NCBI RefSeq assembly: GCF_001182725.1
Contig: NZ_CWHU01000003.1
Coordinates: 62,001-126,000 of the forward strand
Length of the DNA: 64,000 nucleotides
Direction of reading: 5' to 3'
Source of the DNA: Anaerococcus jeddahensis
Lineage (GTDB): Bacteria > Bacillota > Clostridia > Tissierellales > Peptoniphilaceae
Made by a program: the position numbers and the translations under genes. The notes below the pieces were generated by a model, which was not told the DNA's origin, ran no database searches, and saw nothing but the letters and a program-made list of their open reading frames with translations. The stretch's first letter is position 1. Every line of letters starts with the position of its first letter. Below are positions 1-64,000 of the stretch, one piece after another.

Positions 1-66
1 TTTTCAATTTATAATTACAACTTTTTATCACTATACTTTTATCATTTCTTAAAACAATTTTTATAA

Positions 67-576
67 TTAATTTTCCTGCTCGTTTGAAACTTTTTTATTT
101 TTTTCAATATCAAAAGCCTCTTTAACTTCAAAAAATACTCCAAGCATCAAAGAAATAATTGATCCGACAAGAGCCCCAAGCCCTGGAGAAAATATCAACA
201 TGGAAATTCCTGTAATTAATATAGTGAAAATCGGCTTTAATCCAACAGATTTTCCCATAAATATGGGTCTAAGTATTTGATTTACTAAAAAAGTCAATAC
301 AAATAAAATTGCAAGTCCTATAGAAAGTCTAAGATTTCCCATCAAAAATAAAATCACAGACCAAGGAAGAAGAATAATTCCACTTCCCAAAAATGGCAAA
401 AGATCTACTAGGGCTATCAAAAAAGCTATTAGGATAAAATATTTAATTTTAAAAATGCCAAGGCCTATTGCCAAAATAACAAAATTTATTACAGATGTAA
501 GCAAAAGAGCTCTGATCAAATCTTTTAAAGCAAGACCAGTCGCTTTCAAATATCTTTTTAAAAATTCTTTTTTCAT
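67..576 (-). CDS. AI-2E-family-like membrane permease, short form
   Basis: Integral membrane protein of 169 aa with about four or five hydrophobic segments and a charged C-terminal tail. The run LIALVDLLPFLGSGIILLPW and the following NQILRPIFMGKSVGL match the C-terminal half of AI-2E/YtvI/PerM-family transporters. Full family members are usually about 340-380 aa, so the N-terminal half is missing. An AAGGAAGG ribosome-binding site precedes the ATG at 576 and a divergent gene starts at 670, so there is no room for the missing half. It is either a naturally short homologue or a truncated but still translated remnant. The substrate is unknown. Confidence 0.7.
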   Translation of the reverse strand: MKKEFLKRYLKATGLALKDLIRALLLTSVINFVILAIGLGIFKIKYFILIAFLIALVDLLPFLGSGIILLPWSVILFLMGNLRLSIGLAILFVLTFLVNQILRPIFMGKSVGLKPIFTILITGISMLIFSPGLGALVGSIISLMLGVFFEVKEAFDIEKNKKVSNEQEN

Positions 577-669
577 TTTTCCTTCCTTTATATATAAGAA
601 AAATTAGGGTATCTATATTATACTAAAAATAAATTTTTGGGCAATTTGCCAAAATACAAGAGGTGAAAT

Positions 670-1716
670 ATGAAAAAAGCAATAAAAATAATCTTTTCAA
701 TTTTAGGAATTTTTCTTTTAGGATTTTTAATACTTTTGTCCTATCTTTGGATAAGAGAATATAGGCCAGAAAAGATTGAAAATGTAAAGGTGAAAGGGCT
801 GGGTGAAAAAACTCCAGAAATTGGTAAAAAATACAAAATAATGACTTGGAATATTGGCTACGCTGGCCTTGATAAGGATACGGATTTTTTTATGGATGGA
901 GGAAAAATGGTCTTTCCAATAAACAAAAATCACGTGGAAAAATCCCTAGATCATATAATAAAATCAAGCAAAAAAATTGACGCCGACATCAAATTTTTTC
1001 AAGAAGTAGATATAAATTCAAAAAGAACCTACCATATAAATCAAGTAGAAAAACTCAGAAAAATTTTGGGCGGAAATACAACTTTTGCCCTAAATTTCAA
1101 GACGGATTTTATTCCATATCCAATCCCACCAATGGGAAAAGTTGAATCAGGAATAATGACCCAAAGTGATTTTAAAATAAAAAAATCAAAAAGATACCAA
1201 CAAGAAATCCCCCACAAATTCCCAACAAGGCTGGTAAATCTAAAAAGAGCCTTCAATCCATCATATATTGACATAAAAAATTCCGACAAAAAACTTGTCA
1301 TAGTAAATGTCCATCTTGATGCCTACGAATCCGGAAACAAAGGAAGAGTTGCCCAAACAAAAGAAATAATAAATTTTGTAAACAAAGAATACAAAAAAGG
1401 AAATTACGTCATAGTTGGAGGAGATTTCAACCAAGAACTTACAGGAATTTACAAAAAATTGCCAGAAGGAATTTGGAATCCGAGTCCTTTCCCAAAAAAA
1501 TTTCTTACAGAAAATATAAAATTATACTTTGATAAAAACGGGAAAACATCAGTAGTAAACGATAAGCCCTACACAGGAAAAGACGCCTACCTTTCAACAA
1601 TAGACGGATTTTTGGCAACAGACAATATAGAAATAAAAAATATCAAAACTCAAACACAAGAAGATTTCCAATACTCCGACCACAATCCGGTTGTTATGGA
1701 ATTTATTTTGAAATAA
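670..1716 (+). CDS. Membrane-anchored endonuclease/exonuclease/phosphatase family protein
   Basis: A 348-aa protein with one N-terminal transmembrane helix (about residues 5-27) followed by an extracytoplasmic EEP-fold domain. The family's metal-binding and catalytic motifs are visible: TWNIGY (N61), FQEVD (E112), VNVHLDA (H215), GGDFNQE (D252, N254) and the terminal YSDHNP (D337, H338). EEP proteins hydrolyse phosphodiesters or phosphomonoesters in nucleic acids, sphingomyelin or inositides; the substrate cannot be read from the sequence. The membrane anchor suggests action on an external substrate. The start is supported by AGAGGTGAAAT directly before ATG. It is divergent from the upstream permease and appears monocistronic. 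Confidence 0.85.
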   Translation: MKKAIKIIFSILGIFLLGFLILLSYLWIREYRPEKIENVKVKGLGEKTPEIGKKYKIMTWNIGYAGLDKDTDFFMDGGKMVFPINKNHVEKSLDHIIKSSKKIDADIKFFQEVDINSKRTYHINQVEKLRKILGGNTTFALNFKTDFIPYPIPPMGKVESGIMTQSDFKIKKSKRYQQEIPHKFPTRLVNLKRAFNPSYIDIKNSDKKLVIVNVHLDAYESGNKGRVAQTKEIINFVNKEYKKGNYVIVGGDFNQELTGIYKKLPEGIWNPSPFPKKFLTENIKLYFDKNGKTSVVNDKPYTGKDAYLSTIDGFLATDNIEIKNIKTQTQEDFQYSDHNPVVMEFILK

Positions 1717-1749
1717 GAGAATAAAATTTTTACAATTTTATTTAAAATT

Positions 1750-1788
1750 AAACCAAGAGATTTCTCGACTTTGCTCGAGATGAGGTTT
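1750..1788. repeat. Short palindromic intergenic repeat (REP-like)
   Basis: An interrupted palindrome with outer arms AAACC/GGTTT and inner arms CTCGA/TCGAG around CTTTGC. Its core (GAGATTTCTCGACT...GCTCGAGATG) recurs in larger palindromes at 37941-38013, 46679-46796, 23848-24020 and 57500-57755. It probably forms a hairpin in RNA at the 3' end of the EEP gene. Confidence 0.6.
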
Positions 1789-1927
1789 GGATTATATTTA
1801 AATATTACTAAGGTGATTTCAAATTAGAAAAGTAATTAATTATTAACATTTATTGAATTGAAATAATATAAGCAATTTCATCATAATATTGGGTAAGTTT
1901 ATAAAAATAATAATTAGAGTAGGTTTT

Positions 1928-2440
1928 ATGGACTTTATTGAACTTGTTAAAAGTCGTTATTCTTGTAAAAATTTTAGTGAAAAAGAAGTAGAAAAAGAAA
2001 AGCTTGACCTTATTCTTGAGGCTGGAAGGCTTGCTCCTACCGCCAAAAATATGCAAATTCAAAGAATTTACGTAGCAAAGTCGGATGCGGCCCTTAGAAA
2101 AATTGATGAGCTTACTCCTTGTAGGTACAAGGCTCCTCTTGTTTTGCTTGTGGCTTTTGATGAAAGCGAAGCTTTTGTTTATCCCGGTGAAAAATACAAT
2201 TCAGGAGTTGAAGATGCGACAATAGTAGCAAGTCACATGGTCTTGGCAGCAGCTAGCCAAGGGGTTGATTCATGTTGGGTGAATTTTTTTGATCCAGACA
2301 AGGCTCACGAGAAATTTTCATTGCCAAAAAACGAAAAAATCATCGCCATGATTGATTTGGGCTATAAAAACGAAGGAGTAAAACCTTTAGAAAATCATAA
2401 TAAACGTAAGAATATCGAAGAAACTGTAAGATTTATTTAA
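1928..2440 (+). CDS. Nitroreductase family protein
   Basis: A 170-aa FMN-dependent nitroreductase-fold protein. The N-terminal MDFIELVKSRYSCKNF with SRYSC/KNF, the EAGRLAPTAKNMQIQR segment and the GVEDATIVASHMVLAAASQG...CW region are typical of short nitroreductase/NADH dehydrogenase-like flavoproteins that reduce nitro or quinone-type compounds with NAD(P)H. An in-frame ATG lies 13 codons upstream (1889), but MDFIELV is the conserved family start and is preferred; GAGTAGG is a weak ribosome-binding site. It is followed by a strong terminator and stands alone. The physiological substrate is not predictable. Confidence 0.85.
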   Translation: MDFIELVKSRYSCKNFSEKEVEKEKLDLILEAGRLAPTAKNMQIQRIYVAKSDAALRKIDELTPCRYKAPLVLLVAFDESEAFVYPGEKYNSGVEDATIVASHMVLAAASQGVDSCWVNFFDPDKAHEKFSLPKNEKIIAMIDLGYKNEGVKPLENHNKRKNIEETVRFI

Positions 2441-2454
2441 AAAATTCGATTTTA

Positions 2455-2489
2455 AGATACAGAATAATTTTTCTGTATCTTTTTATTTT
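2455..2489 (+). terminator. Rho-independent terminator after the nitroreductase gene
   Basis: A perfect 10-bp stem AGATACAGAA / TTCTGTATCT with a 6-nt loop, followed by TTTTATTTT. It lies just after the nitroreductase stop codon. Confidence 0.85.
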
Positions 2490-2580
2490 AAAAATACGAT
2501 AAAAATCAAAAATAAGCTCCTATAATATGGCAAATTTTTTTATGTTATAATATAAATGATTATATTTATTACTGTAGAAA

Positions 2581-2694
2581 AATTAATTATGATATTTTTA
2601 AAAAATAAAAAGTGATTATAGAGCGTATTGAGTATGCATATAGAAAAGGTTAGGAGAAATAATGAAGAATATAAAAATCGTGTTCTTTGATATG
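2581..2694 (+). repeat. Upstream copy of a duplicated HAD-gene leader (copy A)
   Basis: This segment resembles 2778-2891, the leader and first codons of the HAD gene, at a constant offset of 197 bp. Shared blocks include GAGCGT.TTGAGTA.GCATA and TAGAAAAG..AGGAGAAA, followed by an ATG. The similarity ends in the region coding for the HAD catalytic motif, so only the promoter-proximal part was copied or kept. Confidence 0.7.
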
Positions 2695-2784
2695 GTAAAT
2701 GGCTTAAAAGTTTGCCAGTGGCAAAGTTTTAAGCCATTTAACCCGCGAAACTTAATACATAAAAAAATTTTGCAAAATAAATAA
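2662..2784 (+). pseudogene. Truncated HAD hydrolase 5' fragment
   Basis: A 40-codon open frame starting with MKNIKIVFFDM, nearly the start of the intact HAD gene at 2859 (MKKIKIVFFDV). It has a good AGGAGA ribosome-binding site. After the tenth codon it diverges: the second Asp of DxDGT is lost and the frame runs into a hairpin element (2697-2739) and a short non-homologous tail. It cannot encode a phosphatase and is best read as a decayed duplicate. It could still be translated as a leader peptide. Confidence 0.6.
2697..2739. repeat. 43-nt near-perfect hairpin element
   Basis: Outer arms AAATGGCTTAAAA / TTTTAAGCCATTT pair perfectly over 13 bp. Inner arms GTTTGCC / GGCAAAG continue the stem with one end mismatch around an AGT loop. 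It has no T-run, so it is not a standard terminator. It interrupts the duplicated HAD leader exactly where homology with the intact copy stops, which suggests insertion. Confidence 0.75.
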
Positions 2785-2858
2785 TTAGGATATTTTGAAA
2801 AATATAAAGTGATAGTAGAGCGTGTTGAGTAGGCATATAGAAAAGATAAGGAGAAAAG

Positions 2859-3638
2859 ATGAAAAAAATAAAGATAGTTTTTTTCGATGTGGACGGCACC
2901 CTTGTGCCTCTTGATAAGGATGATATTTCAGAAAAGTCGGCTTTTGCTTTGAACAAGCTTAAAGAAAAAGGAATTAAAATTTGCGTTGCGACAGGTAGAG
3001 CGCCAATTCAACTTCCAAAATTTAGGGGGATTGATTTTGATATTTATTTAAATTTCAATGGATCTTTAGTTTTTAATGAAAACGAAGATATTTACAAGAA
3101 TCCCCTTTCAAAAAAAGATGTATTTACCCTACTTGAAAACGGAAAATCTATGGATAAGCCTTTGGCTGTTGCAAGCAAGGAAATTTATGCTTGTAATGGG
3201 ACAAATCCCGATTTGGAAGAATATTTTTCCTTTGGAGGAAGTCAGCCAGAAGTTTATAAAAATTTTGAAGAATTTATAGAAAATGAAAAAATCTACCAAG
3301 CAATTTTACCAATAAAAGAAAATGAATACGAAAGAGCCATGGACAATGTTTTGACAACAAAAATCGCAGCTTGGTGGGACAGGGCAGTAGATTTGATTCC
3401 AAAAAACGGCGGTAAAGGAAGAGCAATCGAAGAAGTTTTGTCATTTTATGATATAAAAAAAGACGAATGCATGGCTTTTGGTGATGGAAACAATGATTTG
3501 GAAATGTTTGAATCCGTAAAATACGGAATTTCTATGGAAAACGGATCAGATGATTTAAAAAATATTTCCTATGATGTGTGTAAAAGCGTAGATGATGATG
3601 GGATTTATTATTATTTAAAGGAAAAAGGATTGATTTAG
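2859..3638 (+). CDS. Cof-type HAD-IIB family phosphatase
   Basis: A 259-aa haloacid-dehalogenase hydrolase. Motif I DVDGT (nucleophile D10, D12), the CVATGR motif II region, a C2B-type cap in the middle, and the C-terminal GDGNNDLEMF motif IV are all present, giving the Cof/YkrA architecture. Members dephosphorylate sugar phosphates, flavin or pyridoxal phosphates; the substrate is not predictable. The start has AAGGAGAAAAG before the ATG. The leader is partly duplicated upstream. It is monocistronic, ending before a terminator-like hairpin at 3746-3786. Confidence 0.85.
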   Translation: MKKIKIVFFDVDGTLVPLDKDDISEKSAFALNKLKEKGIKICVATGRAPIQLPKFRGIDFDIYLNFNGSLVFNENEDIYKNPLSKKDVFTLLENGKSMDKPLAVASKEIYACNGTNPDLEEYFSFGGSQPEVYKNFEEFIENEKIYQAILPIKENEYERAMDNVLTTKIAAWWDRAVDLIPKNGGKGRAIEEVLSFYDIKKDECMAFGDGNNDLEMFESVKYGISMENGSDDLKNISYDVCKSVDDDGIYYYLKEKGLI

Positions 3639-3745
3639 TTGGTTTTGTGGTGTAAATATTTTTATTATAGAAATTAAAAAAATTCAAAATCAATTACGAT
3701 TTCAAATTTTGATATAAATAAAATTTTCAATATTTTTACAACAAA

Positions 3746-3786
3746 AAAGGTCTTGATGTTAATTTATATATCAAGATCTTTTTATT
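3746..3786 (+). terminator. Terminator-like hairpin downstream of the HAD gene
   Basis: GTCTTGAT (3751-3758) pairs with ATCAAGAT (3771-3778), flanked by an A-run and followed by CTTTTTATT, so it could act in either direction. It lies about 110 nt after the HAD stop codon and upstream of the CRISPR trailer end. Confidence 0.6.
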
Positions 3787-3942
3787 GATTATAATTGAGA
3801 TTTTATGGATTTTTGATACTATCTATAAGATTATTTATTGGATTTCAAAATTTTTCTTGCATTTTCTTATGAAATATACCAAATCGATAATATTAGGGAT
3901 TTTTATTATTTATTGATAAAATATCTCTAAATAAAATAATTA

Positions 3943-3966
3943 GTTCGACTCCTTTATCCCGCACCA
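3943..3966 (+). other. Isolated tRNA 3'-end-like sequence (possible attachment-site scar)
   Basis: The 24 nt GTTCGACTCC + TTTATCCCGCACCA have the layout of a tRNA 3' end: T-loop TTCGACT, 3' T-stem, 3' acceptor strand ATCCCGC, discriminator A and encoded CCA. No D-arm, anticodon arm or GCGGGAT 5' acceptor strand lies upstream, and the 5' T-stem does not pair, so this is not a functional tRNA. Such fragments are commonly left as att cores by tRNA-targeting integrases. It ends 21 nt before the last CRISPR repeat. Between 3639 and 3987 I see nothing else besides the terminator-like hairpin. Confidence 0.55.
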
Positions 3967-3987
3967 AATCAAAAAATTTGGAAACAC

Positions 3988-4933
3988 ATTTCAATACATC
4001 TGATGTTATTAATCAACCTTACAGTTAAAGTTTTATAAGGATAGTCCTAATAATTTCAATACATCTAATTTTATCAATCAACGTTGACACTATAAAATCA
4101 CTTGCATTATTATAGCGTATTTCAATACATCTAATGTTATCAATCAACGCCTTTAAAGCTTGCTGAAAAGATTTCTGGAGATGAATTTCAATACATCTAA
4201 TGTTATCAATCAACCTATGGCACTATTCAGATTTTTAAAAGCTCCCTTTATTTCAATACATCTAATGTTAGTAATCAACAGAAAAGCTGAATATACGCCA
4301 GATTTTAAATATTAATTTCAATACATCTAATGTTAGTAATCAACATAATAAGATTAAAAATATATCATCATCTAGCTTATTTCAATACATCTAATGTTAG
4401 TAATCAACCAAAATTTGGGGGTCTAGGGGGGGCCCCGTATTTATTTCAATACATCTAATGTTAGTAATCAACAGAAATAAGGATTTTTTGAAGCAAAAAG
4501 AAGTCTAATTTCAATACATCTAATGTTAGTAATCAACATTTGAAGCATTAGAAAAGGCACCATTCTAATGGAAATATTTCAATACATCTAATGTTAGTAA
4601 TCAACAAGTTATAAGCAAATATTAGATTTTGCAGAAATAAAATTTCAATACATCTAATGTTAGTAATCAACGGAGTGGGACAAAGTATCCACTATGATAG
4701 TGTATAATTTCAATACATCTAATGTTAGTAATCAACCCTACCAACATCAAAAGAAACTGAAGAATATTCAATTTCAATACATCTAATGTTAGTAATCAAC
4801 ATAGTGAAAATGCTGATGTACAGTTTATGAAATTTATATTTCAATACATCTAATGTTAGTAATCAACAGACGGCACAAGCGAGGGAGCCGATGGAATTAT
4901 AGAATTTCAATACATCTAATGTTAGCAATCAAC
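3988..4933 (-). CRISPR. Type I-B CRISPR array, 15 repeats and 14 spacers
   Basis: Fifteen 30-nt repeats start at 3988, 4053, 4119, 4185, 4250, 4315, 4379, 4443, 4508, 4576, 4642, 4707, 4771, 4838 and 4904. Spacers are 34-38 nt. In crRNA orientation (minus strand) the repeat begins GTTGATTACTAACATTAG and ends GATGTATTGAAAT, giving an 8-nt ATTGAAAT 5' handle typical of type I-B. Orientation is supported by the co-directional cas genes, the handle, and repeat decay at the low-coordinate end (first four repeats differ at positions 22-23 and elsewhere). The leader end is therefore at 4934 and beyond. The leader-proximal repeat carries one variant base (GC instead of GT on the plus strand). Confidence 0.98.
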
Positions 4934-5068
4934 CAATATAAAATACACATTTTAAATATACATCCCATCAATATATTACCCATTTTATGAGATTTTTTGA
5001 TTTTTTACCAGCTATTTCTATTTTTTTCTTTTCTTTGTTTTTTCAAATTATTTTATTTTCGCTGGTAA
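4934..5068 (-). promoter_or_regulatory. CRISPR leader between cas2 and the array
   Basis: A 135-nt AT-rich non-coding stretch between the cas2 stop and the first transcribed repeat. It contains an inverted repeat TACCAGC (5006-5012) / GCTGGTA (5061-5067) separated by a strand-biased purine-rich stretch (minus strand), starting right at the cas2 stop. I find no confident -35/-10 pair, so the array may be transcribed from a weak promoter here or by readthrough from the cas operon. Confidence 0.65.
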
Positions 5069-5350
5069 TTATATTATTATATCTTCTTCTAGTGATTTGT
5101 ATTTTCCTATTGTTTCTTCTTCGAAAGTTTCTTTGTTGTACATTTTTATTATTGTTACAAAGTCTTCTTCTTTTTTTATTGTCTTTTCAATTTCTCTTTC
5201 TAGAGCAATAATTTTTGATGGGCTTATTTCTCCTCTAAATACTGAATTTTGGTGGTGATTTAAATATTTTTTGCAGACTTTAAATACCTTGTTTACTCTT
5301 TTTTCTCCAACATCATAGAATAGAAATATATAATTGTAATTTTTTGCCAC
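5069..5350 (-). CDS. cas2: CRISPR-associated endonuclease Cas2
   Basis: A 93-aa Cas2 with the N-terminal ferredoxin-like strand NYNYIFLFYDVGEKR (conserved Asp at the end of strand 1) and the SVFRGEISPSKI segment. Cas2 is the structural core of the Cas1-Cas2 spacer integration complex. A longer open frame reaches back to 5422, but a GTG at 5350 with AGGAAA upstream gives the correct family length, so that start is used. It overlaps the cas1 stop by one base (TAGTG), indicating translational coupling. It is the last gene before the leader and array. Confidence 0.95.
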   Translation of the reverse strand: MAKNYNYIFLFYDVGEKRVNKVFKVCKKYLNHHQNSVFRGEISPSKIIALEREIEKTIKKEEDFVTIIKMYNKETFEEETIGKYKSLEEDIII

Positions 5351-6348
5351 TAATATTTCCTTTCTAATAAATAAGGTTCGAATTCTTTGTCTTCTAGTAT
5401 ATATTTTATTAATTTGTAGCAATCTAGCTTTATTTGTGTTTGATAGCTTACATTTCTTTTTAATTTTTCATTTTTAAATTTTGTTTCTATTCTTTTTTCA
5501 AAGGCTGCTATAAATATTTTCTTACCCTCATCGTTTAGGATACAATAATTTTGCTCTTTTAAAAAATGATCTTCTACTCTAATTTTTCTATTATTTACTA
5601 AATCAAAAATTGTTTTAAATACTAATATTGGCTTGAACGCCTCGCACATATCTAAGGAAAGAGAAAATCTTGATTCACTCGGCTCGTGCAAATAACTTAT
5701 AGCTTGATTTAAGTGTGTCCTGTAGATTGCTGTTATTGTTTTTGTGTATAGAAGTGAATTTCCAAATGATATTAGGGCATTTATCGGGTTATCTGGAGGT
5801 CTTCTTACTCTTTTGTTTAAAATAAAATCTTCATTTAGAAAATATTTGAAAGAATCATAAAATCCTTGCCAAATTTTTCCTTCTATATATAAAATTTGTT
5901 TTATGTCATTTGATTTTTCAAGCTCATTTAGAATTTCATTTTTTAAATAATCAAGGAAAGTTTTCACTTCTTTTTTGTCATGTTTATAGTAGTGATATAG
6001 GACTTGATAAATATTTTTCCCTATGGCTTCTACTATTTTTTTAGCTATTTCTATTCTTTTTTCTTTGTAGGCTTCTACTTGTTTTACCAAGAGTTTTCCG
6101 CTTATATATTTTTCTCTTGTATAAAATGTTCCCGAATAGTTTCCGTAATAATTGAAAAAATGTAGAACTATATGCTTACTTGCAAGAAAATCTAATAATT
6201 TTGTATTTATTGTCGTCTCGCTTAGTATGTAAAGCTCTCTTATGCTTTCTATGGGTATATAAATATTTTTTCCATTTACCCTATAAACTAAAGAATTATC
6301 TTTTCTTTTTATTTGTCCATCTGTTAAAAGATATTTTGTTTTTCCCAT
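5350..6348 (-). CDS. cas1: CRISPR-associated endonuclease Cas1
   Basis: A 332-aa type I-B Cas1, the integrase that inserts new spacers at the leader end. The N-terminal beta domain is followed by the helical catalytic domain with metal ligands E156 (YIEGKIW), H221 (SYLHEP) and D233 (SLSLDMCEAF). The start chosen is the ATG at 6348 with AGGTGAAAAT directly upstream, giving the family-typical MGKTKYLLTDG; the open frame extends seven codons further into cas4. The ribosome-binding site overlaps the cas4 stop, so translation is probably coupled. Confidence 0.97.
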   Translation of the reverse strand: MGKTKYLLTDGQIKRKDNSLVYRVNGKNIYIPIESIRELYILSETTINTKLLDFLASKHIVLHFFNYYGNYSGTFYTREKYISGKLLVKQVEAYKEKRIEIAKKIVEAIGKNIYQVLYHYYKHDKKEVKTFLDYLKNEILNELEKSNDIKQILYIEGKIWQGFYDSFKYFLNEDFILNKRVRRPPDNPINALISFGNSLLYTKTITAIYRTHLNQAISYLHEPSESRFSLSLDMCEAFKPILVFKTIFDLVNNRKIRVEDHFLKEQNYCILNDEGKKIFIAAFEKRIETKFKNEKLKRNVSYQTQIKLDCYKLIKYILEDKEFEPYLLERKY

Positions 6349-6356
6349 ATTTTCAC

Positions 6357-6842
6357 CTAGATCTTGCAATATTCATAATAGGCACACTTTGTGCATCCTT
6401 TTATTTTTTTAAATTTTGGAATCTCTTCTTTTGAAATAAATTCTTCTATTTCATTAAGCAATTTTTCTAGCTCTTTTTCTTTTTTATCGTCCAAGTCCAG
6501 ATATTCTATTTTTTTGCCTTGATTGTTTTCAACAAATTCTAATTTTCCTTTTTTGATTATTCCTTTTTTCTTTAAAATATAAAGACAATAGTAAAGTTGC
6601 CATCTGGCTGCTTCTTTGTCTGCATCTGATTTTTTGATTTCTACTAAAAATTTATCTGTAATTTTATCAACCACTATATTGTCTATTTTTATTTCAGCAT
6701 TTTTCTTATTTTCGCTTTTATTTAAGTGGATTTCTTTTCCAATTTTCACAAGTTCACTGTTATCTTCGAAATTTAACTTGTTGGCAAACAAATAGCACTG
6801 TCTTTTACAATGAAAATAATAATTTATTATTGTTCCATTCAT
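6357..6842 (-). CDS. cas4: CRISPR-associated exonuclease Cas4
   Basis: A 161-aa RecB-like nuclease with an iron-sulfur cluster. One N-terminal cysteine (C12 in YYFHCKRQCYLF) and three C-terminal cysteines (C150, C153, C159 in CTKCAYYEYC) are the expected 4Fe-4S ligands. The nuclease core has GKEIH and VEIKKS (Lys motif) followed by a QLYYCLYIL helix. Cas4 trims prespacers and defines PAM and orientation during adaptation. Start and cas3 stop overlap as ATGA. Confidence 0.95.
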   Translation of the reverse strand: MNGTIINYYFHCKRQCYLFANKLNFEDNSELVKIGKEIHLNKSENKKNAEIKIDNIVVDKITDKFLVEIKKSDADKEAARWQLYYCLYILKKKGIIKKGKLEFVENNQGKKIEYLDLDDKKEKELEKLLNEIEEFISKEEIPKFKKIKGCTKCAYYEYCKI

Positions 6843-9361
6843 ATTATGTCCCCAAATTCATCATTTTCATCTTTATAATTTAATCTTTCCTTGTAAATAT
6901 ATCTTTCCCCATCTTCTATATAAACAAGATTTCCTATTATGTCGTTTGCTGTTTCTATATATTTTAAAAAATCTCTTTTTGAAATTCTGTAGATAAAGTC
7001 TGACATTTGAGCTTTCTTTTCTGAAAGTTTTACAATTTTTTCGCTATATTCCATATCTTTATTTTCAATAAGATTTACGTATTGTTCCCAAATTTCAGAT
7101 CCCCTTATTTCTTTTCCATCTATCTTTAAATTTCTATTTAAAAATATATCAAGCATTTGCCTATTATCATCTATCAGTTCCATATGTTTGGATATTTTTT
7201 CGAAATTTAATTTAATAAGATCTTTTTCAAAATTTATATAGGAATATTCGTCCCTATCATTTTTTGCTTTTTGTAATTTTAGGGCAAAATATCTGGAAAA
7301 ATCTTTTGTTTGGAGATCTTTTCTCCTATCTTTATTTCTTAATGTCAAAATATCCTGGGCGTTTTTATAAATTTTCTTTTCATCTGCCATATCAAAAAAA
7401 TATGCTACAGCATCATTTTTTAAAGCTGACCTTCCAATTCTTCCCAAAAACTGTTCTTCATTTTCAAGCATAGATATATCTTTATAACCAATATCCATAT
7501 CAATATCGACCCCAGCTTCTACAACTTGACTTGCAATTAATATGGTTTTTTTCCTTATTTCACCACTTATTTCTCCAATAACTTGAGCCTTTCTTCTTAA
7601 ATTGTCATCACCTGTTAAAATTAAAATATTATAATTTTCAAAAAATTCTTCCTCATTTATTAATTTAAAGAAATTTTCAGCATCTTTTTTTCTAATAAAT
7701 TCAACCAATATTTTTTGATGATTTCCTATATTTTCTTTCATATGTTTTAAAAGATGGTCATAGTCAATTTTTCCCAAATCCAACAAATCATAATTTATTT
7801 TGACCCTATTTTTAAACAAAGGCTCATCAAAAATTTCTCTTGGATTTTTAATCAATTTTCCTATATTTCTCTTTTTATCCTCATCTAACAAAGCTGATAG
7901 ATCTGGAAGAGTTGCTGACATAATAATTATTTTTAAATTAAAAATCTTTGCATAAATCTCCAACATTTCTATAATTTCATTCCACAAATCTTCCCTGTAG
8001 GCTTGAATTTCATCCAAAACAATGACAGAATTTGTAAGTTGATAAAGACCAAAAATATTCTTTCTTTTATTTGAAAAAAGCGTATTAAAAAGCCCTACAT
8101 TAGATGTGATTATAAAAGGAGAATGGAGAAACTGTCTATCTAGGAGAGATTTTATATAATAATCCCAATCTTTCATAAAATCATCATCTTGGCCTTTTCC
8201 AATTGGAGTAATTGAATTTATTATAGAAATATTTTCTTCAATGCTGGTTTTTTTATAATATTTTAAGAGGGTATTTTTATTTTGCTCCACCAAGGTATTA
8301 AAGGGATAGGCATAGATTATTTTATTAATCTGATCATTTAATAATTTGAAAGATAAATTCATAGCAGTATTAGATTTGCCCGATCCTGTAGGAGCTTCCA
8401 GGAAAAATATATTTTTATCCCTTTCTTCTTTTAAATTTTTTTCTGCATTTAGAAAAATTTTTGTCCTAAGGTCGTTTATATTTTCTTTTTTCTCATAAGA
8501 CTTACTTTCTTGGCTTTTTCTAATATTTTTTATGAGTTTTGAATTGTTATATATTTTTATAAGGTCATTTTGATCTATTTTTGGAAGCTTTGTCTTATAT
8601 CCATTCATATAATCAGTTGTAGCATAAAAGTCAGCTGCAACTAAAATAGAGTAGATTAATCTTGTGTAGATGTATATTTCTTTGGATTTTGATTTTTTGA
8701 AATCTATATAAGAAGAATCCATATCAAAATCATAGATCAGATCCATAATTTCATTAGATATTTCTTCAAAATCATCAAAAAATTCTTCCTTTATATTCTT
8801 ATCTTTTCTTAAATATTTTAAAGTTTTATAAAATTTACTTCTTTCATCAATAAATAAATCAAAAAAATTATTGATTGAATATGAAAAATCAGACAAATCA
8901 CTATGGTGCCTTGAAATTATAAAGGCATTTAAAAAAATAATATAATAAAATTTTTCTTTTAATTCATCATCTATTTCTAAATTTCTAATTTTCCCTACAC
9001 AAATATAAACATAAATAAATGATGAAAGTATAGAATGTTCTCCTTCTATTCCCAAATCTGTAAGATCTATTTCGAAATTTTTTAATTTATTTCTTTGAAA
9101 TCTCGAATTTATCTTTCCCAAATCGTGAAATAGTATTACAGAATCTATTAAATCTTTAAAATGGGTATATCCTTCTTTTTCATCGAAAATACTTAGGAAA
9201 AATCTTTCAAAGACTCTTCCCAAGTTTTTTTCATCTAGAATTTTTTGGTAATATCCAAAAGTTTTATTAATATGGTCTTGTAAATTTTCTTTACTATTTC
9301 CTACCCCATCTATGTGACCTAGGTATTGATCTGGATTTTTAACTATAAAATCAAGCTTCAT
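6839..9361 (-). CDS. cas3: CRISPR-associated helicase/nuclease Cas3 (HD-helicase fusion)
   Basis: An 840-aa effector nuclease of type I interference. The N-terminal HD nuclease domain shows FHDLGK (H79, D80), EHS (about 109) and RHH (152-153). The SF2 helicase follows with Walker A APTGSGKS (about 323-330), a DEIQ motif II (450-453), MSAT motif III (about 481), QVVEAGVDID and GRIGR. The HD and helicase are fused, as usual. The start is taken at the ATG at 9361 with AAGAAGGAATTT upstream; the frame is open nine codons further. It overlaps the cas5 stop by 11 nt. Cascade recruits it to unwind and degrade target DNA. Confidence 0.97.
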   Translation of the reverse strand: MKLDFIVKNPDQYLGHIDGVGNSKENLQDHINKTFGYYQKILDEKNLGRVFERFFLSIFDEKEGYTHFKDLIDSVILFHDLGKINSRFQRNKLKNFEIDLTDLGIEGEHSILSSFIYVYICVGKIRNLEIDDELKEKFYYIIFLNAFIISRHHSDLSDFSYSINNFFDLFIDERSKFYKTLKYLRKDKNIKEEFFDDFEEISNEIMDLIYDFDMDSSYIDFKKSKSKEIYIYTRLIYSILVAADFYATTDYMNGYKTKLPKIDQNDLIKIYNNSKLIKNIRKSQESKSYEKKENINDLRTKIFLNAEKNLKEERDKNIFFLEAPTGSGKSNTAMNLSFKLLNDQINKIIYAYPFNTLVEQNKNTLLKYYKKTSIEENISIINSITPIGKGQDDDFMKDWDYYIKSLLDRQFLHSPFIITSNVGLFNTLFSNKRKNIFGLYQLTNSVIVLDEIQAYREDLWNEIIEMLEIYAKIFNLKIIIMSATLPDLSALLDEDKKRNIGKLIKNPREIFDEPLFKNRVKINYDLLDLGKIDYDHLLKHMKENIGNHQKILVEFIRKKDAENFFKLINEEEFFENYNILILTGDDNLRRKAQVIGEISGEIRKKTILIASQVVEAGVDIDMDIGYKDISMLENEEQFLGRIGRSALKNDAVAYFFDMADEKKIYKNAQDILTLRNKDRRKDLQTKDFSRYFALKLQKAKNDRDEYSYINFEKDLIKLNFEKISKHMELIDDNRQMLDIFLNRNLKIDGKEIRGSEIWEQYVNLIENKDMEYSEKIVKLSEKKAQMSDFIYRISKRDFLKYIETANDIIGNLVYIEDGERYIYKERLNYKDENDEFGDII

Positions 9362-10088
9362 AAATTCCTTCTTCACTGTAAAAGACAAGTTTTAAATTAT
9401 TATCTATATCTTTAAATATTACATTTTTATCTGATTTTTTCCTAACTTCTCCATTACTTGCCAAGGTTTTTTTTCTTATATATCTTTCAGTGTCTTCCTC
9501 TAAGAAAAATGGAAGATTTTCTTCATATTTATAAATCTTACTTTTTAGCCTTAGTTTAAAATCTTCAGCTAAAAATAGAGAATCTATAATATTTTCATCA
9601 CCTTTTCCTATATCAACTATTTTACAATCACTAATATTTGCCATATGATCATTTGTTCCAAGATAAGGAGTAAATATTGTTTTTTTATCTAAAATATATT
9701 CTTTTATCATTTCACTTTGGTCATTTTCTAATAAAATATAAATTAGCCATGAAGGATTTTCTAGCCAAACTTGTTTTACTATTAGATTTCCACCTTCTTC
9801 GTTTGAAGCAAAAGCTGTAGAATTATTAAATATTTGCAACTTCTTATCAAAAATTCCATCATTTCCCTCTGAAACTATAGAAATTTTAAGGTCTTTTAAT
9901 TTTTTATAAAATTCAGGATATTTTTCCCTGTCCTTTTCGTTATAGCCCTTGTATCCAAGAATTGCTCCCAAAAGTCCAAGAAGGGCGACTCTATGAATTT
10001 GACCATAAGTATAATATAGATAAGTATTTACATCTGGCTGTTTGAAAAAACCTGTTTTACCACTTAATCTAAATCTCAAAGCTTTCAT
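9351..10088 (-). CDS. cas5: Type I-B Cascade subunit Cas5
   Basis: A 245-aa RAMP-fold protein. The N-terminus MKALRFRLSGKTGFFKQPD followed by YLYYTYGQIHRVALLGLLGAILG is characteristic of Cas5, which caps the 5' handle of the crRNA in Cascade. It begins two bases after the cas7 stop and its 3' end overlaps cas3, fitting a single cas operon. I see no sign of the catalytic activity found in Cas5d, expected since a separate Cas6 exists. Confidence 0.95.
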   Translation of the reverse strand: MKALRFRLSGKTGFFKQPDVNTYLYYTYGQIHRVALLGLLGAILGYKGYNEKDREKYPEFYKKLKDLKISIVSEGNDGIFDKKLQIFNNSTAFASNEEGGNLIVKQVWLENPSWLIYILLENDQSEMIKEYILDKKTIFTPYLGTNDHMANISDCKIVDIGKGDENIIDSLFLAEDFKLRLKSKIYKYEENLPFFLEEDTERYIRKKTLASNGEVRKKSDKNVIFKDIDNNLKLVFYSEEGIYEA

Positions 10089-10089
10089 A

Positions 10090-11043
10090 TTAAGCCTCGA
10101 TTTTTTCTCTTGTGTATATATTATAAATTTCTATATTATCTGGAAAATCAACTAAATCTATTTTTTCATTGTCATAATAAATTTGAATTTTTTCTATATC
10201 ATCTCTTTTTTCTAGAATAGATTTTCCTGTGAAAATTATCTTATCCTTAAAGTTTTCTTCAGAATTTTTTTCAAATATAATATAATTTGCAAGACTTGGA
10301 AGATAAGTATCTAATTTTGTTTCAACAAACATAGAAAATTCATTGTTTGCTCCTTCTTTGGCATTTGTTGCATAGGAAGTTGCAGAATCAATTGCTGCTA
10401 ATTTGAATTTTTCATAATCTTTTTCGCTATAGCCTTCTGTAACTCCTAATTTTTTGTAATCATCATAAGCTTTTGGATTTATTACAAAAGAATAGAAATA
10501 ATGAGCTTCATCAGATACAATTTTATTTCCCAAAGTAGAATTTTGAGCTTCTTCTCCTGATTTACTTTTTTCTTTTGCATTAGGATCTCTAAAAGGAGAT
10601 AAGATTTGTTGAACTTGAGCTTTACTGTCTTCATATTTGTTCATTCCTTGGGAAATTTGCACAGCTCCAGTTATAGAAATATTATTTCCTTTTTCTGCAA
10701 AGGTAGCTCCAAAATTTTTTACATCTGTTGCAGAAAACAAGTTAGTCAAAATTTTTTCTGATTCACCAGCTTTAATTTCTGTATCAAAAACTTGTTCATA
10801 TCTTTCTTTTAAGGTTCTAGGCATCAAATTTCCCTTATCTCCTATGGTGTAACTTTTTATATAAATTACCTTCTCGCCTTGTTCAGACCATTTTTTCTTC
10901 ATAGTATATTTTAAAGCCTTATCCGATCCAAAAATTTCACCTGAAGACAAAGATTTTGGAAATCCAGAAAAATCTGCATTCCAATTTGCCATTTTTGATC
11001 CTATACCAATAATTCCATAAACTCTTTTATTTAGCTCTGTCAT
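10090..11043 (-). CDS. cas7: Type I-B Cascade backbone subunit Cas7 (Csh2 type)
   Basis: A 317-aa Cas7 that polymerises along the crRNA spacer. The N-terminal MTELNKRVYGIIGIGSKMANWNADF, the central LFSATDVKNFGATFAEKG...ISITGAVQ and the DEAHYFYSFVINP block are typical of the Csh2/Cas7b family. The start at 11043 has AAGGAGAAGAAG directly upstream within the end of cas8b (17-nt overlap); the frame is open five codons further. In Cascade, Cas7 subunits kink the guide-target duplex so every sixth guide base is unpaired, which matters for the solo-guide element upstream of cas6. Confidence 0.95.
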   Translation of the reverse strand: MTELNKRVYGIIGIGSKMANWNADFSGFPKSLSSGEIFGSDKALKYTMKKKWSEQGEKVIYIKSYTIGDKGNLMPRTLKERYEQVFDTEIKAGESEKILTNLFSATDVKNFGATFAEKGNNISITGAVQISQGMNKYEDSKAQVQQILSPFRDPNAKEKSKSGEEAQNSTLGNKIVSDEAHYFYSFVINPKAYDDYKKLGVTEGYSEKDYEKFKLAAIDSATSYATNAKEGANNEFSMFVETKLDTYLPSLANYIIFEKNSEENFKDKIIFTGKSILEKRDDIEKIQIYYDNEKIDLVDFPDNIEIYNIYTREKIEA

Positions 11044-12799
11044 CTTCTTCTCCTTCAATTAGTTTTTTACCATAAAGATATGATTCTCCTAAAAATCCTG
11101 CCATTATCCACTTATCATCAGCCTTTTCCTTTTCAAATTCATAAACAAGAATTTGACTTACAGCCATATTAAACCTTATATCCTTAGCGCTAATATTGTG
11201 TGCATAAGTTACAAGCAAATGTTCTAAGTTTTCAATTATCCTGGAAGTTTTTTGCCCACCCAAGAAATTCCTAATAAAGGTTAAATTTTTATCGCCAATA
11301 TTTGAATAATTAAGCAATTTTCTCAAAACTTGTCCTACAGCAAAGAAGATTTCCTCGTCACCTTCAAGAGAAATATCTCCAGCTGATTCCAACTTTCTTT
11401 TCATATTTTCTTGAAAATCCATATAATTTTCCTCCTTTTTTTCATAATATTCTTTCAAAGATAAATAATAATTAAATTGGGTTATAGCCTTGGTCTTATA
11501 ATCATTTAAAAGAGAATATTTAATAGAATCTTCCAAAAGTCTATTTAAAATCCTAACTATTTCTTTATTTTTATTATTTATTATGGCAAATTCCAAGCTT
11601 TTCCCATAGTTTAAAATTATCATTTTAAAATTCAATTCTTTTATGTTCAAATTCTCCAAATTATACTTATTTCTTTGGTAGTAATTATAGAAAAAAACTG
11701 AATCTATTTTATTTAAAAGTATCTTTTTTTCAGTAACAAGACCGTATTTTTCTTCTCTTTTAGAAAAATCTTCGGCTTTAGCATTTTCTGGCAAATATTC
11801 TTCAATGTATTGATTAATTTGAATTTCTATATCATCAAAATCTTTTGAATAAATATTATAGTCTAAAATTGCTGCTTCATTTTTTTCAGGATACAAGAAC
11901 AATTCAAAACCTATGAAATTTTTATTTTTTTCAAAACTTATTTCCTTATTTCCAGTATTAAAATATATTCTTTTATAGCCTCTTTTGATAGATGATGAAA
12001 GATAAGAAAAAAATAAATTTTGTAATTTTGCCATATCTGCACTTATTAGGTAGGGTTGTTTTACTTTTCTAGATAAATTTTCTAAATAAGGCTTTTTATC
12101 ATTTATTCCTAAATTATCATCAGAAACACCAAAAGTTTTTCCACTAACTTCTATATTATATTTATTCTTATTAAATAAATTGGTAAGTAAATACCTATCT
12201 TGCTCTCTTTGATAGGCTTTTTTTGTTTTTTCTTCATCTTCATAGATAAAAAATATTTTGAAATAATCTTTTGAGCTTGTATCAATATCAAAGATATTTT
12301 TATTATCAATATTTTCAACAAGCCACTTTTCGATTTTTTCAGCCTCACCTACATTGACGCTACCCAATTTCCCTTCATTTTCTAAGTAAAGATTTTTTGC
12401 TTCTTTATCCTTATATTTTTTGAGCGGATTTTTTAAAACCAAAAAATACCTTTCAATAGCCTCATTATTAATCTTATCTTCATAAGAATTTTCCTTGAAG
12501 AAAAAACTATAATAATTAGAACTGTGAATAGATTTTTTATTGTCAATACTTTTATTCATGTTTAAGAGATTGGAATTAAAATCCAAATCTCTAATAAAAG
12601 AATAATTTAATGGTTGATTTTCGATTTTCTTTTCTTTTTTATCATATTTTATCTTAAAACTTGGGCTAACCTCCCAAGGTCCTTCTTCTTTCATAGTAAC
12701 AAGATAATATTTACCATCTTTAGGAATATATCCTCTCAAAACCATATCAGGATCTTCGTCCAAATTCTTTTTAAAAATCTCCAAACATTCTTCTAGCAC
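11027..12799 (-). CDS. cas8b: Type I-B Cascade large subunit Cas8b (Csh1 type)
   Basis: A 590-aa large subunit, identified mainly by position between cas6 and cas7, length, and the helical C-terminal region. Cas8b recognises the PAM and recruits Cas3. Translation starts at a GTG (12799) with an excellent AGGAGGTGATTAT site; an overlapping ATG three bases upstream is followed immediately by a stop in its frame and is not used. Similarity among Cas8b proteins is low, so subfamily assignment rests on gene order. Confidence 0.88.
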   Translation of the reverse strand: MLEECLEIFKKNLDEDPDMVLRGYIPKDGKYYLVTMKEEGPWEVSPSFKIKYDKKEKKIENQPLNYSFIRDLDFNSNLLNMNKSIDNKKSIHSSNYYSFFFKENSYEDKINNEAIERYFLVLKNPLKKYKDKEAKNLYLENEGKLGSVNVGEAEKIEKWLVENIDNKNIFDIDTSSKDYFKIFFIYEDEEKTKKAYQREQDRYLLTNLFNKNKYNIEVSGKTFGVSDDNLGINDKKPYLENLSRKVKQPYLISADMAKLQNLFFSYLSSSIKRGYKRIYFNTGNKEISFEKNKNFIGFELFLYPEKNEAAILDYNIYSKDFDDIEIQINQYIEEYLPENAKAEDFSKREEKYGLVTEKKILLNKIDSVFFYNYYQRNKYNLENLNIKELNFKMIILNYGKSLEFAIINNKNKEIVRILNRLLEDSIKYSLLNDYKTKAITQFNYYLSLKEYYEKKEENYMDFQENMKRKLESAGDISLEGDEEIFFAVGQVLRKLLNYSNIGDKNLTFIRNFLGGQKTSRIIENLEHLLVTYAHNISAKDIRFNMAVSQILVYEFEKEKADDKWIMAGFLGESYLYGKKLIEGEEDDRAK

Positions 12800-12810
12800 A
12801 TAATCACCTC

Positions 12811-13497
12811 CTAAATTAAATATTTGTATCCCAAAAATCCTGCACCATAAGCTGCATTTTCACTAAATGTAACACCAAGAGCAAAATAAGCTAAGTCCTG
12901 ACTTCTTTTATCCATATTAATTTCAAGCTCAAGCTTATCGCCCAAAAGTTTTATGTTTTTAAATTTAAAAGCGATTGGCCCTTCATTCAAAAATTTAAGG
13001 CTTGTATAAAATTTCCCCTCTTCTATATTTTCATCAATGAAAAATTTGTATTTTTTTATTAAATTGTCTGTGATTCTCTTTTCAAATTCTTCTAAAGTCA
13101 AATTATCTTTCCAATATCCAAAATCATTTTTTATAATTATTGGATTTAAGGTAAATAATTTTGAAATAGGTGATTTTGGAATTATCCTAACATCAACAGT
13201 TAAATTTTTAAAAACCTTATCCTTATACTCAGAAAAACCATTTAACATATAATTTACAAATTCTTCATCAACCGACCTAATTCTGTACTGATAGACCATG
13301 TTTTTTTTGTAGAACTTTTTTATTGGATAAAGATTGTCGTGACAGTAGGATTTATAATTTTTAGCTTTGTGCATATCTAAAAATTTTTCATTTTCTGACA
13401 AATAAGAAATTATAGCCTTAGCAATAAATCCCAAAGAATCTGAAGAATCTATATCTTCTAATAAAAAGGTTCTTATTTTTAGTTCATAAATCTTCAT
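12811..13497 (-). CDS. cas6: CRISPR RNA endonuclease Cas6
   Basis: A 228-aa RAMP endonuclease that cleaves pre-crRNA within the repeat, leaving the 8-nt 5' handle. The N-terminal beta strand is followed by the MHKAKNYKSYCHDNLYPIK block (candidate catalytic H43 or H53). The C-terminal glycine-rich loop AAYGAGFLGYKYL is the Cas6 signature. A GAAAGGAGG site precedes the ATG. It is the first gene of the cas operon, immediately downstream of the predicted promoter and solo-guide element. Confidence 0.93.
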   Translation of the reverse strand: MKIYELKIRTFLLEDIDSSDSLGFIAKAIISYLSENEKFLDMHKAKNYKSYCHDNLYPIKKFYKKNMVYQYRIRSVDEEFVNYMLNGFSEYKDKVFKNLTVDVRIIPKSPISKLFTLNPIIIKNDFGYWKDNLTLEEFEKRITDNLIKKYKFFIDENIEEGKFYTSLKFLNEGPIAFKFKNIKLLGDKLELEINMDKRSQDLAYFALGVTFSENAAYGAGFLGYKYLI

Positions 13498-13514
13498 TTT
13501 CTGCCTCCTTTCTA

Positions 13515-13541
13515 GAAAATTTAATTATAATTATTAACTGA
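13515..13541 (-). promoter_or_regulatory. Predicted self-target (protospacer plus TCA) of the solo guide in the cas6 leader
   Basis: On the minus strand the site reads TCA then GTTAATAATTATAAT. Compared with the spacer-like segment GTTAAAAATTAAAAT, positions 1-5, 7-11 and 13-15 match, and mismatches are at 6 and 12; beyond 15 the match is lost. It lies about +7 to +30 from the predicted start site of cas6 transcription. Binding of Cascade here would block transcription, and the incomplete distal match would be expected to prevent Cas3 cleavage. Confidence 0.6.
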
Positions 13542-13551
13542 TTATATATTT

Positions 13552-13579
13552 ATAATATCATCATTTTAAAAAATGTCAA
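13552..13579 (-). promoter_or_regulatory. Predicted sigma-A promoter of the cas operon
   Basis: A perfect -35 TTGACA (13579-13574 on the minus strand), a 16-nt spacer and -10 TATTAT (13557-13552). The start site would be near 13545, leaving a leader of about 48 nt before cas6. The -35 abuts the degenerate repeat at 13579-13608. Confidence 0.75.
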
Positions 13580-13662
13580 TTTTTTTACATCTCATGTTAG
13601 TAATCAAATATTTATATATTTTAATTTTTAACATTTCAATACTTATCAAGTTACTAATTAAA
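13579..13662 (-). ncRNA. Solitary CRISPR-like guide element upstream of cas6 (CreR/CreA-like)
   Basis: Two degenerate copies of the array repeat in crRNA orientation. The first (13662-13633) matches 23 of 30 positions and keeps the full ATTGAAAT handle. The second (13608-13579) matches 25 of 30, keeps the 5' part TGATTACTAACAT and has lost the handle. Between them is a 24-nt spacer-like segment, shorter than the 34-38 nt array spacers. A weak promoter with -35 TTTTCA (13690-13685), 18-nt spacing and -10 TATATT (13666-13661) lies just upstream. The layout matches CRISPR-derived regulatory guides that reprogram Cascade to repress cas genes or a toxin RNA. Expression is not shown. Confidence 0.7.
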
Positions 13663-13899
13663 TATATAAATACTCTACCTCTTATGAAAAATTTAACCAC
13701 AAGTTCATTATTGTTTTAAAAAGTTTATATTATTTTCAAAAAAATTTCTCCCATCAAATATTGTTAATTTTATATTAATGATTTATAATACCCCTAGAGA
13801 TAGTATTTAAGTTTTAAAACTATACTCTTTTACACCATTATATTTAATTTTAAAAATGAGCTTATATATTTAGTGAGACTCAAAATATTTTGTAATTTG

Positions 13900-13948
13900 G
13901 CAAGGATTTTGGTTTTTTTTGTATAAACTTTTTCCTTGCTTTTTTTTT
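13900..13948 (+). promoter_or_regulatory. Hairpin plus T-run in the panD leader (possible attenuator)
   Basis: GCAAGGA (13900-13906) pairs with TCCTTGC (13933-13939), followed directly by nine T and then the AGGAG ribosome-binding site of panD. A terminator this close to the start of a gene suggests premature termination control or a leftover terminator. The loop is long (26 nt) and T-rich. From 13663 to 13899 I see only AT-rich DNA with the weak promoter described for the solo guide and no other gene. Confidence 0.5.
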
Positions 13949-13958
13949 AGGAGATTTT

Positions 13959-14342
13959 ATGGAAATTGAAATGTTAAAAGGAAAAATTCATAGGGCTACT
14001 GTGACTCAGGCTGAACTTAACTATGTTGGATCCATTACTGTTGATGAGGTTTTACTCGAGGGTGCTGGAATTAGAGAGTATCAAAAAGTTCAAGTAGTCG
14101 ATATTAATAATGGAAATAGACTTGAAACTTATACCATTGCTGGTGAGAAAAACAGTGGTGTCATTTGTTTAAATGGAGCTGCTGCAAGACATTTTGCACC
14201 TGGTGATAAGGTAATTATTATGGCTTATGCCTCTTATAGTGAAAAAGATTTGGAAAATTATAGTCCAAAGGTTGTTTTTGTTGATGATGAAAATAAAATC
14301 AAAAAAATTTCATCTTACGAAAAGCACGGGACTTTGTTGTAG
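13959..14342 (+). CDS. panD: Aspartate 1-decarboxylase
   Basis: A 127-aa pyruvoyl-dependent enzyme converting L-aspartate to beta-alanine for pantothenate synthesis. The proenzyme self-cleaves between G24 and S25 (NYVGSITVD), generating the pyruvoyl group on S25; the start gives the same numbering as the well-studied enterobacterial protein. The conserved N-terminal [16 protein letters not shown] and the [12 protein letters not shown] segment are present. The gene has AGGAG before the ATG and is followed 53 bp later by panC. Confidence 0.96.
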
Positions 14343-14395
14343 ATAATTTTAGTGGTGTATTAGGCTATCTCTAAATATTTTTAGAGGAGAAGAAA

Positions 14396-15235
14396 ATGAA
14401 AGTTATCAAAAAAATTGATGAATTGAGAGAAATTTTAAAGGATTTCAAAAAAGAGGGCAAATCAATTGGTCTTGTTCCTACCATGGGATTTTTGCACAAG
14501 GGCCATGCAAGCCTCATTAAAAAAGCAGTTTCAGAAAATGACATTGTTGTTATTTCTGATTTTGTAAATCCTATTCAATTTGGACCAAATGAGGATTTGG
14601 AGGCTTATCCTAGAGATATAAATGCTGATAGCAAATTGTGCGAAGATTTGGGAGCTGATTTTATTTTTAATCCAGAACCAAGTGAAATGTATCATGACAA
14701 AAAAGCCTTTGTTGATATTGAAGGTCTTTCTGATAATTTGTGTGGGGCAAGAAGAGAAGGACATTTCAGGGGTGTTTGTACAGTTTGTACAAAATTATTT
14801 AATATTGTAGGCCCTGACAGGGCATATTTTGGACAAAAAGATGCCCAACAACTTTCAATTATTAAAAAATTAGTTTTTGATTTAAATATTCCAGTTGAAA
14901 TTATTCCCTGCCCAATTGTAAGAGAGGATGACGGACTTGCCATGTCTTCAAGAAATACTTATCTTTCAAATGATGAAAGAAAGGCTGCTCTTTGCCTTTC
15001 AAAGGCGATTTTTGAGGGAGAAAAAATGGCAAAAGAGGGATCTTCTGTAAAAGAAGTTTTGGAAAAAATGGAAGAAATAATTTCAGAAGAAAAACTTGCA
15101 AAAATCGACTACATCAGTGCCGTTGATCTTGAAACAATAAAAGACGTGGAAAATTTCGACAAAGATACCTTGGTTGCCATAGCAGTTTACATTGGAAAAA
15201 CCAGATTAATCGATAATTTTATTTATAGGGTTTAG
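14396..15235 (+). CDS. panC: Pantothenate synthetase (pantoate--beta-alanine ligase)
   Basis: A 279-aa ATP-dependent ligase joining pantoate and beta-alanine. The nucleotidyl-transferase signature PTMGFLHKGH (HxGH-type), the YFGQKDAQQL motif and the KMSKS-like MSSRNTYLS are all visible. It ends one base before panS, so it is co-transcribed. The neighbouring genes supply beta-alanine (PanD) and probably import the other substrate (PanS); panB and panE are not in the window. Confidence 0.96.
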   Translation: MKVIKKIDELREILKDFKKEGKSIGLVPTMGFLHKGHASLIKKAVSENDIVVISDFVNPIQFGPNEDLEAYPRDINADSKLCEDLGADFIFNPEPSEMYHDKKAFVDIEGLSDNLCGARREGHFRGVCTVCTKLFNIVGPDRAYFGQKDAQQLSIIKKLVFDLNIPVEIIPCPIVREDDGLAMSSRNTYLSNDERKAALCLSKAIFEGEKMAKEGSSVKEVLEKMEEIISEEKLAKIDYISAVDLETIKDVENFDKDTLVAIAVYIGKTRLIDNFIYRV

Positions 15236-15236
15236 T

Positions 15237-16193
15237 ATGGAAAAATTTTCAAGAATTTCAGATAAAATAACTCAAAATATTGGTTTAATTATTGTAATAT
15301 TTTCTGTTGTTGCCTATTTTGTCCCAGCTTATTTTTCTTGGATGACAAATTATACCACGATTTTTCTTGCCCTTGCCATGTTTGGAATGGGAACTTCAAT
15401 CGAAGCCGATGCTTTTAAGAAAATTTTGAAAAATCCTAGGGATATTTTTATAGGAGCTCTGGCACAATTTACAATTATGCCCCTACTTGCTTGGATTTTA
15501 GCTCTAGGCTTTGATGTAAATAGAGATATTGCTTTGGGAATTATCCTTGTTGGATCATGTCCTGGAGGAACTGCATCAAACGTAATAACCCACATAGCTG
15601 GAGGAAATGTTTCAATGTCAGTTTCAATGACAATTTTATCAACACTTCTTGCCCCAATTGTTACACCATTTTTAGTTTATCTTTTGGCAGGAAGATGGGT
15701 TGAAGTTTCAATTTTAGCCATGTTTAAATCAGTTGTTACAGTAGTTTTAATACCAGTTTTGATGGGAATTTTTGCAAAAAAATTAAGTCCCGAAAAAATG
15801 GAAAAATCAAAATCAATTTTCCCATTGATATCATCCCTTGCAATTATTTTGATAATTTCAGGAATAATAGGAGCAAATGCAGAAAAAATTGCAAAATCTG
15901 GCCTAATCGTTTTATTAATAGTAATGATTCATAACGCTTTGGGACTTTTGTTGGGACTTGGAGTTTCTAAATTATTCAAAATGGATTACGACAAACAAAC
16001 TGCCCTATCAATCGAAGTGGGAATGCAAAACTCAGGCCTTGCCATCCAACTTGCAACAGCAAATTTTGCCCTAAACCCACTAGCAACCCTCCCAGGAGCG
16101 ATTTTTTCAATCTGGCACAATATTTCAGGTTCAATTTTTGCATCAATCAGAAGAAAAGACGTAAAAGAAATTGCCCTTGCTAGGGAAAAATAA
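15237..16193 (+). CDS. panS: BASS-family transporter, probable pantoate/ketopantoate importer PanS
   Basis: A 318-aa membrane protein of the bile acid:sodium symporter family with about ten transmembrane segments. Family motifs include FGMGTSIEADAFKK near TM2, GSCPGGTASNVITHIAGGN in the substrate/Na+ region and EVGMQNSGLAIQLA near TM9. Its one-base spacing from panC and a shared terminator suggest a role in pantothenate metabolism. PanS in enterobacteria is a BASS member that imports ketopantoate, so import of a pantoate precursor is the likeliest job; general organic anion transport is possible. Confidence 0.82.
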   Translation: MEKFSRISDKITQNIGLIIVIFSVVAYFVPAYFSWMTNYTTIFLALAMFGMGTSIEADAFKKILKNPRDIFIGALAQFTIMPLLAWILALGFDVNRDIALGIILVGSCPGGTASNVITHIAGGNVSMSVSMTILSTLLAPIVTPFLVYLLAGRWVEVSILAMFKSVVTVVLIPVLMGIFAKKLSPEKMEKSKSIFPLISSLAIILIISGIIGANAEKIAKSGLIVLLIVMIHNALGLLLGLGVSKLFKMDYDKQTALSIEVGMQNSGLAIQLATANFALNPLATLPGAIFSIWHNISGSIFASIRRKDVKEIALAREK

Positions 16194-16197
16194 ATTA

Positions 16198-16239
16198 AAA
16201 AGCCCTGTAGGAATTTATAATCCTACAGGACTTTTTTTA
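16198..16239. terminator. Bidirectional terminator between panS and glycerate kinase
   Basis: CCTGTAGGA (16204-16212) and TCCTACAGG (16221-16229) form a perfect 9-bp stem, with A-rich sequence on the left and a seven-T run on the right. It serves two converging genes. Confidence 0.9.
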
Positions 16240-17457
16240 ATTAATCAAAACAATAGATACATCATTAACATTTGTCCCACTAGGCCCTGTTTTTATTAAT
16301 TGACCTATCTCATTTAAGGCATTATAAGAATCATTATTATCCAAAACCTTATAATAATTAATATTTTTTTCCTTTAATTTATCCATAGTATAGCCATCAA
16401 CAAAAGCCCCAGCTGCATCGGTTGGACCATCAGTCCCATCAGAGGAAAAAGAAATAATTTGTACATTTTTAAGCCCTCCTATATGTTTGGCACTTGCCAA
16501 GGCCAACTCTTGATTTCTTCCTCCCTTTCCATTGCCTTTAATTTTAACAATAGTTTCTCCACCAAAAATATAAGCAAGCCTTTCCTTATAAGCACTTTTG
16601 CTTTTTGCAATAGATGATAAAATATATCCTGCCTCTTTTGCCTCACAATCCATAAAAGTTGTTAAAATATCTGTCTTATAGCCTTCATCTTCCAATATTT
16701 CTTTTACTTTTAGGCACAATTGATCCACACTGCCAGAAATTTTTGTAGTAATATTAGTTAAATTTTTTTCAGTTTCTTCATTCAAACACTTTCTAGCAGC
16801 CTCAGATAAAATAAGTCCATACTTATTAACAATATTTAAAGCATCCTCGCAAGTTGAAAAATCTTCATAGGTCGGACCTGATGCTATCATGTCAGGTCTA
16901 TTTCCTATAACATCAGATAAAATAATATTATAAACTTTGGCAGGATAACAATGCCTTGCAAATTTTCCACCCTTATTTTTTGATAGTCTCTTTCTAATTG
17001 TATTAATTTCAACAATGTCTGCACCCTTTTTCAAAAGTTGCTTATTAATATCTTGTATTTCTTCAAAGCTAATAAGGGGTATTTCAAAAAGAGCAGACCC
17101 CCCTCCAGAAATAAGCATCACAAGCAAATCATCCTCGGTCAAATTTCCAACTAAGTCATAGGCATATTGGCTTGCCTTAATTGTATTTTCATCAGAAATT
17201 GGATGACCCGCTTCAAAACAAATAGCCTTATCCAAAGGAGCTTTCAAATGATTATATTTAGTTATAACTACAGCTTGATCAAATTTAATATCAGATTCTA
17301 AGGCTGTTTTTGCCATTTGATAGGCTGCCTTTCCTATAGCAATCAAAATTTTTCTGCCCTTAACTTTTGGTAGGCTTTTTAACTCTCTAGTGACAGCCTT
17401 ATCAGGCAAACAAGATTCAATAGATTCTTCCACAATTTTTCTAATTAAATTATCCAT
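16237..17457 (-). CDS. Glycerate 2-kinase (MOFRL/DUF4147 family)
   Basis: A 406-aa glycerate kinase of the GckA/TtuD type, producing 2-phosphoglycerate from D-glycerate and ATP. The N-terminal AIGKAAYQMAK, the MLISGGGSALFEIP loop, and the MOFRL C-terminal domain with GNGKGGRNQELAL and SSDGTDGPTDAAGAFVDG are characteristic. Older annotations call this family hydroxypyruvate reductase, wrongly in most cases. It lies downstream of ilvD but after a terminator, so it may be partly independent. With the permease and dehydratase it suggests use of glycerate or a related sugar acid. Confidence 0.9.
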   Translation of the reverse strand: MDNLIRKIVEESIESCLPDKAVTRELKSLPKVKGRKILIAIGKAAYQMAKTALESDIKFDQAVVITKYNHLKAPLDKAICFEAGHPISDENTIKASQYAYDLVGNLTEDDLLVMLISGGGSALFEIPLISFEEIQDINKQLLKKGADIVEINTIRKRLSKNKGGKFARHCYPAKVYNIILSDVIGNRPDMIASGPTYEDFSTCEDALNIVNKYGLILSEAARKCLNEETEKNLTNITTKISGSVDQLCLKVKEILEDEGYKTDILTTFMDCEAKEAGYILSSIAKSKSAYKERLAYIFGGETIVKIKGNGKGGRNQELALASAKHIGGLKNVQIISFSSDGTDGPTDAAGAFVDGYTMDKLKEKNINYYKVLDNNDSYNALNEIGQLIKTGPSGTNVNDVSIVLIN

Positions 17458-17517
17458 CCTATCACCCCAAATAATTTTCTAAACAAGTCTTTATTTAATA
17501 ATTTACCCAAATATAAC

Positions 17518-17549
17518 AAATAAAGCCCCAAAAACTTGGGACTTTATTT
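17518..17549. terminator. Terminator downstream of the IlvD-type dehydratase
   Basis: AAATAAAG...CCCAA pairs with TTGGG...CTTTATTT (17518-17549), giving a long hairpin with AT-rich flanks. It lies eight bases past the dehydratase stop and upstream of the glycerate kinase start. Confidence 0.75.
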
Positions 17550-17556
17550 ACAAAAT

Positions 17557-19230
17557 TTATTCAAGAATAGCACCCTTATTAGCTGAAGATACTGCTCTTG
17601 CATATCTTACTAGGTAACCTTCTTTAATTTTTGGTTCAGGTTTAACTAGTTTATCTAGCCTTTCTTTAATTTCATCATCAGTCAAATCTATATTTATAGA
17701 CCTATTTTCTATATCAATTTCTATTACATCTCCATCTTCTATTATAGCAAATGGTCCACCATCCATAGCTTCAGGAGAAACGTGGCCTATAGCTGCTCCC
17801 CTAGTAGCCCCAGAAAATCTTCCATCTGTTACTAAGGCAACATCATTATCTAAATGCATACCTACAATAGCAGATGTAGGAGTAAGCATCTCTCTCATAC
17901 CAGGACCACCCTTTGGACCCTCGTATTTAATAACAACTACATTGCCTTTTTTAACCTTACCATCAAAAATTCCTTCAGTCGCTGCTTCCATGCTGTTAAA
18001 TACAACAGCTTCTCCCTTATGTTTCATCATTTCTGGCCTAACTGCTGCAGATTTCACAACACATCCACCTGGTGCAATATTTCCCTTTAATACTGCTATA
18101 CCACCTTGGTCATTGAATGGATTTTCAATAGGTCTAATAACATCATGGTCTCTTGTCTCTTTACCCTCTATATTTTCCTTTATTGTTTTTCCATTTATAT
18201 TTTTCAAGCTAGTATTTAATAGGGATTTTTTATCTAATTCATGCATTACAGCGGGAATTCCACCTGCCATATGAAGATCAAACATGAACTTATCTCCTGA
18301 AGGACTTATGTGACATAAGTTCGGAGTATTTTTAGAAATTTCATCGAATTTTTCAAGAGATAATTCTAAACCACATTCATGAGCTATAGCTGGTAAATGT
18401 AGGGTTGTATTTGTTGAACCTGCTATGGCCATATCAACAACTATGGCATTTTTAAAGGCCTCTTCTGTAACTATATCTCTTGGTTTAATATCTTCTTTAA
18501 CCAAAGCCACTGATCTTTCTCCAGCAATTTTTGCAAGAGCTATACGGTCTCCGTAATATGATGGAATTGTTCCATTATATGGAAGTGCAAGTCCCAAAAC
18601 TTCTGAAAGACAGTTCATACTATTAGCTGTAAACATTCCAGCACATGATCCACATGATGGGCAAGCTGCATGAGCGTATTCTTCCATTTCCTCTTCACTT
18701 TTTTCACCTAATTTATAGGCTGCAACCTGTTCTATACATGTAGAATAATCAGCCACTTCATCCTTATAATGACCTGTTGCCATAGGACCACCACTTACAA
18801 TAATTGAAGGAATATTTAACCTTAATGCAGCCATGGTCATTCCAGGAACTATCTTATCGCAGTTAGGGATTAAAACCAATCCATCTAAACCATGAGCCTT
18901 AGCCATAGCCTCTATACTATCTGCTATTAGCTCTCTTGATGCTAGAGGATAATGCATTCCAGCATGGCTCATTGCTATACCATCACACATTGCTATTGAA
19001 GGAAATTCCACAGGAATTCCACCACCAGCAGCAACTCCTAATTTGGCTGCATCTGCTAAACTTCTTAGATGAAAATGTCCAGGAACAATTTCATTAAATG
19101 AGTTTACAACTCCTATTAAAGGTTTTCTTCCTATATCTTTTTCTAATTTTCCTGTTGCATATAACAAAGATCTAGCTTCTATTCTTTCTGGTCCTTGATA
19201 TACTTTTTGACTGTTCATTTTTTTACTCAT
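17557..19230 (-). CDS. IlvD/Edd-family dehydratase (annotates as dihydroxy-acid dehydratase)
   Basis: A 557-aa iron-sulfur dehydratase. Cluster and active-site cysteines sit in AMCDGIAMSHAGM, IPNCDKIVPGMTM and HAACPSCGSCAGMFTANSMNC. Length and sequence look like true IlvD, which makes 2-keto acids for branched-chain synthesis, but no other ilv or leu gene is present. The context (GntP permease nine bases upstream, glycerate kinase downstream, PrpR-like regulator) fits dehydration of a sugar acid such as glycerate, gluconate or a tetronate. AGGAGGAAACA precedes the ATG. The family is certain; the substrate is open. Confidence 0.85.
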   Translation of the reverse strand: MSKKMNSQKVYQGPERIEARSLLYATGKLEKDIGRKPLIGVVNSFNEIVPGHFHLRSLADAAKLGVAAGGGIPVEFPSIAMCDGIAMSHAGMHYPLASRELIADSIEAMAKAHGLDGLVLIPNCDKIVPGMTMAALRLNIPSIIVSGGPMATGHYKDEVADYSTCIEQVAAYKLGEKSEEEMEEYAHAACPSCGSCAGMFTANSMNCLSEVLGLALPYNGTIPSYYGDRIALAKIAGERSVALVKEDIKPRDIVTEEAFKNAIVVDMAIAGSTNTTLHLPAIAHECGLELSLEKFDEISKNTPNLCHISPSGDKFMFDLHMAGGIPAVMHELDKKSLLNTSLKNINGKTIKENIEGKETRDHDVIRPIENPFNDQGGIAVLKGNIAPGGCVVKSAAVRPEMMKHKGEAVVFNSMEAATEGIFDGKVKKGNVVVIKYEGPKGGPGMREMLTPTSAIVGMHLDNDVALVTDGRFSGATRGAAIGHVSPEAMDGGPFAIIEDGDVIEIDIENRSINIDLTDDEIKERLDKLVKPEPKIKEGYLVRYARAVSSANKGAILE

Positions 19231-19239
19231 TGTTTCCTC

Positions 19240-20511
19240 CTAAAAATTTAATCCTATTAAACCATATACAATAGTAGAAACTATTGTCATAACCAATCCT
19301 ACACAAAATTCAAATGGCAACAATCTTAATTTTTCTTTGATATTCATCCTTACACTACCAGCACTTGTATGGAAAAAACTTCCATGAGGCAGGCCGTCTA
19401 GGGTATTGCTTCCTGCGTGTATCATTACTGCAGCTTGAAGAGGTTTTACTCCAAAAGATAGGATTGTCTCTCCAAAAACTTGTGATCCAACTGTACTTCC
19501 TGCTGTAGCTGATGCTGTAGCAGCCCCCATGGTTAAGCCTGTAATTGGAGCTAATAAAAATCCTGACAAGCCTAAAACATCAACTATATGTATTAGAGAT
19601 TCTTTAAGGCCAGAGTTTGCTATTATTCCTGATAAGGCACCTGTTCCTAAAAGTAACAAAATTACTCCTGACATCATATTTAATCCTTTTGTAGAGAAAT
19701 TCACAAAATTTTTAACTTCTTTTGTCAAAACACAAGTAATAAATCCCCCTAAAGGCAAGGCTATTAATGGATCTATCTCAATTCCCATTATAGGTCTTAG
19801 GGCTAAAAGTATTATAGAAATAAGAGGTCCTGTAATTGCTGCAAGCAGACTAGGTTTAGAAAAATTTACATTTCCTTTTTCTTCCACTAACAAAACTTCA
19901 CTTCCTATGCCCATTTTATGTACTAATTTTGTTATATAAACTGTCGCTACAAAACCAAATATTGCAGGAATTATTCCCCCTATCATTACGCTTGTTAGAG
20001 GAATTTGAAAATAATCTGATAAGGCTATAGCTTGTGGATTGGGTGACATGACATTTCCAGCGTGAGTTCCTCCACACATAGCCATCATTATTACTGATTT
20101 TGAATAATTAGTTTTCTTAGCTATAACCATAGCAATTGGTGCAACTGTTAAACAGGCTACATCTGCAAAAACTCCTATAGCAGTCAAGATAAATATAGAT
20201 GCTACTATAGCTATTAAAGAATTAGCTTCTCCTAATTTCTCAACTATATTTTCTGCAATAACATCTGCAGATCCAGAATTAATTAAAGCTCCAGCTAAAA
20301 CCCCTGCAGCCATAATTCTAAGTAAGGTCGGAGACATTCCTCCAGCTCCATCGAACATTAATGTTACAACTTCTTTAGCATTAGCACCGCCAGCCATCCC
20401 ACCTATTAAAGCACCAAGAATCATTCCATAGGCAGGTGGAGCTCCCATTACAATTACGGAAATCGCTATCACTAAAGCTATCAAAGCTCCTATTGTTGAT
20501 ACACTTGCCAT
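19240..20511 (-). CDS. GntP-family sugar-acid permease
   Basis: A 423-aa integral membrane protein with about 12 transmembrane segments, related to the gluconate:H+ symporter (GntP) family. Signature stretches include MIAMCGGTHAGNVMSPNPQA-like and HAGSNTLDGLPHGSFFHTSAGS regions. The start is the ATG at 20511 with GGAGGAAATT upstream; ten upstream in-frame codons lack a site. It is the first gene of an operon with the IlvD-type dehydratase. Promoter and a cre-like operator lie immediately upstream. Substrate is probably a short hydroxy acid; family confidence is higher than substrate. Confidence 0.85.
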   Translation of the reverse strand: MASVSTIGALIALVIAISVIVMGAPPAYGMILGALIGGMAGGANAKEVVTLMFDGAGGMSPTLLRIMAAGVLAGALINSGSADVIAENIVEKLGEANSLIAIVASIFILTAIGVFADVACLTVAPIAMVIAKKTNYSKSVIMMAMCGGTHAGNVMSPNPQAIALSDYFQIPLTSVMIGGIIPAIFGFVATVYITKLVHKMGIGSEVLLVEEKGNVNFSKPSLLAAITGPLISIILLALRPIMGIEIDPLIALPLGGFITCVLTKEVKNFVNFSTKGLNMMSGVILLLLGTGALSGIIANSGLKESLIHIVDVLGLSGFLLAPITGLTMGAATASATAGSTVGSQVFGETILSFGVKPLQAAVMIHAGSNTLDGLPHGSFFHTSAGSVRMNIKEKLRLLPFEFCVGLVMTIVSTIVYGLIGLNF

Positions 20512-20543
20512 AATTTCCTCCATTTTTTTATTATTAATCATTG

Positions 20544-20557
20544 TGTAAACGATTTAC
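20544..20557. promoter_or_regulatory. cre-like palindromic operator at the GntP operon start site
   Basis: TGTAAACGATTTAC with perfect GTAAA/TTTAC half-sites around a central CGA overlaps the predicted transcription start. It fits most of the CcpA cre consensus and, with its central CG, is typical of LacI-family operators, suggesting catabolite repression of the operon. Confidence 0.55.
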
Positions 20558-20561
20558 TTAA

Positions 20562-20590
20562 ACTTTACCATGTTTGATTCTATTTTGCAA
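20562..20590 (-). promoter_or_regulatory. Predicted sigma-A promoter of the GntP-IlvD operon
   Basis: -35 TTGCAA (20590-20585), 17-nt spacer, -10 TAAAGT (20567-20562). No -24/-12 (GG-N10-GC) element is apparent, although the neighbouring regulator descends from sigma-54 activators. Confidence 0.6.
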
Positions 20591-20606
20591 CATATTGATT
20601 TAATAT

Positions 20607-20631
20607 AAAAAAAACGTTTCATTTTGAAACG
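20607..20631 (-). terminator. Terminator of the PrpR-like regulator gene
   Basis: On the minus strand CGTTTCA-AAA-TGAAACG is followed by eight T. It begins three bases after the regulator's stop codon. Confidence 0.85.
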
Positions 20632-20633
20632 AT

Positions 20634-22283
20634 TCATATTTTGTATTTTTTCATTTTTCTCCATAGGGTAGACCTACTTATTCCCAAAATTTCACTGACC
20701 TTACTTTGATTGTATTCTTCCTTTTTTAAGTGGTAGAGGATAAGCTCTTTTTCAATTTCTTCTAAATTTTTAGAATCAAAGATCTCTTTTTTACTACCTT
20801 CTTCTATTTTTTTAGTAAAGACATCTTTTCCTACTATTAATTCATTTCTGCTAAATATATAATTTTTTAATTTTTTCAATAAATAGTCTAAATTCTTATT
20901 TAGTAAGGGATTTTCACCATCAAATGTATAATCCTCAATCCCAAAGGCCATTGTTCCAAATTTTTCGTGATAATAGGCTATATAGTTATTAAATATCAGA
21001 TTTAGGTCATCTTTTCTTTGTCTGGTGTTAGGTATTATTAGGGTCTGTTTTTCATCAATATAGTCTATAATTTTAGAATCTTTTTCAAGTAAAATTATAA
21101 ATCTTTCTTCTATATTTTTTTTACTAATATTGCTAATTATTTCATAATCTTTAATATTTTTTATAAGTATGTTTTTTTTCTTGTATTTTAAAATTTCATC
21201 GTAACTTTCAATATTTACCTTGTCTAAGTCTATTAACAAAGTGCTATTTTTATTGATACCTATAGTAAAGTTTAAAAGTTCATTTAGGGTGTATTCATTA
21301 TCTTTAATTATGAATATGGGATTTTTTTCTTTTATAAGTCTTTTTGCCTTGGCAAATAATTTTTGCATAGACTCGGACTTAGTTACAGGCATAAAATTAT
21401 TTTTTATATCTAAATCATATACACCTATAGGTTTTTCATAATCACTTTCTACTTTTTTAAAATTATATAGGTAAAATTTATCTGAAGATATTTCTATAGA
21501 TGATATTTCAAGGTTAACTTCCCCAATCCTAGCTTGAATATAGGGGGTATTAAATTCCTTGTTTTCAAATTCGTATTTTAGGCTTATACATTTTTCGTAA
21601 GATATGGGCATTTTTTCAAAATTTATAAACTTTGAATATATTATTTTATTGTTTTGAATTATACAATAGTCTTTATTAAATTTAGTCAAAAATTTTGACC
21701 TAATTGCATCTATTTTCTTTATTTTTTGGGTTTGATTTAAAATCATAATTGCATATTCCAAAGAATTTTCTAAACTTTCATGGCTTGTTTGGAATAATAC
21801 AGTATTAAAATTTAAGTCTTTTGCGACTTTTATAGCCAGGGAATCTCCAAGTATTTGCTGGTATCCTTCTTCTTTTAATTTTATAAGAAGATTTGTTAAG
21901 TCTAGGTCATTTTTTATATAGTGTATTTTAAAATCCAAATTTAATAGTCTGATTATCTCTATTGCTCCATCTGTGATATTTGAATAAGCAATTATAGATG
22001 TTTTTGCCTGGTTGTTTTTTGCTATTAATATACTTTTTAGCAAATCATTTCCTGATGGTTTTGCATCTATTACTGGAATATCAAGATGTTTTTTTATTAA
22101 TCTTGCAGTTCCGCCTCTAGAAATTATTGCATCATAACCATTGTTTTTAGCATCTATAGCGAGTTTAAGGCCATCTTCTAGCATAGCTATGCCATAGTCT
22201 ATTTGGCAATTTTTGTATTTGTTTTTTAAGTCTTCTATGGGCCTTACCATAGCTTCATATGTTCCAACAATAAAAATCTTCAT
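20634..22283 (-). CDS. PrpR-N-domain transcriptional regulator with degenerate AAA+ module
   Basis: A 549-aa protein. Residues 1 to about 180 form the PrpR sensor domain (ISRGGTARLIKKHLDIPVID) that binds small organic acids in propionate-type regulators. A PAS-like middle follows. The region around 300-470 aligns in position with a sigma-54 AAA+ activator domain, but Walker A is missing, no GAFTGA loop is visible and the Walker B region is unrecognisable. The C-terminus (EEYNQSKVSEILGISRSTLWRKMK) is an intact Fis-type HTH. It probably regulates the divergent-in-function GntP operon next to it without sigma-54. Start: ATG at 22283 with AGGTGGAATTA; a GTG lies three codons upstream. Confidence 0.8.
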   Translation of the reverse strand: MKIFIVGTYEAMVRPIEDLKNKYKNCQIDYGIAMLEDGLKLAIDAKNNGYDAIISRGGTARLIKKHLDIPVIDAKPSGNDLLKSILIAKNNQAKTSIIAYSNITDGAIEIIRLLNLDFKIHYIKNDLDLTNLLIKLKEEGYQQILGDSLAIKVAKDLNFNTVLFQTSHESLENSLEYAIMILNQTQKIKKIDAIRSKFLTKFNKDYCIIQNNKIIYSKFINFEKMPISYEKCISLKYEFENKEFNTPYIQARIGEVNLEISSIEISSDKFYLYNFKKVESDYEKPIGVYDLDIKNNFMPVTKSESMQKLFAKAKRLIKEKNPIFIIKDNEYTLNELLNFTIGINKNSTLLIDLDKVNIESYDEILKYKKKNILIKNIKDYEIISNISKKNIEERFIILLEKDSKIIDYIDEKQTLIIPNTRQRKDDLNLIFNNYIAYYHEKFGTMAFGIEDYTFDGENPLLNKNLDYLLKKLKNYIFSRNELIVGKDVFTKKIEEGSKKEIFDSKNLEEIEKELILYHLKKEEYNQSKVSEILGISRSTLWRKMKKYKI

Positions 22284-22406
22284 TAATTCCACCTATTTAT
22301 ATTTTCCAATGCCTAGTCTATATACCCAAAAATATAAGAACAGACCTAAATTTAATAATTCCTAGAAAAATATTAAGAAATTTTAATCTAGGGATCAATT
22401 TATTTT

Positions 22407-23771
22407 TTATTTCTTCTTAGCCTTATCCCAAATTTCAAGATAAGATTTGTAGAAAGAAAGATCTTGGACAGTTTCCAAAACTCCTAAATAATTTCCGTTC
22501 TTATCCCTAACTGCATAGTAGGTCACAGCGTGGTCATTGCCCTTTATGTTTTTTATGATTTGAAATTTATCCTTGCTTCCTTCCTTAAATTCACCGATAA
22601 GCTTTCTTACAATTGGCTCAACTTGTGGTGGGTGACATGAATAAACTTCCCTTCCTAAGGATGTTTTTGCTCTTTTAAAAATTTTATCAGCTTTTATGTC
22701 ATTATAATAAGAATTTATATCATTTTTATCTACAAAAGTTATCTCAATTTCCAAAGTATCAAGAAGGGCCTCAAGCTCATCAACTTTCATCTTTCCCTTA
22801 GAAAAATTAATATATCCATCCATAGAATCTTTCTCATTATTTGTATTTTCTCCATCATCCCAAATTTCTTTTTTGATTATATCATCAGGATAATCTTTCA
22901 AATCCTCATAAAGTCCCAAAAAATCTTCATTTGAAATCACATCTTCCATCAAAGGATACAAGATATTTTCTTCCTTATAAGTCATCTCCCTTGCTCGTTC
23001 AAATACTTTTTTGACATCATCTAAATCAGATTTTTTTAAAGCTTTTTTGAAATTTTTAGAAATTTCTATATCCACGCCCCACATAATTTCAGATGGACCT
23101 GGCTTTTTATAATTTTCCTTTAACAAAGGATAAATCAAATCCCCCTTTTTCCTATAATGTGAAGTGATTTTATTAGAAATATCTTTAATTTTTTCCAAAT
23201 CTTGACTGTTTTCTCCTAAATCGATAAGTTCTTTAATTTTTTCATTTTCCAAAAAGAAAAACCTAAGAGGATGACCAGAAATATTTATTAATTTCAAATC
23301 CTTTCCTCCTTCACTTTCCGTTTTCCCATGAAAAAGTGAGGAATGTACATCACAAAGCCTTTGAACATCAGCCCTATCAACTCCCCCTTCAAGAAGAGCT
23401 TCCTCAGCATCCATAATTTCAGAAGATGAAACATTTTCGAAATTTTTTACAAAATCTTTTCTAACACTTTGAAGATCCTCACCCTCTGACAATCTTTTTA
23501 CATAAGATTTAATGAGTTCTCTTCTATTTTTAACTTCAAAATCATCATAAGAGTTAATAATTTCATAACCCAAATCTTCTAACTTTTTGTCAACATTATC
23601 AATTCCAACCATCTTTGCCCCGAGTCTAATAGACATTTTTTTGCCCATAGTTTTAAGCATAAGAGGATTGGAAAGATTTTTAAAACCAAGACCTATAAGA
23701 TCTTTTTTTAATTTATCATCACGATTAACTAAATCATAAATCGCCTTATTAATATCAATTTTTTTAGCCAT
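22407..23771 (-). CDS. DUF438 / hemerythrin / PAS-domain protein
   Basis: A 454-aa cytoplasmic protein with an N-terminal DUF1858-like helical domain (about 1-65), a DUF438 domain (about 70-150), a hemerythrin-like HHE region with H/E residues (SGHPLRFFFLENEKI, SHYRKKGDLIYPLL, YKEENILYPLMED), and a C-terminal PAS-type domain ending in YYAVRDKNGNYLGVLETVQDL. Such proteins are widespread in strict anaerobes and are thought to sense or bind oxygen, NO or metal; the function is not established. Start at 23771 is supported by GGAGGATATT; upstream in-frame codons lack a site. Confidence 0.85.
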   Translation of the reverse strand: MAKKIDINKAIYDLVNRDDKLKKDLIGLGFKNLSNPLMLKTMGKKMSIRLGAKMVGIDNVDKKLEDLGYEIINSYDDFEVKNRRELIKSYVKRLSEGEDLQSVRKDFVKNFENVSSSEIMDAEEALLEGGVDRADVQRLCDVHSSLFHGKTESEGGKDLKLINISGHPLRFFFLENEKIKELIDLGENSQDLEKIKDISNKITSHYRKKGDLIYPLLKENYKKPGPSEIMWGVDIEISKNFKKALKKSDLDDVKKVFERAREMTYKEENILYPLMEDVISNEDFLGLYEDLKDYPDDIIKKEIWDDGENTNNEKDSMDGYINFSKGKMKVDELEALLDTLEIEITFVDKNDINSYYNDIKADKIFKRAKTSLGREVYSCHPPQVEPIVRKLIGEFKEGSKDKFQIIKNIKGNDHAVTYYAVRDKNGNYLGVLETVQDLSFYKSYLEIWDKAKKK

Positions 23772-23847
23772 AATATCCTCCAATATTATTATACTCTTCA
23801 ATTGATAATGTCTATTATTTACATAAAAAAAGCAAGAAGTATCTTGA

Positions 23848-24020
23848 TCAGAGCGTAGCCAAAGTATGAATGTAGATAATAATTTATTTTAAAATAAAAA
23901 TTAAGCTACGTACCATCTCGACTAAGTGAGTGAAACGAACGCATGGAGAAATCTCACTAGATTTCTCCACTCACTACGTTCGGTCGAAATGGGCATATTT
24001 TTAGTTTGTCAACAACCTGA
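23848..24020. mobile_element. MITE-like palindromic element, copy 1
   Basis: A 173-bp non-coding element with TCAG...CTGA ends. It begins TCAGAGCGTAGCCAAAG and ends TAGTTTGTCAACAACCTGA. The inner part is a large interrupted palindrome (CATCTCGACT...GTGAGTG...GGAGAAATCTCA / TAGATTTCTCCACTCACTACG...CGAAATGGG). A related 256-bp copy lies at 57500-57755. It is flanked by a 16-bp direct repeat (AGCAAGAAGTATCTTG at 23831-23846 and 24021-24036), each copy forming a terminator hairpin with T-runs facing outward. This is what insertion into a bidirectional terminator with target duplication would leave. Confidence 0.7.
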
Positions 24021-24048
24021 AGCAAGAAGTATCTTGCTTTTTTATATC

Positions 24049-24902
24049 TTATCCTACTTTATTTTTTAAAACACCAATTTTTTCAATTTCCATTTCAATT
24101 TCATCATATTTTTTCAAAAATCTAGGAGGATCAAAGACCATTCCAACTCCAGATGGAGTACCTGTTGCTATGATAGTGCCTTTTTTTAAGGTCATAGCTT
24201 CCGACAAATTTTCAATCATTTTATCCACAGATAAAATCATATATTTTGTAGAATTTTCTTGCCTTATTTCTCCATTTATTTTTGTTCTAAGCCTTAAATT
24301 ATTATAATCAAAACTTCCATCATTTAACAAAATACAAGGCCCCATTACAGACGAACCATCAAAACTTTTTCCATAGTACCATTGTTTGTATTTAGTTTGA
24401 AGTTCTCTTGCTGAAAGGTCATTAAAAATTGTAAAACCAAATATATAATTTTTAGCCTCATTCGCCTTTACATTTTTACAATCTTTCCCAATAATCACTC
24501 CAAGTTCGATTTCATAATCAAGACAATCGGTTATTTTTTCATTTAAAAGAATCTTTTCTTCATTTCCAAGAATTTTATTTGCTCCCTTAGAAAAATAAAT
24601 TGTATCAACATTTTTGGCAAAATCTTCTTTAGAAACAAGTTAAAGCTCATCTTTATGATCTAGATAATTCATCCCTATACAAATTATATCTTGTTTTGGA
24701 TATTCTATTGGACTTAAAATTTTATAAGGTCCACTCACTTCCTCCAAACTTGAAAGATCAAGCTTTAATGGGTTTATTTCTTTTTCTATTAGATCATTTA
24801 TATCAGAAAGTTGATATTTTAGATTATTTAAAATATATCTTTTTTTATTTTTTCTATCAAAATCTTTTTCTTATTTTCTATTTCAACATATAAAATTTTC
24901 AT
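24049..24902 (-). pseudogene. Fumarylacetoacetate hydrolase (FAH) family pseudogene
   Basis: The original gene started at 24902 (AGGAGTAGGT before ATG). Frame 1 reads about 24 codons to a TAA; homology continues in another frame (ILNNLKYQLSDINDLIEKE...YPKQDIICIGMNYLDHKDEL), implying a frameshift in A-rich sequence, and is then broken by an in-frame TAA after DEL. The remaining 3' part (24049-24498) is open for 149 codons with the FAH-fold core FGFTIFNDLSARELQ, SFDGSSVMGPCI and TLKKGTIIATGTPSGVG. Intact members hydrolyse or decarboxylate 2-keto acids in catabolic pathways. Two independent lesions make function unlikely. Confidence 0.85.
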
Positions 24903-24960
24903 ACCTACTCCTTTTAATTTTCCGTTTATAATCTATATCCAAGGAAATATTCATAAATTA

Positions 24961-25003
24961 AAAACTTCACAATAAATACCCATGGGATTTATCATGAAGT
25001 TTT
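24961..25003. terminator. Bidirectional terminator below the tetronate permease gene
   Basis: A long hairpin with AAAACTTCA/TGAAGTTTT outer arms, ATAAAT/TTTAT middle arms and a CCCATGGG core, with T-runs on both strands. Confidence 0.85.
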
Positions 25004-25009
25004 ATAATT

Positions 25010-26389
25010 TTAACCAAATAGTAGGTTTAAAATAACTATTGAAACAAATCCAACAGCCCAAGCAATTGTTGATATTATTGAATATCCCTTTATTTGCTCT
25101 TTGGCCTTTGTTAAACCTAGCGACCTATTTACAACCCAGAAAAATGAATCATTAAAGTATGAGAAAAATAATGATCCAACACAGGCTGATAGGGTTGCAA
25201 ACACTGGATCTACTCCCAACTCTAAAACTATAGGAGCTGAAATTGACGCTGATGTTAACATAGCAACCGTTCCTGATCCTTGTATAAATCTAATTAATGT
25301 TGATATTATAAATGGCAACAACAATGGATTTATTTTCATCTTTGAAATTGAAGTTGCTATATCAGATCCAACACCAGATTCTGTTAGAACTTTTCCTAAG
25401 GCTCCTCCACCACCTGTGACAAGAATTATTATTCCTGCAGACTGGATGCCTATTTCTAACTCTTTTATCACCTTATCTCTTGACATATTTTTAGTTAGGG
25501 TAATAATCGCTATTACTAAACCTATTCCAACAGCAACTATAGGTGTTCCCAAAAATACAAAAGCGCTTAAAATTCCTTTTATTTCAAATCCTTTTACTTT
25601 TGAAAGAGCTCCTATTATTGTATTTATTAAGATGAGTATTATAGGAACTATTATTGGTAAAAACGCTATTGTTGCTGATGGCATTTTTTCATTTTCATCT
25701 AATCTATAATCAACTATTTTAATTTCTTCTTGAATTTCTGGTCTTATCCAATCTCCATTTTCATCTGGCAATTGGTAAACCTTTTTCCCATAGTATCTAG
25801 CGTATAATAAGGTTGCTACAACCATCGGTATTGCTATTACTATACCCCACAAAATAACAGCACCTACATTTGCTCCAAAAATTCCAGCAGCTCCTACAGG
25901 TCCTGGAGTTGGTGGAACCAAGGTATGGGTTATTACAAGTCCTGATGCTAGGGCAAGTCCTAATGTAATAACTGATTTTCTTGTATTTTTTGATAGGGCC
26001 TTTGCCACTGGAAATAAAATTATAAAGCCTGAGTCACAATAAATTGGTATTGAAACTAAAAATCCTGTAATGGCCATGGCCAAATCTTCCCTACCCTTAC
26101 CAAATATTTTTATAAAGGTTAGGGCCATTCTCTTTGCAGCGTTTGAAATTTCAAAAAGCTGCCCCATCATTACCCCAAATCCAATTATTATTCCTATACT
26201 TCCAAGTGTACCTCCAAATCCATCCGTTACACTTTTTATTACTTCTTCATAAGGCATTCCGCCGGCTACTCCTATAAAAAGAGCTGAAATAATAAGAGCT
26301 AAAAATGTATGTATTTTTGTTTTTACAATAAGCCCTATTAGTAGGACAAGTCCTACTATTAAGGCTATTAATATTCTATTATCTGACAT
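25010..26389 (-). CDS. GntP-family permease of the tetronate locus
   Basis: A 459-aa membrane protein with about 12 transmembrane segments. GntP signatures include GIIIGFGVMMGQLFEISNAA, IPIYCDSGFIILFPVAKAL, THTLVPPTPGPVGAAGIFG and IRFIQGSGTVAMLTS. It is the last gene of the operon with PdxA2 and the DUF1537 kinase, which points to import of a four-carbon sugar acid such as threonate or erythronate. It is distinct from the GntP protein at 19240. TAGGT lies seven bases upstream of the ATG and the gap to pdxA2 is 10 bp. Confidence 0.9.
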   Translation of the reverse strand: MSDNRILIALIVGLVLLIGLIVKTKIHTFLALIISALFIGVAGGMPYEEVIKSVTDGFGGTLGSIGIIIGFGVMMGQLFEISNAAKRMALTFIKIFGKGREDLAMAITGFLVSIPIYCDSGFIILFPVAKALSKNTRKSVITLGLALASGLVITHTLVPPTPGPVGAAGIFGANVGAVILWGIVIAIPMVVATLLYARYYGKKVYQLPDENGDWIRPEIQEEIKIVDYRLDENEKMPSATIAFLPIIVPIILILINTIIGALSKVKGFEIKGILSAFVFLGTPIVAVGIGLVIAIITLTKNMSRDKVIKELEIGIQSAGIIILVTGGGGALGKVLTESGVGSDIATSISKMKINPLLLPFIISTLIRFIQGSGTVAMLTSASISAPIVLELGVDPVFATLSACVGSLFFSYFNDSFFWVVNRSLGLTKAKEQIKGYSIISTIAWAVGFVSIVILNLLFG

Positions 26390-26399
26390 ATTTTACCTA

Positions 26400-27392
26400 C
26401 TATCTTCTAAATTGTGGGCCATATTTTGCAGCAAGTTTCACAGCCTCTACCATGCTTACTTCTGATGCAATATTTTTTCCTGCAACATCAAAGGCTGTTC
26501 CATGGTCTACAGAAGTTCTTAAAAATGGCATTGAATTTGTAAGTGAAATTGTCTTCATAAAGTTATATGTTTTTGTAGCAATGTGTCCTTGATCGTGATA
26601 AAGTGACAAAACTGCTCCAAATTTTCCTTGAAGTCCTTGGGCAAATACAGAATCAGCTCCTACAGGTCCTACAACATCAAATCCTTTTTTCTTAGCATCT
26701 TCTATTGCTGGACTAATCTCTTCTACTTCTTCATATCCAAACAAACCATGCTCGCCTGAGTGTGGATTTAATCCAGCAACTGCAAGAGTTCCTTCAACTC
26801 CCAATCTCTTCATAGCTTCTGTACATCTTTCAATGTATTCATAAACCTTATCATATTTAACTTGATCTATTGCATCTTTTAGTGAAAGGTGTCTTGATAA
26901 GAAAAACACTCTCAGTCCTTCTACTTCAAACATTGTAAGTGGATCTTTTACTCCAGATATTTTTTCAAACATTTCTGTATGCCCTATAAATGGTATATCA
27001 GCTGCCCTTAATGATTCTTTATTGATTGGTGATGTAGCAACAGATTCTACTTCTCCATTCATAGCAAGCTCACCTGCTTTAAAAATATATTCATAAGCTG
27101 CCTTACCACAAGCTGCACTTATCTCGCCAAATTCATAATCTTCTGGCATATTTTTTAAATCTATTAAATCTATTGTTCCAAATTCATATTTTCCTTCGTT
27201 TACATGTTCAATAATATTTATTTTTAAATCAAGGCCTGTAACTTTTAAGGCTTTTTCTAAAACATTCTTATCTCCTACCAAAACTATATCAGCTTGGTCA
27301 TACAATTCTTTTACATTAAATGTTTTTGCTACTATCTCTGGTCCTATTCCTGCTGGATCTCCTAATGTTACTGCTATTCTACTTCTTTTCAT
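26400..27392 (-). CDS. pdxA2: PdxA2-type 4-phosphotetronate dehydrogenase
   Basis: A 330-aa NAD-dependent dehydrogenase of the PdxA family. The N-terminal TLGDPAGIGPEI, metal/substrate ligands in FIGHTEMFEKI and SLYHDQGHIATK, and the NPHSGEHGLFG block are present. True PdxA makes pyridoxal precursors, but PdxA2 paralogues next to DUF1537 kinases oxidatively decarboxylate 4-phospho-D-threonate or -erythronate to dihydroxyacetone phosphate. The kinase gene directly upstream (2-bp gap) and the permease support the PdxA2 role. Confidence 0.9.
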   Translation of the reverse strand: MKRSRIAVTLGDPAGIGPEIVAKTFNVKELYDQADIVLVGDKNVLEKALKVTGLDLKINIIEHVNEGKYEFGTIDLIDLKNMPEDYEFGEISAACGKAAYEYIFKAGELAMNGEVESVATSPINKESLRAADIPFIGHTEMFEKISGVKDPLTMFEVEGLRVFFLSRHLSLKDAIDQVKYDKVYEYIERCTEAMKRLGVEGTLAVAGLNPHSGEHGLFGYEEVEEISPAIEDAKKKGFDVVGPVGADSVFAQGLQGKFGAVLSLYHDQGHIATKTYNFMKTISLTNSMPFLRTSVDHGTAFDVAGKNIASEVSMVEAVKLAAKYGPQFRR

Positions 27393-27394
27393 TT

Positions 27395-28675
27395 TTATTC
27401 TCCTTTACTTAATAATCTGTCGATACATTTTACCATTATTTGGTCTGTTCCAACCATGCCACCCTTACTTACAATTTTTAAACCATCTACACATCCACCT
27501 ATAAGTCTTCCATAGGCAACTAGAGGTTCTATTTCTTCTCTTATTTCAATTCCTTGGCTGCCAAGCTCTTCTGTTACTGCTATTGTTACATCTCCTCCAG
27601 AAGTAAAGGCCCCAGATATTGCCTTGTCCTTAACTATTATTTTTTTTGCAATTTTGGCAAGTCCTCTAGAAATCATAAGAGATAGGTCATCAATACTCAT
27701 ATTTTTTTCTTCAGAGATTGATTTTAAATCAAGTCTTTTTGCAATATCATCTGGTGTTGTAGTTATTATAACTAATTTCCTTTCCTTTAACTCTTTTTCT
27801 GCAAGATTTGTTGCTCTTTCGATCTCTTCTAAAGCTAGATTTATGTCTATTAGTTTTATAGGATCTACTTCAAGTTTAAAAGAATTGAAATTTTTGTATA
27901 ATTGTTTCATTTGATTAATTGTCACATTTGTAACTGAGCCGATTACTGCTAAAGCCTTTGTACTAATGTGACTTTGCTTATAAAGAATTTTTGTTACTTC
28001 TTTTGTAAATGGACCTGGATCTACGCTAATAAAGTTTACTTTGCTTTCTATACTTGCTTTAGCAATCATTCTTATTTGCTCATTTGTTATAGCATCAAAG
28101 ATAAGAAGGTCATAGTCTTTATTTTCAATTATTAATTTTTTTATATTTTCAAGACCCTTTTCAATATCATTTATAGATATATGTTTGATTTTTCCTTCAT
28201 AATCTTTTTTAAAATTCTCGCTAACCAAGTTAGATACGGCTGATATTTTTGAATCCTTGCCTGCATCTGTATTCATCAAGGGAATTCCATCTACATACAT
28301 AAAATCGTTTACTACAATTCTTTTAGAATCTGGAAAAGATGGAACACAAATAGCCAAGCTTTTATTTCCTAAAGCATCTTGATAAGCCTTAAGTTCCGAT
28401 CCTAGGTTTCCTCTTAGGGTAGAATCTATCCTTTTAGAATATAAAATCACTTCATCTTTTTTAACTTTATTAACTTTTTCAAAAACTCTTTTATAAGCTT
28501 GAGCTGAACTCATAGCCCTAGAGTCGGTTGTAAAAGCAAATACATCAATTTCTCCACGAAGATCACTAATATCGTTTCCAGTGATACTTGCAGTTGTTAA
28601 GCCTATCCCCTTCATCAAGGCACAATTTGCATTGGCACCCGTCAAATCATCGGCTATTATCATAACCTCTTTCAT
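27395..28675 (-). CDS. Four-carbon acid sugar kinase (DUF1537, DtnK/DenK type)
   Basis: A 426-aa kinase with N-terminal sugar-binding DUF1537_N (IIADDLTGANANCALMKG, FTTDSRAM, YSKRIDSTLRGNLGSE) and C-terminal nucleotide-binding domain (AISGAFTSGGDVTIAVTEELG). The family phosphorylates D-threonate, D-erythronate or related C4 acids. It is the first structural gene after the DeoR regulator and has AAAGGAGGGATT before the ATG. Which C4 acid is used cannot be told from sequence. Confidence 0.9.
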   Translation of the reverse strand: MKEVMIIADDLTGANANCALMKGIGLTTASITGNDISDLRGEIDVFAFTTDSRAMSSAQAYKRVFEKVNKVKKDEVILYSKRIDSTLRGNLGSELKAYQDALGNKSLAICVPSFPDSKRIVVNDFMYVDGIPLMNTDAGKDSKISAVSNLVSENFKKDYEGKIKHISINDIEKGLENIKKLIIENKDYDLLIFDAITNEQIRMIAKASIESKVNFISVDPGPFTKEVTKILYKQSHISTKALAVIGSVTNVTINQMKQLYKNFNSFKLEVDPIKLIDINLALEEIERATNLAEKELKERKLVIITTTPDDIAKRLDLKSISEEKNMSIDDLSLMISRGLAKIAKKIIVKDKAISGAFTSGGDVTIAVTEELGSQGIEIREEIEPLVAYGRLIGGCVDGLKIVSKGGMVGTDQIMVKCIDRLLSKGE

Positions 28676-28693
28676 AATCCCTCCTTTGAATTT

Positions 28694-29422
28694 TTAAATG
28701 TTAGATTTAAAATCTTCAGTTATAAAATAATCAAATTCATCACACTTGTTGAAAGAATAGAAACCTGTTTTCCCAAATTTACTGCTATCTGTCATCATTA
28801 TGGATAAATTAGAATTTTCAATCATTTTTCTTTTTATCCTTCCTTTTTTTTCTGATGTTGAGTAAACAAACTTTTCATCATAGGCATCTGTGCCCATAAA
28901 ACAAATGTCTGCATGCAGTCTTGATAAGTTCTCAAGTCCATCAATAGAAGATAAGGTTCTTGTTTTTGTATCTACATATCCACCTAATAAATATGTTTTT
29001 ATATTTTCAAAATCCGATAAGATGTAGGCTATTCCTAAATCATATGTAATAACTTCTATATTTTTATATTTTTTAATATAATCAACAAGCATATAAGTTG
29101 TAGTTCCAGAATCTAAGAATATAACTATGTCATCTTCTAAAAACTTACTTGCCTTTAAGGCTATAGATTTTTTTAAATCTATATTTATGGTTTTCTTGTT
29201 ATCAACCGCAAGTTCTTTTATATTTTTTTGAATCTTAATAGCTCCACCGTGGGTTCTTTTGGCAATATTTTTTTCTTCAAGCTCTTTCAAATCTTTTCTT
29301 ATAGTTACTTCAGAAACATTAAGATCATCTGCCAAATCGGAAACATTAACCCTGTAATCTTTATTAAGTTTACTTTCGATAAATTTCAATCTTTCTTCTA
29401 AAAACATTTTATTTAATTTCAT
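28694..29422 (-). CDS. DeoR/GlpR-family transcriptional regulator
   Basis: A 242-aa regulator: N-terminal DeoR winged HTH (VNVSDLADDLNVSEVTIRKDLKELEE, then THGGA) and a C-terminal DeoRC sugar-phosphate sensor (DSGTTTYMLVDYI, GGYVDTKTRTLSS, GTDAYDEKF). It heads the tetronate operon and likely represses it, induced by a phosphorylated intermediate. The open frame reaches back to 29533 but a promoter and terminator occupy that stretch. ATG 29422 has a close GAAAGGAA; ATG 29407 is an alternative with no well-spaced site. Confidence 0.85.
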   Translation of the reverse strand: MKLNKMFLEERLKFIESKLNKDYRVNVSDLADDLNVSEVTIRKDLKELEEKNIAKRTHGGAIKIQKNIKELAVDNKKTINIDLKKSIALKASKFLEDDIVIFLDSGTTTYMLVDYIKKYKNIEVITYDLGIAYILSDFENIKTYLLGGYVDTKTRTLSSIDGLENLSRLHADICFMGTDAYDEKFVYSTSEKKGRIKRKMIENSNLSIMMTDSSKFGKTGFYSFNKCDEFDYFITEDFKSNI

Positions 29423-29442
29423 TTCCTTTCGTTTACTTTTAT

Positions 29443-29471
29443 ATAATACCACACTTAAAAATTTTTTGCAA
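29443..29471 (-). promoter_or_regulatory. Predicted promoter of the tetronate operon
   Basis: -35 TTGCAA (29471-29466), exactly 17 nt, -10 TATTAT (29448-29443). The start site would be about 15 nt before the DeoR gene, giving a very short leader. Confidence 0.65.
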
Positions 29472-29484
29472 ACATTTTTACAAA

Positions 29485-29518
29485 AAAATACCAAGCCATA
29501 CATGGCCTGGTATTTTTT
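29485..29518. terminator. Bidirectional terminator of the degV gene
   Basis: AAAATACCA-A-GCCA / TGGC-C-TGGTATTTT with a TACA-type loop; T-runs on both sides. It overlaps the degV stop codon. Confidence 0.9.
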
Positions 29519-30374
29519 AGCAATCAACAACACTTACAAGTAGAGATTTGGGTCCTAGGTGGACTCCAAAAACTGGTGGGACTGGCATTTCTTTGAATAG
29601 TTTTGCGTTTTTTATTTCGTCTTTTAATAATTCTTTTATTATTTTTATTTCTTCAAGACTGTTCCCTCCACCAATTGCTAAAATGTATTCTTTTTTATCT
29701 TGGATTTTTTCCTTAACAATTTTCGCCATTTCTTTGAAAGATTTCTTTTTACCTATTACTTTTTTGGCAATTTTAATTTCCCCATCTTTCATTGTAAAAA
29801 TCGGTGTAAATTTCATTATACTTGCTACTTTTCCAATAGATTTTGGCAATCTACCTCCTTTTACAAGGTAGTCGAGTGTATCTGCTCTTACAAATACATT
29901 TGCTTTTTTTACATCTTCTATAGCATCCTTATAAATTTCTTGGTAACTTTTACCAGCTAGTGCAGATTTTGCGGCCTTAGTAGCTATAAAATATATGGGT
30001 AGGGATGCAATTTCTGTATCAATAATATCAATACTTACATCTTTATTTTCTATGTGATTTTTTGCCAAATTCATCATATTATTCATTCCAGAAAGCGATG
30101 ATCCTATCGAAAAGCAAAGAATTTTATTATAACCTTCATTTATATACTCATTTAACATTTCCGTAAATTCTCCGACTCCAGGAATTGAAGTTGTTACTTT
30201 TCTCTCGCTTTTACCAAGTTTGCCAAAAAATTCTTCACTATCAATATCAATTTGATCTGTATAAGTTTCACCATCAATATGAATTTTAAAAGGAATAATC
30301 CCGATATTATATTTTTTCGCCTCTTTGGGACTAATCGAACTTCCCGAATCAACTATTATCTTTATTTTTTCCAT
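29517..30374 (-). CDS. DegV family fatty-acid-binding protein
   Basis: A 285-aa DegV protein. The N-terminal VDSGSSISPKEAKKYNIGIIPFKI, the TSIPGVGEFTEMLNEY segment with lipid-carboxylate-binding Thr/Ser, SIGSSLSGMNNM, and the ADTLDYLVKGGRLPKS motif are characteristic. Members bind fatty acids; several act as FakB in the FakA/FakB fatty acid kinase. No fakA is visible here. It is a single-gene unit with its own terminator. Confidence 0.9.
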   Translation of the reverse strand: MEKIKIIVDSGSSISPKEAKKYNIGIIPFKIHIDGETYTDQIDIDSEEFFGKLGKSERKVTTSIPGVGEFTEMLNEYINEGYNKILCFSIGSSLSGMNNMMNLAKNHIENKDVSIDIIDTEIASLPIYFIATKAAKSALAGKSYQEIYKDAIEDVKKANVFVRADTLDYLVKGGRLPKSIGKVASIMKFTPIFTMKDGEIKIAKKVIGKKKSFKEMAKIVKEKIQDKKEYILAIGGGNSLEEIKIIKELLKDEIKNAKLFKEMPVPPVFGVHLGPKSLLVSVVDC

Positions 30375-30401
30375 TTTTTCCTCTTTTAATTATTTTTTCT
30401 T

Positions 30402-30437
30402 AAAAAAAACAGCCTCAAAACAAAAAGTTTTGAGGCC
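30402..30437 (-). terminator. Terminator of gpmA
   Basis: Perfect 10-bp stem GCCTCAAAAC / GTTTTGAGGC, followed on the minus strand by eight T. It lies 13 bases past the gpmA stop. Confidence 0.92.
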
Positions 30438-30449
30438 TTATGTCTTTTT

Positions 30450-31139
30450 TTATAAATAATATTTTTTGATTACATTTAGATTATCATCTAATTCGTAAAC
30501 TAATGGTTGTCCTGTTGGGATTTCTAAATCCATTATGTCATCATCTGAAATTTTTTCTAAATGTTTTGCCATAGCTCTTAGAGAATTTCCGTGTGCTGCT
30601 ACTAAAACTGTTTTTCCATCAATTAAGTCTTTTGCAATATTATCTGTATAAAATGGAAGACATCTTTCGAGGGTTACTTTTAAGTTTTCTGCAACTGGAA
30701 TTATATCTTGTGGATATTCTTTAAACCTATCCTCGCTTGCTTGTGCTTTTGCTTCTTCTTCAGATAGAGCTGGTGGAAGTGTATCGTATGATCTTCTCCA
30801 AATATGAACTTGTTCATCTCCATATTTTTCTGCTGTTTCTTTTTTATTTAATCCTTGAAGTGCTCCATAGTGACGTTCGTTTAATCTCCAAGATTTTACA
30901 ACTGGAACATACATTTGGTCAGAATATTCAAGGGCAAAGTTACAAGTTTTAATTGCTCTTTTTAAAATTGAAGTATAAGCAATATCGAATTTTATTCCTG
31001 CATCTTTTATTTTTCTTCCAGCTTCTTTTGCCTCTTCAACTCCCTTGTCTGATAAATCTACATCTACCCACCCTGTAAATTTATTGGCAAGATTCCATTC
31101 ACTTTGTCCATGTCTTACGAAAACTAATTTTTTTGTCAT
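30450..31139 (-). CDS. gpmA: 2,3-bisphosphoglycerate-dependent phosphoglycerate mutase
   Basis: A 229-aa glycolytic mutase interconverting 3- and 2-phosphoglycerate. The phospho-acceptor histidine lies in VRHGQSEWN (H10), with [20 protein letters not shown] and AAHGNSLRA completing the active site. It follows mreB with a TAATG overlap and could act on the 2-phosphoglycerate made by the glycerate kinase at 16237. Confidence 0.96.
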
Positions 31140-32188
31140 TATCTTCTCCTCATTTTTTCCTTTTTTTCAAGTTGCTTTTGCTTGGCTTTCATTGACTCAT
31201 TTTTTTCTTCATCAATATTGTCAATCCAGGTAAGGGCGCTTGCTGTTCCCTTGATTACACATTCTCTTGGATCTTCTGCAATTTTTGCATCAATTTGAAG
31301 TCTTTCATTGATTCTTTTTGCAAGACCCAATGTTAAGGCTCCGCCTCCTGTTAAAAATATACCCCTTTCGTACAAATCTGCAGCTAATTCTGGTGGAGTT
31401 TGCTCTAAAACATTTTTTACTCCATTTATAATTTTATCAATTGATGGGAGTAAACATGAATAAATTTCTCCAACTGGAAGATATATTTTTGAAGGAAGAC
31501 CGTCATCCATAAGTCTTCCAACAACTTCTATTGAATCTGTGTAGTCAGCTTCTTGGGCTTTTATTTTTATCATCTCAGCACTAGCATCGCCGATTAGCAT
31601 CCTGTATCTTTTTCTTATATGATCTTTTATATCACTATCGAAAGTATCTCCAGAAATTTCTATTGAATCGCTTGTTACAATTTGTCCCATAGAAACTACG
31701 GCAATATCTGAAGTTCCTCCTCCAATATCTATAACCATATTTCCTTTTTCATCTGTAATATCTATATCAGCTCCGATCGCTGCTGCAAGAGGCTCATCAA
31801 TCAAATAAACTCTGTGAGCTCCTGCATTTTCTGCAGCTTGAAGGACTGCTCTTTTTTCAATTTGAGTAGCCTTACTTGGAACACAAATCAAAAGATCTGG
31901 TTTGAACAAGGACCTATTTAAGGATTTTTTTAAAAAATATTTTAGCATTTCTTCTGTTGCATTAAAATCTGCAATAACTCCATCTTTTAAAGGCTTTAAG
32001 GCGATTACATTTCCTGGAGTTCTTCCCAAAATTTTCTTTGCATCTTTTCCAACCGAAAGAATTTTTCCAGTAAGAGTGTCTTTGGCTATAACTGAAGGTT
32101 CTTCTAGGCAAATCCCCTTATCCTCTACAAAAACTAGGACTGAGGCTGTTCCCAAATCTATTGCGACACTTTTTCTAAACCTTGACAT
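31139..32188 (-). CDS. mreB: Rod-shape/cell-wall actin homologue MreB
   Basis: A 349-aa bacterial actin. Phosphate-1 loop [12 protein letters not shown], connector [21 protein letters not shown]-type segment ([15 protein letters not shown]), [11 protein letters not shown], phosphate-2 [14 protein letters not shown] and adenosine motif [11 protein letters not shown] are all present. It guides cell-wall synthesis at the membrane. mreC and mreD are not adjacent; it sits between metK and gpmA, and a C-terminal lysine/arginine-rich tail ([17 protein letters not shown]) extends beyond the usual end. MreB and Mbl cannot be separated from sequence alone. Confidence 0.93.
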
Positions 32189-32196
32189 GGTCTCTC

Positions 32197-33366
32197 CTAT
32201 TTATTTTTCAATTTATCAACTTGGTCTAATTTTTCCCAAGTAAAATCTTCATCATTTCTTCCAAAGTGTCCATAAGCTGCAGTTTTTTTGAAAATTGGCC
32301 TTTGTAAGTCTAATTTATCAATTATTGCTTGAGGTCTAAAATCAAAAACTTCTTTTACAATTTCTGCAAGTTTTTCATCTTCATATTTTCCACTTCCAAA
32401 ACTATCTACATAAATTGATAGAGGTTTTGCAACTCCGATTGCATAAGCTACTCCAATTTCACATTTTTTACAAAGACCTGCTGCAACCATATTTTTTGCT
32501 GCATATCTTGCCATGTAAGCTGCAGACCTATCAACTTTTGTAGCATCTTTTCCAGAAAATGCTCCACCACCAGATTTTGAATATCCACCATAAGAGTCTA
32601 CGATTATTTTTCTTCCTGTAAGGCCTGAGTCACCTTTTGGTCCACCAACTACAAATTTTCCTGTTGGATTTATATAAAATTTAGTATCATCGTCGATGTA
32701 TTTTGTATCAATAACTTCTTTTATAACTTTTTCGATTACATCTTTTTTGATTTGTTCAAGACTTACATCTTCTGAGTGTTGGGTTGAAATAACTACGGAA
32801 TCTACTCTTTTTAGTTCTCCATCATCATATTCAACTGTAACTTGACTTTTCCCATCTGGTCTTAAATAATCTAGAATTTTTTCTTTTCTTACATAAGTTA
32901 ATCTTTGTGCAAGTTTTTGAGCATAAACAACTGATAAAGGAAGGTATTCTTCTGTTTCATCATCTGCATAACCAAAAACCATTCCTTGGTCTCCTGCTCC
33001 GATTTTGTCGTACTTATCATTTGTAGATTTAAAATCCATTGAGTCGTTTACACCTTGGGCAATGTCAGGAGATTGTTCTATTAATGAAGTTAAAACTGCA
33101 ACGTTTTGATAATCAAATCCTAATTTTGGATCGTCATAACCAATTTCTTTTATTGTATCTCTTGCTATGCTTTCTATTGGTGCATAGGCATTTGTTGAAA
33201 TCTCTCCCACAACTAGGACAAGTCCTGTTGTGGTTATACATTCGCAAGCTACTCTTGAATTTTTATCTTGTTTTAAACATTCATCTAAAATTGCATCAGA
33301 AATTTGGTCGCAAATTTTATCAGGATGCCCTTCTGTTACTGATTCTGAAGTAAATAATTTTTTCAT
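32197..33366 (-). CDS. metK: S-adenosylmethionine synthetase
   Basis: A 389-aa enzyme making SAM from methionine and ATP. Signatures [32 protein letters not shown] and the glycine-rich [23 protein letters not shown] are present. Only 37 bp separate it from ispF, so there is no space for a SAM riboswitch; regulation must be elsewhere or absent. Confidence 0.98.
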
Positions 33367-33403
33367 TTTTAATCCTTCCTATAATTTAAAATATAAAATA
33401 ATT

Positions 33404-33880
33404 TTAATCTATTTTTTCTAATAAAACCACAGCTCTTGCTTCAATCCCTTCTCCTCGTCCTGTAAAAGAAAGTTTTTCTGAAGTTGAAGCCTTGATTGAT
33501 ACATTTTCTGGGTCTGTTTTTAAATGTTTTGCCAATTTTTTTTGAATTTCTTCTCTTTTTGGGGAAATTTTTGGAAACTCACAAATAACTACAGTGTCTA
33601 AATTTCCAATTTTATAGGATTTTTCTTCCATTAATTTTACAACCCTGTCGAGAAGTTTGATTGAGTAAATATCTTTAAACTCATCGTCGTTGTCTGGAAA
33701 TAAATTTCCAATATCTGGAAGGTTTAGGGCTCCCAAAATTGCATCCATTATGGCGTGAACCAAAACATCTGCATCCGAATGTCCCAAAAGTCCTTTTTCA
33801 TATTGAAATTCTACTCCACCCAAAATTAGTTTTCTATTTTCAACCAATTTGTGAACATCATATCCTATTCCAATTCTCAT
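33404..33880 (-). CDS. ispF: 2-C-methyl-D-erythritol 2,4-cyclodiphosphate synthase
   Basis: A 158-aa MEP-pathway enzyme of isoprenoid synthesis. Zn ligands lie in GYDVHKL (D8, H10) and the GHSDADVLVHAIMDAILG motif; the C-terminal SFTGRGEGIEARAVVLL is conserved. It follows ispD with a one-base gap, the common ispD-ispF arrangement downstream of the PIN/TRAM gene. Confidence 0.97.
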   Translation of the reverse strand: MRIGIGYDVHKLVENRKLILGGVEFQYEKGLLGHSDADVLVHAIMDAILGALNLPDIGNLFPDNDDEFKDIYSIKLLDRVVKLMEEKSYKIGNLDTVVICEFPKISPKREEIQKKLAKHLKTDPENVSIKASTSEKLSFTGRGEGIEARAVVLLEKID

Positions 33881-33881
33881 T

Positions 33882-34571
33882 TTAATCCTCTAAAAAACCT
33901 CTAGCAAATATCAAATCTTCTGGTGTAGTCATTTTTATATTTGAATATTCGCCTTCGACTACCTTAATTTTTTCTTTACTAAATATTTCAAAAAGCTGGC
34001 TATCATCTGTTATTGTAAAATTACTTTGTGTATATTTTTGGTAAAAATCCAAAATCATATCCTTGTCAAAGGCTTGGGGAGTTTGGACATTGTAAACTTC
34101 TTTTCTTAGTGGAGTTGTTTTAACCAATGAATTTTCGTCCACAATTTTTACCGTATCTTTTGATTTTACTGCACTTATTACAGCCTTGTATTCTTTTAAA
34201 TTTTCTATTACTTTTTCAAATAATTCCTTGCTCGCAAAAGGTCTTACCCCATCGTGGGTTAAGACCAATTTTGAATCTTCGTCTACAGCTTTTAGGCCCT
34301 CGTAGCTTGAAAGCTCTCTTGTTTCTTTTCCAAAAACATAAGAAATTTTCTTATCATATTTTTTCAAAATATCTTTCAAATAATTTTCGTCTTCTTTTCT
34401 TATTACTACAATTATTTGGTCGATTTTTTCAAGAGTTACTATGGTATCAAGGCTAATTTCTAGAATTTTTCTGCCCATAATTTCTATGTAGGGTTTGGCC
34501 TTGTCGGATTTCATCCTAAGTCCGTTTCCTGCTGCTGTAATTACTGCTGATATTTTTTTGTCATCTATCAT
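33882..34571 (-). CDS. ispD: 2-C-methyl-D-erythritol 4-phosphate cytidylyltransferase
   Basis: A 229-aa nucleotidyltransferase coupling CTP to MEP. The CTP-binding AVITAAGNGLRMKSDKAKPYIEI, VLTHDGVRPF and the LRKEVYNVQTPQAFD motif are present. It is preceded by one base from the PIN/TRAM gene and followed by ispF, forming a carD-PIN/TRAM-ispD-ispF cluster that is common in Firmicutes. Confidence 0.97.
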   Translation of the reverse strand: MIDDKKISAVITAAGNGLRMKSDKAKPYIEIMGRKILEISLDTIVTLEKIDQIIVVIRKEDENYLKDILKKYDKKISYVFGKETRELSSYEGLKAVDEDSKLVLTHDGVRPFASKELFEKVIENLKEYKAVISAVKSKDTVKIVDENSLVKTTPLRKEVYNVQTPQAFDKDMILDFYQKYTQSNFTITDDSQLFEIFSKEKIKVVEGEYSNIKMTTPEDLIFARGFLED

Positions 34572-34572
34572 A

Positions 34573-35673
34573 TTATTCCTTTGCCCTTACAAATATCATT
34601 TTTCCAGCCGATGTTTGTAAAACACTGGTTACTGTTGTACTAATTTTCTTTCCAATCAAATCTTTTCCATCTTCTACAACAACCATAGTTCCATCTTCAA
34701 GATAACCAACTCCTTGGTTTCTTGATTTTCCTTCTTTGATAACTTCAATTTCCATTATCTCTCCAGGTAAAACCTTAGTTTTCATTGCATTTGCCAAATC
34801 ATTTATATTTAAAACTGTTATTCCTTGAACATCTGCAACCTTGTTTAGGTTGTAGTCATTGGTGAAAATTTTTGCTCCACTTTCTTGGGCAAATTTCAAA
34901 AGTTTTGAATCTACTTCTTTTATTTCTGGAAAATCTTTTGAGCTAATTTCAAGATTTATATCCTTATTTTTTTTGATCTCTTTTACAACATCTAGCCCAC
35001 GTCTGCCCCTTTCTCTTTTTAAATCGTCGGGACTGTCGGCTATGTGTTGGAGCTCTTCTAGAACAAATTCTGGTATTATTAGTTTTCCTTCAATGAAATT
35101 TATCTTAATAATATCCAAAATTCTTCCATCAATTAAAACTGATGTGTCGATTAATTTTAAGGATGTATCTTTTGCGATTTCTTTTTTATTTTCTCTTCTG
35201 TTTGATATTTTTACTTCTTTTACTTTTTGAAATATTTGAGGGTATTTGTCTGGATATTTTGATGCAATTCTCCAACCCAAAAGTCCAAAGCCCAAATAAA
35301 TAATAATGGATAATAGCACAAAAATCGAATTACCAACTACTGGTAATGACAAAGAGCTTAATGGTTTGGTTGCGAGAAAGGCTAAAAGTAAACCTACAAT
35401 TACTCCGCTTATTCCAACTGCTACACTAAGAGGCGGTAAATCCTCCAAATATTTTTCTAATTTCATAAATACATCTTCCATCATTTTGTAAATTAAACCT
35501 GATAGAAAATAAAATATGCCTGCAAATGCTAAAGCTATTAGGACATTAAGTGTAATGAAAAAAACAGAACTATCTATTGTAAAATCCACAACAGATAGTA
35601 CCAATTTTAACACAGATATGCCTAGAATAGCTCCGATTACAGAAAACATAATTCGAAATATTCTATTTAACAT
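34573..35673 (-). CDS. PIN/TRAM domain membrane protein (YacL type)
   Basis: A 366-aa protein with four N-terminal transmembrane helices (to about residue 135), a PIN nuclease-like domain (LIDTSVLIDGRILDIIK ... FTNDYNLNKVAD, acidic residues conserved), and a C-terminal TRAM domain (GYLEDGTMVVVEDGKDLIGK). The YacL family is conserved in Firmicutes; membrane-tethered RNase activity is suspected but not established. The position between carD and ispD is the usual one. Confidence 0.92.
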   Translation of the reverse strand: MLNRIFRIMFSVIGAILGISVLKLVLSVVDFTIDSSVFFITLNVLIALAFAGIFYFLSGLIYKMMEDVFMKLEKYLEDLPPLSVAVGISGVIVGLLLAFLATKPLSSLSLPVVGNSIFVLLSIIIYLGFGLLGWRIASKYPDKYPQIFQKVKEVKISNRRENKKEIAKDTSLKLIDTSVLIDGRILDIIKINFIEGKLIIPEFVLEELQHIADSPDDLKRERGRRGLDVVKEIKKNKDINLEISSKDFPEIKEVDSKLLKFAQESGAKIFTNDYNLNKVADVQGITVLNINDLANAMKTKVLPGEIMEIEVIKEGKSRNQGVGYLEDGTMVVVEDGKDLIGKKISTTVTSVLQTSAGKMIFVRAKE

Positions 35674-35690
35674 TATCTTCTCCTATTTTT

Positions 35691-36170
35691 TTATAAACCG
35701 ATTGATTCATCAATCATTTTTTCGGCCTCATCTTTTTCAAGAGAGCCTGACAAGACTAGCTCACTTGCCATAATTCTTCTAGCCCTATTCAAAAGCTTTT
35801 TTTCAGTAGTTGAAAGTCCCTTGTCATCATCCAAGGCAACAAGGTCTCTAACCATATTTGCAATTTTGAAAATATCTCCAGTTTTTAAAATTTCTTGGTT
35901 TTCCCTATATCTTAGGTTCCAATTTGAATTTAATTCCTCAGGGTCTTCTTCTAGAATTGCAAGTATCTCTTCTCCTTCTTTTTTGGATATAATATCCCTA
36001 ATATTCATTTTGTTAATATTTGCTTTTGGAATTGATATATCCATGTTACCTATAGGCATTTTGAGTATAAAATATTCTTTTTCCTCGCCTAAAAATTCTT
36101 TGGTTTGTACAGAATCTATTATCCCAGCTCCGTGCATAGGATAAACTATTTTATCACCGATTTTAAACAT
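35691..36170 (-). CDS. carD: CarD family transcriptional regulator
   Basis: A 159-aa protein with an N-terminal CarD/TRCF RNA polymerase-interaction domain (MFKIGDKIVYPMHGAGIIDSV) and a helical C-terminal DNA-binding domain (ELNSNWNLRYRENQEILKTG, LNRARRIMASELVLS). CarD/CdnL stabilises open complexes at rRNA and other promoters. It is the first gene of the carD-PIN/TRAM-ispD-ispF-metK-mreB-gpmA run, all on the minus strand with short gaps. Confidence 0.93.
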   Translation of the reverse strand: MFKIGDKIVYPMHGAGIIDSVQTKEFLGEEKEYFILKMPIGNMDISIPKANINKMNIRDIISKKEGEEILAILEEDPEELNSNWNLRYRENQEILKTGDIFKIANMVRDLVALDDDKGLSTTEKKLLNRARRIMASELVLSGSLEKDEAEKMIDESIGL

Positions 36171-36251
36171 TTTGACCTCCTAGGTTCTCTCTATTATTAT
36201 AACCTTTTTTGGCAAAATAGTAAAATCAAATAATTTTATAGTATACTACCT

Positions 36252-37190
36252 CTATATTCTTTTGTCAATTAATTTTTTATTATTAATTAACTCTCTACTA
36301 TCTTTTGAAAATCCCGTCCTAAATTTAACTGCCCTGTTTAAAACTTTGACTTCACTTTTTTTGTAAGATCCGCCAAAATCTCCGTCCAAAGTCCAGTCAA
36401 TTTTTTCTTCGCTTTCAACTTTAAAAACAGATCCTGACCTAAAAATTATATTATCATTTTCTTTTTTACTTCTTAGCCCATCAATGATTTGGTTTAATTC
36501 AATAAGTCCATTTGGTTTTTTTATCAAAACAGCTTCAAAAATCCCATCATCAAGACCAATATTTTTATTATAAAAATTATTAAAACCACCAACTGAAACG
36601 GAATTTGTCGCCATAAAATGGATAAAATCTCCTTCAAAGACTTCCTCATCAATTTTTATTTTCGCCTTGTAGGATTTTAAGTTTGAAACAGTTTTTACCC
36701 CTTCCAAAATATAGGCAAATCTTCCAAAAATATTTTTCATTGATTGGTCAGTTTCGTAAGAAACTTGGGCGATTGATCCAAAGGCTGCAACGTAGGTGAA
36801 AAATTTAGAATTAAATTTTCCTACATCCACATCCATAACCTCGCCTTTAATAGCAAATTTTGTAGATTTTTTTATATCGGAAGGAATTTTTAATGATCTT
36901 GAAAAATCATTTGTTGATCCTGTTGGAATGTATCCAATTATTGAATTTTCTTTTGCTTTTAATAAACCAGATACAACCTCATCCAAGGTTCCATCTCCTC
37001 CGCTTACTAAAATTTCATCATAATCCTTGGCAAATTCTTTGACCTTTTCCCTGGCATCATTTGCTTTTTGAGTTGCGTAGACTGTAGGAAAATATGAATT
37101 TTTGCAGAAATATTCAACAATTGAGCTTAAATGATTTCCAATAGTCCTTTGCCCACTCATTGGGTTATATATATATAATATTTTTTTCAT
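36252..37190 (-). CDS. Diacylglycerol kinase-family lipid kinase (YegS/BmrU type)
   Basis: A 312-aa lipid kinase. The N-terminal YNPMSGQR, catalytic-domain SGGDGTLDEVVSGL, and IPTGSTNDFSRSL motifs are typical of the DagK/YegS family, which phosphorylates diacylglycerol or related lipids for phospholipid recycling. The ATG at 37190 has GAGGAATAAA upstream; the frame is open four codons further from a TTG. It is separated from carD by 81 bp and is probably its own unit. Confidence 0.9.
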   Translation of the reverse strand: MKKILYIYNPMSGQRTIGNHLSSIVEYFCKNSYFPTVYATQKANDAREKVKEFAKDYDEILVSGGDGTLDEVVSGLLKAKENSIIGYIPTGSTNDFSRSLKIPSDIKKSTKFAIKGEVMDVDVGKFNSKFFTYVAAFGSIAQVSYETDQSMKNIFGRFAYILEGVKTVSNLKSYKAKIKIDEEVFEGDFIHFMATNSVSVGGFNNFYNKNIGLDDGIFEAVLIKKPNGLIELNQIIDGLRSKKENDNIIFRSGSVFKVESEEKIDWTLDGDFGGSYKKSEVKVLNRAVKFRTGFSKDSRELINNKKLIDKRI

Positions 37191-37356
37191 TTTATTCCTC
37201 AATTTTTGTAAATAATATATCTACATTTTACTAATTTTTCTTCATTTTTAAAGTATTCTTTGCTTATATTATTTTATATTATTTAATTTTATTTCTTAAC
37301 GTGATATACTTAAAATTGTTATTATGTAAAATATAACAGAAAAAAAGGAGTAAAAT

Positions 37357-37905
37357 ATGGAGAAAAATAATACAAGATTTATAGTTGAAGGAGGAGTGTC
37401 AATCGCCCTTTCCTTTATACTTTCTTTTGTGGTTTTATTTAAAATGCCTCTTGGAGGTTCTGTTACCCTTGCTTCCAGACTTCCTCTGGTAATTTTTGCT
37501 ATAAGATGGGGATTTAAAAAAGGCTTGTGGGCAGCTTTGATTTTTGGAGTTTTGAATTTACTTACTGCAACAACAATACTCCATCCAGCCCAAGCTTTAT
37601 TGGATTATATCCTATCCTTTTCAGCAATTGCCATTTCTGGAATTTCTTTTGGAAAAAGCAAAAGCAAATTTTCTTATATACCTTCAATAATAATTTCTTA
37701 TTTAGTAAGCGGTGCTTTCAATGTTATTAGCGCTTTTATCTTTTTTAATGATATGACTACAGCAAAAGCTGCAGGATTTAATAATTTTACCTTGTACGCT
37801 TTCGCATACAACTATTCATTCTTATCAGTAGATGCTTTAATTTTGATAATAGTATTCTTATTAATTTTTGATAGGTTAAAAGTTTATTTAAATAAACAAA
37901 ATTAA
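37357..37905 (+). CDS. thiT: Energy-coupling-factor thiamine transporter substrate component
   Basis: A 182-aa membrane protein with six predicted transmembrane helices. FKMPLGGSVTLASRLPLVIFAIRWGFKKGL is the ThiT signature region lining the thiamine pocket. As an ECF S-component it needs the shared EcfAA'T module, which is not in the window. AAAAGGAG precedes the ATG. I looked for a TPP riboswitch in the 154-nt upstream gap and saw none of its conserved elements. Confidence 0.85.
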   Translation: MEKNNTRFIVEGGVSIALSFILSFVVLFKMPLGGSVTLASRLPLVIFAIRWGFKKGLWAALIFGVLNLLTATTILHPAQALLDYILSFSAIAISGISFGKSKSKFSYIPSIIISYLVSGAFNVISAFIFFNDMTTAKAAGFNNFTLYAFAYNYSFLSVDALILIIVFLLIFDRLKVYLNKQN

Positions 37906-37940
37906 AATAGAATTTTTGTTTTAAGCTTACCGAAAAAAAT

Positions 37941-38013
37941 AAACCCATTTCGAAAAAAAGTAATGAATTGAGAAGTCTTATGAGATCTCTTAACTTTCGC
38001 TCGAGATGGTTTT
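37941..38013. repeat. Palindromic intergenic repeat (REP-like)
   Basis: Interrupted palindrome with outer arms AAACCCATTTCGA / TCGAGATGGTTT and an inner GAGAAGTCTTATGAGATCTC core. It shares the CATTTCGA/TCGAGATGG arms with the elements at 1750, 23848, 46679 and 57500. It lies between converging thiT and manA. Confidence 0.65.
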
Positions 38014-38027
38014 TATTTTATTTATAC

Positions 38028-38954
38028 TTAGTTTGAACTTGATTCTACAATTTCTAAATTTCCTTTAAAAGAATAAGACTTACAATAATTTGTGATTATA
38101 AAAAAATCTCCTTTTTTTATAGGATATTTTTCATCATCTACAATAATTTCTCCCTCACCTTTTATTACACTTTCTAAAATATAAGGATCTTTTCTTTCAA
38201 ATGAAATTTCTTTTTCTACATTTATTTTTTTTACTGTAAAATATTCGTTATCATACAAATTTTCTGTATTTTTCCCTAAATTTTCGTGGATTTTCTCTGT
38301 ATCAAGACATTTTAAGGCTTTTTTCGATCTATCAAGATGTAAATCTCTTTTATTTCCATTTTTATCTTTTCTATCGTAATCATAAAGTCTGTAGGTTATA
38401 TCTGATGCTTGTTGAATTTCTAAAATCAGGCTTCCTTTTTTTATGGCGTGGACCATGCCGGCAGGAACTTTAAAAAAATCTCCTTTTTTCGAATCTTCTT
38501 CTTTTAATAAATCATCCCATTTTTCCTTATCTATTAAATCAAGAGCCTCTTTTTTACCCTTCGTTTTTAAGCCGTAGATTATTTTTGCTTGATTTTCATT
38601 TAAAATATACCAGCACTCGCTTTTTCCGTAGGAATTTTCATTTTTTGCCATTTCATCATCCGGATGAACTTGGATTGATAAGTCATCATTTGCATCTATT
38701 AATTTTATTAAAAGGGGAAAGTTTTCTTTTTTTTCATCTCCAAAAAGGTCCTTGTGGTTTTGGTATAATAAATCTAAACTTTCTCCCTTATATTTTCCGT
38801 TTAAAATTTTTGAAGGAAAGTCTTTCATTGCAGAAATAGCCCAATATTCTCCTATATTTTCGGATTTAAATTGGTAGGGAAATTCTTTTTTTAGCCTATC
38901 TCCTCCCCAAATTTTTTCTACAAATTCTCCTTTTAAAAATAATATTTTTTCCAT
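38028..38954 (-). CDS. manA: Mannose-6-phosphate isomerase, class I
   Basis: A 308-aa zinc enzyme interconverting mannose 6-phosphate and fructose 6-phosphate. WGGDRLKKEFPY near the N-terminus, LSIQVHPDDEMAKN and the VPAGMVHAIKKGSLILEIQQASDITYRLYD block supply the metal and substrate ligands. The compact length is typical of Firmicute class I enzymes. It is a single-gene unit. Confidence 0.93.
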   Translation of the reverse strand: MEKILFLKGEFVEKIWGGDRLKKEFPYQFKSENIGEYWAISAMKDFPSKILNGKYKGESLDLLYQNHKDLFGDEKKENFPLLIKLIDANDDLSIQVHPDDEMAKNENSYGKSECWYILNENQAKIIYGLKTKGKKEALDLIDKEKWDDLLKEEDSKKGDFFKVPAGMVHAIKKGSLILEIQQASDITYRLYDYDRKDKNGNKRDLHLDRSKKALKCLDTEKIHENLGKNTENLYDNEYFTVKKINVEKEISFERKDPYILESVIKGEGEIIVDDEKYPIKKGDFFIITNYCKSYSFKGNLEIVESSSN

Positions 38955-38981
38955 AAGTCACCTCTTTTTTATTATACTAAG

Positions 38982-39016
38982 AAAAAAATAAAGCCCAAGG
39001 ATAAAGCTTGGGCCTT
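38982..39016 (-). terminator. Terminator of the ABC permease operon
   Basis: GCCCAAG / CTTGGGC stem (38993-38999, 39007-39013), followed on the minus strand by a T-rich tract. It is four bases past the permease stop. Confidence 0.85.
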
Positions 39017-39019
39017 TCT

Positions 39020-39832
39020 TTATGCTACTGTTAATTTATTTTTGTGGAAGAAATTTGTGAGAAATATTTGTACGGCTGTTACTACTGTGTTTAAAATAGT
39101 ACCTAGTCCCATCACTCTTGTCAATTCTTCTACAGTTTCCACATTGCTTAAATAGAAACCATTTTGTATTTGATCTGAGCTTCTTCCTGCATCTATTGAA
39201 AATGTTTCTAAAAATTTCACTCCAAATGTAAGTCCCAAAATTGAAATTACTATTGTTATCAAAATAAAGACTACAACTGGCCCGAATTTTCCTAAATCTT
39301 TGAAAGTTTTGCTTGATCCAATGCTTATTGATGCCAAAATTCTTGTAAGAGTTGCAAGAAGGGAAATTAAAACTGTAATTATAAAGACAAGTATAGTTTT
39401 TGATGGTACTTGGTCTAAAATTGTTTTTATTTGCTTAAATATTTGGCTTATATCCTCTCCCCTTGCTCCTGTTGTAATGAAAAAGAATCCGACAAATTCT
39501 ATCAGAAATACAAGGCCTGCAAGTAAGGCAATAATCATTATATTTAAAATTCTTGATGTAGTTATATCTTTTGATTTTACTGGAAGAACATCATAAAAGG
39601 CAGCTTCTTCGCCATAAAACTTTTTATAATCATTTAAAATTACAATTATCATAGAAATCGCAAAGGATGAATACATAACTAACATTGAAATAACTGTTAT
39701 AAAATCCAAAAACGCTGAATCAAGATATGAATTTATAAAGTTTAATACGACTGATATAATTAAAGGAATTACCATCCAAGGAAGGATGTCCCTAATATTT
39801 TCTTTTAATTGGTGTTTTAATAATTTAGCCAT
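39020..39832 (-). CDS. ABC transporter membrane subunit
   Basis: A 270-aa polytopic membrane protein with about six hydrophobic segments and no ATPase motifs. It overlaps the ATPase gene by eight bases and shares its operon, so it is the likely permease. ATG 39832 has GAGGAGGTTTTCA upstream; nine upstream in-frame codons lie within the ATPase gene. The operon layout (GntR, ATPase, permease) resembles the YtrA-type ABC exporters that respond to cell-envelope stress. The substrate is unknown. Confidence 0.75.
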   Translation of the reverse strand: MAKLLKHQLKENIRDILPWMVIPLIISVVLNFINSYLDSAFLDFITVISMLVMYSSFAISMIIVILNDYKKFYGEEAAFYDVLPVKSKDITTSRILNIMIIALLAGLVFLIEFVGFFFITTGARGEDISQIFKQIKTILDQVPSKTILVFIITVLISLLATLTRILASISIGSSKTFKDLGKFGPVVVFILITIVISILGLTFGVKFLETFSIDAGRSSDQIQNGFYLSNVETVEELTRVMGLGTILNTVVTAVQIFLTNFFHKNKLTVA

Positions 39833-40514
39833 TGAAAACCTCCTCGAAATATTCTTCAACTCCCATCTTGTGTTTTTCTCTCAAATCATCAATATTTTCT
39901 TCCAAAATGATTTTTCCATCTGAAATGAAAATAACCTTATCCAAAAGTCTTTCGATTTGACTAATCAAATGGGTCGAAATAATCATAAGGCCATCAGAAT
40001 CAAAATTATCAATTATCACATCCATAATTTTTTTCCTGCTTGCAGGATCAATCCCGCTCATCGGCTCATCCAAAAGATATAAATCGGACTTTCTTGAAAG
40101 AGAAAGAGCAATTTGAACCTTGTCCTTCATTCCCTTTGACATATTTTTTATTTTCATATTCATATCAAGCTTAAAATCTCTTATTATTTTTTCAAATTTT
40201 TCCTTGGAAAAATCTTCAAAAAATTCAGCATATAAATTCGAAATTTTTACCAAATTATATGATTTATCCAAGGGAAGGTGGTCTGGTTGATAGGATACAA
40301 AAGATTTTGTAAGATTATTTGGATCTTCTCCTCCAATTTTAACCTCCCCAGCATAATTTTTTTCAAGACCTGCAAGAATCCTAAGTAGGGTAGTTTTCCC
40401 AGATCCATTCGGTCCCAAAAGTCCAACAATTTCACCTTTTTTTAGTGACAAATTCATCTTATCTATAACAATTTTATTTTTATAAGATATTGTCAAATTT
40501 TTAATCTCTAACAT
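39825..40514 (-). CDS. ABC transporter ATP-binding protein
   Basis: A 229-aa ATPase. Walker A GLLGPNGSGKTTLLR, Q-loop SYQPDHL, degenerate signature MSKGMKDKVQIALSL, Walker B LYLLDEPMSGIDP and the switch STHLISQ are present. It starts at 40514 with GGGAGGTGGACT upstream, overlapping the GntR stop as TAATG, a coupled arrangement typical of YtrA/YtrB-like operons. Confidence 0.93.
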   Translation of the reverse strand: MLEIKNLTISYKNKIVIDKMNLSLKKGEIVGLLGPNGSGKTTLLRILAGLEKNYAGEVKIGGEDPNNLTKSFVSYQPDHLPLDKSYNLVKISNLYAEFFEDFSKEKFEKIIRDFKLDMNMKIKNMSKGMKDKVQIALSLSRKSDLYLLDEPMSGIDPASRKKIMDVIIDNFDSDGLMIISTHLISQIERLLDKVIFISDGKIILEENIDDLREKHKMGVEEYFEEVFNG

Positions 40515-40873
40515 TAGTCCACCTCCCAAAATTTATCAAGACCATCAAGAGCATCTTCTTTTGAAATTTTTAAATTTTTTGCATTGTTTATAAAATCTTC
40601 ACAAATTATTTCAAAAGCATTTTTTGATAAAGATTTTATCAACTCCTCATCATCAGTTACAAACCTTCCAGCAGTTCTTTGACTTTTACAAAGACCATCA
40701 CGCTCAAGTTCAGCCAAAGCCCTTTGAACAGTATTTGGATTAACCTCATAAAGTTTTGCCAAATTTCTTACAGAATCAATTTTTTCACCAGGACTCCAAA
40801 TTCCACTTGAAATTTTCGACTTAAAATCTTCCAAAATTTGAAGATAAATAGGTCTATCATTATCAAATTCCAT
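40514..40873 (-). CDS. GntR-family regulator, YtrA type
   Basis: A 119-aa short GntR repressor with winged HTH (IYLQILEDFKSKISSGIWSPGEKIDSVRNLAKLYEVNPNTVQRALAELE, TAGRFVTDD) and a small dimerisation helix rather than a ligand domain. This is the YtrA subfamily, which autoregulates ABC operons. A candidate operator is the perfect palindrome at 41183-41197. Confidence 0.92.
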   Translation of the reverse strand: MEFDNDRPIYLQILEDFKSKISSGIWSPGEKIDSVRNLAKLYEVNPNTVQRALAELERDGLCKSQRTAGRFVTDDEELIKSLSKNAFEIICEDFINNAKNLKISKEDALDGLDKFWEVD

Positions 40874-41137
40874 TTAAGCCTCCTTTTTTTCAATCGCTTG
40901 GCCAATAGTTAAACCTAAAAGCATTCCAATAGAAATCCAATATCCTATATCATCGAAAATACTTCCAAAAGCTGCTCCAAAAACTATCCCAAGCCCTATT
41001 CCTTCCGCCAAATAATTTCCATTATTTTCTAGATTTTTTTCTTTTTCATTTTTATAATTTTTGTCCAATTTTTTTATCAAAAAAATAAAAGAAATTCCTA
41101 ATAAAAATATTGGCAAAATTATTTTTAAAATATCCAT
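40874..41137 (-). CDS. Small membrane protein in the YtrA-like operon
   Basis: An 87-aa protein of unknown function with an N-terminal transmembrane helix, a charged KLDKNYKNEKEKN linker and a second hydrophobic, glycine-rich region (GIGLGIVFGAAFGSIFDDIGYWISIGMLLGLTIG). It is the first gene of the operon and abuts the GntR gene. The glycine-rich pattern resembles small membrane proteins with a glycine-zipper pair; no family name is offered. Confidence 0.7.
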   Translation of the reverse strand: MDILKIILPIFLLGISFIFLIKKLDKNYKNEKEKNLENNGNYLAEGIGLGIVFGAAFGSIFDDIGYWISIGMLLGLTIGQAIEKKEA

Positions 41138-41182
41138 ACATTTTCCTTTTTGTATTTCTGTGTTATTGTACCACTCTCTTAA

Positions 41183-41197
41183 TACAATAATATTGTA
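41183..41197. promoter_or_regulatory. Perfect palindrome upstream of the GntR/ABC operon (candidate operator)
   Basis: TACAATA-A-TATTGTA, 15 nt, lies 46 nt before the first gene of the operon, with a TACAAT that could serve as -10 at about 41166-41171. YtrA-type repressors bind palindromes near their own promoters. The rest of 41198-41600 is AT-rich with weak hairpins (for example around 41548-41578) and no gene. Confidence 0.5.
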
Positions 41198-41601
41198 ACC
41201 CCTCTTTTTGTTTTTGTAAAGACTTTTTAAAAAAATTTTTTAAATTTTAAAAATCCTTGATTTTAAAAGCTTTTAGATGATTTTTAAATAAAAAAATTTA
41301 AAAATTTATAATTTTTACCTAAATTTTACAAATAATTTCAAATTATTAAACAAAACTTTCTTATTATTTAATTGAAAGAAAAAACAAAAAAATATCGCCA
41401 AATATTTTGGTGCTCTTCCTTAATTAATTGTTTTTTTCTTTTGGAAATATTTGAATTAATCCCTCAATAACAAATATTTCATATTTAATCTTTCATTGAT
41501 TCAGGAATGTAAGATTAAAAGAAGTGTAAACTTCTCTTAATACAAATAGCCTTTTGCAAAAAATATTTTCAAAAGCCTCTTTTTTGTAGAATCTCCACTT
41601 A

Positions 41602-41635
41602 AAAAAGGTCTTAGGATTTCTCCTAAGACCTTTTT
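41602..41635. terminator. Bidirectional terminator after the DUF4097 gene
   Basis: AAAAAGGTCTTAGGA / TCCTAAGACCTTTTT with a TTTC loop, a perfect 15-bp stem, just below the DUF4097 stop. Confidence 0.95.
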
Positions 41636-41646
41636 GTTTTTATTAT

Positions 41647-42720
41647 CTATCTAAGATTTACTCTACCAAATGCTGATTTTATATCTAAATCTAAATCTGA
41701 CTCTTCTGGGTCAGTTGAAACTTGATAGCCATCTTTGGTTTGCAATTTATTTTTAAATTTTTCTGCAATTGAATAAGATGATGACTTAATTAAAGCTTTA
41801 ATGTTTTTATTAAATTCATTTGTATCAACAACAACTGATCCAAATTGAGTTGCCATATTTACATTTTTTGCATCAATAATTTTGAAAATTCTAATTGATC
41901 CAGCCTTTGAAGCTAGGTCTACATTTTCCATGTTTAATCCATCAATTCTGATTGATCCATTTACAACTTCTACATTTGCATTTTCACCTGAAACATTTGT
42001 AAGATAAACTGATCCATTTACATTTGAAACCTCAAGATCTCCATTAGTATTTCTAATTTCAATTTTTCCGTTTGTATTTTTTAGGTCAATGTTTCCCGCA
42101 GTATTTATAAGGGTGAATCTTGCATTAGTTGATTCAATATTATTTTCCTTAAAATCAACATCACAAATCTCAACTTGGCCATTTATAATATTTACATCAA
42201 GTTTGTCGTAAATATTTTTGCCCAAATATAATTTTACATTTGCACTTGCATCAATAGAGCTATAATTTTCATTTACGTTTATTAGAAGTTTATCTTCAAC
42301 AACTTCAATATTTAGATAATCATTTTTTTGGTCTTCTTTGTTTTTGAAAAATACTTTTTCTTCAACCATAATGTGATTTTCTTGAGCTCTTTCAATATCC
42401 AAAGAACCATTTATAAGATTTATTTCAATTTCATTGATTTCATCGTCAATCTTTGTTTGATTTTCAGATTTTTGAGAATTGATGTGATAAATATTTGGAA
42501 TATTTACACTATCAAGGTCTAAATCAAAATCAAAATTTGAAATAGTTTCGCTAGTTTTTTTCATAACTTTTTCAAAAGAAGTTGATAATTTGTCGATAAA
42601 ACTTTCTTCGTTGTTTTTTGCCTTATCTTTTCCAACAGCTTCCAAAAGATCACTTGCTTGTTCAACAGTAATTTTTCCTTCTTTTAACATATCTAAAATC
42701 ATTTTCTTTTCTTCATTCAT
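41647..42720 (-). CDS. DUF4097 beta-strand-repeat protein with N-terminal SHOCT-like helix
   Basis: A 357-aa protein. Residues 1-30 (EEKKMILDMLKEGKITVEQASDLLEAV) form a short helical module. From about 90 to 340 it is a right-handed beta-helix-like array of short repeats (IDLKNTNGKIEIRNTNGDLEVSNVNGSVYLTNVSG), the DUF4097 fold. No signal peptide or membrane segment is evident, so it is likely cytoplasmic. It starts within the end of the DUF2089 gene (8-nt overlap), and such pairs occur widely in Firmicutes. Function is unknown, possibly envelope-stress related. Confidence 0.85.
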   Translation of the reverse strand: MNEEKKMILDMLKEGKITVEQASDLLEAVGKDKAKNNEESFIDKLSTSFEKVMKKTSETISNFDFDLDLDSVNIPNIYHINSQKSENQTKIDDEINEIEINLINGSLDIERAQENHIMVEEKVFFKNKEDQKNDYLNIEVVEDKLLINVNENYSSIDASANVKLYLGKNIYDKLDVNIINGQVEICDVDFKENNIESTNARFTLINTAGNIDLKNTNGKIEIRNTNGDLEVSNVNGSVYLTNVSGENANVEVVNGSIRIDGLNMENVDLASKAGSIRIFKIIDAKNVNMATQFGSVVVDTNEFNKNIKALIKSSSYSIAEKFKNKLQTKDGYQVSTDPEESDLDLDIKSAFGRVNLR

Positions 42721-43069
42721 CTTTTAGCTCCTTTAATAATTCACTTGCTTGGTCTGGAGTAATCTCTCCGCTATTGACCATGTTCAAAATATCTATTCTA
42801 GATTCTTGCTTATCTATTTTTCCACCAAGTTTTTTAACAAGCTTGTCAATTTTATTTCTTACAGTCGGGTAAGATATTCCCAAACTTTCACCAACGTCTT
42901 TTATACTTCCACGCTTTTGTAAAAAAAGTTCAATAAATTCCAAATCCTCCGCGTCAAGCCTTTGGAATTTTCCCATTTCAAATTCTCCGCTAACTTCAGT
43001 TAAACATGAATTACATTTATAAGATGTGATGACCAAGTCACCACCACAATTAGGACATTTATTAATCAA
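42713..43069 (-). CDS. DUF2089 zinc-ribbon/HTH protein
   Basis: A 118-aa small regulator-like protein: N-terminal zinc ribbon (CPNCGG ... CNSC), a helix-turn-helix-like middle (FLQKRGSIKDVGESLGISYPTVRNKIDKLVKKLG) and a C-terminal helix pair ILNMVNSGEITPDQASELLKEL that strongly resembles the N-terminus of the next protein. It probably controls the DUF4097 partner. It is first in the two-gene operon. Confidence 0.88.
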   Translation of the reverse strand: MINKCPNCGGDLVITSYKCNSCLTEVSGEFEMGKFQRLDAEDLEFIELFLQKRGSIKDVGESLGISYPTVRNKIDKLVKKLGGKIDKQESRIDILNMVNSGEITPDQASELLKELKDE

Positions 43070-43270
43070 AACCCGCCTCCTTTATAAAATAAGTATACCA
43101 GCTTTTTAATTTTTGTAAAGTTATTTTTTAATATTTTTAATATTTTAATTGTAAATCTTAATTAATTTAATATTTTATTTTAATTAAATGATTTTAAAAA
43201 TTGATTTTGTAAATTTTTCCAATAAAAAAAGACAAAAGAAATTCTTTTGTCAAAATTTATATAATATTTT

Positions 43271-43963
43271 TTAAACCAAGTCTTTTGCCCAGTGGCTTTT
43301 TAGGCTTCTTAGTATCCAGATAATTGTATTTACAACTATAGAAAGATTAAAGGTGAAATTTAATAAAAGTAAAATTTTGTAAATGTCCTCGCTTTTTATA
43401 AATTTAAAGGGATTTAAAAATGATATTAGGGAAAATATTAAAAATACTCCCATCCATTTTATAGAAGTTTTTACATTTTCCTTGTAATCTAGGAAAATAA
43501 AGTGCCTATTTTTGTATCTTTTTATAAAATTATCTCTTTTTTTCTTATAAATTTCCCTTTCTGCCCTTTCATTTTTTATTAATGCGGCATAATAAAAAAT
43601 CATTTCATCATAAGTTGATGAAAATTTTCTTAAATTCATGCATTCTTCTTTGGAATAAACAAGGTCAATTATTCTTTTTGTAATATTTGCCTTTGATTTA
43701 AAGGAAATTCTTTCTTCTCTTAATTTTTTTAAATTTTCAATATTTTTTTCGTTTTGAATTTTTGAAAGAGTTTCATCTTCGTATTTTATGATTTTTTTTC
43801 TAATAATAAAATAAAAGCCTATCAAAATTAAAAATACTAAAATTTGCCCTGCAAATACCAAAATAAAATTGTTCGTACTCAAATTTGCAACAAAAAGCAT
43901 CACAAAACTTGGAAGAACAATTATTAAAAGGGCAAATAATAAAAATTTTACTATGCTTCTCAC
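43271..43963 (-). CDS. Hypothetical membrane protein next to glycolipid glycosyltransferases
   Basis: A 230-aa protein with two N-terminal and two C-terminal transmembrane segments around a charged central cytoplasmic region (about 60-160) with predicted coiled-coil character (ENLKKLREERISFKSKANITKR). I recognise no family. It overlaps the 3' end of the glycosyltransferase gene by four bases, so it is translated in the same operon and may help position the enzymes at the membrane. Confidence 0.7.
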   Translation of the reverse strand: MRSIVKFLLFALLIIVLPSFVMLFVANLSTNNFILVFAGQILVFLILIGFYFIIRKKIIKYEDETLSKIQNEKNIENLKKLREERISFKSKANITKRIIDLVYSKEECMNLRKFSSTYDEMIFYYAALIKNERAEREIYKKKRDNFIKRYKNRHFIFLDYKENVKTSIKWMGVFLIFSLISFLNPFKFIKSEDIYKILLLLNFTFNLSIVVNTIIWILRSLKSHWAKDLV

Positions 43964-44967
43964 TTATCTTCTCCTTTTAAAAGGTCTTGGTAATATTTTT
44001 TGAGAGTTTTACCAACATTTTCTATAGATTTTTCTTGGGCAATTTTGTATCCCTCGTTTTTTAAAGAAGGTAAGCTTTTTTCTAAAATTGCTTTAATTTT
44101 TTGGTGAAATTCCTCAATATCTTTCGCCTTATAAATTTCTTTTCCATCTTTTAAATTTTCATAAATTTCTATATCCCTAATTATTATGTCAGCCTTGGTT
44201 GAAAGGGCCTCAAGTAAAACTATGCCCTCAGTTTCTTCAAAAGTTGGAAATATGTATAAGTCTGAACCAGCATAGGCTTCTCTTAACGCTTCTTGATTAA
44301 CATATCCTGGAAAATGTAAATTTTTTAAATCTGTTTGAACAGCTTTTTTAATTTTTTCTGGCACAAGTGTCAAATTTAATTCTCCAAACCAAACAAATTC
44401 GTATTGGGGAAGTCTTTTTGCAAGGTCTACAAAATCCAAAATCCCTTTTCTTTCAATAAAAAGACCTACAGAAATTATGGATTTTTTATTTTTATCAAGC
44501 CCATATCTTTGGTAAAAATTTTTCCTATCTTCCTTTTTCCCCTTCCAAAAATCAAGATCAATTCCATTAGAAACAACTTTAATTTCTTTTCCAATTTGGT
44601 AGGATTCTAAAATATTTTTAGAATATTCAGTTGGAGTTAGGATTAAATCTCCTTTTTTATAGCAATAAATAAGCCATTTTTTAAAAAGTGGTGCAAGTTG
44701 GTTTGATAAAATAAAAGAATTTTCAAAATCTTCCTTGGTAGAATGACCGTGGTAGACAATTTTTTTCCCTTCTTTTTTTGCCTTAGTCGCAAAGGATGCA
44801 GATTTGGGAAAAACTGTATTAATGTGGCAAATATCATAATCATCATTTGGGTCTAGAGTATAGGAAACCCCAGCAAGATCTAGGGCCTTTTTTTGGTGGT
44901 CAATTGCCTTTCCAACACCAGATTCCTTCACAGTTTCATAATCTTCGTTATAAATAAGAATTTTCAT
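43960..44967 (-). CDS. Glycosyltransferase family 4, probable glycolipid galactosyltransferase
   Basis: A 335-aa GT-B enzyme. The C-terminal nucleotide-sugar domain carries SVGLFIERKGILDFVDL, FPGYVNQEALREAYAGSDLYIFPTFEETEGIVLLEAL with the EX7E motif. Pairing with a second GT4 directly upstream resembles the CpoA/monoglucosyl-diacylglycerol synthase pair of streptococci, where CpoA adds the second sugar. The order and 20-nt overlap support this. Sugar specificity is inferred, not seen. Confidence 0.8.
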   Translation of the reverse strand: MKILIYNEDYETVKESGVGKAIDHQKKALDLAGVSYTLDPNDDYDICHINTVFPKSASFATKAKKEGKKIVYHGHSTKEDFENSFILSNQLAPLFKKWLIYCYKKGDLILTPTEYSKNILESYQIGKEIKVVSNGIDLDFWKGKKEDRKNFYQRYGLDKNKKSIISVGLFIERKGILDFVDLAKRLPQYEFVWFGELNLTLVPEKIKKAVQTDLKNLHFPGYVNQEALREAYAGSDLYIFPTFEETEGIVLLEALSTKADIIIRDIEIYENLKDGKEIYKAKDIEEFHQKIKAILEKSLPSLKNEGYKIAQEKSIENVGKTLKKYYQDLLKGEDK

Positions 44968-46111
44968 TTATCCTGCCTTTTTTTATTTTTATTGCTTCTT
45001 GATAAAGATTTACACATTTTTTTCCAAAAGAATCAATAGAAAAATTCTCAAGAGCATATTCTCTCGCGTTTTTTGAAAGTTCCTCTCTTTTTTTTCTGTC
45101 AGAAAAAATAATTTCTAAATCTTTTTTAAAATCATAAAAATCTTCATATTGATAGCCGTTAAAATCATTAATTATTACATCGTCAAGGCAAGTATCTTTC
45201 CTACAAATCGCCAAAGTCCCATTGCTCATAGCCTCATAATAAGTAAGACCTTGAGTTTCAGACTTGCTTGCAGAAACAAAAGCATCCGCCATCCTGTAAT
45301 AATTATTTACTTCCTCGGGCCTAACCATGCCCGTAAAATAGATTTTTTTGTCAATTTTTTCCCCATAAGATTTTAATTTTTTCAAATAAGGACCACCGCC
45401 AACAAGGATAAATTTGAGTTTTTCCATATCAAGCCTATTGTAAAAATCTATCAATTCCTCAATATTTTTCTCCTCAGCAAGCCTTCCCAAATATAAAATG
45501 ATTTTATCATTCTCATCAAAGCCATAATAATCTCTTAATTTATATTTATCATCAAGTTTTTCCGCCATTTCAATTCCTGTTGGAATTATTTTTATTTTTT
45601 CATCTTCAATATCATAGGATTTTAAAATTTCCATAGTTTTTTTGCTAGGTCCAATAATCATATCAACCCTATCAGCAATTGCCTTAGAAAAAACCGAAAT
45701 TACTTTTTTGCCCACTTTTTTTGATGGAGAAAAATAATGAGTGTAATCTTCATAAATTGTATGATAGGTGTGGATTAGGGGGCAAGATGCTTTTTTTGCA
45801 ATTTTTGTCGCCATCATAAAAGTAGAAAATTCACATTGAGAATGAACAATGTCTGGTTTCCAATTTTTTATTTCCCTAATATATTTATTTCTTAAAGTTG
45901 CGGAAATTCTTGCTTCAGGATAAATTTTTCCAGCACCAAGACTTCCTATATAATAAACATTTCCTTTTTTATAACTTTCAGTAGAATTTGAAAGAGTCAA
46001 AACCCTCACATCAAATCCATTATTTTCAAGATATGATTTTAAATTTAAAATTGATCTTACTACACCATTTACGACAGGATAGTACCAGTCAGATGTAATT
46101 AAAATTTTCAC
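44948..46111 (-). CDS. Glycosyltransferase family 4, probable diacylglycerol glucosyltransferase
   Basis: A 387-aa GT-B enzyme with N-terminal TSDWYYPVVNGVVRSILNLKSYLENNGFDV, acceptor-side HTYHTIYEDYTHYF and C-terminal ILYLGRLAEEKNIEELID and SKSETQGLTYYEAMSNGT (EX7E). This matches processive-type 1,2-diacylglycerol 3-glucosyltransferases that make monoglucosyl-diacylglycerol, a membrane lipid and lipoteichoic acid anchor. It is the first gene of the three-gene operon. Confidence 0.85.
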   Translation of the reverse strand: MKILITSDWYYPVVNGVVRSILNLKSYLENNGFDVRVLTLSNSTESYKKGNVYYIGSLGAGKIYPEARISATLRNKYIREIKNWKPDIVHSQCEFSTFMMATKIAKKASCPLIHTYHTIYEDYTHYFSPSKKVGKKVISVFSKAIADRVDMIIGPSKKTMEILKSYDIEDEKIKIIPTGIEMAEKLDDKYKLRDYYGFDENDKIILYLGRLAEEKNIEELIDFYNRLDMEKLKFILVGGGPYLKKLKSYGEKIDKKIYFTGMVRPEEVNNYYRMADAFVSASKSETQGLTYYEAMSNGTLAICRKDTCLDDVIINDFNGYQYEDFYDFKKDLEIIFSDRKKREELSKNAREYALENFSIDSFGKKCVNLYQEAIKIKKGRINENSYL

Positions 46112-46210
46112 ATAATCACCTCTTTTATTAGCTTAACATTTTTTTATTATAAACATATAAAGTCTATTAATATTGTATGCAAAAAGTAAATATTTTTCAA
46201 TTTATATCAA

Positions 46211-46627
46211 ATGGGGTATATTTTATCTAGATTATTTAAAAGAAAGGGTGATGATTTGGGAAATTTAATAGTTGGTGATGTTCTTTTATTATTCTTTTCA
46301 ATTTATGTAGGAATATTTTTCAAAAAATTTCACACAGACTATCCAAAAATGAAAGTAGGATTTCACATTTGGGAAGTTTGTTACAATAAAGAATGTTGGG
46401 AATACGGAAATAATTTTGCAGGAAATCTTTCAATAATTCTTGGAATAATTTTATTCGGCATAATCTATCCCATAATTTTATATTTCAAAATAAAAAGAAA
46501 TATATGCGTAATCCTTCTAATTCTTTTTACCATCCTTTATTTTATACTTTTGCTTACAATTTTAAGATATCATATGAGAAAAAAATTTAATTTAAAAGAT
46601 GAAAAAGATGATGAAGATAAAAAATAA
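46211..46627 (+). CDS. Hypothetical small membrane protein
   Basis: A 138-aa protein with three hydrophobic segments (about 20-37, 75-95, 100-122) and an acidic/basic C-terminal tail. No family is recognised. The ATG at 46211 has no clear ribosome-binding site; a TTG at 46256 has GAAAGGGTGATGAT upstream and would give a 123-aa protein starting LGNLIVGDVLLLFF, which may be the real start. It is followed by a hairpin with AGCTAT/ATAGCT arms. Confidence 0.5.
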   Translation: MGYILSRLFKRKGDDLGNLIVGDVLLLFFSIYVGIFFKKFHTDYPKMKVGFHIWEVCYNKECWEYGNNFAGNLSIILGIILFGIIYPIILYFKIKRNICVILLILFTILYFILLLTILRYHMRKKFNLKDEKDDEDKK

Positions 46628-46678
46628 AGCTATCTTACTTTTGTAAAATAGCTCAAACTGTCGACAAGCTCAATTTAC

Positions 46679-46796
46679 ACCCATTTCGAGCAGATAAACA
46701 ACCGTTGATTTCGGTTGTTTATCCCGATTTATCGTACGTAGTGAGTCGAGAAATCTCATGAGATCTCTCCACTCCTTTCAGTCGGTCAAGATGGGT
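46679..46796. repeat. 118-bp palindromic repeat (REP-like) with inner hairpin
   Basis: Outer arms ACCCATTTCGAGC / GGTCAAGATGGGT. Inside is a perfect hairpin GATAAACAACCG / CGGTTGTTTATC, then the shared TACGTAGTGAGTCGAGAAATCTCATGAG core seen in the 23848 and 57500 elements. Confidence 0.7.
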
Positions 46797-46810
46797 TATT
46801 TTTTTGCAAT

Positions 46811-47110
46811 GTAGTCAAATCCTCACGCTAAGAATATCATACGGAAAAAATTGATTTGATTTAAAATTTAAAAATTCGTGAAAAATCGCACTCTATAATT
46901 TAAAGCTAGGATTATTTATTAAATAACTTAAATCCCATCAAATTTTAATTCTTCGTTTTATTCCGAGGGATAAATATTAAAATCGTGCCACCGGCACAAC
47001 TTTAATCTATTTATCTGTCATCGCGTTAGCGAGTTTGCGATTTTAGAATTTTGAAATTTATAAATCAACAATTTTTGAAGTCCGATATTCATGCTTGAGG
47101 ATTTGTTTAC
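46811..47110. repeat. Long foldback (imperfect inverted repeat, about 75-80-nt arms)
   Basis: Left arm 46811-46890 and right arm 47036-47110 are imperfectly complementary along their length. Matching blocks include CAAATCCTCA, GAATATC, AAAAATTG, GATTTA, AAAATTC and AAATCGCA in the left arm and their complements in the right. The loop contains further hairpins such as GTGCC/GGCAC. No ORF of note is inside. It occupies most of the gap below sdaAA. Confidence 0.7.
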
Positions 47111-47135
47111 ATTGAGCTTTTTATTTTTAAAAAAT

Positions 47136-48017
47136 TTAATCTTCTTCTTTGTCTATATATTTTCTTTTTAATCTTATAGCTGATGGGCAAGCTGCAACTC
47201 CACCTTCGCCTGTTTCTCTTAGGCTTGCTGGAAGGGCATCTCCAACTTCTTTTAAGGCTTCTACCGCTTCATCAAATGTTACCAAAACTTTTACTCCTGC
47301 AATCGCCATATCAGCTGCAGAAAGTGCGTTTATAACTCCTGATGCATTTCTAATATTGCAAGGAAATTCTACCATTCCTCCGATTGGATCACAAACAAGA
47401 CCCATGATTGATAAAAGCGCAATTGATGCTGCATCTTCCATCACATAAATGTCACATCCTCTTAAATAACAAATTGCCGCTGCACACATGGCTGCTGCAG
47501 ATCCACATTCAGCTTGGCATCCGCCCTCAGCTCCCGCAAAAGTTGCATTGTCGGCAATAATTTGTCCAAATTCTGTTGCAACCAGCATGGCTTTTATTAA
47601 TTCTTCATCAGAATATCCATATTTTTCGCGCATAGCCATTAAACTTGCTGGAACAATTCCTGCAGATCCTGCTGTTGGGCTTGCTACAATTTTTCCCATT
47701 GAAGCATTAACTTCTGATGTTGAAAAAGCCATAGCCATAGCCTTTGTTGGCAAATCTCCCATTATTGTATCTTCTGATAGAAAATAATTATTCATTGATT
47801 TTGCATTTCCACCAGTCATCTTAGTCATTGACATTAATTTTTTATCGAGTGCTTTTTGTGAAGAATCTTTCATAACATCAAGAGATTTTTGTAGTAAGGC
47901 AAAAACTTCTTCTTTTGATTTTTTTGTAAGTTCCATTTCATCTTCAAGAGCTATCTCCCAAACTTCCTTGTTTTCTTCTTTTAATCTATTTTTAATATAT
48001 TCCATTGTTGTTTTCAT
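47136..48017 (-). CDS. sdaAA: L-serine dehydratase, iron-sulfur type, alpha subunit
   Basis: A 293-aa catalytic subunit converting L-serine to pyruvate and ammonia. Cluster-binding cysteines are in GAEGGCQAECGSAAAMCAAAICYLRGC and LVCDPIGGMVEFPC; SPTAGSAGIVPASLMA is the conserved substrate loop. The enzyme is oxygen-sensitive, consistent with an anaerobe. It follows sdaAB with a 3-bp gap. Confidence 0.97.
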   Translation of the reverse strand: MKTTMEYIKNRLKEENKEVWEIALEDEMELTKKSKEEVFALLQKSLDVMKDSSQKALDKKLMSMTKMTGGNAKSMNNYFLSEDTIMGDLPTKAMAMAFSTSEVNASMGKIVASPTAGSAGIVPASLMAMREKYGYSDEELIKAMLVATEFGQIIADNATFAGAEGGCQAECGSAAAMCAAAICYLRGCDIYVMEDAASIALLSIMGLVCDPIGGMVEFPCNIRNASGVINALSAADMAIAGVKVLVTFDEAVEALKEVGDALPASLRETGEGGVAACPSAIRLKRKYIDKEED

Positions 48018-48020
48018 AAA

Positions 48021-48677
48021 TTACCCCAAATATTTAATAAAGTCAAAATTCTTGCCAGCTTCAATTTCCTTGTAAATTTCTTCTTCCAAATCTTGATCTA
48101 ATTCTACAATTAGCATGATTGTGTTTCCCTTGTTTATAGTTTTCATATTTTTAATATTATAATTGTGGTCAAACAAAACATTTGAAATGAAAGCTATCAT
48201 TCCTTTTTGTTCAGGATAGGTGCAAATAATTGTAGGATTTTTTCCGTTATATTCTACGTCATTATCCATTATTTGATTTATCATAATATTTCCACCACCA
48301 ATTGATGAGCCTCTCAAATTAAAATCGTGGCCGTCTGGATAGTGAAGAACAATTTTTACTGTGTTTGGATGAACATCTCCCAAATCTTGTGGAATAAAAT
48401 TATAAGTTATTACAGCTTTATCTGCCAATTCAAAAGAATTTCTTAATCTTTCATCTTCTGGACCAAAACCCAAAATTCCTCCAACCAAAGCCCTATCTGT
48501 TCCGTGGCCTTGATAAGTTTTTTCAAATGATCCGTGTAAATAAAAATCTACTTTTGTAAATCCTTCTCCGCCCAAATCTCTTGCAATTTTTGCAATTCTG
48601 TTCGCTCCTGCAGTGTGGGATGATGATGGGCCTATCATTACAGGTCCAATAATATCAAATACTGATAAATTTGCCAT
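48021..48677 (-). CDS. sdaAB: L-serine dehydratase, iron-sulfur type, beta subunit
   Basis: A 218-aa partner subunit with the N-terminal FDIIGPVMIGPSSSHTAGANRIAK motif and a C-terminal ACT-like domain (NPTIICTYPEQKGMIAFISNVLFDHNYNIKNM) for effector binding. Its start overlaps the stop of the upstream HAD gene (TAATG), so HAD-sdaAB-sdaAA form an operon. Confidence 0.96.
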   Translation of the reverse strand: MANLSVFDIIGPVMIGPSSSHTAGANRIAKIARDLGGEGFTKVDFYLHGSFEKTYQGHGTDRALVGGILGFGPEDERLRNSFELADKAVITYNFIPQDLGDVHPNTVKIVLHYPDGHDFNLRGSSIGGGNIMINQIMDNDVEYNGKNPTIICTYPEQKGMIAFISNVLFDHNYNIKNMKTINKGNTIMLIVELDQDLEEEIYKEIEAGKNFDFIKYLG

Positions 48678-49324
48678 TATACTCTCCTTATTTTTGAAAT
48701 TTCTTTTGGACTATCTATTATAAGATCTGGCTTTAAATTTTCAAGAATTTTTCTTTCCCTAAAACCCCAAGCACATCCTACAGTAAATACTCCAGCATTT
48801 TTACCGCACTTCATGTCGACTTCGCTATCTCCAAAATAAAAAATATCTGAATAGTCGACTCCAAATCTTTCTTTTATAATATACATACCCTCAGGTGAAG
48901 GCTTTCTTTTCACATCTTCCCTGTATCCTAAAATAAAATCAAAATAGCCTTCTCCAAAAATCTCCCCTATAACTTTTTTGCAAGTAGAATCTGGCTTGTT
49001 TGAATAGGCAACCAAAATTTCGCCTCTTTTTTTAATTTTTTCTAGCTCTTCTACTATTCCATCATAGGGCCTTGTAAGATAAGTTGGATTGTCGTCATAT
49101 CTTTTGTTATAAGAATTTAAAATTTCTTCTCTTTTTCGAGATTTTTCAAATCCAATATAATCAAGAGTTTTTTCAATCAAAACTTTTGGGCCGTTTCCTA
49201 CAAATTCCCTGATTTTTTCTGTGGGAACTTGGCTAAGACCAAATTTTTTTAAAGTTTGGTTTATATTAAATGATATGGAATCAATTGTATATAAAAGCGT
49301 TCCATCTATGTCAAAAATATACAT
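48677..49324 (-). CDS. HAD-family phosphatase (phosphoglycolate phosphatase-like)
   Basis: A 215-aa subfamily IA HAD hydrolase: DIDGTLLYT (D4, D6), helical cap, SNKPD motif II, KRKPSPEGM motif III lysine and GDSEVDMKCGKNAG motif IV. Such enzymes remove phosphate from phosphoglycolate or related metabolites. It is first in an operon with serine dehydratase, which may mean it acts on a serine-pathway phosphate, though this is speculative. Confidence 0.88.
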   Translation of the reverse strand: MYIFDIDGTLLYTIDSISFNINQTLKKFGLSQVPTEKIREFVGNGPKVLIEKTLDYIGFEKSRKREEILNSYNKRYDDNPTYLTRPYDGIVEELEKIKKRGEILVAYSNKPDSTCKKVIGEIFGEGYFDFILGYREDVKRKPSPEGMYIIKERFGVDYSDIFYFGDSEVDMKCGKNAGVFTVGCAWGFRERKILENLKPDLIIDSPKEISKIRRV

Positions 49325-49435
49325 TTATATTCTCCTTTTCCTAGCTTTTTTAAAGCATTATTACTATACCTCTTATAAGTGGTATAATAAAAACAATATT
49401 GAAGCGAAAAAAATGAAAAATTTGAGGAAGGAAAT

Positions 49436-50878
49436 ATGAAAACAAGAAGAAATTTATCCATGCTCAGTGATTTTTATGAATTCACCATGGCTTATGGATA
49501 TTTTGAAAGTGGAATGAAAGATACGATTGCAGTTTTTGATGCGTTTTATAGAAAAAATCCTGATGAGGGAGGATTTTCAATTTTTTCTGGCTTAGATGAT
49601 ATTATTGATTATGTAGAAAATATTCATTTTGACGAGGAAGATATTGAATATTTTAGAAAAAACACAAGATTTTCAGAAGAATTTTTAACTTATTTGAAAA
49701 ATTTTAAATTTAGCGGAGATATTTGGGCTTTTCCAGAAGGATCTGCAATGTTTCCATCTGAACCAATTGTAACTGTAAGAGCTCCAATAATTGAAGCGCA
49801 AATTTTGGAAACTTATTTGCTTTTATCTTTAAATTATGGATCTTTGGTTGCTACAAAAACAAATAGGATTGTAAGAGCTGCAAAGGGAAGAACTGTAATG
49901 GAATTTGGGGCAAGACGCGCCCAAGGACCTGACGCTTCTGTAAAAGGAGCAAGATCTGCCTTTATAGCTGGAGCTCCAATCACATCAAATACTCTTTCAA
50001 GTCAAATGTATGATTATCCTGCTGGAGGAACTATGGCACATTCCTGGGTTCAATCATTTGATTCAGAATATGAGGCATTTTTGGCTTACGCAAAATTATA
50101 TCCAGATAACTGCATTTTATTAATTGACACCTACGATGTTTTAAAACAAGGTTTGCCAAATGCTATGAAAGTTTTCAAAGAAGTTTTGGATCCTTTGGGA
50201 ATTTCTGGAGGAGTTAGGATAGATTCAGGAGATATTGCCTACCTAACAAAAGAAACCAGAAAAATTTTGGATGAAAATGGCTACAAGGATGCAAAAATTG
50301 TCGCAAGCAATTCTCTTGATGAATACAAAATAGAATCCCTTCTCCAACAAGGTGCAGAAATTGATTCATTTGGAATCGGAGAAAGACTAATCACTGCAAA
50401 ATCTGATCCTGTTTTTGGTGGAGTTTATAAACTCGTTCAAGTTGAGGATGAAAAAGGCAAAACTGCAAAAATAAAAGTATCAGAAAATGTAGAAAAAATT
50501 ACAACACCAGGTCTAAAAGAAGTTTACAGATTATACGACAAAAAAACCGGCAAGGCTGAAGCTGATTATATAACTTTAAAAGAAGAAGTTGTTGATGAAA
50601 ATAAACCGCTTGTAATTTTTGATCCACACTTTACATGGAAGATGAAAAGAATGGAAAATTATGAACTTCGTAAAATGCAAGTTCCAATCTTTAAAAATGG
50701 AAAAAAAGTTTACAAGTCACCAAAAATCGAAGAAATAAACGAATATTGCAAATCCGAAGTGAAATCTTTGTGGGATGAGGTAAAAAGATTTGACCAACCT
50801 CACAATTATTACGTCGATCTTTCTCACGATTTGTGGAATTTAAAACAAAACCTAATAATGAAGGCTATGAGCAAATAA
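49436..50878 (+). CDS. pncB: Nicotinate phosphoribosyltransferase
   Basis: A 480-aa NAD-salvage enzyme joining nicotinate and PRPP. The N-terminal SMLSDFYEFTMAYGYFE, EFGARRAQGPDASVKGARSAFIAG, MAHSWVQSF and GVRIDSGDIAYLTKETRKILDENG motifs fit the larger Firmicute PncB form. AGGAAGGAAAT precedes the ATG. Its stop overlaps the start of the SDR gene. Confidence 0.96.
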   Translation: MKTRRNLSMLSDFYEFTMAYGYFESGMKDTIAVFDAFYRKNPDEGGFSIFSGLDDIIDYVENIHFDEEDIEYFRKNTRFSEEFLTYLKNFKFSGDIWAFPEGSAMFPSEPIVTVRAPIIEAQILETYLLLSLNYGSLVATKTNRIVRAAKGRTVMEFGARRAQGPDASVKGARSAFIAGAPITSNTLSSQMYDYPAGGTMAHSWVQSFDSEYEAFLAYAKLYPDNCILLIDTYDVLKQGLPNAMKVFKEVLDPLGISGGVRIDSGDIAYLTKETRKILDENGYKDAKIVASNSLDEYKIESLLQQGAEIDSFGIGERLITAKSDPVFGGVYKLVQVEDEKGKTAKIKVSENVEKITTPGLKEVYRLYDKKTGKAEADYITLKEEVVDENKPLVIFDPHFTWKMKRMENYELRKMQVPIFKNGKKVYKSPKIEEINEYCKSEVKSLWDEVKRFDQPHNYYVDLSHDLWNLKQNLIMKAMSK

Positions 50879-51621
50879 TGATAGCCATAATTACAGGAGC
50901 AAGTTCAGGCATAGGCTATGAATTTGCAAGGCAAATTGACAAAAAAAATTATGAAGAAATTTGGATAATCGGAAGAAGGGCCGAAAAACTTCAAAATTTA
51001 TCAGAAAAATTACAAACAAGGGCAAGAATATTTGCCCTTGATTTGTGTGAGGAAAAATCTTTTGAAATTTTAAAAAAAGAATTAGAAAATTCAAATAAAA
51101 AAATTGGACTTTTGATAAATTCTGCCGGTATGGGAGAAAATGATTATTTTAAAAATACAAAGTTAGAAAATGATATGAAAACTTTGGACTTAAATATAAA
51201 AGCCCTAACAGCAATGACAAAAATTTCCCTAGATTTTTTCAAAAGAGACGGAATAATTTTAAACATTTCCTCATCTGCAGCCTTTATTCCACAAGGAAAA
51301 TTTGCCCTTTATGCTGCAAGTAAGTCCTATGTTTTGTCTTTTTCAAGGGCTATAAGACGCGAGTTTAAAGATATAAAAATTTCAGTTTTGTGTCCAAACA
51401 GGGTCCAAACAGAATTTTTAAAAAAATCAAACAATAATTCATCTGGAATAAAAAATTTGGGAAATGAAAATCTAGAAAAAATGGTAGAAAAAACTATAAA
51501 AAAAATGGGCAAAAAAGACCTAATAACCACCCACCCAAGCGCAAAAATTTTATTAATAATTTCAAAAATCCTACCCCATTCTTTTATCTTGTGGATTGAG
51601 GGATTTTTGGGGATCTATTAG
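50878..51621 (+). CDS. Short-chain dehydrogenase/reductase
   Basis: A 247-aa NAD(P)-dependent oxidoreductase. Cofactor motif TGASSGIGYEFA (TGxxxGIG), NSAG, catalytic ISSSAAF serine and YAASKSYVLSF (YxxxK), then CPNRVQTEF. The start at 50878 overlaps the pncB stop as TAATG, indicating coupling; an in-frame extension into pncB is not used. Similar DltE-like SDRs are common and their substrates unassigned. A hydrophobic C-terminal segment may be membrane-associated. Confidence 0.9.
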   Translation: MIAIITGASSGIGYEFARQIDKKNYEEIWIIGRRAEKLQNLSEKLQTRARIFALDLCEEKSFEILKKELENSNKKIGLLINSAGMGENDYFKNTKLENDMKTLDLNIKALTAMTKISLDFFKRDGIILNISSSAAFIPQGKFALYAASKSYVLSFSRAIRREFKDIKISVLCPNRVQTEFLKKSNNNSSGIKNLGNENLEKMVEKTIKKMGKKDLITTHPSAKILLIISKILPHSFILWIEGFLGIY

Positions 51622-51644
51622 TTATAAAAATTTTATAGCTTAAA

Positions 51645-51683
51645 AAATAATGAGCGAAGAAAATAATCTTCGCTCATTTTTAA
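51645..51683. terminator. Bidirectional terminator between the SDR gene and rbsB
   Basis: Perfect 10-bp stem TGAGCGAAGA / TCTTCGCTCA (51651-51660, 51667-51676) with an A-run before and a T-run after; it serves both converging units. Confidence 0.93.
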
Positions 51684-51720
51684 TATTTTTTTAATTTTAG
51701 GATCTTATTGCTTTATTTTT

Positions 51721-52656
51721 TTATTTTACTAATTCTAGTGGTGAGTCAACTTTTTCGTCTACTTTTTCACCTTTTAGATATTTTACTGCAGTTTCTAGGG
51801 CGATTTTTCCCATTTCTTTTGGTTTTTGTGCAACTGTTGCTGCCATTGATCCTTCTTTTACTGCATTTATTGCATCTTCGTTTCCATCAAATCCAACTAA
51901 AACTATATCCTTGCCACTTGCTTTTATAGCCTCGCTTGCTCCTAGTGCCATTTCATCGTTTTGGCAAAATACTGCTTTTACATCTGGTTGAGCTTGGAGT
52001 AAGTTTTCCATTACTGTCATTCCTTCAGCCCTATCAAAGTTTGCTGTTTGGCTTGCTACTAGGTCAATTTTCCCATCTGTTGCTTTTTTAAATCCTTCTC
52101 CTCTTTCACGAGTTGAACTTGCTCCAGGAATTCCTTCTAGTTGAATTACTTTTGCATCTTTTCCTACTTTTTCTAAAATAAATTCTCCAGCAAGTTTTCC
52201 ACCTTCAACGTTGTTACTTGCAATAAAGCTTACAATTTCTCCTTCATCTGATCCCCTGTCTACGCAAATTACAGGAATATTTGCCTCGTTTGCTTTTTTT
52301 ACTGATGATGAGATTGCTGTTGAATCTACTGGATTTATTATAATTAAATCTACTTTTTGGGTTATTAAATCTTCAACTTGGTTATTTTGTGTTGATGAAT
52401 CGTTTTGGGCATCTGTTATAACTGTTTCAACATCCTTGTCTTTTGCAGCTTCTTCTACCCCTTCTCTTATTGATACGAAAAATGGATTGTTTAATGTTGA
52501 TAGGGAAACTCCTACTTTTAATTTTCCATCTTTTGCTTTTTCTTCTTTTTTTGTGTTTGATGAATTATCTTTTGTATCTTGTCCTTCTATGCTACAAGCT
52601 GTAAATGTAAAGATAGCTATGGCTAAAACAGCCAATAATTTTCTAAATTTTTTCAT
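51721..52656 (-). CDS. rbsB: Ribose ABC transporter substrate-binding lipoprotein
   Basis: A 311-aa periplasmic-binding-protein-like lipoprotein. The signal peptide ends in lipobox FTAC with C21 as the lipidation site; a charged linker and the LacI-like sugar-binding fold follow (VGVSLSTLNNPFFVSIREGVEE, VDRGSDEGEIVSFIASNN, CQNDEMALGA). It captures ribose outside the membrane for RbsAC. Last gene of the rbs operon, nine bases after rbsC, with GGAGATAAAC before the ATG. Confidence 0.95.
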   Translation of the reverse strand: MKKFRKLLAVLAIAIFTFTACSIEGQDTKDNSSNTKKEEKAKDGKLKVGVSLSTLNNPFFVSIREGVEEAAKDKDVETVITDAQNDSSTQNNQVEDLITQKVDLIIINPVDSTAISSSVKKANEANIPVICVDRGSDEGEIVSFIASNNVEGGKLAGEFILEKVGKDAKVIQLEGIPGASSTRERGEGFKKATDGKIDLVASQTANFDRAEGMTVMENLLQAQPDVKAVFCQNDEMALGASEAIKASGKDIVLVGFDGNEDAINAVKEGSMAATVAQKPKEMGKIALETAVKYLKGEKVDEKVDSPLELVK

Positions 52657-52665
52657 GTTTATCTC

Positions 52666-53610
52666 CTATTTATTTCTCTTTCTGTCTATTAGAACGGCAA
52701 TCAAGATTACTATTCCTTTTACTATTTGTTGATAAAAACTTGAAACTCCCAATAAGTTTAGTCCGTTATTTAAGACTCCTAAAATTAAAATTCCTATTAA
52801 TGTTCCTGTTAATGATCCACTTCCACCTGTCATACTTGTTCCACCTAATACAACGGCTGCTATGGCATCCATTTCATAGGCAGAACCTGCTGTTGGTTGG
52901 GCTGAGTTTAGTCTTGATGTAAGTACAAGTCCTGATAAAACTGCCATCAAGGCACTTATTATATATACAAAAGTTTTTGATTTTGCTATGTTAATTCCTG
53001 ATATGAAACTTGCTTTTTCATTTCCTCCAACGGCAAATATTTTTCTACCGTAAGAAGTTTTATTCAAAAGCATCCACAATATTAAATAGACTATTATAAA
53101 TAAAATTACTTGGAAAGGAATTCCAAAAATTTGCCCCTTTCCTAAAAATTGAAATACAAAGTCATCTCTTTGTCCAGCTATTGGTCTTCCATCCATTAAT
53201 ACTAAGGTTAGACCCCTAAAAATTGTCATTGTTGCAAGGGTTACTATAAATGGTGCAAGTTTTCCTTTGGTTATTAGTAAACCATTTATTAAGCCCAATA
53301 AAACTCCCAATAATATTGCAACTATTATTGCAAATATTGTGCTTATTCCACTTTGCATAAGCCAGGCAAATATTGCTGAACTTAAGGCAAGGGTTGATCC
53401 GACTGAAAGGTCAATTCCTCCTGTTAAAATTACAAAGGTCATTCCTAGGGCAACAAAACCATTTATTATAAGTTGACGCATTAAGTTTAATAAGTTACTT
53501 ACTTGCAAAAAAGCTGGGTTAAGTAAACTTACAAAACATATTAAAATTATTAAGGCAAGTATTGTCCCAAGATTTTGATTTTCTTTAAATCGATTTTTTA
53601 TATTGGTCAT
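52666..53610 (-). CDS. rbsC: Ribose ABC transporter permease
   Basis: A 314-aa membrane subunit with 8-10 transmembrane segments. VTLATMTIFRGLTLV, RKIFAVGGNEKASFISGINIAKSK (EAA-like) and TGGSGSLTGTLIGILILGVLNNGLNLLG mark the RbsC/XylH family. It overlaps the rbsA stop by four bases. Confidence 0.95.
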   Translation of the reverse strand: MTNIKNRFKENQNLGTILALIILICFVSLLNPAFLQVSNLLNLMRQLIINGFVALGMTFVILTGGIDLSVGSTLALSSAIFAWLMQSGISTIFAIIVAILLGVLLGLINGLLITKGKLAPFIVTLATMTIFRGLTLVLMDGRPIAGQRDDFVFQFLGKGQIFGIPFQVILFIIVYLILWMLLNKTSYGRKIFAVGGNEKASFISGINIAKSKTFVYIISALMAVLSGLVLTSRLNSAQPTAGSAYEMDAIAAVVLGGTSMTGGSGSLTGTLIGILILGVLNNGLNLLGVSSFYQQIVKGIVILIAVLIDRKRNK

Positions 53611-55088
53611 ATTTTTCCTCCTGTGGCAAGGGTCATTATTTTTTCTTGATTTGCATTTTCACTTGAAATTTCCCCTTGCATTTTTCCTTCATATATTACA
53701 TAAATTCTATTTGATAGGCTAAGTAACTCTGGCAAATCGCTTGAAATAAGTATGATTGATACGCCTTTTTTTGTTAAATCTTTTATTAAATCATATATTT
53801 CTCTTTTTGCCCCTACGTCTACCCCCTTGGTTGGCTCATCTAGAATTAAAATTTCTGGATCTATGGCATACCACTTTGCAAATACAACTTTTTGTTGGTT
53901 TCCTCCAGATAAGTCCGAAACTTTTACTTCTGATGATTGGGTTTTAACTTTAAAACTTTCAACCAAGCTATCAGATAGATTCTCTTCTTTTTTCTTATCT
54001 ATAAATGAATTTTTTGAAAATTTATCAAAGTTTAAGAGGGAAATATTTTCTCTTATAGATTCATCAAGGACAAGGCCCTCTTCTTGCCTATTTTCTGTTA
54101 CAAAGGCAATTTTGTTTTTTATGGCATCTATTGGTTTATTTATTACAACTTTTTTGCCATCAATAAAAACTTCTCCCTTATCTTTTGGGTCAAGTCCAAA
54201 AACAGATCTCATAATTTCAGTTCTTCCTGCTCCCATAAGACCAGAAATTCCCAAAACTTCACCTTTTTTTGCTTTTATATTTATATTCTCAAAATATCCC
54301 TTCCTATTAAAATCTTTTATTTCAATTTTTACATCAGATATTTCTGCATCCATTTTAGGGTAAAAATCTCCAATATCTCGACCTACCATGGCTGAAACCA
54401 CTTCTTTTTCGCAAGTTTTATTTGTATCCATCAATGATACCGATTTTCCATCTCTCATTACTGTAATTTTATTGGTCAAGGAAAAAATTTCTTCCATCCT
54501 GTGGGATATATAGATCATGGAAACTTTTTGATCTCTTAGTCTTTTTATTAGCTTAAATAATTTGTCAATCTCATTATTGGTTAGGGCCGATGTTGGTTCG
54601 TCAAGGATTAATACATTTACCTTGTTTAAGTTCGCCTTGGCAATTTCCATCATTTGCCTTTGGCCTACTGACAATTTTGAAACCTTTGTATCAGGATCAA
54701 TATCTAGGTCAAATCTTTTTAGAAGTTCTATGGATTTTTTTCTCATAGAATCTTTATCAAGAAAAATCCCCTTTCTAAATTCATTGTTCATAAAAATATT
54801 GTCCATGATACTAAGCTCCGGCCAATCTGATAATTCTTGGTGGATAAAACTTATGCCGTATTTTTTGGCATCGTTGGTGGTATTAATTTCAACTTTTTTT
54901 CCATCAATTAATATTTCTCCCTTATCTTTTGACAAAACTCCAGATAAAATATTCATTAGGGTAGATTTTCCTGCCCCATTTTCTCCAACCAAGGCATGAA
55001 TTTCTCCTTCATTTAAGGTAAAATCTACACCCTTTAGGACGTCATTTTTTCCAAAAGATTTGTAAATATCTTTCATTTCAATTTTCAT
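53607..55088 (-). CDS. rbsA: Ribose ABC transporter ATP-binding protein (duplicated ATPase)
   Basis: A 493-aa protein with two ABC domains: the first with Walker A GENGAGKSTLMN, signature LSVGQRQMMEIAK and Walker B ILDEPTSAL; the second with GLMGAGRTE in place of Walker A, LSGGNQQKVVFAKW and ILDEPTKGVDVG. This asymmetry is normal for the RbsA/MglA family. AGGAGGATTTT precedes the ATG. Confidence 0.96.
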   Translation of the reverse strand: MKIEMKDIYKSFGKNDVLKGVDFTLNEGEIHALVGENGAGKSTLMNILSGVLSKDKGEILIDGKKVEINTTNDAKKYGISFIHQELSDWPELSIMDNIFMNNEFRKGIFLDKDSMRKKSIELLKRFDLDIDPDTKVSKLSVGQRQMMEIAKANLNKVNVLILDEPTSALTNNEIDKLFKLIKRLRDQKVSMIYISHRMEEIFSLTNKITVMRDGKSVSLMDTNKTCEKEVVSAMVGRDIGDFYPKMDAEISDVKIEIKDFNRKGYFENINIKAKKGEVLGISGLMGAGRTEIMRSVFGLDPKDKGEVFIDGKKVVINKPIDAIKNKIAFVTENRQEEGLVLDESIRENISLLNFDKFSKNSFIDKKKEENLSDSLVESFKVKTQSSEVKVSDLSGGNQQKVVFAKWYAIDPEILILDEPTKGVDVGAKREIYDLIKDLTKKGVSIILISSDLPELLSLSNRIYVIYEGKMQGEISSENANQEKIMTLATGGKI

Positions 55089-55097
55089 AAAATCCTC

Positions 55098-55490
55098 CTA
55101 AAAGATATTTTTTGATCTTAAAATTATATTTGAATAAGGTGTGTCTTCCCCGGTCCTTATTACAAATTTCACATCTTTTAATTTTTTCTTAAAATCTTCG
55201 TGAGATATATAAGAAGAGTCACAATCTGGTAAAAGATTTTTTATATCCTTTTCTTGCTTTGGATTATTTTCCTTAATTTCTTCAGCCAAGTAATAATATT
55301 CACATCCAAAATCTTCAAGTAAAACTTCTAAGACATGGATAAATTTAGGCTCGCCAAGTTTTAAGGCCAAGTCTATTTTTTTGTCAGGATCAATTGGCAA
55401 ACCACAATCGCCAATTGCTATTAGGTCAGTGTGACCCAAGTCAGAAAGTCTTTTTGAAATTTCGCTATTTAATATTCCTTTTTCTTTCAT
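55098..55490 (-). CDS. rbsD: D-ribose pyranase
   Basis: A 130-aa mutarotase converting pyranose to furanose ribose for ribokinase. The N-terminal LNSEISKRLSDLGHTDLIAIGDCGLPI with catalytic H20-like histidine and the C-terminal VIRTGEDTPYSNIILRS are conserved. It overlaps rbsK by four bases (ATGA). Confidence 0.96.
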   Translation of the reverse strand: MKEKGILNSEISKRLSDLGHTDLIAIGDCGLPIDPDKKIDLALKLGEPKFIHVLEVLLEDFGCEYYYLAEEIKENNPKQEKDIKNLLPDCDSSYISHEDFKKKLKDVKFVIRTGEDTPYSNIILRSKNIF

Positions 55491-56380
55491 ACATCGCTCC
55501 TTTCAAAATTTTTAACATCATCAAGGCTTGGAATTGAAATACTTGCACCCTTTTTTGTAACTGATAAGGCTGATGCCTTGCTTGCAAGCTCCATTGCCTT
55601 TTTAATATCTTTTCCTTGGTAAAAATAAGATACAAAATATCCAGTAAAGGTATCTCCAGCTCCTGTAGTATCAAGAGCCTTAACCTTGAAAGAGTCTTGT
55701 TTTATTTTTTCATCCTTAGCTATAAAAATTGACCCCTTGCTTCCCAAGGTCATAACTACTTTTAAGTTTGGGTAGGTATTTTTAAAATAAGCAATTTTCT
55801 CATCGTTTGTTTTTTTCCCACTAATGCTTGCTGCCTCATGTTCATTAACCAAGATAAGGTCAATTTTTTCATAATCAAATTCCTTTATCCTATCTGTTAT
55901 AGGAGAAGGATTCAAAACTATTTTCATATTTTTCTCATAGGCCCTATCTATTAAATATTTCATTGAATTTATCTCATTTTGTAAGACCAAAACATCGTTT
56001 TTACCAAAATCATCCAAAACTTGGTCGATAAATTTCTCATCATTATCAAAATTTGCTCCCTTATAAAGGACTATTGAATTTTCCCCCTTATCATCTACCT
56101 GAATTATTGCATTTCCTGTCAATTTTTCAGATTTTTTTATATACTCGGTATCTACATTTTCTTTTTTCAAATAATCAATCAAATATAGGCCATCTTGACC
56201 CACGCTTCCAGCATGATAAACTTTATCAAAACTTTTAGCTAGAGCAACAGATTGGTTTAATCCCTTGCCACCTGGTCTTTTTTCAATACTTTTTGCACTA
56301 ATAGTTTCCCCAGGTTTTACAATTTCTTCGACCCTGAAAAATATATCAATATTTAAAGAACCAAAATTAAGTATCTTCAT
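55487..56380 (-). CDS. rbsK: Ribokinase
   Basis: A 297-aa PfkB-family sugar kinase forming ribose 5-phosphate. GGKGLNQSVALAKS (substrate), NPSPI, and DTTGAGDTFTGYFVS (anion hole, catalytic Asp) are visible. Its start overlaps the end of rbsR by 14 nt. Confidence 0.96.
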   Translation of the reverse strand: MKILNFGSLNIDIFFRVEEIVKPGETISAKSIEKRPGGKGLNQSVALAKSFDKVYHAGSVGQDGLYLIDYLKKENVDTEYIKKSEKLTGNAIIQVDDKGENSIVLYKGANFDNDEKFIDQVLDDFGKNDVLVLQNEINSMKYLIDRAYEKNMKIVLNPSPITDRIKEFDYEKIDLILVNEHEAASISGKKTNDEKIAYFKNTYPNLKVVMTLGSKGSIFIAKDEKIKQDSFKVKALDTTGAGDTFTGYFVSYFYQGKDIKKAMELASKASALSVTKKGASISIPSLDDVKNFERSDV

Positions 56381-57368
56381 TCTTATCCCCTACACTTTCT
56401 CCAAAATTTATAAAAGGTTCAACCATAACCTTCCTATCAACTTTTTTATTTTTTATCAAATCATCTGCCATTTTAATAGAGTATTTTGCAATCATTTCAA
56501 GATTTTGATCAATAGATGTAAGCCTTGGACTAACAATATTATTTAAAAATAAATTATCATAGCTTATCAAAGAAATATCATCTGGTACCTTAATTTTATT
56601 TTCAGAAAAAAATTTCAAAAGTCCGTATGATGACATATCAGAAAAAGAAAAAATTGCATCGATATTTTTTTCCAAGAAATATTTGCCTGCCTTATATCCA
56701 CCCTCAAAAGTATAATCTCCATGAATTATATTTGAAGAATCAATATAAATATCCTTGTTCATAGCAACCTTAATGGCTCCTGAAAGTCTTCTGGATGAGT
56801 TAGCAGTAGACCTTGGACCAATTAGGATTCCAATATTATTAAAACCCCTACCTATCAAATATTCCATGCCCAAAAGTCCGCCTTTTTCATTATTTCCAGT
56901 CACCATGTGGTAAGAATTATTATTAAAATCTACCTCATCCAAAAAAATAATGTTATTTTTCTCAATCAAATCCTGGTCAAGATTTTTAACATTCCTGTCA
57001 ACAATCAAAGAGGCTGCTACAAAATTGCTATTTAAAATATTTAAAAATTTCCCCTTATCCAAGTCCTTGTTGTTCGTGTTGTGGATGTATAAAAAATACT
57101 TATATTTTTCTGCATAATAGGTAAGATTTTTAACCAGCAAAGAAAAAAATGGATTGGAAATGTCGGGAATGATAGCCATAATCACATTACTTTTCTTGCT
57201 AGCAAGGGCTCTTGCAAAATTATTTGCCTTATAATTTAAGCTTTCAGCTGCATCAATAACTTTTTTCCTAGTTTGGTCAGATATTTTATTGTTAGTCTTG
57301 TTCAAAACCATAGAAACTGTAGTTATAGAAACTCCAGCAAGTTTTGCTACATCTTTAATAGTTGCCAT
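56367..57368 (-). CDS. rbsR: LacI-family ribose operon regulator
   Basis: A 333-aa repressor: N-terminal LacI HTH (ATIKDVAKLAGVSITTVSMVLNKTNNKISDQTRKKVIDAAESLNY with hinge helix NNFARALASKKS) and a periplasmic-binding-like ribose sensor. First gene of rbsRKDACB; it most likely represses the operon through the palindrome at 57380-57393. GGAG precedes the ATG. Confidence 0.94.
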   Translation of the reverse strand: MATIKDVAKLAGVSITTVSMVLNKTNNKISDQTRKKVIDAAESLNYKANNFARALASKKSNVIMAIIPDISNPFFSLLVKNLTYYAEKYKYFLYIHNTNNKDLDKGKFLNILNSNFVAASLIVDRNVKNLDQDLIEKNNIIFLDEVDFNNNSYHMVTGNNEKGGLLGMEYLIGRGFNNIGILIGPRSTANSSRRLSGAIKVAMNKDIYIDSSNIIHGDYTFEGGYKAGKYFLEKNIDAIFSFSDMSSYGLLKFFSENKIKVPDDISLISYDNLFLNNIVSPRLTSIDQNLEMIAKYSIKMADDLIKNKKVDRKVMVEPFINFGESVGDKNEDT

Positions 57369-57379
57369 AAAAAACTCCG

Positions 57380-57393
57380 TTAAAACGTTTTAA
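57380..57393. promoter_or_regulatory. rbs operator (LacI-type palindrome)
   Basis: TTAAAACGTTTTAA, a perfect 14-nt palindrome with central CG, lies between the predicted start site and rbsR, a position where a bound repressor would block transcription. Confidence 0.8.
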
Positions 57394-57401
57394 TCATTTA
57401 C

Positions 57402-57430
57402 AATATAACCTTTTATATTTCTTTTGTCAA
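57402..57430 (-). promoter_or_regulatory. Predicted promoter of the rbs operon
   Basis: -35 TTGACA (57430-57425), exactly 17 nt, -10 TATATT (57407-57402), upstream of the rbs operator. Confidence 0.8.
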
Positions 57431-57477
57431 CATTTTTCTATAAGTTTTTTGAAATTTTTGATTTTTTCGCAAAAAAA

Positions 57478-57501
57478 GACTCTTGTAAATTTACAAGAGT
57501 C
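57478..57501 (-). terminator. Terminator next to MITE-like copy 2
   Basis: A perfect 24-nt palindrome GACTCTTGTAAA/TTTACAAGAGTC followed on the minus strand by seven T. It is the likely radA operon terminator, now separated from radA by the element at 57500-57755. Confidence 0.85.
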
Positions 57502-57755
57502 AGAGCGAAGACAAAGTATAGTTTTAGCTAATATTTTATTATAAAATAAAAATTAAGCTACATACCATCTCGACTAGATTATTGTGCCTTGATTTGGCAC
57601 AATAATCCCTAAAACTAGTGCGATAGCACGGAAAAATTTGCGGAGAAAAAGTGTTTTAGTGCGAGTGAAACGAACGCATGGAGAGATCTCATGAGATTTC
57701 TCGACTCACTACGTTCGCTCGAAATGGGAAAATTTTTAGTTTGTCAACAGACTGA
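57500..57755. mobile_element. MITE-like palindromic element, copy 2
   Basis: A 256-bp relative of 23848-24020: same TCAGAGCG start and TTTTTAGTTTGTCAACA...CTGA end, same AAAATAAAAATTAAGCTAC block and GTGAAACGAACGCATGGAG core. It carries about 90 extra bases with two hairpins (ATTATTGTGCC/GGCACAATAAT and GTGCGATAGCAC). No ORF for a transposase; it would need an enzyme in trans. The left end overlaps the palindromic terminator at 57478-57501. Confidence 0.7.
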
Positions 57756-57772
57756 GAGTCATCAAGGCTCTT

Positions 57773-59146
57773 TTATTTTCCAAAAACATCTAAGATTACT
57801 TCTTTTATATTTTTCATCTCTTTTATTTCTAAATTTTTGTATTCTTTTTTATCTATTTGTGATTTTCCTATGTAGGCTTTTTTGTAGCCTAATCTTTCTA
57901 GCTCTTTTAGTCTGGATTTTATTTGTGGGACTTTTTTTAGCTCTCCTGTTAGGCCCACTTCTGCTATAAAAACTGTTTTATTGTCAACTGGTTTTTTCAA
58001 ATATGATGAGGCGATTGAAATCATTATGGCAAGATTTACTGATTGCTCTCTCATTTTTAGTCCGCCCGTTGCTTTTATTATTACATTTTCATCGAATAAA
58101 TTTATTCCTGCTCTTTCTTGTAAAATTGAAATTAAAGTATTCAAATCATCTTTTCTTAAGCTATCTCCAATTCTTTGGGGATAGGGCATAAATGATTTTG
58201 AAACCAAAGATTCTATTTCAATTTCTAAAAGCCTGCTTCCTTCTTTCATCACAGAAATTGCAGATCCTTCGATGCCTGAATCTCTTTCTGTAATAAAATA
58301 TTCTGATGGATTTGTAATTTCGATTAGGCCTTCTTCCTGCATGGAAAATAATCCAACTTCTCCTGTTGGGCCAAACCTATTTTTTGTGCTTGTCAAAAGC
58401 CTTAAATCGTCTTCGCTTTCTCCATCCAAAACTAAAACCGTATCAACCAAATGCTCCAAGGTCCTAAGTCCTGCCATTTCTCCTGATTTATTCATATGTC
58501 CTACCATAATAAAGGCTCTTTTTTTCTCAGGATTTTTTGCAAGTTCAACACACTTATTTGCACATTCAATGGTTTGGGTAGGAGATCCTTGTTTGTTGTC
58601 AAATTCGTTTAAAGCAAAAGTTTGAATTGAGTCCAAAATTATTATATCTGCATCTTTTTTCTTTATTTCAATTTCAGCAAGATCCATCGAATTTGTTGAC
58701 AAAATCCAAATATTTTGTGAAATTTCTCCAATAATCCTATCAGCTCTCGCTTTTATTTGGGATTCGCTTTCTTCTCCCGAAACATACATGACCTTAAATC
58801 CATCTTTGGCATAGGATGAAGATAATTGTAAAAGTAGGGTAGATTTTCCAGCTCCAGGCCTTGCTGTTAAAATTGAAACTGAATCTTTTACAAGACCTCC
58901 CCCAATCGCCCTATCAAATTCTTCAAAGGAGGATTTTATTCTTTCGGACTCGTCAAGTTTAATTTCTTTTAATAATCTTGCCTGATTATCAAAATCAAGA
59001 GAGATGGAATTTTTTGATGAAGATTCTTTTTTTATGGTTTTTTCAGTCAAAGTTCCCCATTTTCCACATTCTGGGCATTGGCCTGCCCAAACATTTTGAA
59101 CATGGCCACAATTTTTACATTCAAAAGCCCTTTTAAGCTTTGCCAT
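57773..59146 (-). CDS. radA: DNA repair protein RadA
   Basis: A 457-aa branch-migration ATPase. N-terminal C4 zinc finger (CKNCGHVQNVWAGQCPECGKWG), Walker A TARPGAGKSTLLL, RadA-specific KNRFGPTGEVG and a C-terminal Lon-protease-like domain (LTGELKKVPQIKSRLKELERLGYKK). It processes recombination intermediates with RecA. ATG 59146 has AGGTGAGATTA upstream and lies inside the end of gshA. Confidence 0.97.
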   Translation of the reverse strand: MAKLKRAFECKNCGHVQNVWAGQCPECGKWGTLTEKTIKKESSSKNSISLDFDNQARLLKEIKLDESERIKSSFEEFDRAIGGGLVKDSVSILTARPGAGKSTLLLQLSSSYAKDGFKVMYVSGEESESQIKARADRIIGEISQNIWILSTNSMDLAEIEIKKKDADIIILDSIQTFALNEFDNKQGSPTQTIECANKCVELAKNPEKKRAFIMVGHMNKSGEMAGLRTLEHLVDTVLVLDGESEDDLRLLTSTKNRFGPTGEVGLFSMQEEGLIEITNPSEYFITERDSGIEGSAISVMKEGSRLLEIEIESLVSKSFMPYPQRIGDSLRKDDLNTLISILQERAGINLFDENVIIKATGGLKMREQSVNLAIMISIASSYLKKPVDNKTVFIAEVGLTGELKKVPQIKSRLKELERLGYKKAYIGKSQIDKKEYKNLEIKEMKNIKEVILDVFGK

Positions 59147-60449
59147 TAATCTCACCTAGGGCATAATTTACAGAAAATTTCTCGCAAGCTTTTTTGGGAT
59201 CTCTTTTATAAATTTTTTCAAATTTATCTCTTAAAACTTCTTTTTCATCCTTCAATTTTTCTATGGAAGAAAGATAGATTTTTTCATTTTCATCAAGTCC
59301 ATCTTTTGCAAGAGAAATAAAATATTTTATCCATTCACAAATAGTTTTACCCTCATACTTTGCATAAAGTCCAAGCTCTTTTGCTTGTGATTTTAAATTT
59401 TGACAATTTTCATAGGTCATATTTTTAAAATCATCTCTTAATTTATTTAGATTTTCTTCATTATAAAATAGGCCCTTGATTAAGGCTGGGAAGGAAAGAT
59501 TGTAAGGGTAAGGCACTGCATCAGGCATTCTTATTTCTATGTATTTTTTAACCCTAACGTCTGGAAAAACAATTGAAAGAGCGTGGAAAATCATCTCATC
59601 GGATGAATCTTTGTCCATTATTTTTTCAAATTTTGTATCTCCCTTATAAATATCTTTTCCATCTTCGTTTATAAAAATTATATCTGTATTTAAAATTTTT
59701 TCTGCATATTTTTCATAAGACATATCCTCATCAAAGGCAAAATTATAAAGACCTGTCCTATTTTTATCACAATATTCCCAAATTTCTTGGCGAAGATTTT
59801 TATTTTCGTATGGTTTTCCTTGGAAAATATAGGCATTGTCATAAAGAGTGTACATAAAAGGTGCAAGAGCATTTGCTACAAAAAATTTATTTTTAAAATC
59901 TTCTTCAGAAGAAAAATCTATGGCAGTTTGAACACTTGCAGTTCCTCTCATCATATTTAAAGCATATTTTCCGCCAAATTCGGTGAAATATTTTTGCATA
60001 TATTTATACCTATCTTTTGGAATAATTTTTAAATCCATAATTTTTGATTTTGGATGATAGCCCAAGGTTTCAAGATATTGGTTTTTTTCTTCAAAAATCG
60101 GAATAATCTCTCCCATAATTTTTTTATAAGATTCATCCAAATCTTTTATGTTTTTTTTAGCATCAATAGCAAGCTCAAATTGACCAGCTGGCTCAAGATT
60201 TACGGCTATATCATTTTTTCTAAGACCAAGAATGTATCCATCATGTTCATTAGTTACAGAAAATCCCTTTTCCTTTAAATCTTCCAAAGTAGATCCAACT
60301 CCTTTTTCTCCAAAATAATCGTAAGAAAAAAGCTCATCTTTATCTATAACAAAATGTTCCATTTCTAGACCAACTTTAAAATTTTCTTTTTGGCTTTCAC
60401 CAGATTTTATATATTCAACAATTTTGTCTATTTTTTCTTGATAATTCAC
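59133..60449 (-). CDS. gshA: Glutamate--cysteine ligase
   Basis: A 438-aa ATP-grasp-like ligase joining glutamate and cysteine. GLEMEHFVID (metal-binding Glu), EPAGQFELAIDA, MRGTASVQTAIDF and EIRMPDAVPYPYNLSFPALIKGL resemble the plant/proteobacterial-type GCS2 family. No glutathione synthetase is nearby, so the product may be gamma-glutamylcysteine itself. A GTG start at 60449 is chosen for its GGAGGATATT site; a GTG four codons upstream overlaps that site. It overlaps radA by 14 nt. Confidence 0.88.
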   Translation of the reverse strand: MNYQEKIDKIVEYIKSGESQKENFKVGLEMEHFVIDKDELFSYDYFGEKGVGSTLEDLKEKGFSVTNEHDGYILGLRKNDIAVNLEPAGQFELAIDAKKNIKDLDESYKKIMGEIIPIFEEKNQYLETLGYHPKSKIMDLKIIPKDRYKYMQKYFTEFGGKYALNMMRGTASVQTAIDFSSEEDFKNKFFVANALAPFMYTLYDNAYIFQGKPYENKNLRQEIWEYCDKNRTGLYNFAFDEDMSYEKYAEKILNTDIIFINEDGKDIYKGDTKFEKIMDKDSSDEMIFHALSIVFPDVRVKKYIEIRMPDAVPYPYNLSFPALIKGLFYNEENLNKLRDDFKNMTYENCQNLKSQAKELGLYAKYEGKTICEWIKYFISLAKDGLDENEKIYLSSIEKLKDEKEVLRDKFEKIYKRDPKKACEKFSVNYALGEINGKA

Positions 60450-60629
60450 AATATCCTCCACTTTCTAGATATTTTTCTCTAACTAATAATATACCCCTTT
60501 TGCCTTTAGAATAAATTTCTATATTTTTTATAAAATCAAGGATAGGGGATGATTTTTTTGCTTTTAAAATACTTTCTATTTATTTTAAAATGTTATATGA
60601 TTTAGACAAGAAATTAAAAAGGAGATAAT

Positions 60630-61289
60630 ATGATCAAAAAATTTTTCATAGGCCTTTCCCTGTTAATTTTTTTAACAGGATGTGGAAAAAATTCTAAAAA
60701 ATCAGATGAAAGCATAGAAATTTATAATAAGGCTTCAGATAATATTTCAAATTCTAATACCAAATCAAACTTAAAGGAAGGTGCAAATGAGGAAAAAAAT
60801 CCTTACCAAGATATTTATAAACAAATAGAAGGCGTAAAGTTTTATAATTCTGGCGGATCTGCAATTGAATCTATTTATTTTTATAGAGATGGTTATTTTG
60901 ATGGAGCATTAAAAACTGGAAACGGGTATGAAATAGGTCAATCCTTTTATAACGGAAAATTTGATATAGTTGAAAAAATTGATGATACAAGCTACAAAAT
61001 AAAACTTGTAAGGTTTGATTATGATAGCAAAACTGGAGAAAAATCTAGCAAGAATATAAATGGAACTAATTTCCAAATAACAAATATCAAAACTGTTTTT
61101 TTTGATAATGAAAATAAAACTTATATCCTCCACCTGCCTGATACAAAAACAGCAAGTCTTAATGAGAATATAATTACTGGTATGAAAATGGCTGGTAACA
61201 ATTTTGGAGAAGATAAGATTGGTCTTTTTCTTCTAACAAAAGAAAAGGCAGGAGGAGAATCTTTTGCCATGGTCCAATATATAAAATAG
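60630..61289 (+). CDS. Lipoprotein of unknown function (paralogue pair, member 1)
   Basis: A 219-aa lipoprotein with signal peptide and lipobox LTGC (C18), then a low-complexity Ser/Asn/Lys linker to about residue 55 and a globular domain (KFYNSGGSAIESIYFYRDGYFDG ... YNGKFDIVEKIDDTSYKIKL ... YILHLPDTKTASLNENI). The domain is related to the next gene's (GKFDLVERIDDTSYKLKL). Family not recognised. Likely co-transcribed with 61299. Confidence 0.75.
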   Translation: MIKKFFIGLSLLIFLTGCGKNSKKSDESIEIYNKASDNISNSNTKSNLKEGANEEKNPYQDIYKQIEGVKFYNSGGSAIESIYFYRDGYFDGALKTGNGYEIGQSFYNGKFDIVEKIDDTSYKIKLVRFDYDSKTGEKSSKNINGTNFQITNIKTVFFDNENKTYILHLPDTKTASLNENIITGMKMAGNNFGEDKIGLFLLTKEKAGGESFAMVQYIK

Positions 61290-61298
61290 GAGGTTTTT

Positions 61299-62018
61299 AT
61301 GAAATTTACAAAAAAACTAGGCTTAATTTTAGGCTTTATAATATTTATCCCATCCCTAACACATGCAAGTAAGCTTGTTGATATTAAAGAAATTAGGGGA
61401 GATAAAAATCATTACATGGATTTTCTTTTTAACAATACCGAAATGATTTGTGATAAAAATGATCTTCAAGGAAAATCCCAAGAAAATAGTCAAGAAAAAA
61501 GTGAAGACAATAAGAGATGGGAAGGCGATATTTTAAAAGAGCTTTCTGGTAAAAGTTTTTCATTTTATTCGGGACTTGGTGCTTGGATGACAAATTTAAC
61601 CTTTACAGATGGGAAGGGAAATTTTGAAGCAAGTTTTTCAGATTCTGATATAGACCAAGTTCAAGGGGCAGAATGCGTGGGAAAATTTGACCTTGTGGAA
61701 AGAATTGACGATACTTCTTATAAGTTAAAACTTTCAAATGTAAAAACCACTTCACAAATTGGCGAATCTTATGTAAACGGAAAATTAAATATAGGAAAAA
61801 AAGTTCCCTATGGTTTTGAAAGCTCTGAAAATCCGGATGAGTATTCCACTTCCTTCACCCTCTACTTACCAAAAAGATTAAAATCTCAAATAGATGAAAA
61901 TGTATATGCTTGGGCCTACAATGTGACTGACCACGCCTATATAGATGATTACCAATCAAGAATTTTTATCCTAGCAAACGACTCCACCAAGGCTGGTTTT
62001 GCCGAAAATATAAATTAA
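61299..62018 (+). CDS. Secreted protein of unknown function (paralogue pair, member 2)
   Basis: A 239-aa protein with a cleavable signal peptide (predicted cut after A23 in THAS) and no lipobox cysteine. It shares a domain with the preceding lipoprotein: FSFYSG.GAWMTNLTFTDGKGNFEASF, GKFDLVERIDDTSYKLKL and the TLYLPKRLKSQIDENVYAW end. AGGAGG precedes the ATG, nine bases after the first gene's stop. The two probably work together at the cell surface. Confidence 0.75.
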   Translation: MKFTKKLGLILGFIIFIPSLTHASKLVDIKEIRGDKNHYMDFLFNNTEMICDKNDLQGKSQENSQEKSEDNKRWEGDILKELSGKSFSFYSGLGAWMTNLTFTDGKGNFEASFSDSDIDQVQGAECVGKFDLVERIDDTSYKLKLSNVKTTSQIGESYVNGKLNIGKKVPYGFESSENPDEYSTSFTLYLPKRLKSQIDENVYAWAYNVTDHAYIDDYQSRIFILANDSTKAGFAENIN

Positions 62019-62044
62019 AAAACTGCCCTAAAGGCAGTTTTTTC
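62017..62044. terminator. Bidirectional terminator between the secreted pair and the DUF3100 cluster
   Basis: AAAAAACTGCC / GGCAGTTTTTT with loop CTAAA. It overlaps the stop codon of the secreted protein gene at its left edge and ends at the next gene's stop. Confidence 0.92.
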
Positions 62045-62491
62045 TTATATTCTTCCTAGCATTTTTAAAATAATTTGAGCTATAATTGCAGATCCAAGAT
62101 AGGTTCCAAGGATTACAAATATTGCCAAAATAATAATTTTTGGTCCAGTTTTTTTCAAATTATCTAAATTTTCTCCAGTATAAATTCCTGCATAGGCAAG
62201 AATCGGTGTACAAAGTGTAGTGAAATCTACATTTCCTGTGTGGTAGGAAATAAATTCAGAAAATGGAAAGGCTGGAATTGTAACTATAGTTGCAAGAGTT
62301 ACAATATAGGCTACTGCTGGAATTTTTCCAGGCATTATTTCAGAAATCCCTATTCCTGCAATTGAAATTAAGGCTAAAATTAAAACTCCAGGTATTCCTT
62401 TTAGTGGGCTTATGCCAGGTCCTATCCAGTTTGCTATTACAGAAATCGCAGCTGTTATTGCTAGTACATAAATTTTTTCTTTAAATTTCAT
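62045..62491 (-). CDS. Membrane protein, partner of DUF3100 (putative transporter half)
   Basis: A 148-aa protein with about four transmembrane helices (AITAAISVIANWIGPGISPLKGIPGVLILALISIAGIGISE, IIILAIFVILGTYLGSAIIAQ). It is two bases from a DUF3100 gene and the two look like the halves of one transporter. Next to an M20 hydrolase, a role in import or export of its substrate or product is likely, but no substrate can be named. Confidence 0.75.
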   Translation of the reverse strand: MKFKEKIYVLAITAAISVIANWIGPGISPLKGIPGVLILALISIAGIGISEIMPGKIPAVAYIVTLATIVTIPAFPFSEFISYHTGNVDFTTLCTPILAYAGIYTGENLDNLKKTGPKIIILAIFVILGTYLGSAIIAQIILKMLGRI

Positions 62492-62493
62492 AG

Positions 62494-63261
62494 CTAACTC
62501 CTTTTTTTCATCATCTTGCTATAAATTTTTTCTGCAAGGGGTATTGCTAAAAATACTGACATGTAAACTCCATCAAGTCCTGACAAAAGGTTACTTGCAG
62601 CTCCAAAAGCTGTAATTTCATTTGCCATATTTGGATATAATTCTACCAAAGATCCAACTGAAGCTGTCATCATTGATGCTGATCCAACTCCTGATGCCAT
62701 AGCAAGAGAAAGTGGATGAAGTGGAGTTGATGTTGCAAGAAGAGATGCAATTATTCCCATAAAAATTGTTCCAAAAACTGTTCCAACTATATAAACTCCC
62801 AAAACTCCTTCGCCTTCTGGGCTATCAAGTCCATATTTTTCTGCAATCAAGGCTACGTTTGGCTCTCTAGAAATTGAGTGAGCCCCACCAATAACTTCTC
62901 TTTTAAGTCCTAAGAAAATTCCCAAAGGAACTCCAAGAAAAACTGTTCCTAAATTTCCAAATTCTTGTAAAATTAAGGCTGGTGATGATTTTATAACTGT
63001 ATCAATTGTTGGTCCAATAGTTGTCCCGTATTTTGCCATCAAAAGCATTAAAGTTACAGAAATTAACCTGCCTGCTTCCTTCATTTCCTTTTCACCTGAA
63101 ATTTTTAAAAATTTTGGTGTTGTCAAAATTCCAATTATTAAGGCAAATAACATTGGAAGCAAAACTATAGTTCCTATCCCAATATCAAAAGTATGTTTTC
63201 CAATAAGCTCTGAAACTAAAACTACTCCCAAAGCTATAATATGAAGTTTATATTTTTTCAT
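62494..63261 (-). CDS. DUF3100 membrane protein
   Basis: A 255-aa protein with about seven transmembrane segments; GGAHSISREPNVALIAEKYGLDSPEGEGVLGVYIVGT and GVGSASMMTASVGSLVELYP are strongly conserved-looking stretches of the DUF3100 family. It overlaps the M20 hydrolase stop by four bases, so the three genes are one operon (M20, DUF3100, small membrane partner). Confidence 0.85.
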   Translation of the reverse strand: MKKYKLHIIALGVVLVSELIGKHTFDIGIGTIVLLPMLFALIIGILTTPKFLKISGEKEMKEAGRLISVTLMLLMAKYGTTIGPTIDTVIKSSPALILQEFGNLGTVFLGVPLGIFLGLKREVIGGAHSISREPNVALIAEKYGLDSPEGEGVLGVYIVGTVFGTIFMGIIASLLATSTPLHPLSLAMASGVGSASMMTASVGSLVELYPNMANEITAFGAASNLLSGLDGVYMSVFLAIPLAEKIYSKMMKKRS

Positions 63262-64000
63262 TTTGAACCTTCTTTCAAATATCTATAAGCTACTTCTGCC
63301 ATAAGGCCTGATCCAATATAAAATGCACTCTCATCTACATCAAATTTAGAATTGTGGTGGGGATAAACTTTTCCATCCTTATTAGCCTTTAAATTATTCA
63401 AAGATAAGAATGTGCCCCTTGCTTCTTTTTCTAAAAAAGCAAAATCTTCTCCACCCATGGTAGGTTTTGAAATTTCTATTACCTTATCATCTCCCAAAAT
63501 TTCTTGGGCTATATTTTTTACATAGGCTGTAAATTCTTTGTCGTTAATAACAGCTGGATAATATCTTTTATAATCAAGCTCAGCTTCGCACCTAAAGGCC
63601 TTGGCAATATTTTCAGAAATTTCTTTCATTCTTTTTTCAACAAAATCTCTCACATCTTCATCAAGAGTCCTAACAGTTCCTTCTTCCCAAACCTCATCTG
63701 GAATAATATTTTGACAAGTTCCTCCATGAATTTGGCAAATAGAAATTAAGGCAGATTTTGTTGGATCAAGTTCTCTAGAAATTATTTTTTGTAAGGCAAG
63801 GTTAATTTCACTTATTGTAACGATTGGATCTATAAAATTTTCAGGCCTTGCCCCATGTCCTCCATGACCCTTAACTTTTAGGATAAAAGCATCCATAGAA
63901 GCCATCATGGCACCTTCTTTATAACCAACAGTTCCTGTTGGAAGATGACCAAAAATTCCACCTTCGTGAAGGCCAATAACCCTATCAACTTTTGGATTTT
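63258..64000 (-). CDS. M20-family amidohydrolase/peptidase, 5' end beyond window
   Basis: The C-terminal 247 codons or so of a zinc-dependent M20D-type amidohydrolase; the reading frame is open to the window edge (…HEGGIFGHLPTGTVGYKEGAMMASMDAF). Visible motifs are the dimerisation-domain KGHGGHGARPENFIDPI and the C-terminal metal-binding GGEDFAFLEKEARGTF and HHNSKFDVDESAF. Enzymes of this group cleave N-acyl amino acids or peptides. An internal ATG at 63908 is not the start. Confidence 0.9.
   Translation of the reverse strand, partial: NPKVDRVIGLHEGGIFGHLPTGTVGYKEGAMMASMDAFILKVKGHGGHGARPENFIDPIVTISEINLALQKIISRELDPTKSALISICQIHGGTCQNIIPDEVWEEGTVRTLDEDVRDFVEKRMKEISENIAKAFRCEAELDYKRYYPAVINDKEFTAYVKNIAQEILGDDKVIEISKPTMGGEDFAFLEKEARGTFLSLNNLKANKDGKVYPHHNSKFDVDESAFYIGSGLMAEVAYRYLKEGSK

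Follow-up and report, generated by a model that had tools for sequence, protein, structure and literature searches.

Does the type I-B effector encoded at this locus limit its own synthesis by means of a guide kept beside its promoter? The window (the whole 64,000-nucleotide stretch of Anaerococcus jeddahensis analyzed here, in whose numbering positions are given) holds a minus-strand cas operon, running from cas6 to cas2 and followed by a CRISPR array; the nearest named relatives of the genome are A. ihuae, A. obesiensis, A. vaginalis and A. hydrogenalis. A first-pass annotation had noted a 'solo' guide in front of cas6 that resembles the leader of the operon, and had proposed that Cascade, when abundant, represses its own genes.

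Liu et al. 2023 reportedly described cas-regulating CreR RNAs of type I-B, I-E and V-A systems, and Shmakov et al. 2023 are said to have found standalone repeats and mini-arrays, mostly of type I, with spacers partly complementary to cas promoters, a likeness that the present element would share. Cas9, too, reportedly represses its own operon via a partial match of a natural single-guide RNA; that system is said to be of type II, with a tracrRNA-derived guide, and its components are unrelated to those considered here. According to excerpts of PMC12737573, PMC12948488 and PMC13131331, effectors of types I-B, I-E and V-A repress their own cas genes through CreR RNAs of limited promoter complementarity. 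The sequence evidence presented below makes it very probable that the element in front of cas6 is a CreR, that is, a crRNA-like RNA through which Cascade represses its own operon without cutting the DNA.

The cas operon and its mini-array

The features of the locus are summarized in Table 1. The system is assigned to subtype I-B because Cas5 and Cas1 exceed the cut-offs of their type I-B models. Cas6 scores slightly below the TIGR01877 cut-off of 58.65 bits, and no match to cas8 was found among the NCBIfam and Pfam models.

Table 1. Features of the cas locus and of the region upstream of cas6
Feature	Position	Strand	Remarks
psiR1, first degenerate repeat, TTTAATTAGTAACTTGATAAGTATTGAAAT	13633-13662	minus	23 of 30 positions identical to the array repeat
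Pseudo-spacer (guide), GTTAAAAATTAAAATATATAAATA	13609-13632	minus	24 nt
psiR2, second degenerate repeat, TTTGATTACTAACATGAGATGTAAAAAAAT	13579-13608	minus	25 of 30 positions identical to the array repeat
cas promoter -35, TTGACA	13574-13579	minus	predicted; 11 of 12 consensus positions together with the -10
Extended -10, TATTAT with preceding TG	13552-13557	minus	predicted; 16-nt spacing
Target PAM, TCA	13539-13541	minus	same motif beside the protospacer of an array spacer
Candidate regulatory target, GTTAATAATTATAAT	13524-13538	minus	matched by guide positions 1-5, 7-11 and 13-15
cas6	12811-13497	minus	first gene of the operon, start 41 nt 3' of the target start; TIGR01877, 54.8 bits
cas8	11027-12799	minus	named by operon position only
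cas7	10090-11058	minus	PF05107
cas5	9351-10088	minus	TIGR02592 (type I-B model), above cut-off
cas3	6839-9388	minus	HD and helicase domains
cas4	6357-6842	minus	model match
cas1	5350-6369	minus	TIGR03641 (type I-B model), above cut-off
cas2	5069-5422	minus	model match
CRISPR array	3988-4933	minus	15 repeats, mostly GTTGATTACTAACATTAGATGTATTGAAAT; 14 spacers of 34-38 nt

Along the minus strand, the order on the 5' side of cas6 is psiR1, a 24-nt spacer, psiR2, a near-consensus promoter, TCA and the spacer-like site. The guide is in fact not solo but flanked by the two degenerate repeats, with which it forms a crRNA-like mini-array (13579-13662) inside the CRISPR-Cas locus and outside the array. 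The identical repeats and full-length spacer of an ordinary array unit are not found in it: the repeats have diverged, and the spacer is 24 nt long as against 34-38 nt in the array. psiR1 retains the 8-nt handle ATTGAAAT, and its stem consists of paired ACTT/AAGT in place of the ACAT/ATGT of the array repeat. In psiR2 the ACAT/ATGT stem is retained and the handle is gone; its final base is at the same time the first base of the cas -35. A search for mobile copies of the mini-array yielded weak partial matches in three records, two of them from a single Lactobacillus phage and the third from a plasmid, which were judged from the match listing, and for the plasmid also from the feature table, to be chance matches of AT-rich DNA.

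No clear promoter stands out for the guide itself; the stretch is AT-rich, and 11 promoter-like matches were counted in it versus 5.5 expected from shuffles. Relative to the transcription start predicted for the cas promoter, the target lies about 7 to 21 nt on the 3' side; the earlier placement of the target 'just downstream' of the predicted cas start site corresponds to a target start at about +7.

Match to the cas6 leader and choice of PAM

The guide and the cas6 leader agree at 13 of 15 positions, with mismatches solely at positions 6 and 12, directly behind TCA, and past position 15 only scattered agreement is seen. On these points the first-pass annotation was accurate; its span (13515-13541) comprises TCA and 24 nt. 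A bare count of 13 of 15 is weak in AT-rich DNA, because, when the 110-nt leader was dinucleotide-shuffled 20,000 times, 365 of the shuffles reached it without a PAM. Any 13 of 15 behind TCA was obtained in 6 of the 20,000 shuffles, the same 13 positions without a PAM in 7, and a TCA site with all 13 positions except 6 and 12 matched in only 2. The earlier caution about chance matching in AT-rich DNA, and the weight then laid on the mismatch pattern, were thus both right (365 vs 2 of 20,000), and equally good matches, which the first-pass annotation had suggested looking for by shuffling, are not frequent.

A scan of the assembly (1,903,534 bases, 5 contigs, 98.98% complete) with TCAGTTAANAATTANAAT found a single perfect site, that of the cas6 leader, and nine more with two mismatches. 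The guide sequence itself has two further 15/15 copies elsewhere in the genome, behind AAA and TTT and without TCA; a better PAM-flanked target, for which the same annotation had proposed a genome-wide scan, was not found. As described for CreR, the spacer shows partial complementarity to the promoter or leader region of the cas operon to which it belongs, and a PAM adjoins the site. Since guide and mRNA leader share one orientation, simple antisense pairing between that stretch and the cas mRNA is ruled out; a CreR-like mechanism most likely acts on DNA.

TCA is reported as a PAM of clostridial type I-B systems (excerpts of PMC4860712). Spacer 6 of the window array (4538-4575, minus strand, ATTTCCATTAGAATGG...) matches IMG/VR contig IMGVR_UViG_2547132149_000005 at 38 of 38 positions, behind TTCA; it is the one true protospacer recovered when pieces of 8 of the 14 window spacers, one per spacer, were searched for exactly in viral contigs. 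This protospacer points to the interference PAM of the host and to a virus of this group. A 17-nt spacer piece that matched two viral contigs was dropped, as only 23 of 35 spacer positions agree, and no protospacers of the window array were found in phage records. In the upstream regions surveyed below, when no PAM was required and all 13 positions had to be matched, the sites of 30 guides were preceded by TCA and that of one by TCT, with no other motif (147 guides). When the setting was relaxed on a set of 53 regions, to 12 or more of the 13 positions and to 12-mers with up to two mismatches, the motif was TCA 16 times and CAA, TCC and TCT once each. TCA holds up as the matching PAM, both at the protospacer of the system's own array spacer and at the full-match sites of 30 guides. 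The regulatory site looks as if it bears a proper interference PAM, so that an absence of self-cleavage would have to stem from the guide or the short match.

Retention and variation in related loci

Among the 31 genomes of the genus, this cas6 is present in six. The window and A. ihuae read GTTAA in both guide and target, whereas A. vaginalis ATCC 51170 and strain PH9 read ACTAA in both, with TCA retained. Two such paired seed changes would be hard to explain without selection on pairing. The guide-target match, retained against divergence as in CreR, has nevertheless been lost in two of the six Anaerococcus loci. In A. obesiensis (L011) and A. hydrogenalis (L013) the first repeat has decayed, and a cognate site was not seen in either leader. 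The element is dispensable, since in both genomes the alignments of cas6, cas7 and cas8 show 89-95% identity and are nearly complete (1-589 of 590 for cas8), and the arrays are still present, with 41 and 10 repeats found, respectively. For the divergent guide of A. obesiensis no perfect cognate target was found in the scan; 20 sites with at most two mismatches were recovered versus 11 for the reversed control pattern, and of these 20, two differ at just one position, which lies in the PAM (CCA and TTA).

In the last 160 nt up to and into cas6 of the same two loci, the consensus cas promoter is gone along with the CreR-like element. Within the last 120 nt no promoter scored in one of them and 8.75 was the best score in the other, as compared with 11.25 in the four Anaerococcus loci that have the element. 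The joint loss of element and consensus promoter is an association seen in two genomes only.

For a wider survey, Cas6 relatives were collected from the genus (31 genomes), the family (130), the order (249), a draw from the class (391) and the family of one clostridial hit (206), all partly overlapping sets, as well as from one name scan of genome contigs, and additional upstream regions were included. Candidate guides were called from 12-mers within two mismatches of ATGTATTKAAAT, a definition that includes true array spacers, and pairs of guide and site were scored with all 15 positions weighted alike and TCA required. A cas6 fragment at a contig edge (L039) was excluded and duplicates of the window and of L010-L014 (L004-L009) were not counted; four regions have less than 400 nt of upstream sequence. 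Of the resulting 106 cas6-upstream regions, 79 contained at least one candidate guide (228 guides in total). Pairs reaching 11, 12 and 13 of 15 positions numbered 40, 38 and 35, respectively, whereas 651, 108 and 20 of 23,940 pairings did so when guides were swapped against other loci, a control that is conservative because near relatives are included. Each of the 38 pairs at 12 or more of 15 comes from a different locus; since the regions were selected by Cas6 similarity, this proportion (38 of 106) should not be taken as a census of type I-B systems. No qualifying pair was found in the other 68 regions, of which 27 lacked any candidate guide and 41 had candidates that matched no site, and the feature is therefore not universal under these criteria.

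After removal of three near-duplicate loci, 35 distinct guides remained. Mismatches occupied 42 of 70 cells at positions 6 and 12, and 6 of 455 at the remaining 13 of the first 15 positions, which bears out the earlier reading of 6 and 12 as tolerated positions. Further out, they occupied 16 of 70 cells at positions 16-17, 19 of 35 at position 18 and 119 of 210 at positions 19-24. In the set of 53 regions, where some loci close to the ends of contigs have wrong start points, omitting every position divisible by six gave 14 guides with perfect TCA sites, and each of the other six-base offsets gave one. Selection for a mismatch at position 6, by which cleavage might be avoided, was suggested by the first set (14 of 16) and vanished in the larger one: 22 of 35 guides mismatch at position 6 and 20 of 35 at position 12, compared with a fraction of 0.567 at positions 19-24 (P = 0.29 and 0.55). 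Position 6 looks neutral.

The anatomy of the mini-array recurs in these loci. The 4-bp stem before the psiR1 handle is fully paired in 33 of 37 mini-arrays versus a background of 9.5%, its 3' arm having belonged to the search motif and its 5' arm not; replaced stems are paired across loci, e.g., ACTT/AAGT, ACAA/TTGT and GCAT/ATGC. The second base of the handle agrees in 30 of 30 psiR1 and in 3 of 30 psiR2, the retention of the psiR1 handle being partly a product of the search criterion, as is the retention of the psiR2 stem. A psiR2 that keeps its stem and loses its handle fits cutting of both repeats by Cas6, because the handle after the second cut would be discarded. In the 30 mini-arrays with a recognizable second repeat (of 37 examined), the pseudo-spacer has a median length of 26 nt, with 16 of 30 at most 26 nt, 25 of 30 at most 30 nt and the longest 45 nt; one mini-array, which starts too near the edge of its region, was omitted from the repeat counts.

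A promoter-like pair lies near the target in 32 of the 38 loci, with target starts at -66 to -36 (14 loci), -14 to +24 (17) and +42 (1) from the predicted start; these promoters are consensus matches, uncertain in AT-rich DNA, and were taken into account only in the vicinity of the target.

Several loci depart from the common layout. In L028 the mini-array is located 83-126 nt before cas6, 3' of the predicted cas promoter and within the cas leader, and cutting of the cas mRNA may therefore be what releases the guide; the target of this guide sits at the predicted cas promoter. L043, L079 and L082 differ from the other loci of the 38 in that the TCA-flanked guide match is on the opposite strand, 5' of the mini-array. 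L034 (TCT PAM), L047 (three mismatches in the handle) and L015 and L016 (divergent handles) look like further members outside the 38. The latter two, from Clostridium MAGs and judged by eye, have a TCA site 5' of the mini-array (in L015, guide AATATTTTTAAT and site TCA-AATATATTTAAT), an arrangement that looks as though the guide's own transcript were repressed as well. Region L042:1-1500 has one match to a Clostridioides phage record, and a repeat-like handle was not found in a 2.4-kb stretch of that record.

Cascade self-repression and its alternatives

The proposed mechanism would operate as follows. The mini-array just 5' of the cas promoter would be transcribed, and cutting of both repeats by Cas6 would release an RNA made up of the 8-nt handle, the guide and a stem at the 3' end. 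Loaded with this RNA, Cascade would recognize TCA and base-pair through guide positions 1-5, 7-11 and 13-15 with the template strand of the cas6 leader, leaving positions 6 and 12 flipped out and unconstrained. The bound complex could then block transcription initiation or early elongation without cleavage by Cas3, because the guide is short and the match ends near position 15. Cascade would thereby limit its own operon, and the operon would be less repressed whenever crRNAs from the array competed for Cascade or an anti-CRISPR inactivated it. The self-repression idea of the first-pass annotation gains support from every prediction that was followed in the sequence: the PAM, the paired changes of guide and target, the pattern at positions 6 and 12, the short guide, the target at the predicted cas promoter and the single perfect site in the assembly.

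Chance resemblance between a leftover repeat and an unrelated leader could be invoked for so AT-rich a region, in which 13 of 15 without a PAM is easily reached (365 of 20,000 shuffles), but this explanation is extremely unlikely: TCA together with the exact mismatch positions arose in 2 of 20,000 shuffles, and the chance reading is already contradicted by the paired seed changes in relatives and by the swap control (at 12 of 15, 38 of 228 guides versus 108 of 23,940 swapped pairings). The two degenerate repeats also look like a remnant, and two of the six Anaerococcus copies have decayed, as might be expected of an ordinary old spacer that self-targets by accident or of a decaying array remnant under no selection. 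Such a remnant would, however, not be expected to maintain its stem through paired changes, a guide of 24 rather than 34-38 nt and a guide-target match while both partners change; the constraint that 35 distinct guides show at 13 of 15 positions, i.e., the conservation of positions 1-5, 7-11 and 13-15, already contradicts the remnant explanation and leaves it hardly credible.

Two further alternatives accept a functional guide. In a CreTA-type addiction module, the guide would repress a toxin expressed from the targeted promoter and repression of cas would be incidental. The anatomy is indeed that of CreA from haloarchaeal type I-B CreTA, with psiR1, spacer and psiR2, psiR1 being the more diverged repeat, pairing at 1-5 and 7-11, positions 6 and 12 dispensable and a PAM beside the site (excerpts of PMC8501985 and PMC9458426); there, experiments showed that positions 1-5 and 7-11 were needed and that compensating changes restored function (excerpts of PMC8501985). 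CreA targets a toxin promoter, whereas the Anaerococcus guide targets the leader of the cas operon, with the target start 41 nt from the cas6 start codon, which leaves scarcely any space for a separate toxin gene; no Rfam model matched in 13480-13960, and an addiction module is very unlikely here. Cascade might also bind in a role other than repression, for instance bringing in Cas3 for priming, or activating transcription through the exclusion of another factor, since sequence reveals the potential for binding and not the sign of its effect. This is highly improbable, given that in 32 of the 38 loci the target falls between about -66 and +42 of the predicted start and that type I-B crRNAs of such length are reported to repress: those of at most 26 nt repress and do not cleave in Parageobacillus thermoglucosidasius, the corresponding figure for Haloarcula hispanica being 24 nt (excerpts of PMC10551041).

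The reading as a CreR that represses its own operon is therefore preferred. Like CreR, the element would encode, within a CRISPR-Cas locus, a crRNA-like RNA of limited complementarity to the cas promoter, suited to self-repression by the effector, and no difference in kind was found. The proposed mechanism is that of the published CreR, which the first-pass annotation did not say; what is new is the breadth and the clean six-base footprint. Compared with CreR, the host group (Anaerococcus and clostridial type I-B loci), the use of TCA as PAM and the large number of unrelated guide-target pairs appear to be new. No paper joining Anaerococcus, CRISPR and type I-B was found in the literature searched, and the titles and abstract openings examined contain no description of such repression at clostridial cas6 leaders, although other surveys may list such loci.

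The evidence tips slightly towards a broader view, in which CreR self-repression is common in this clostridial type I-B family and has been re-aimed repeatedly: each lineage would have its own guide-target pair, with 13 paired positions behind TCA and positions 6 and 12 drifting as if unpaired, aimed just 5' of or over the -35 or near the start, and loss of CreR would go with loss of the strong cas promoter (A. obesiensis and A. hydrogenalis), as if that promoter were harmful when unrepressed. The loci supply a PAM (TCA) and a pairing rule as used in living genomes, about 35 natural guide-target pairs with which rules of Cascade off-target binding and repression can be tested, and a rule for finding such elements in AT-rich genomes (a degenerate repeat, a TCA site, and positions 6 and 12 left free). 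Sequence alone indicates that many type I-B systems of one group set their own dose through a built-in guide.
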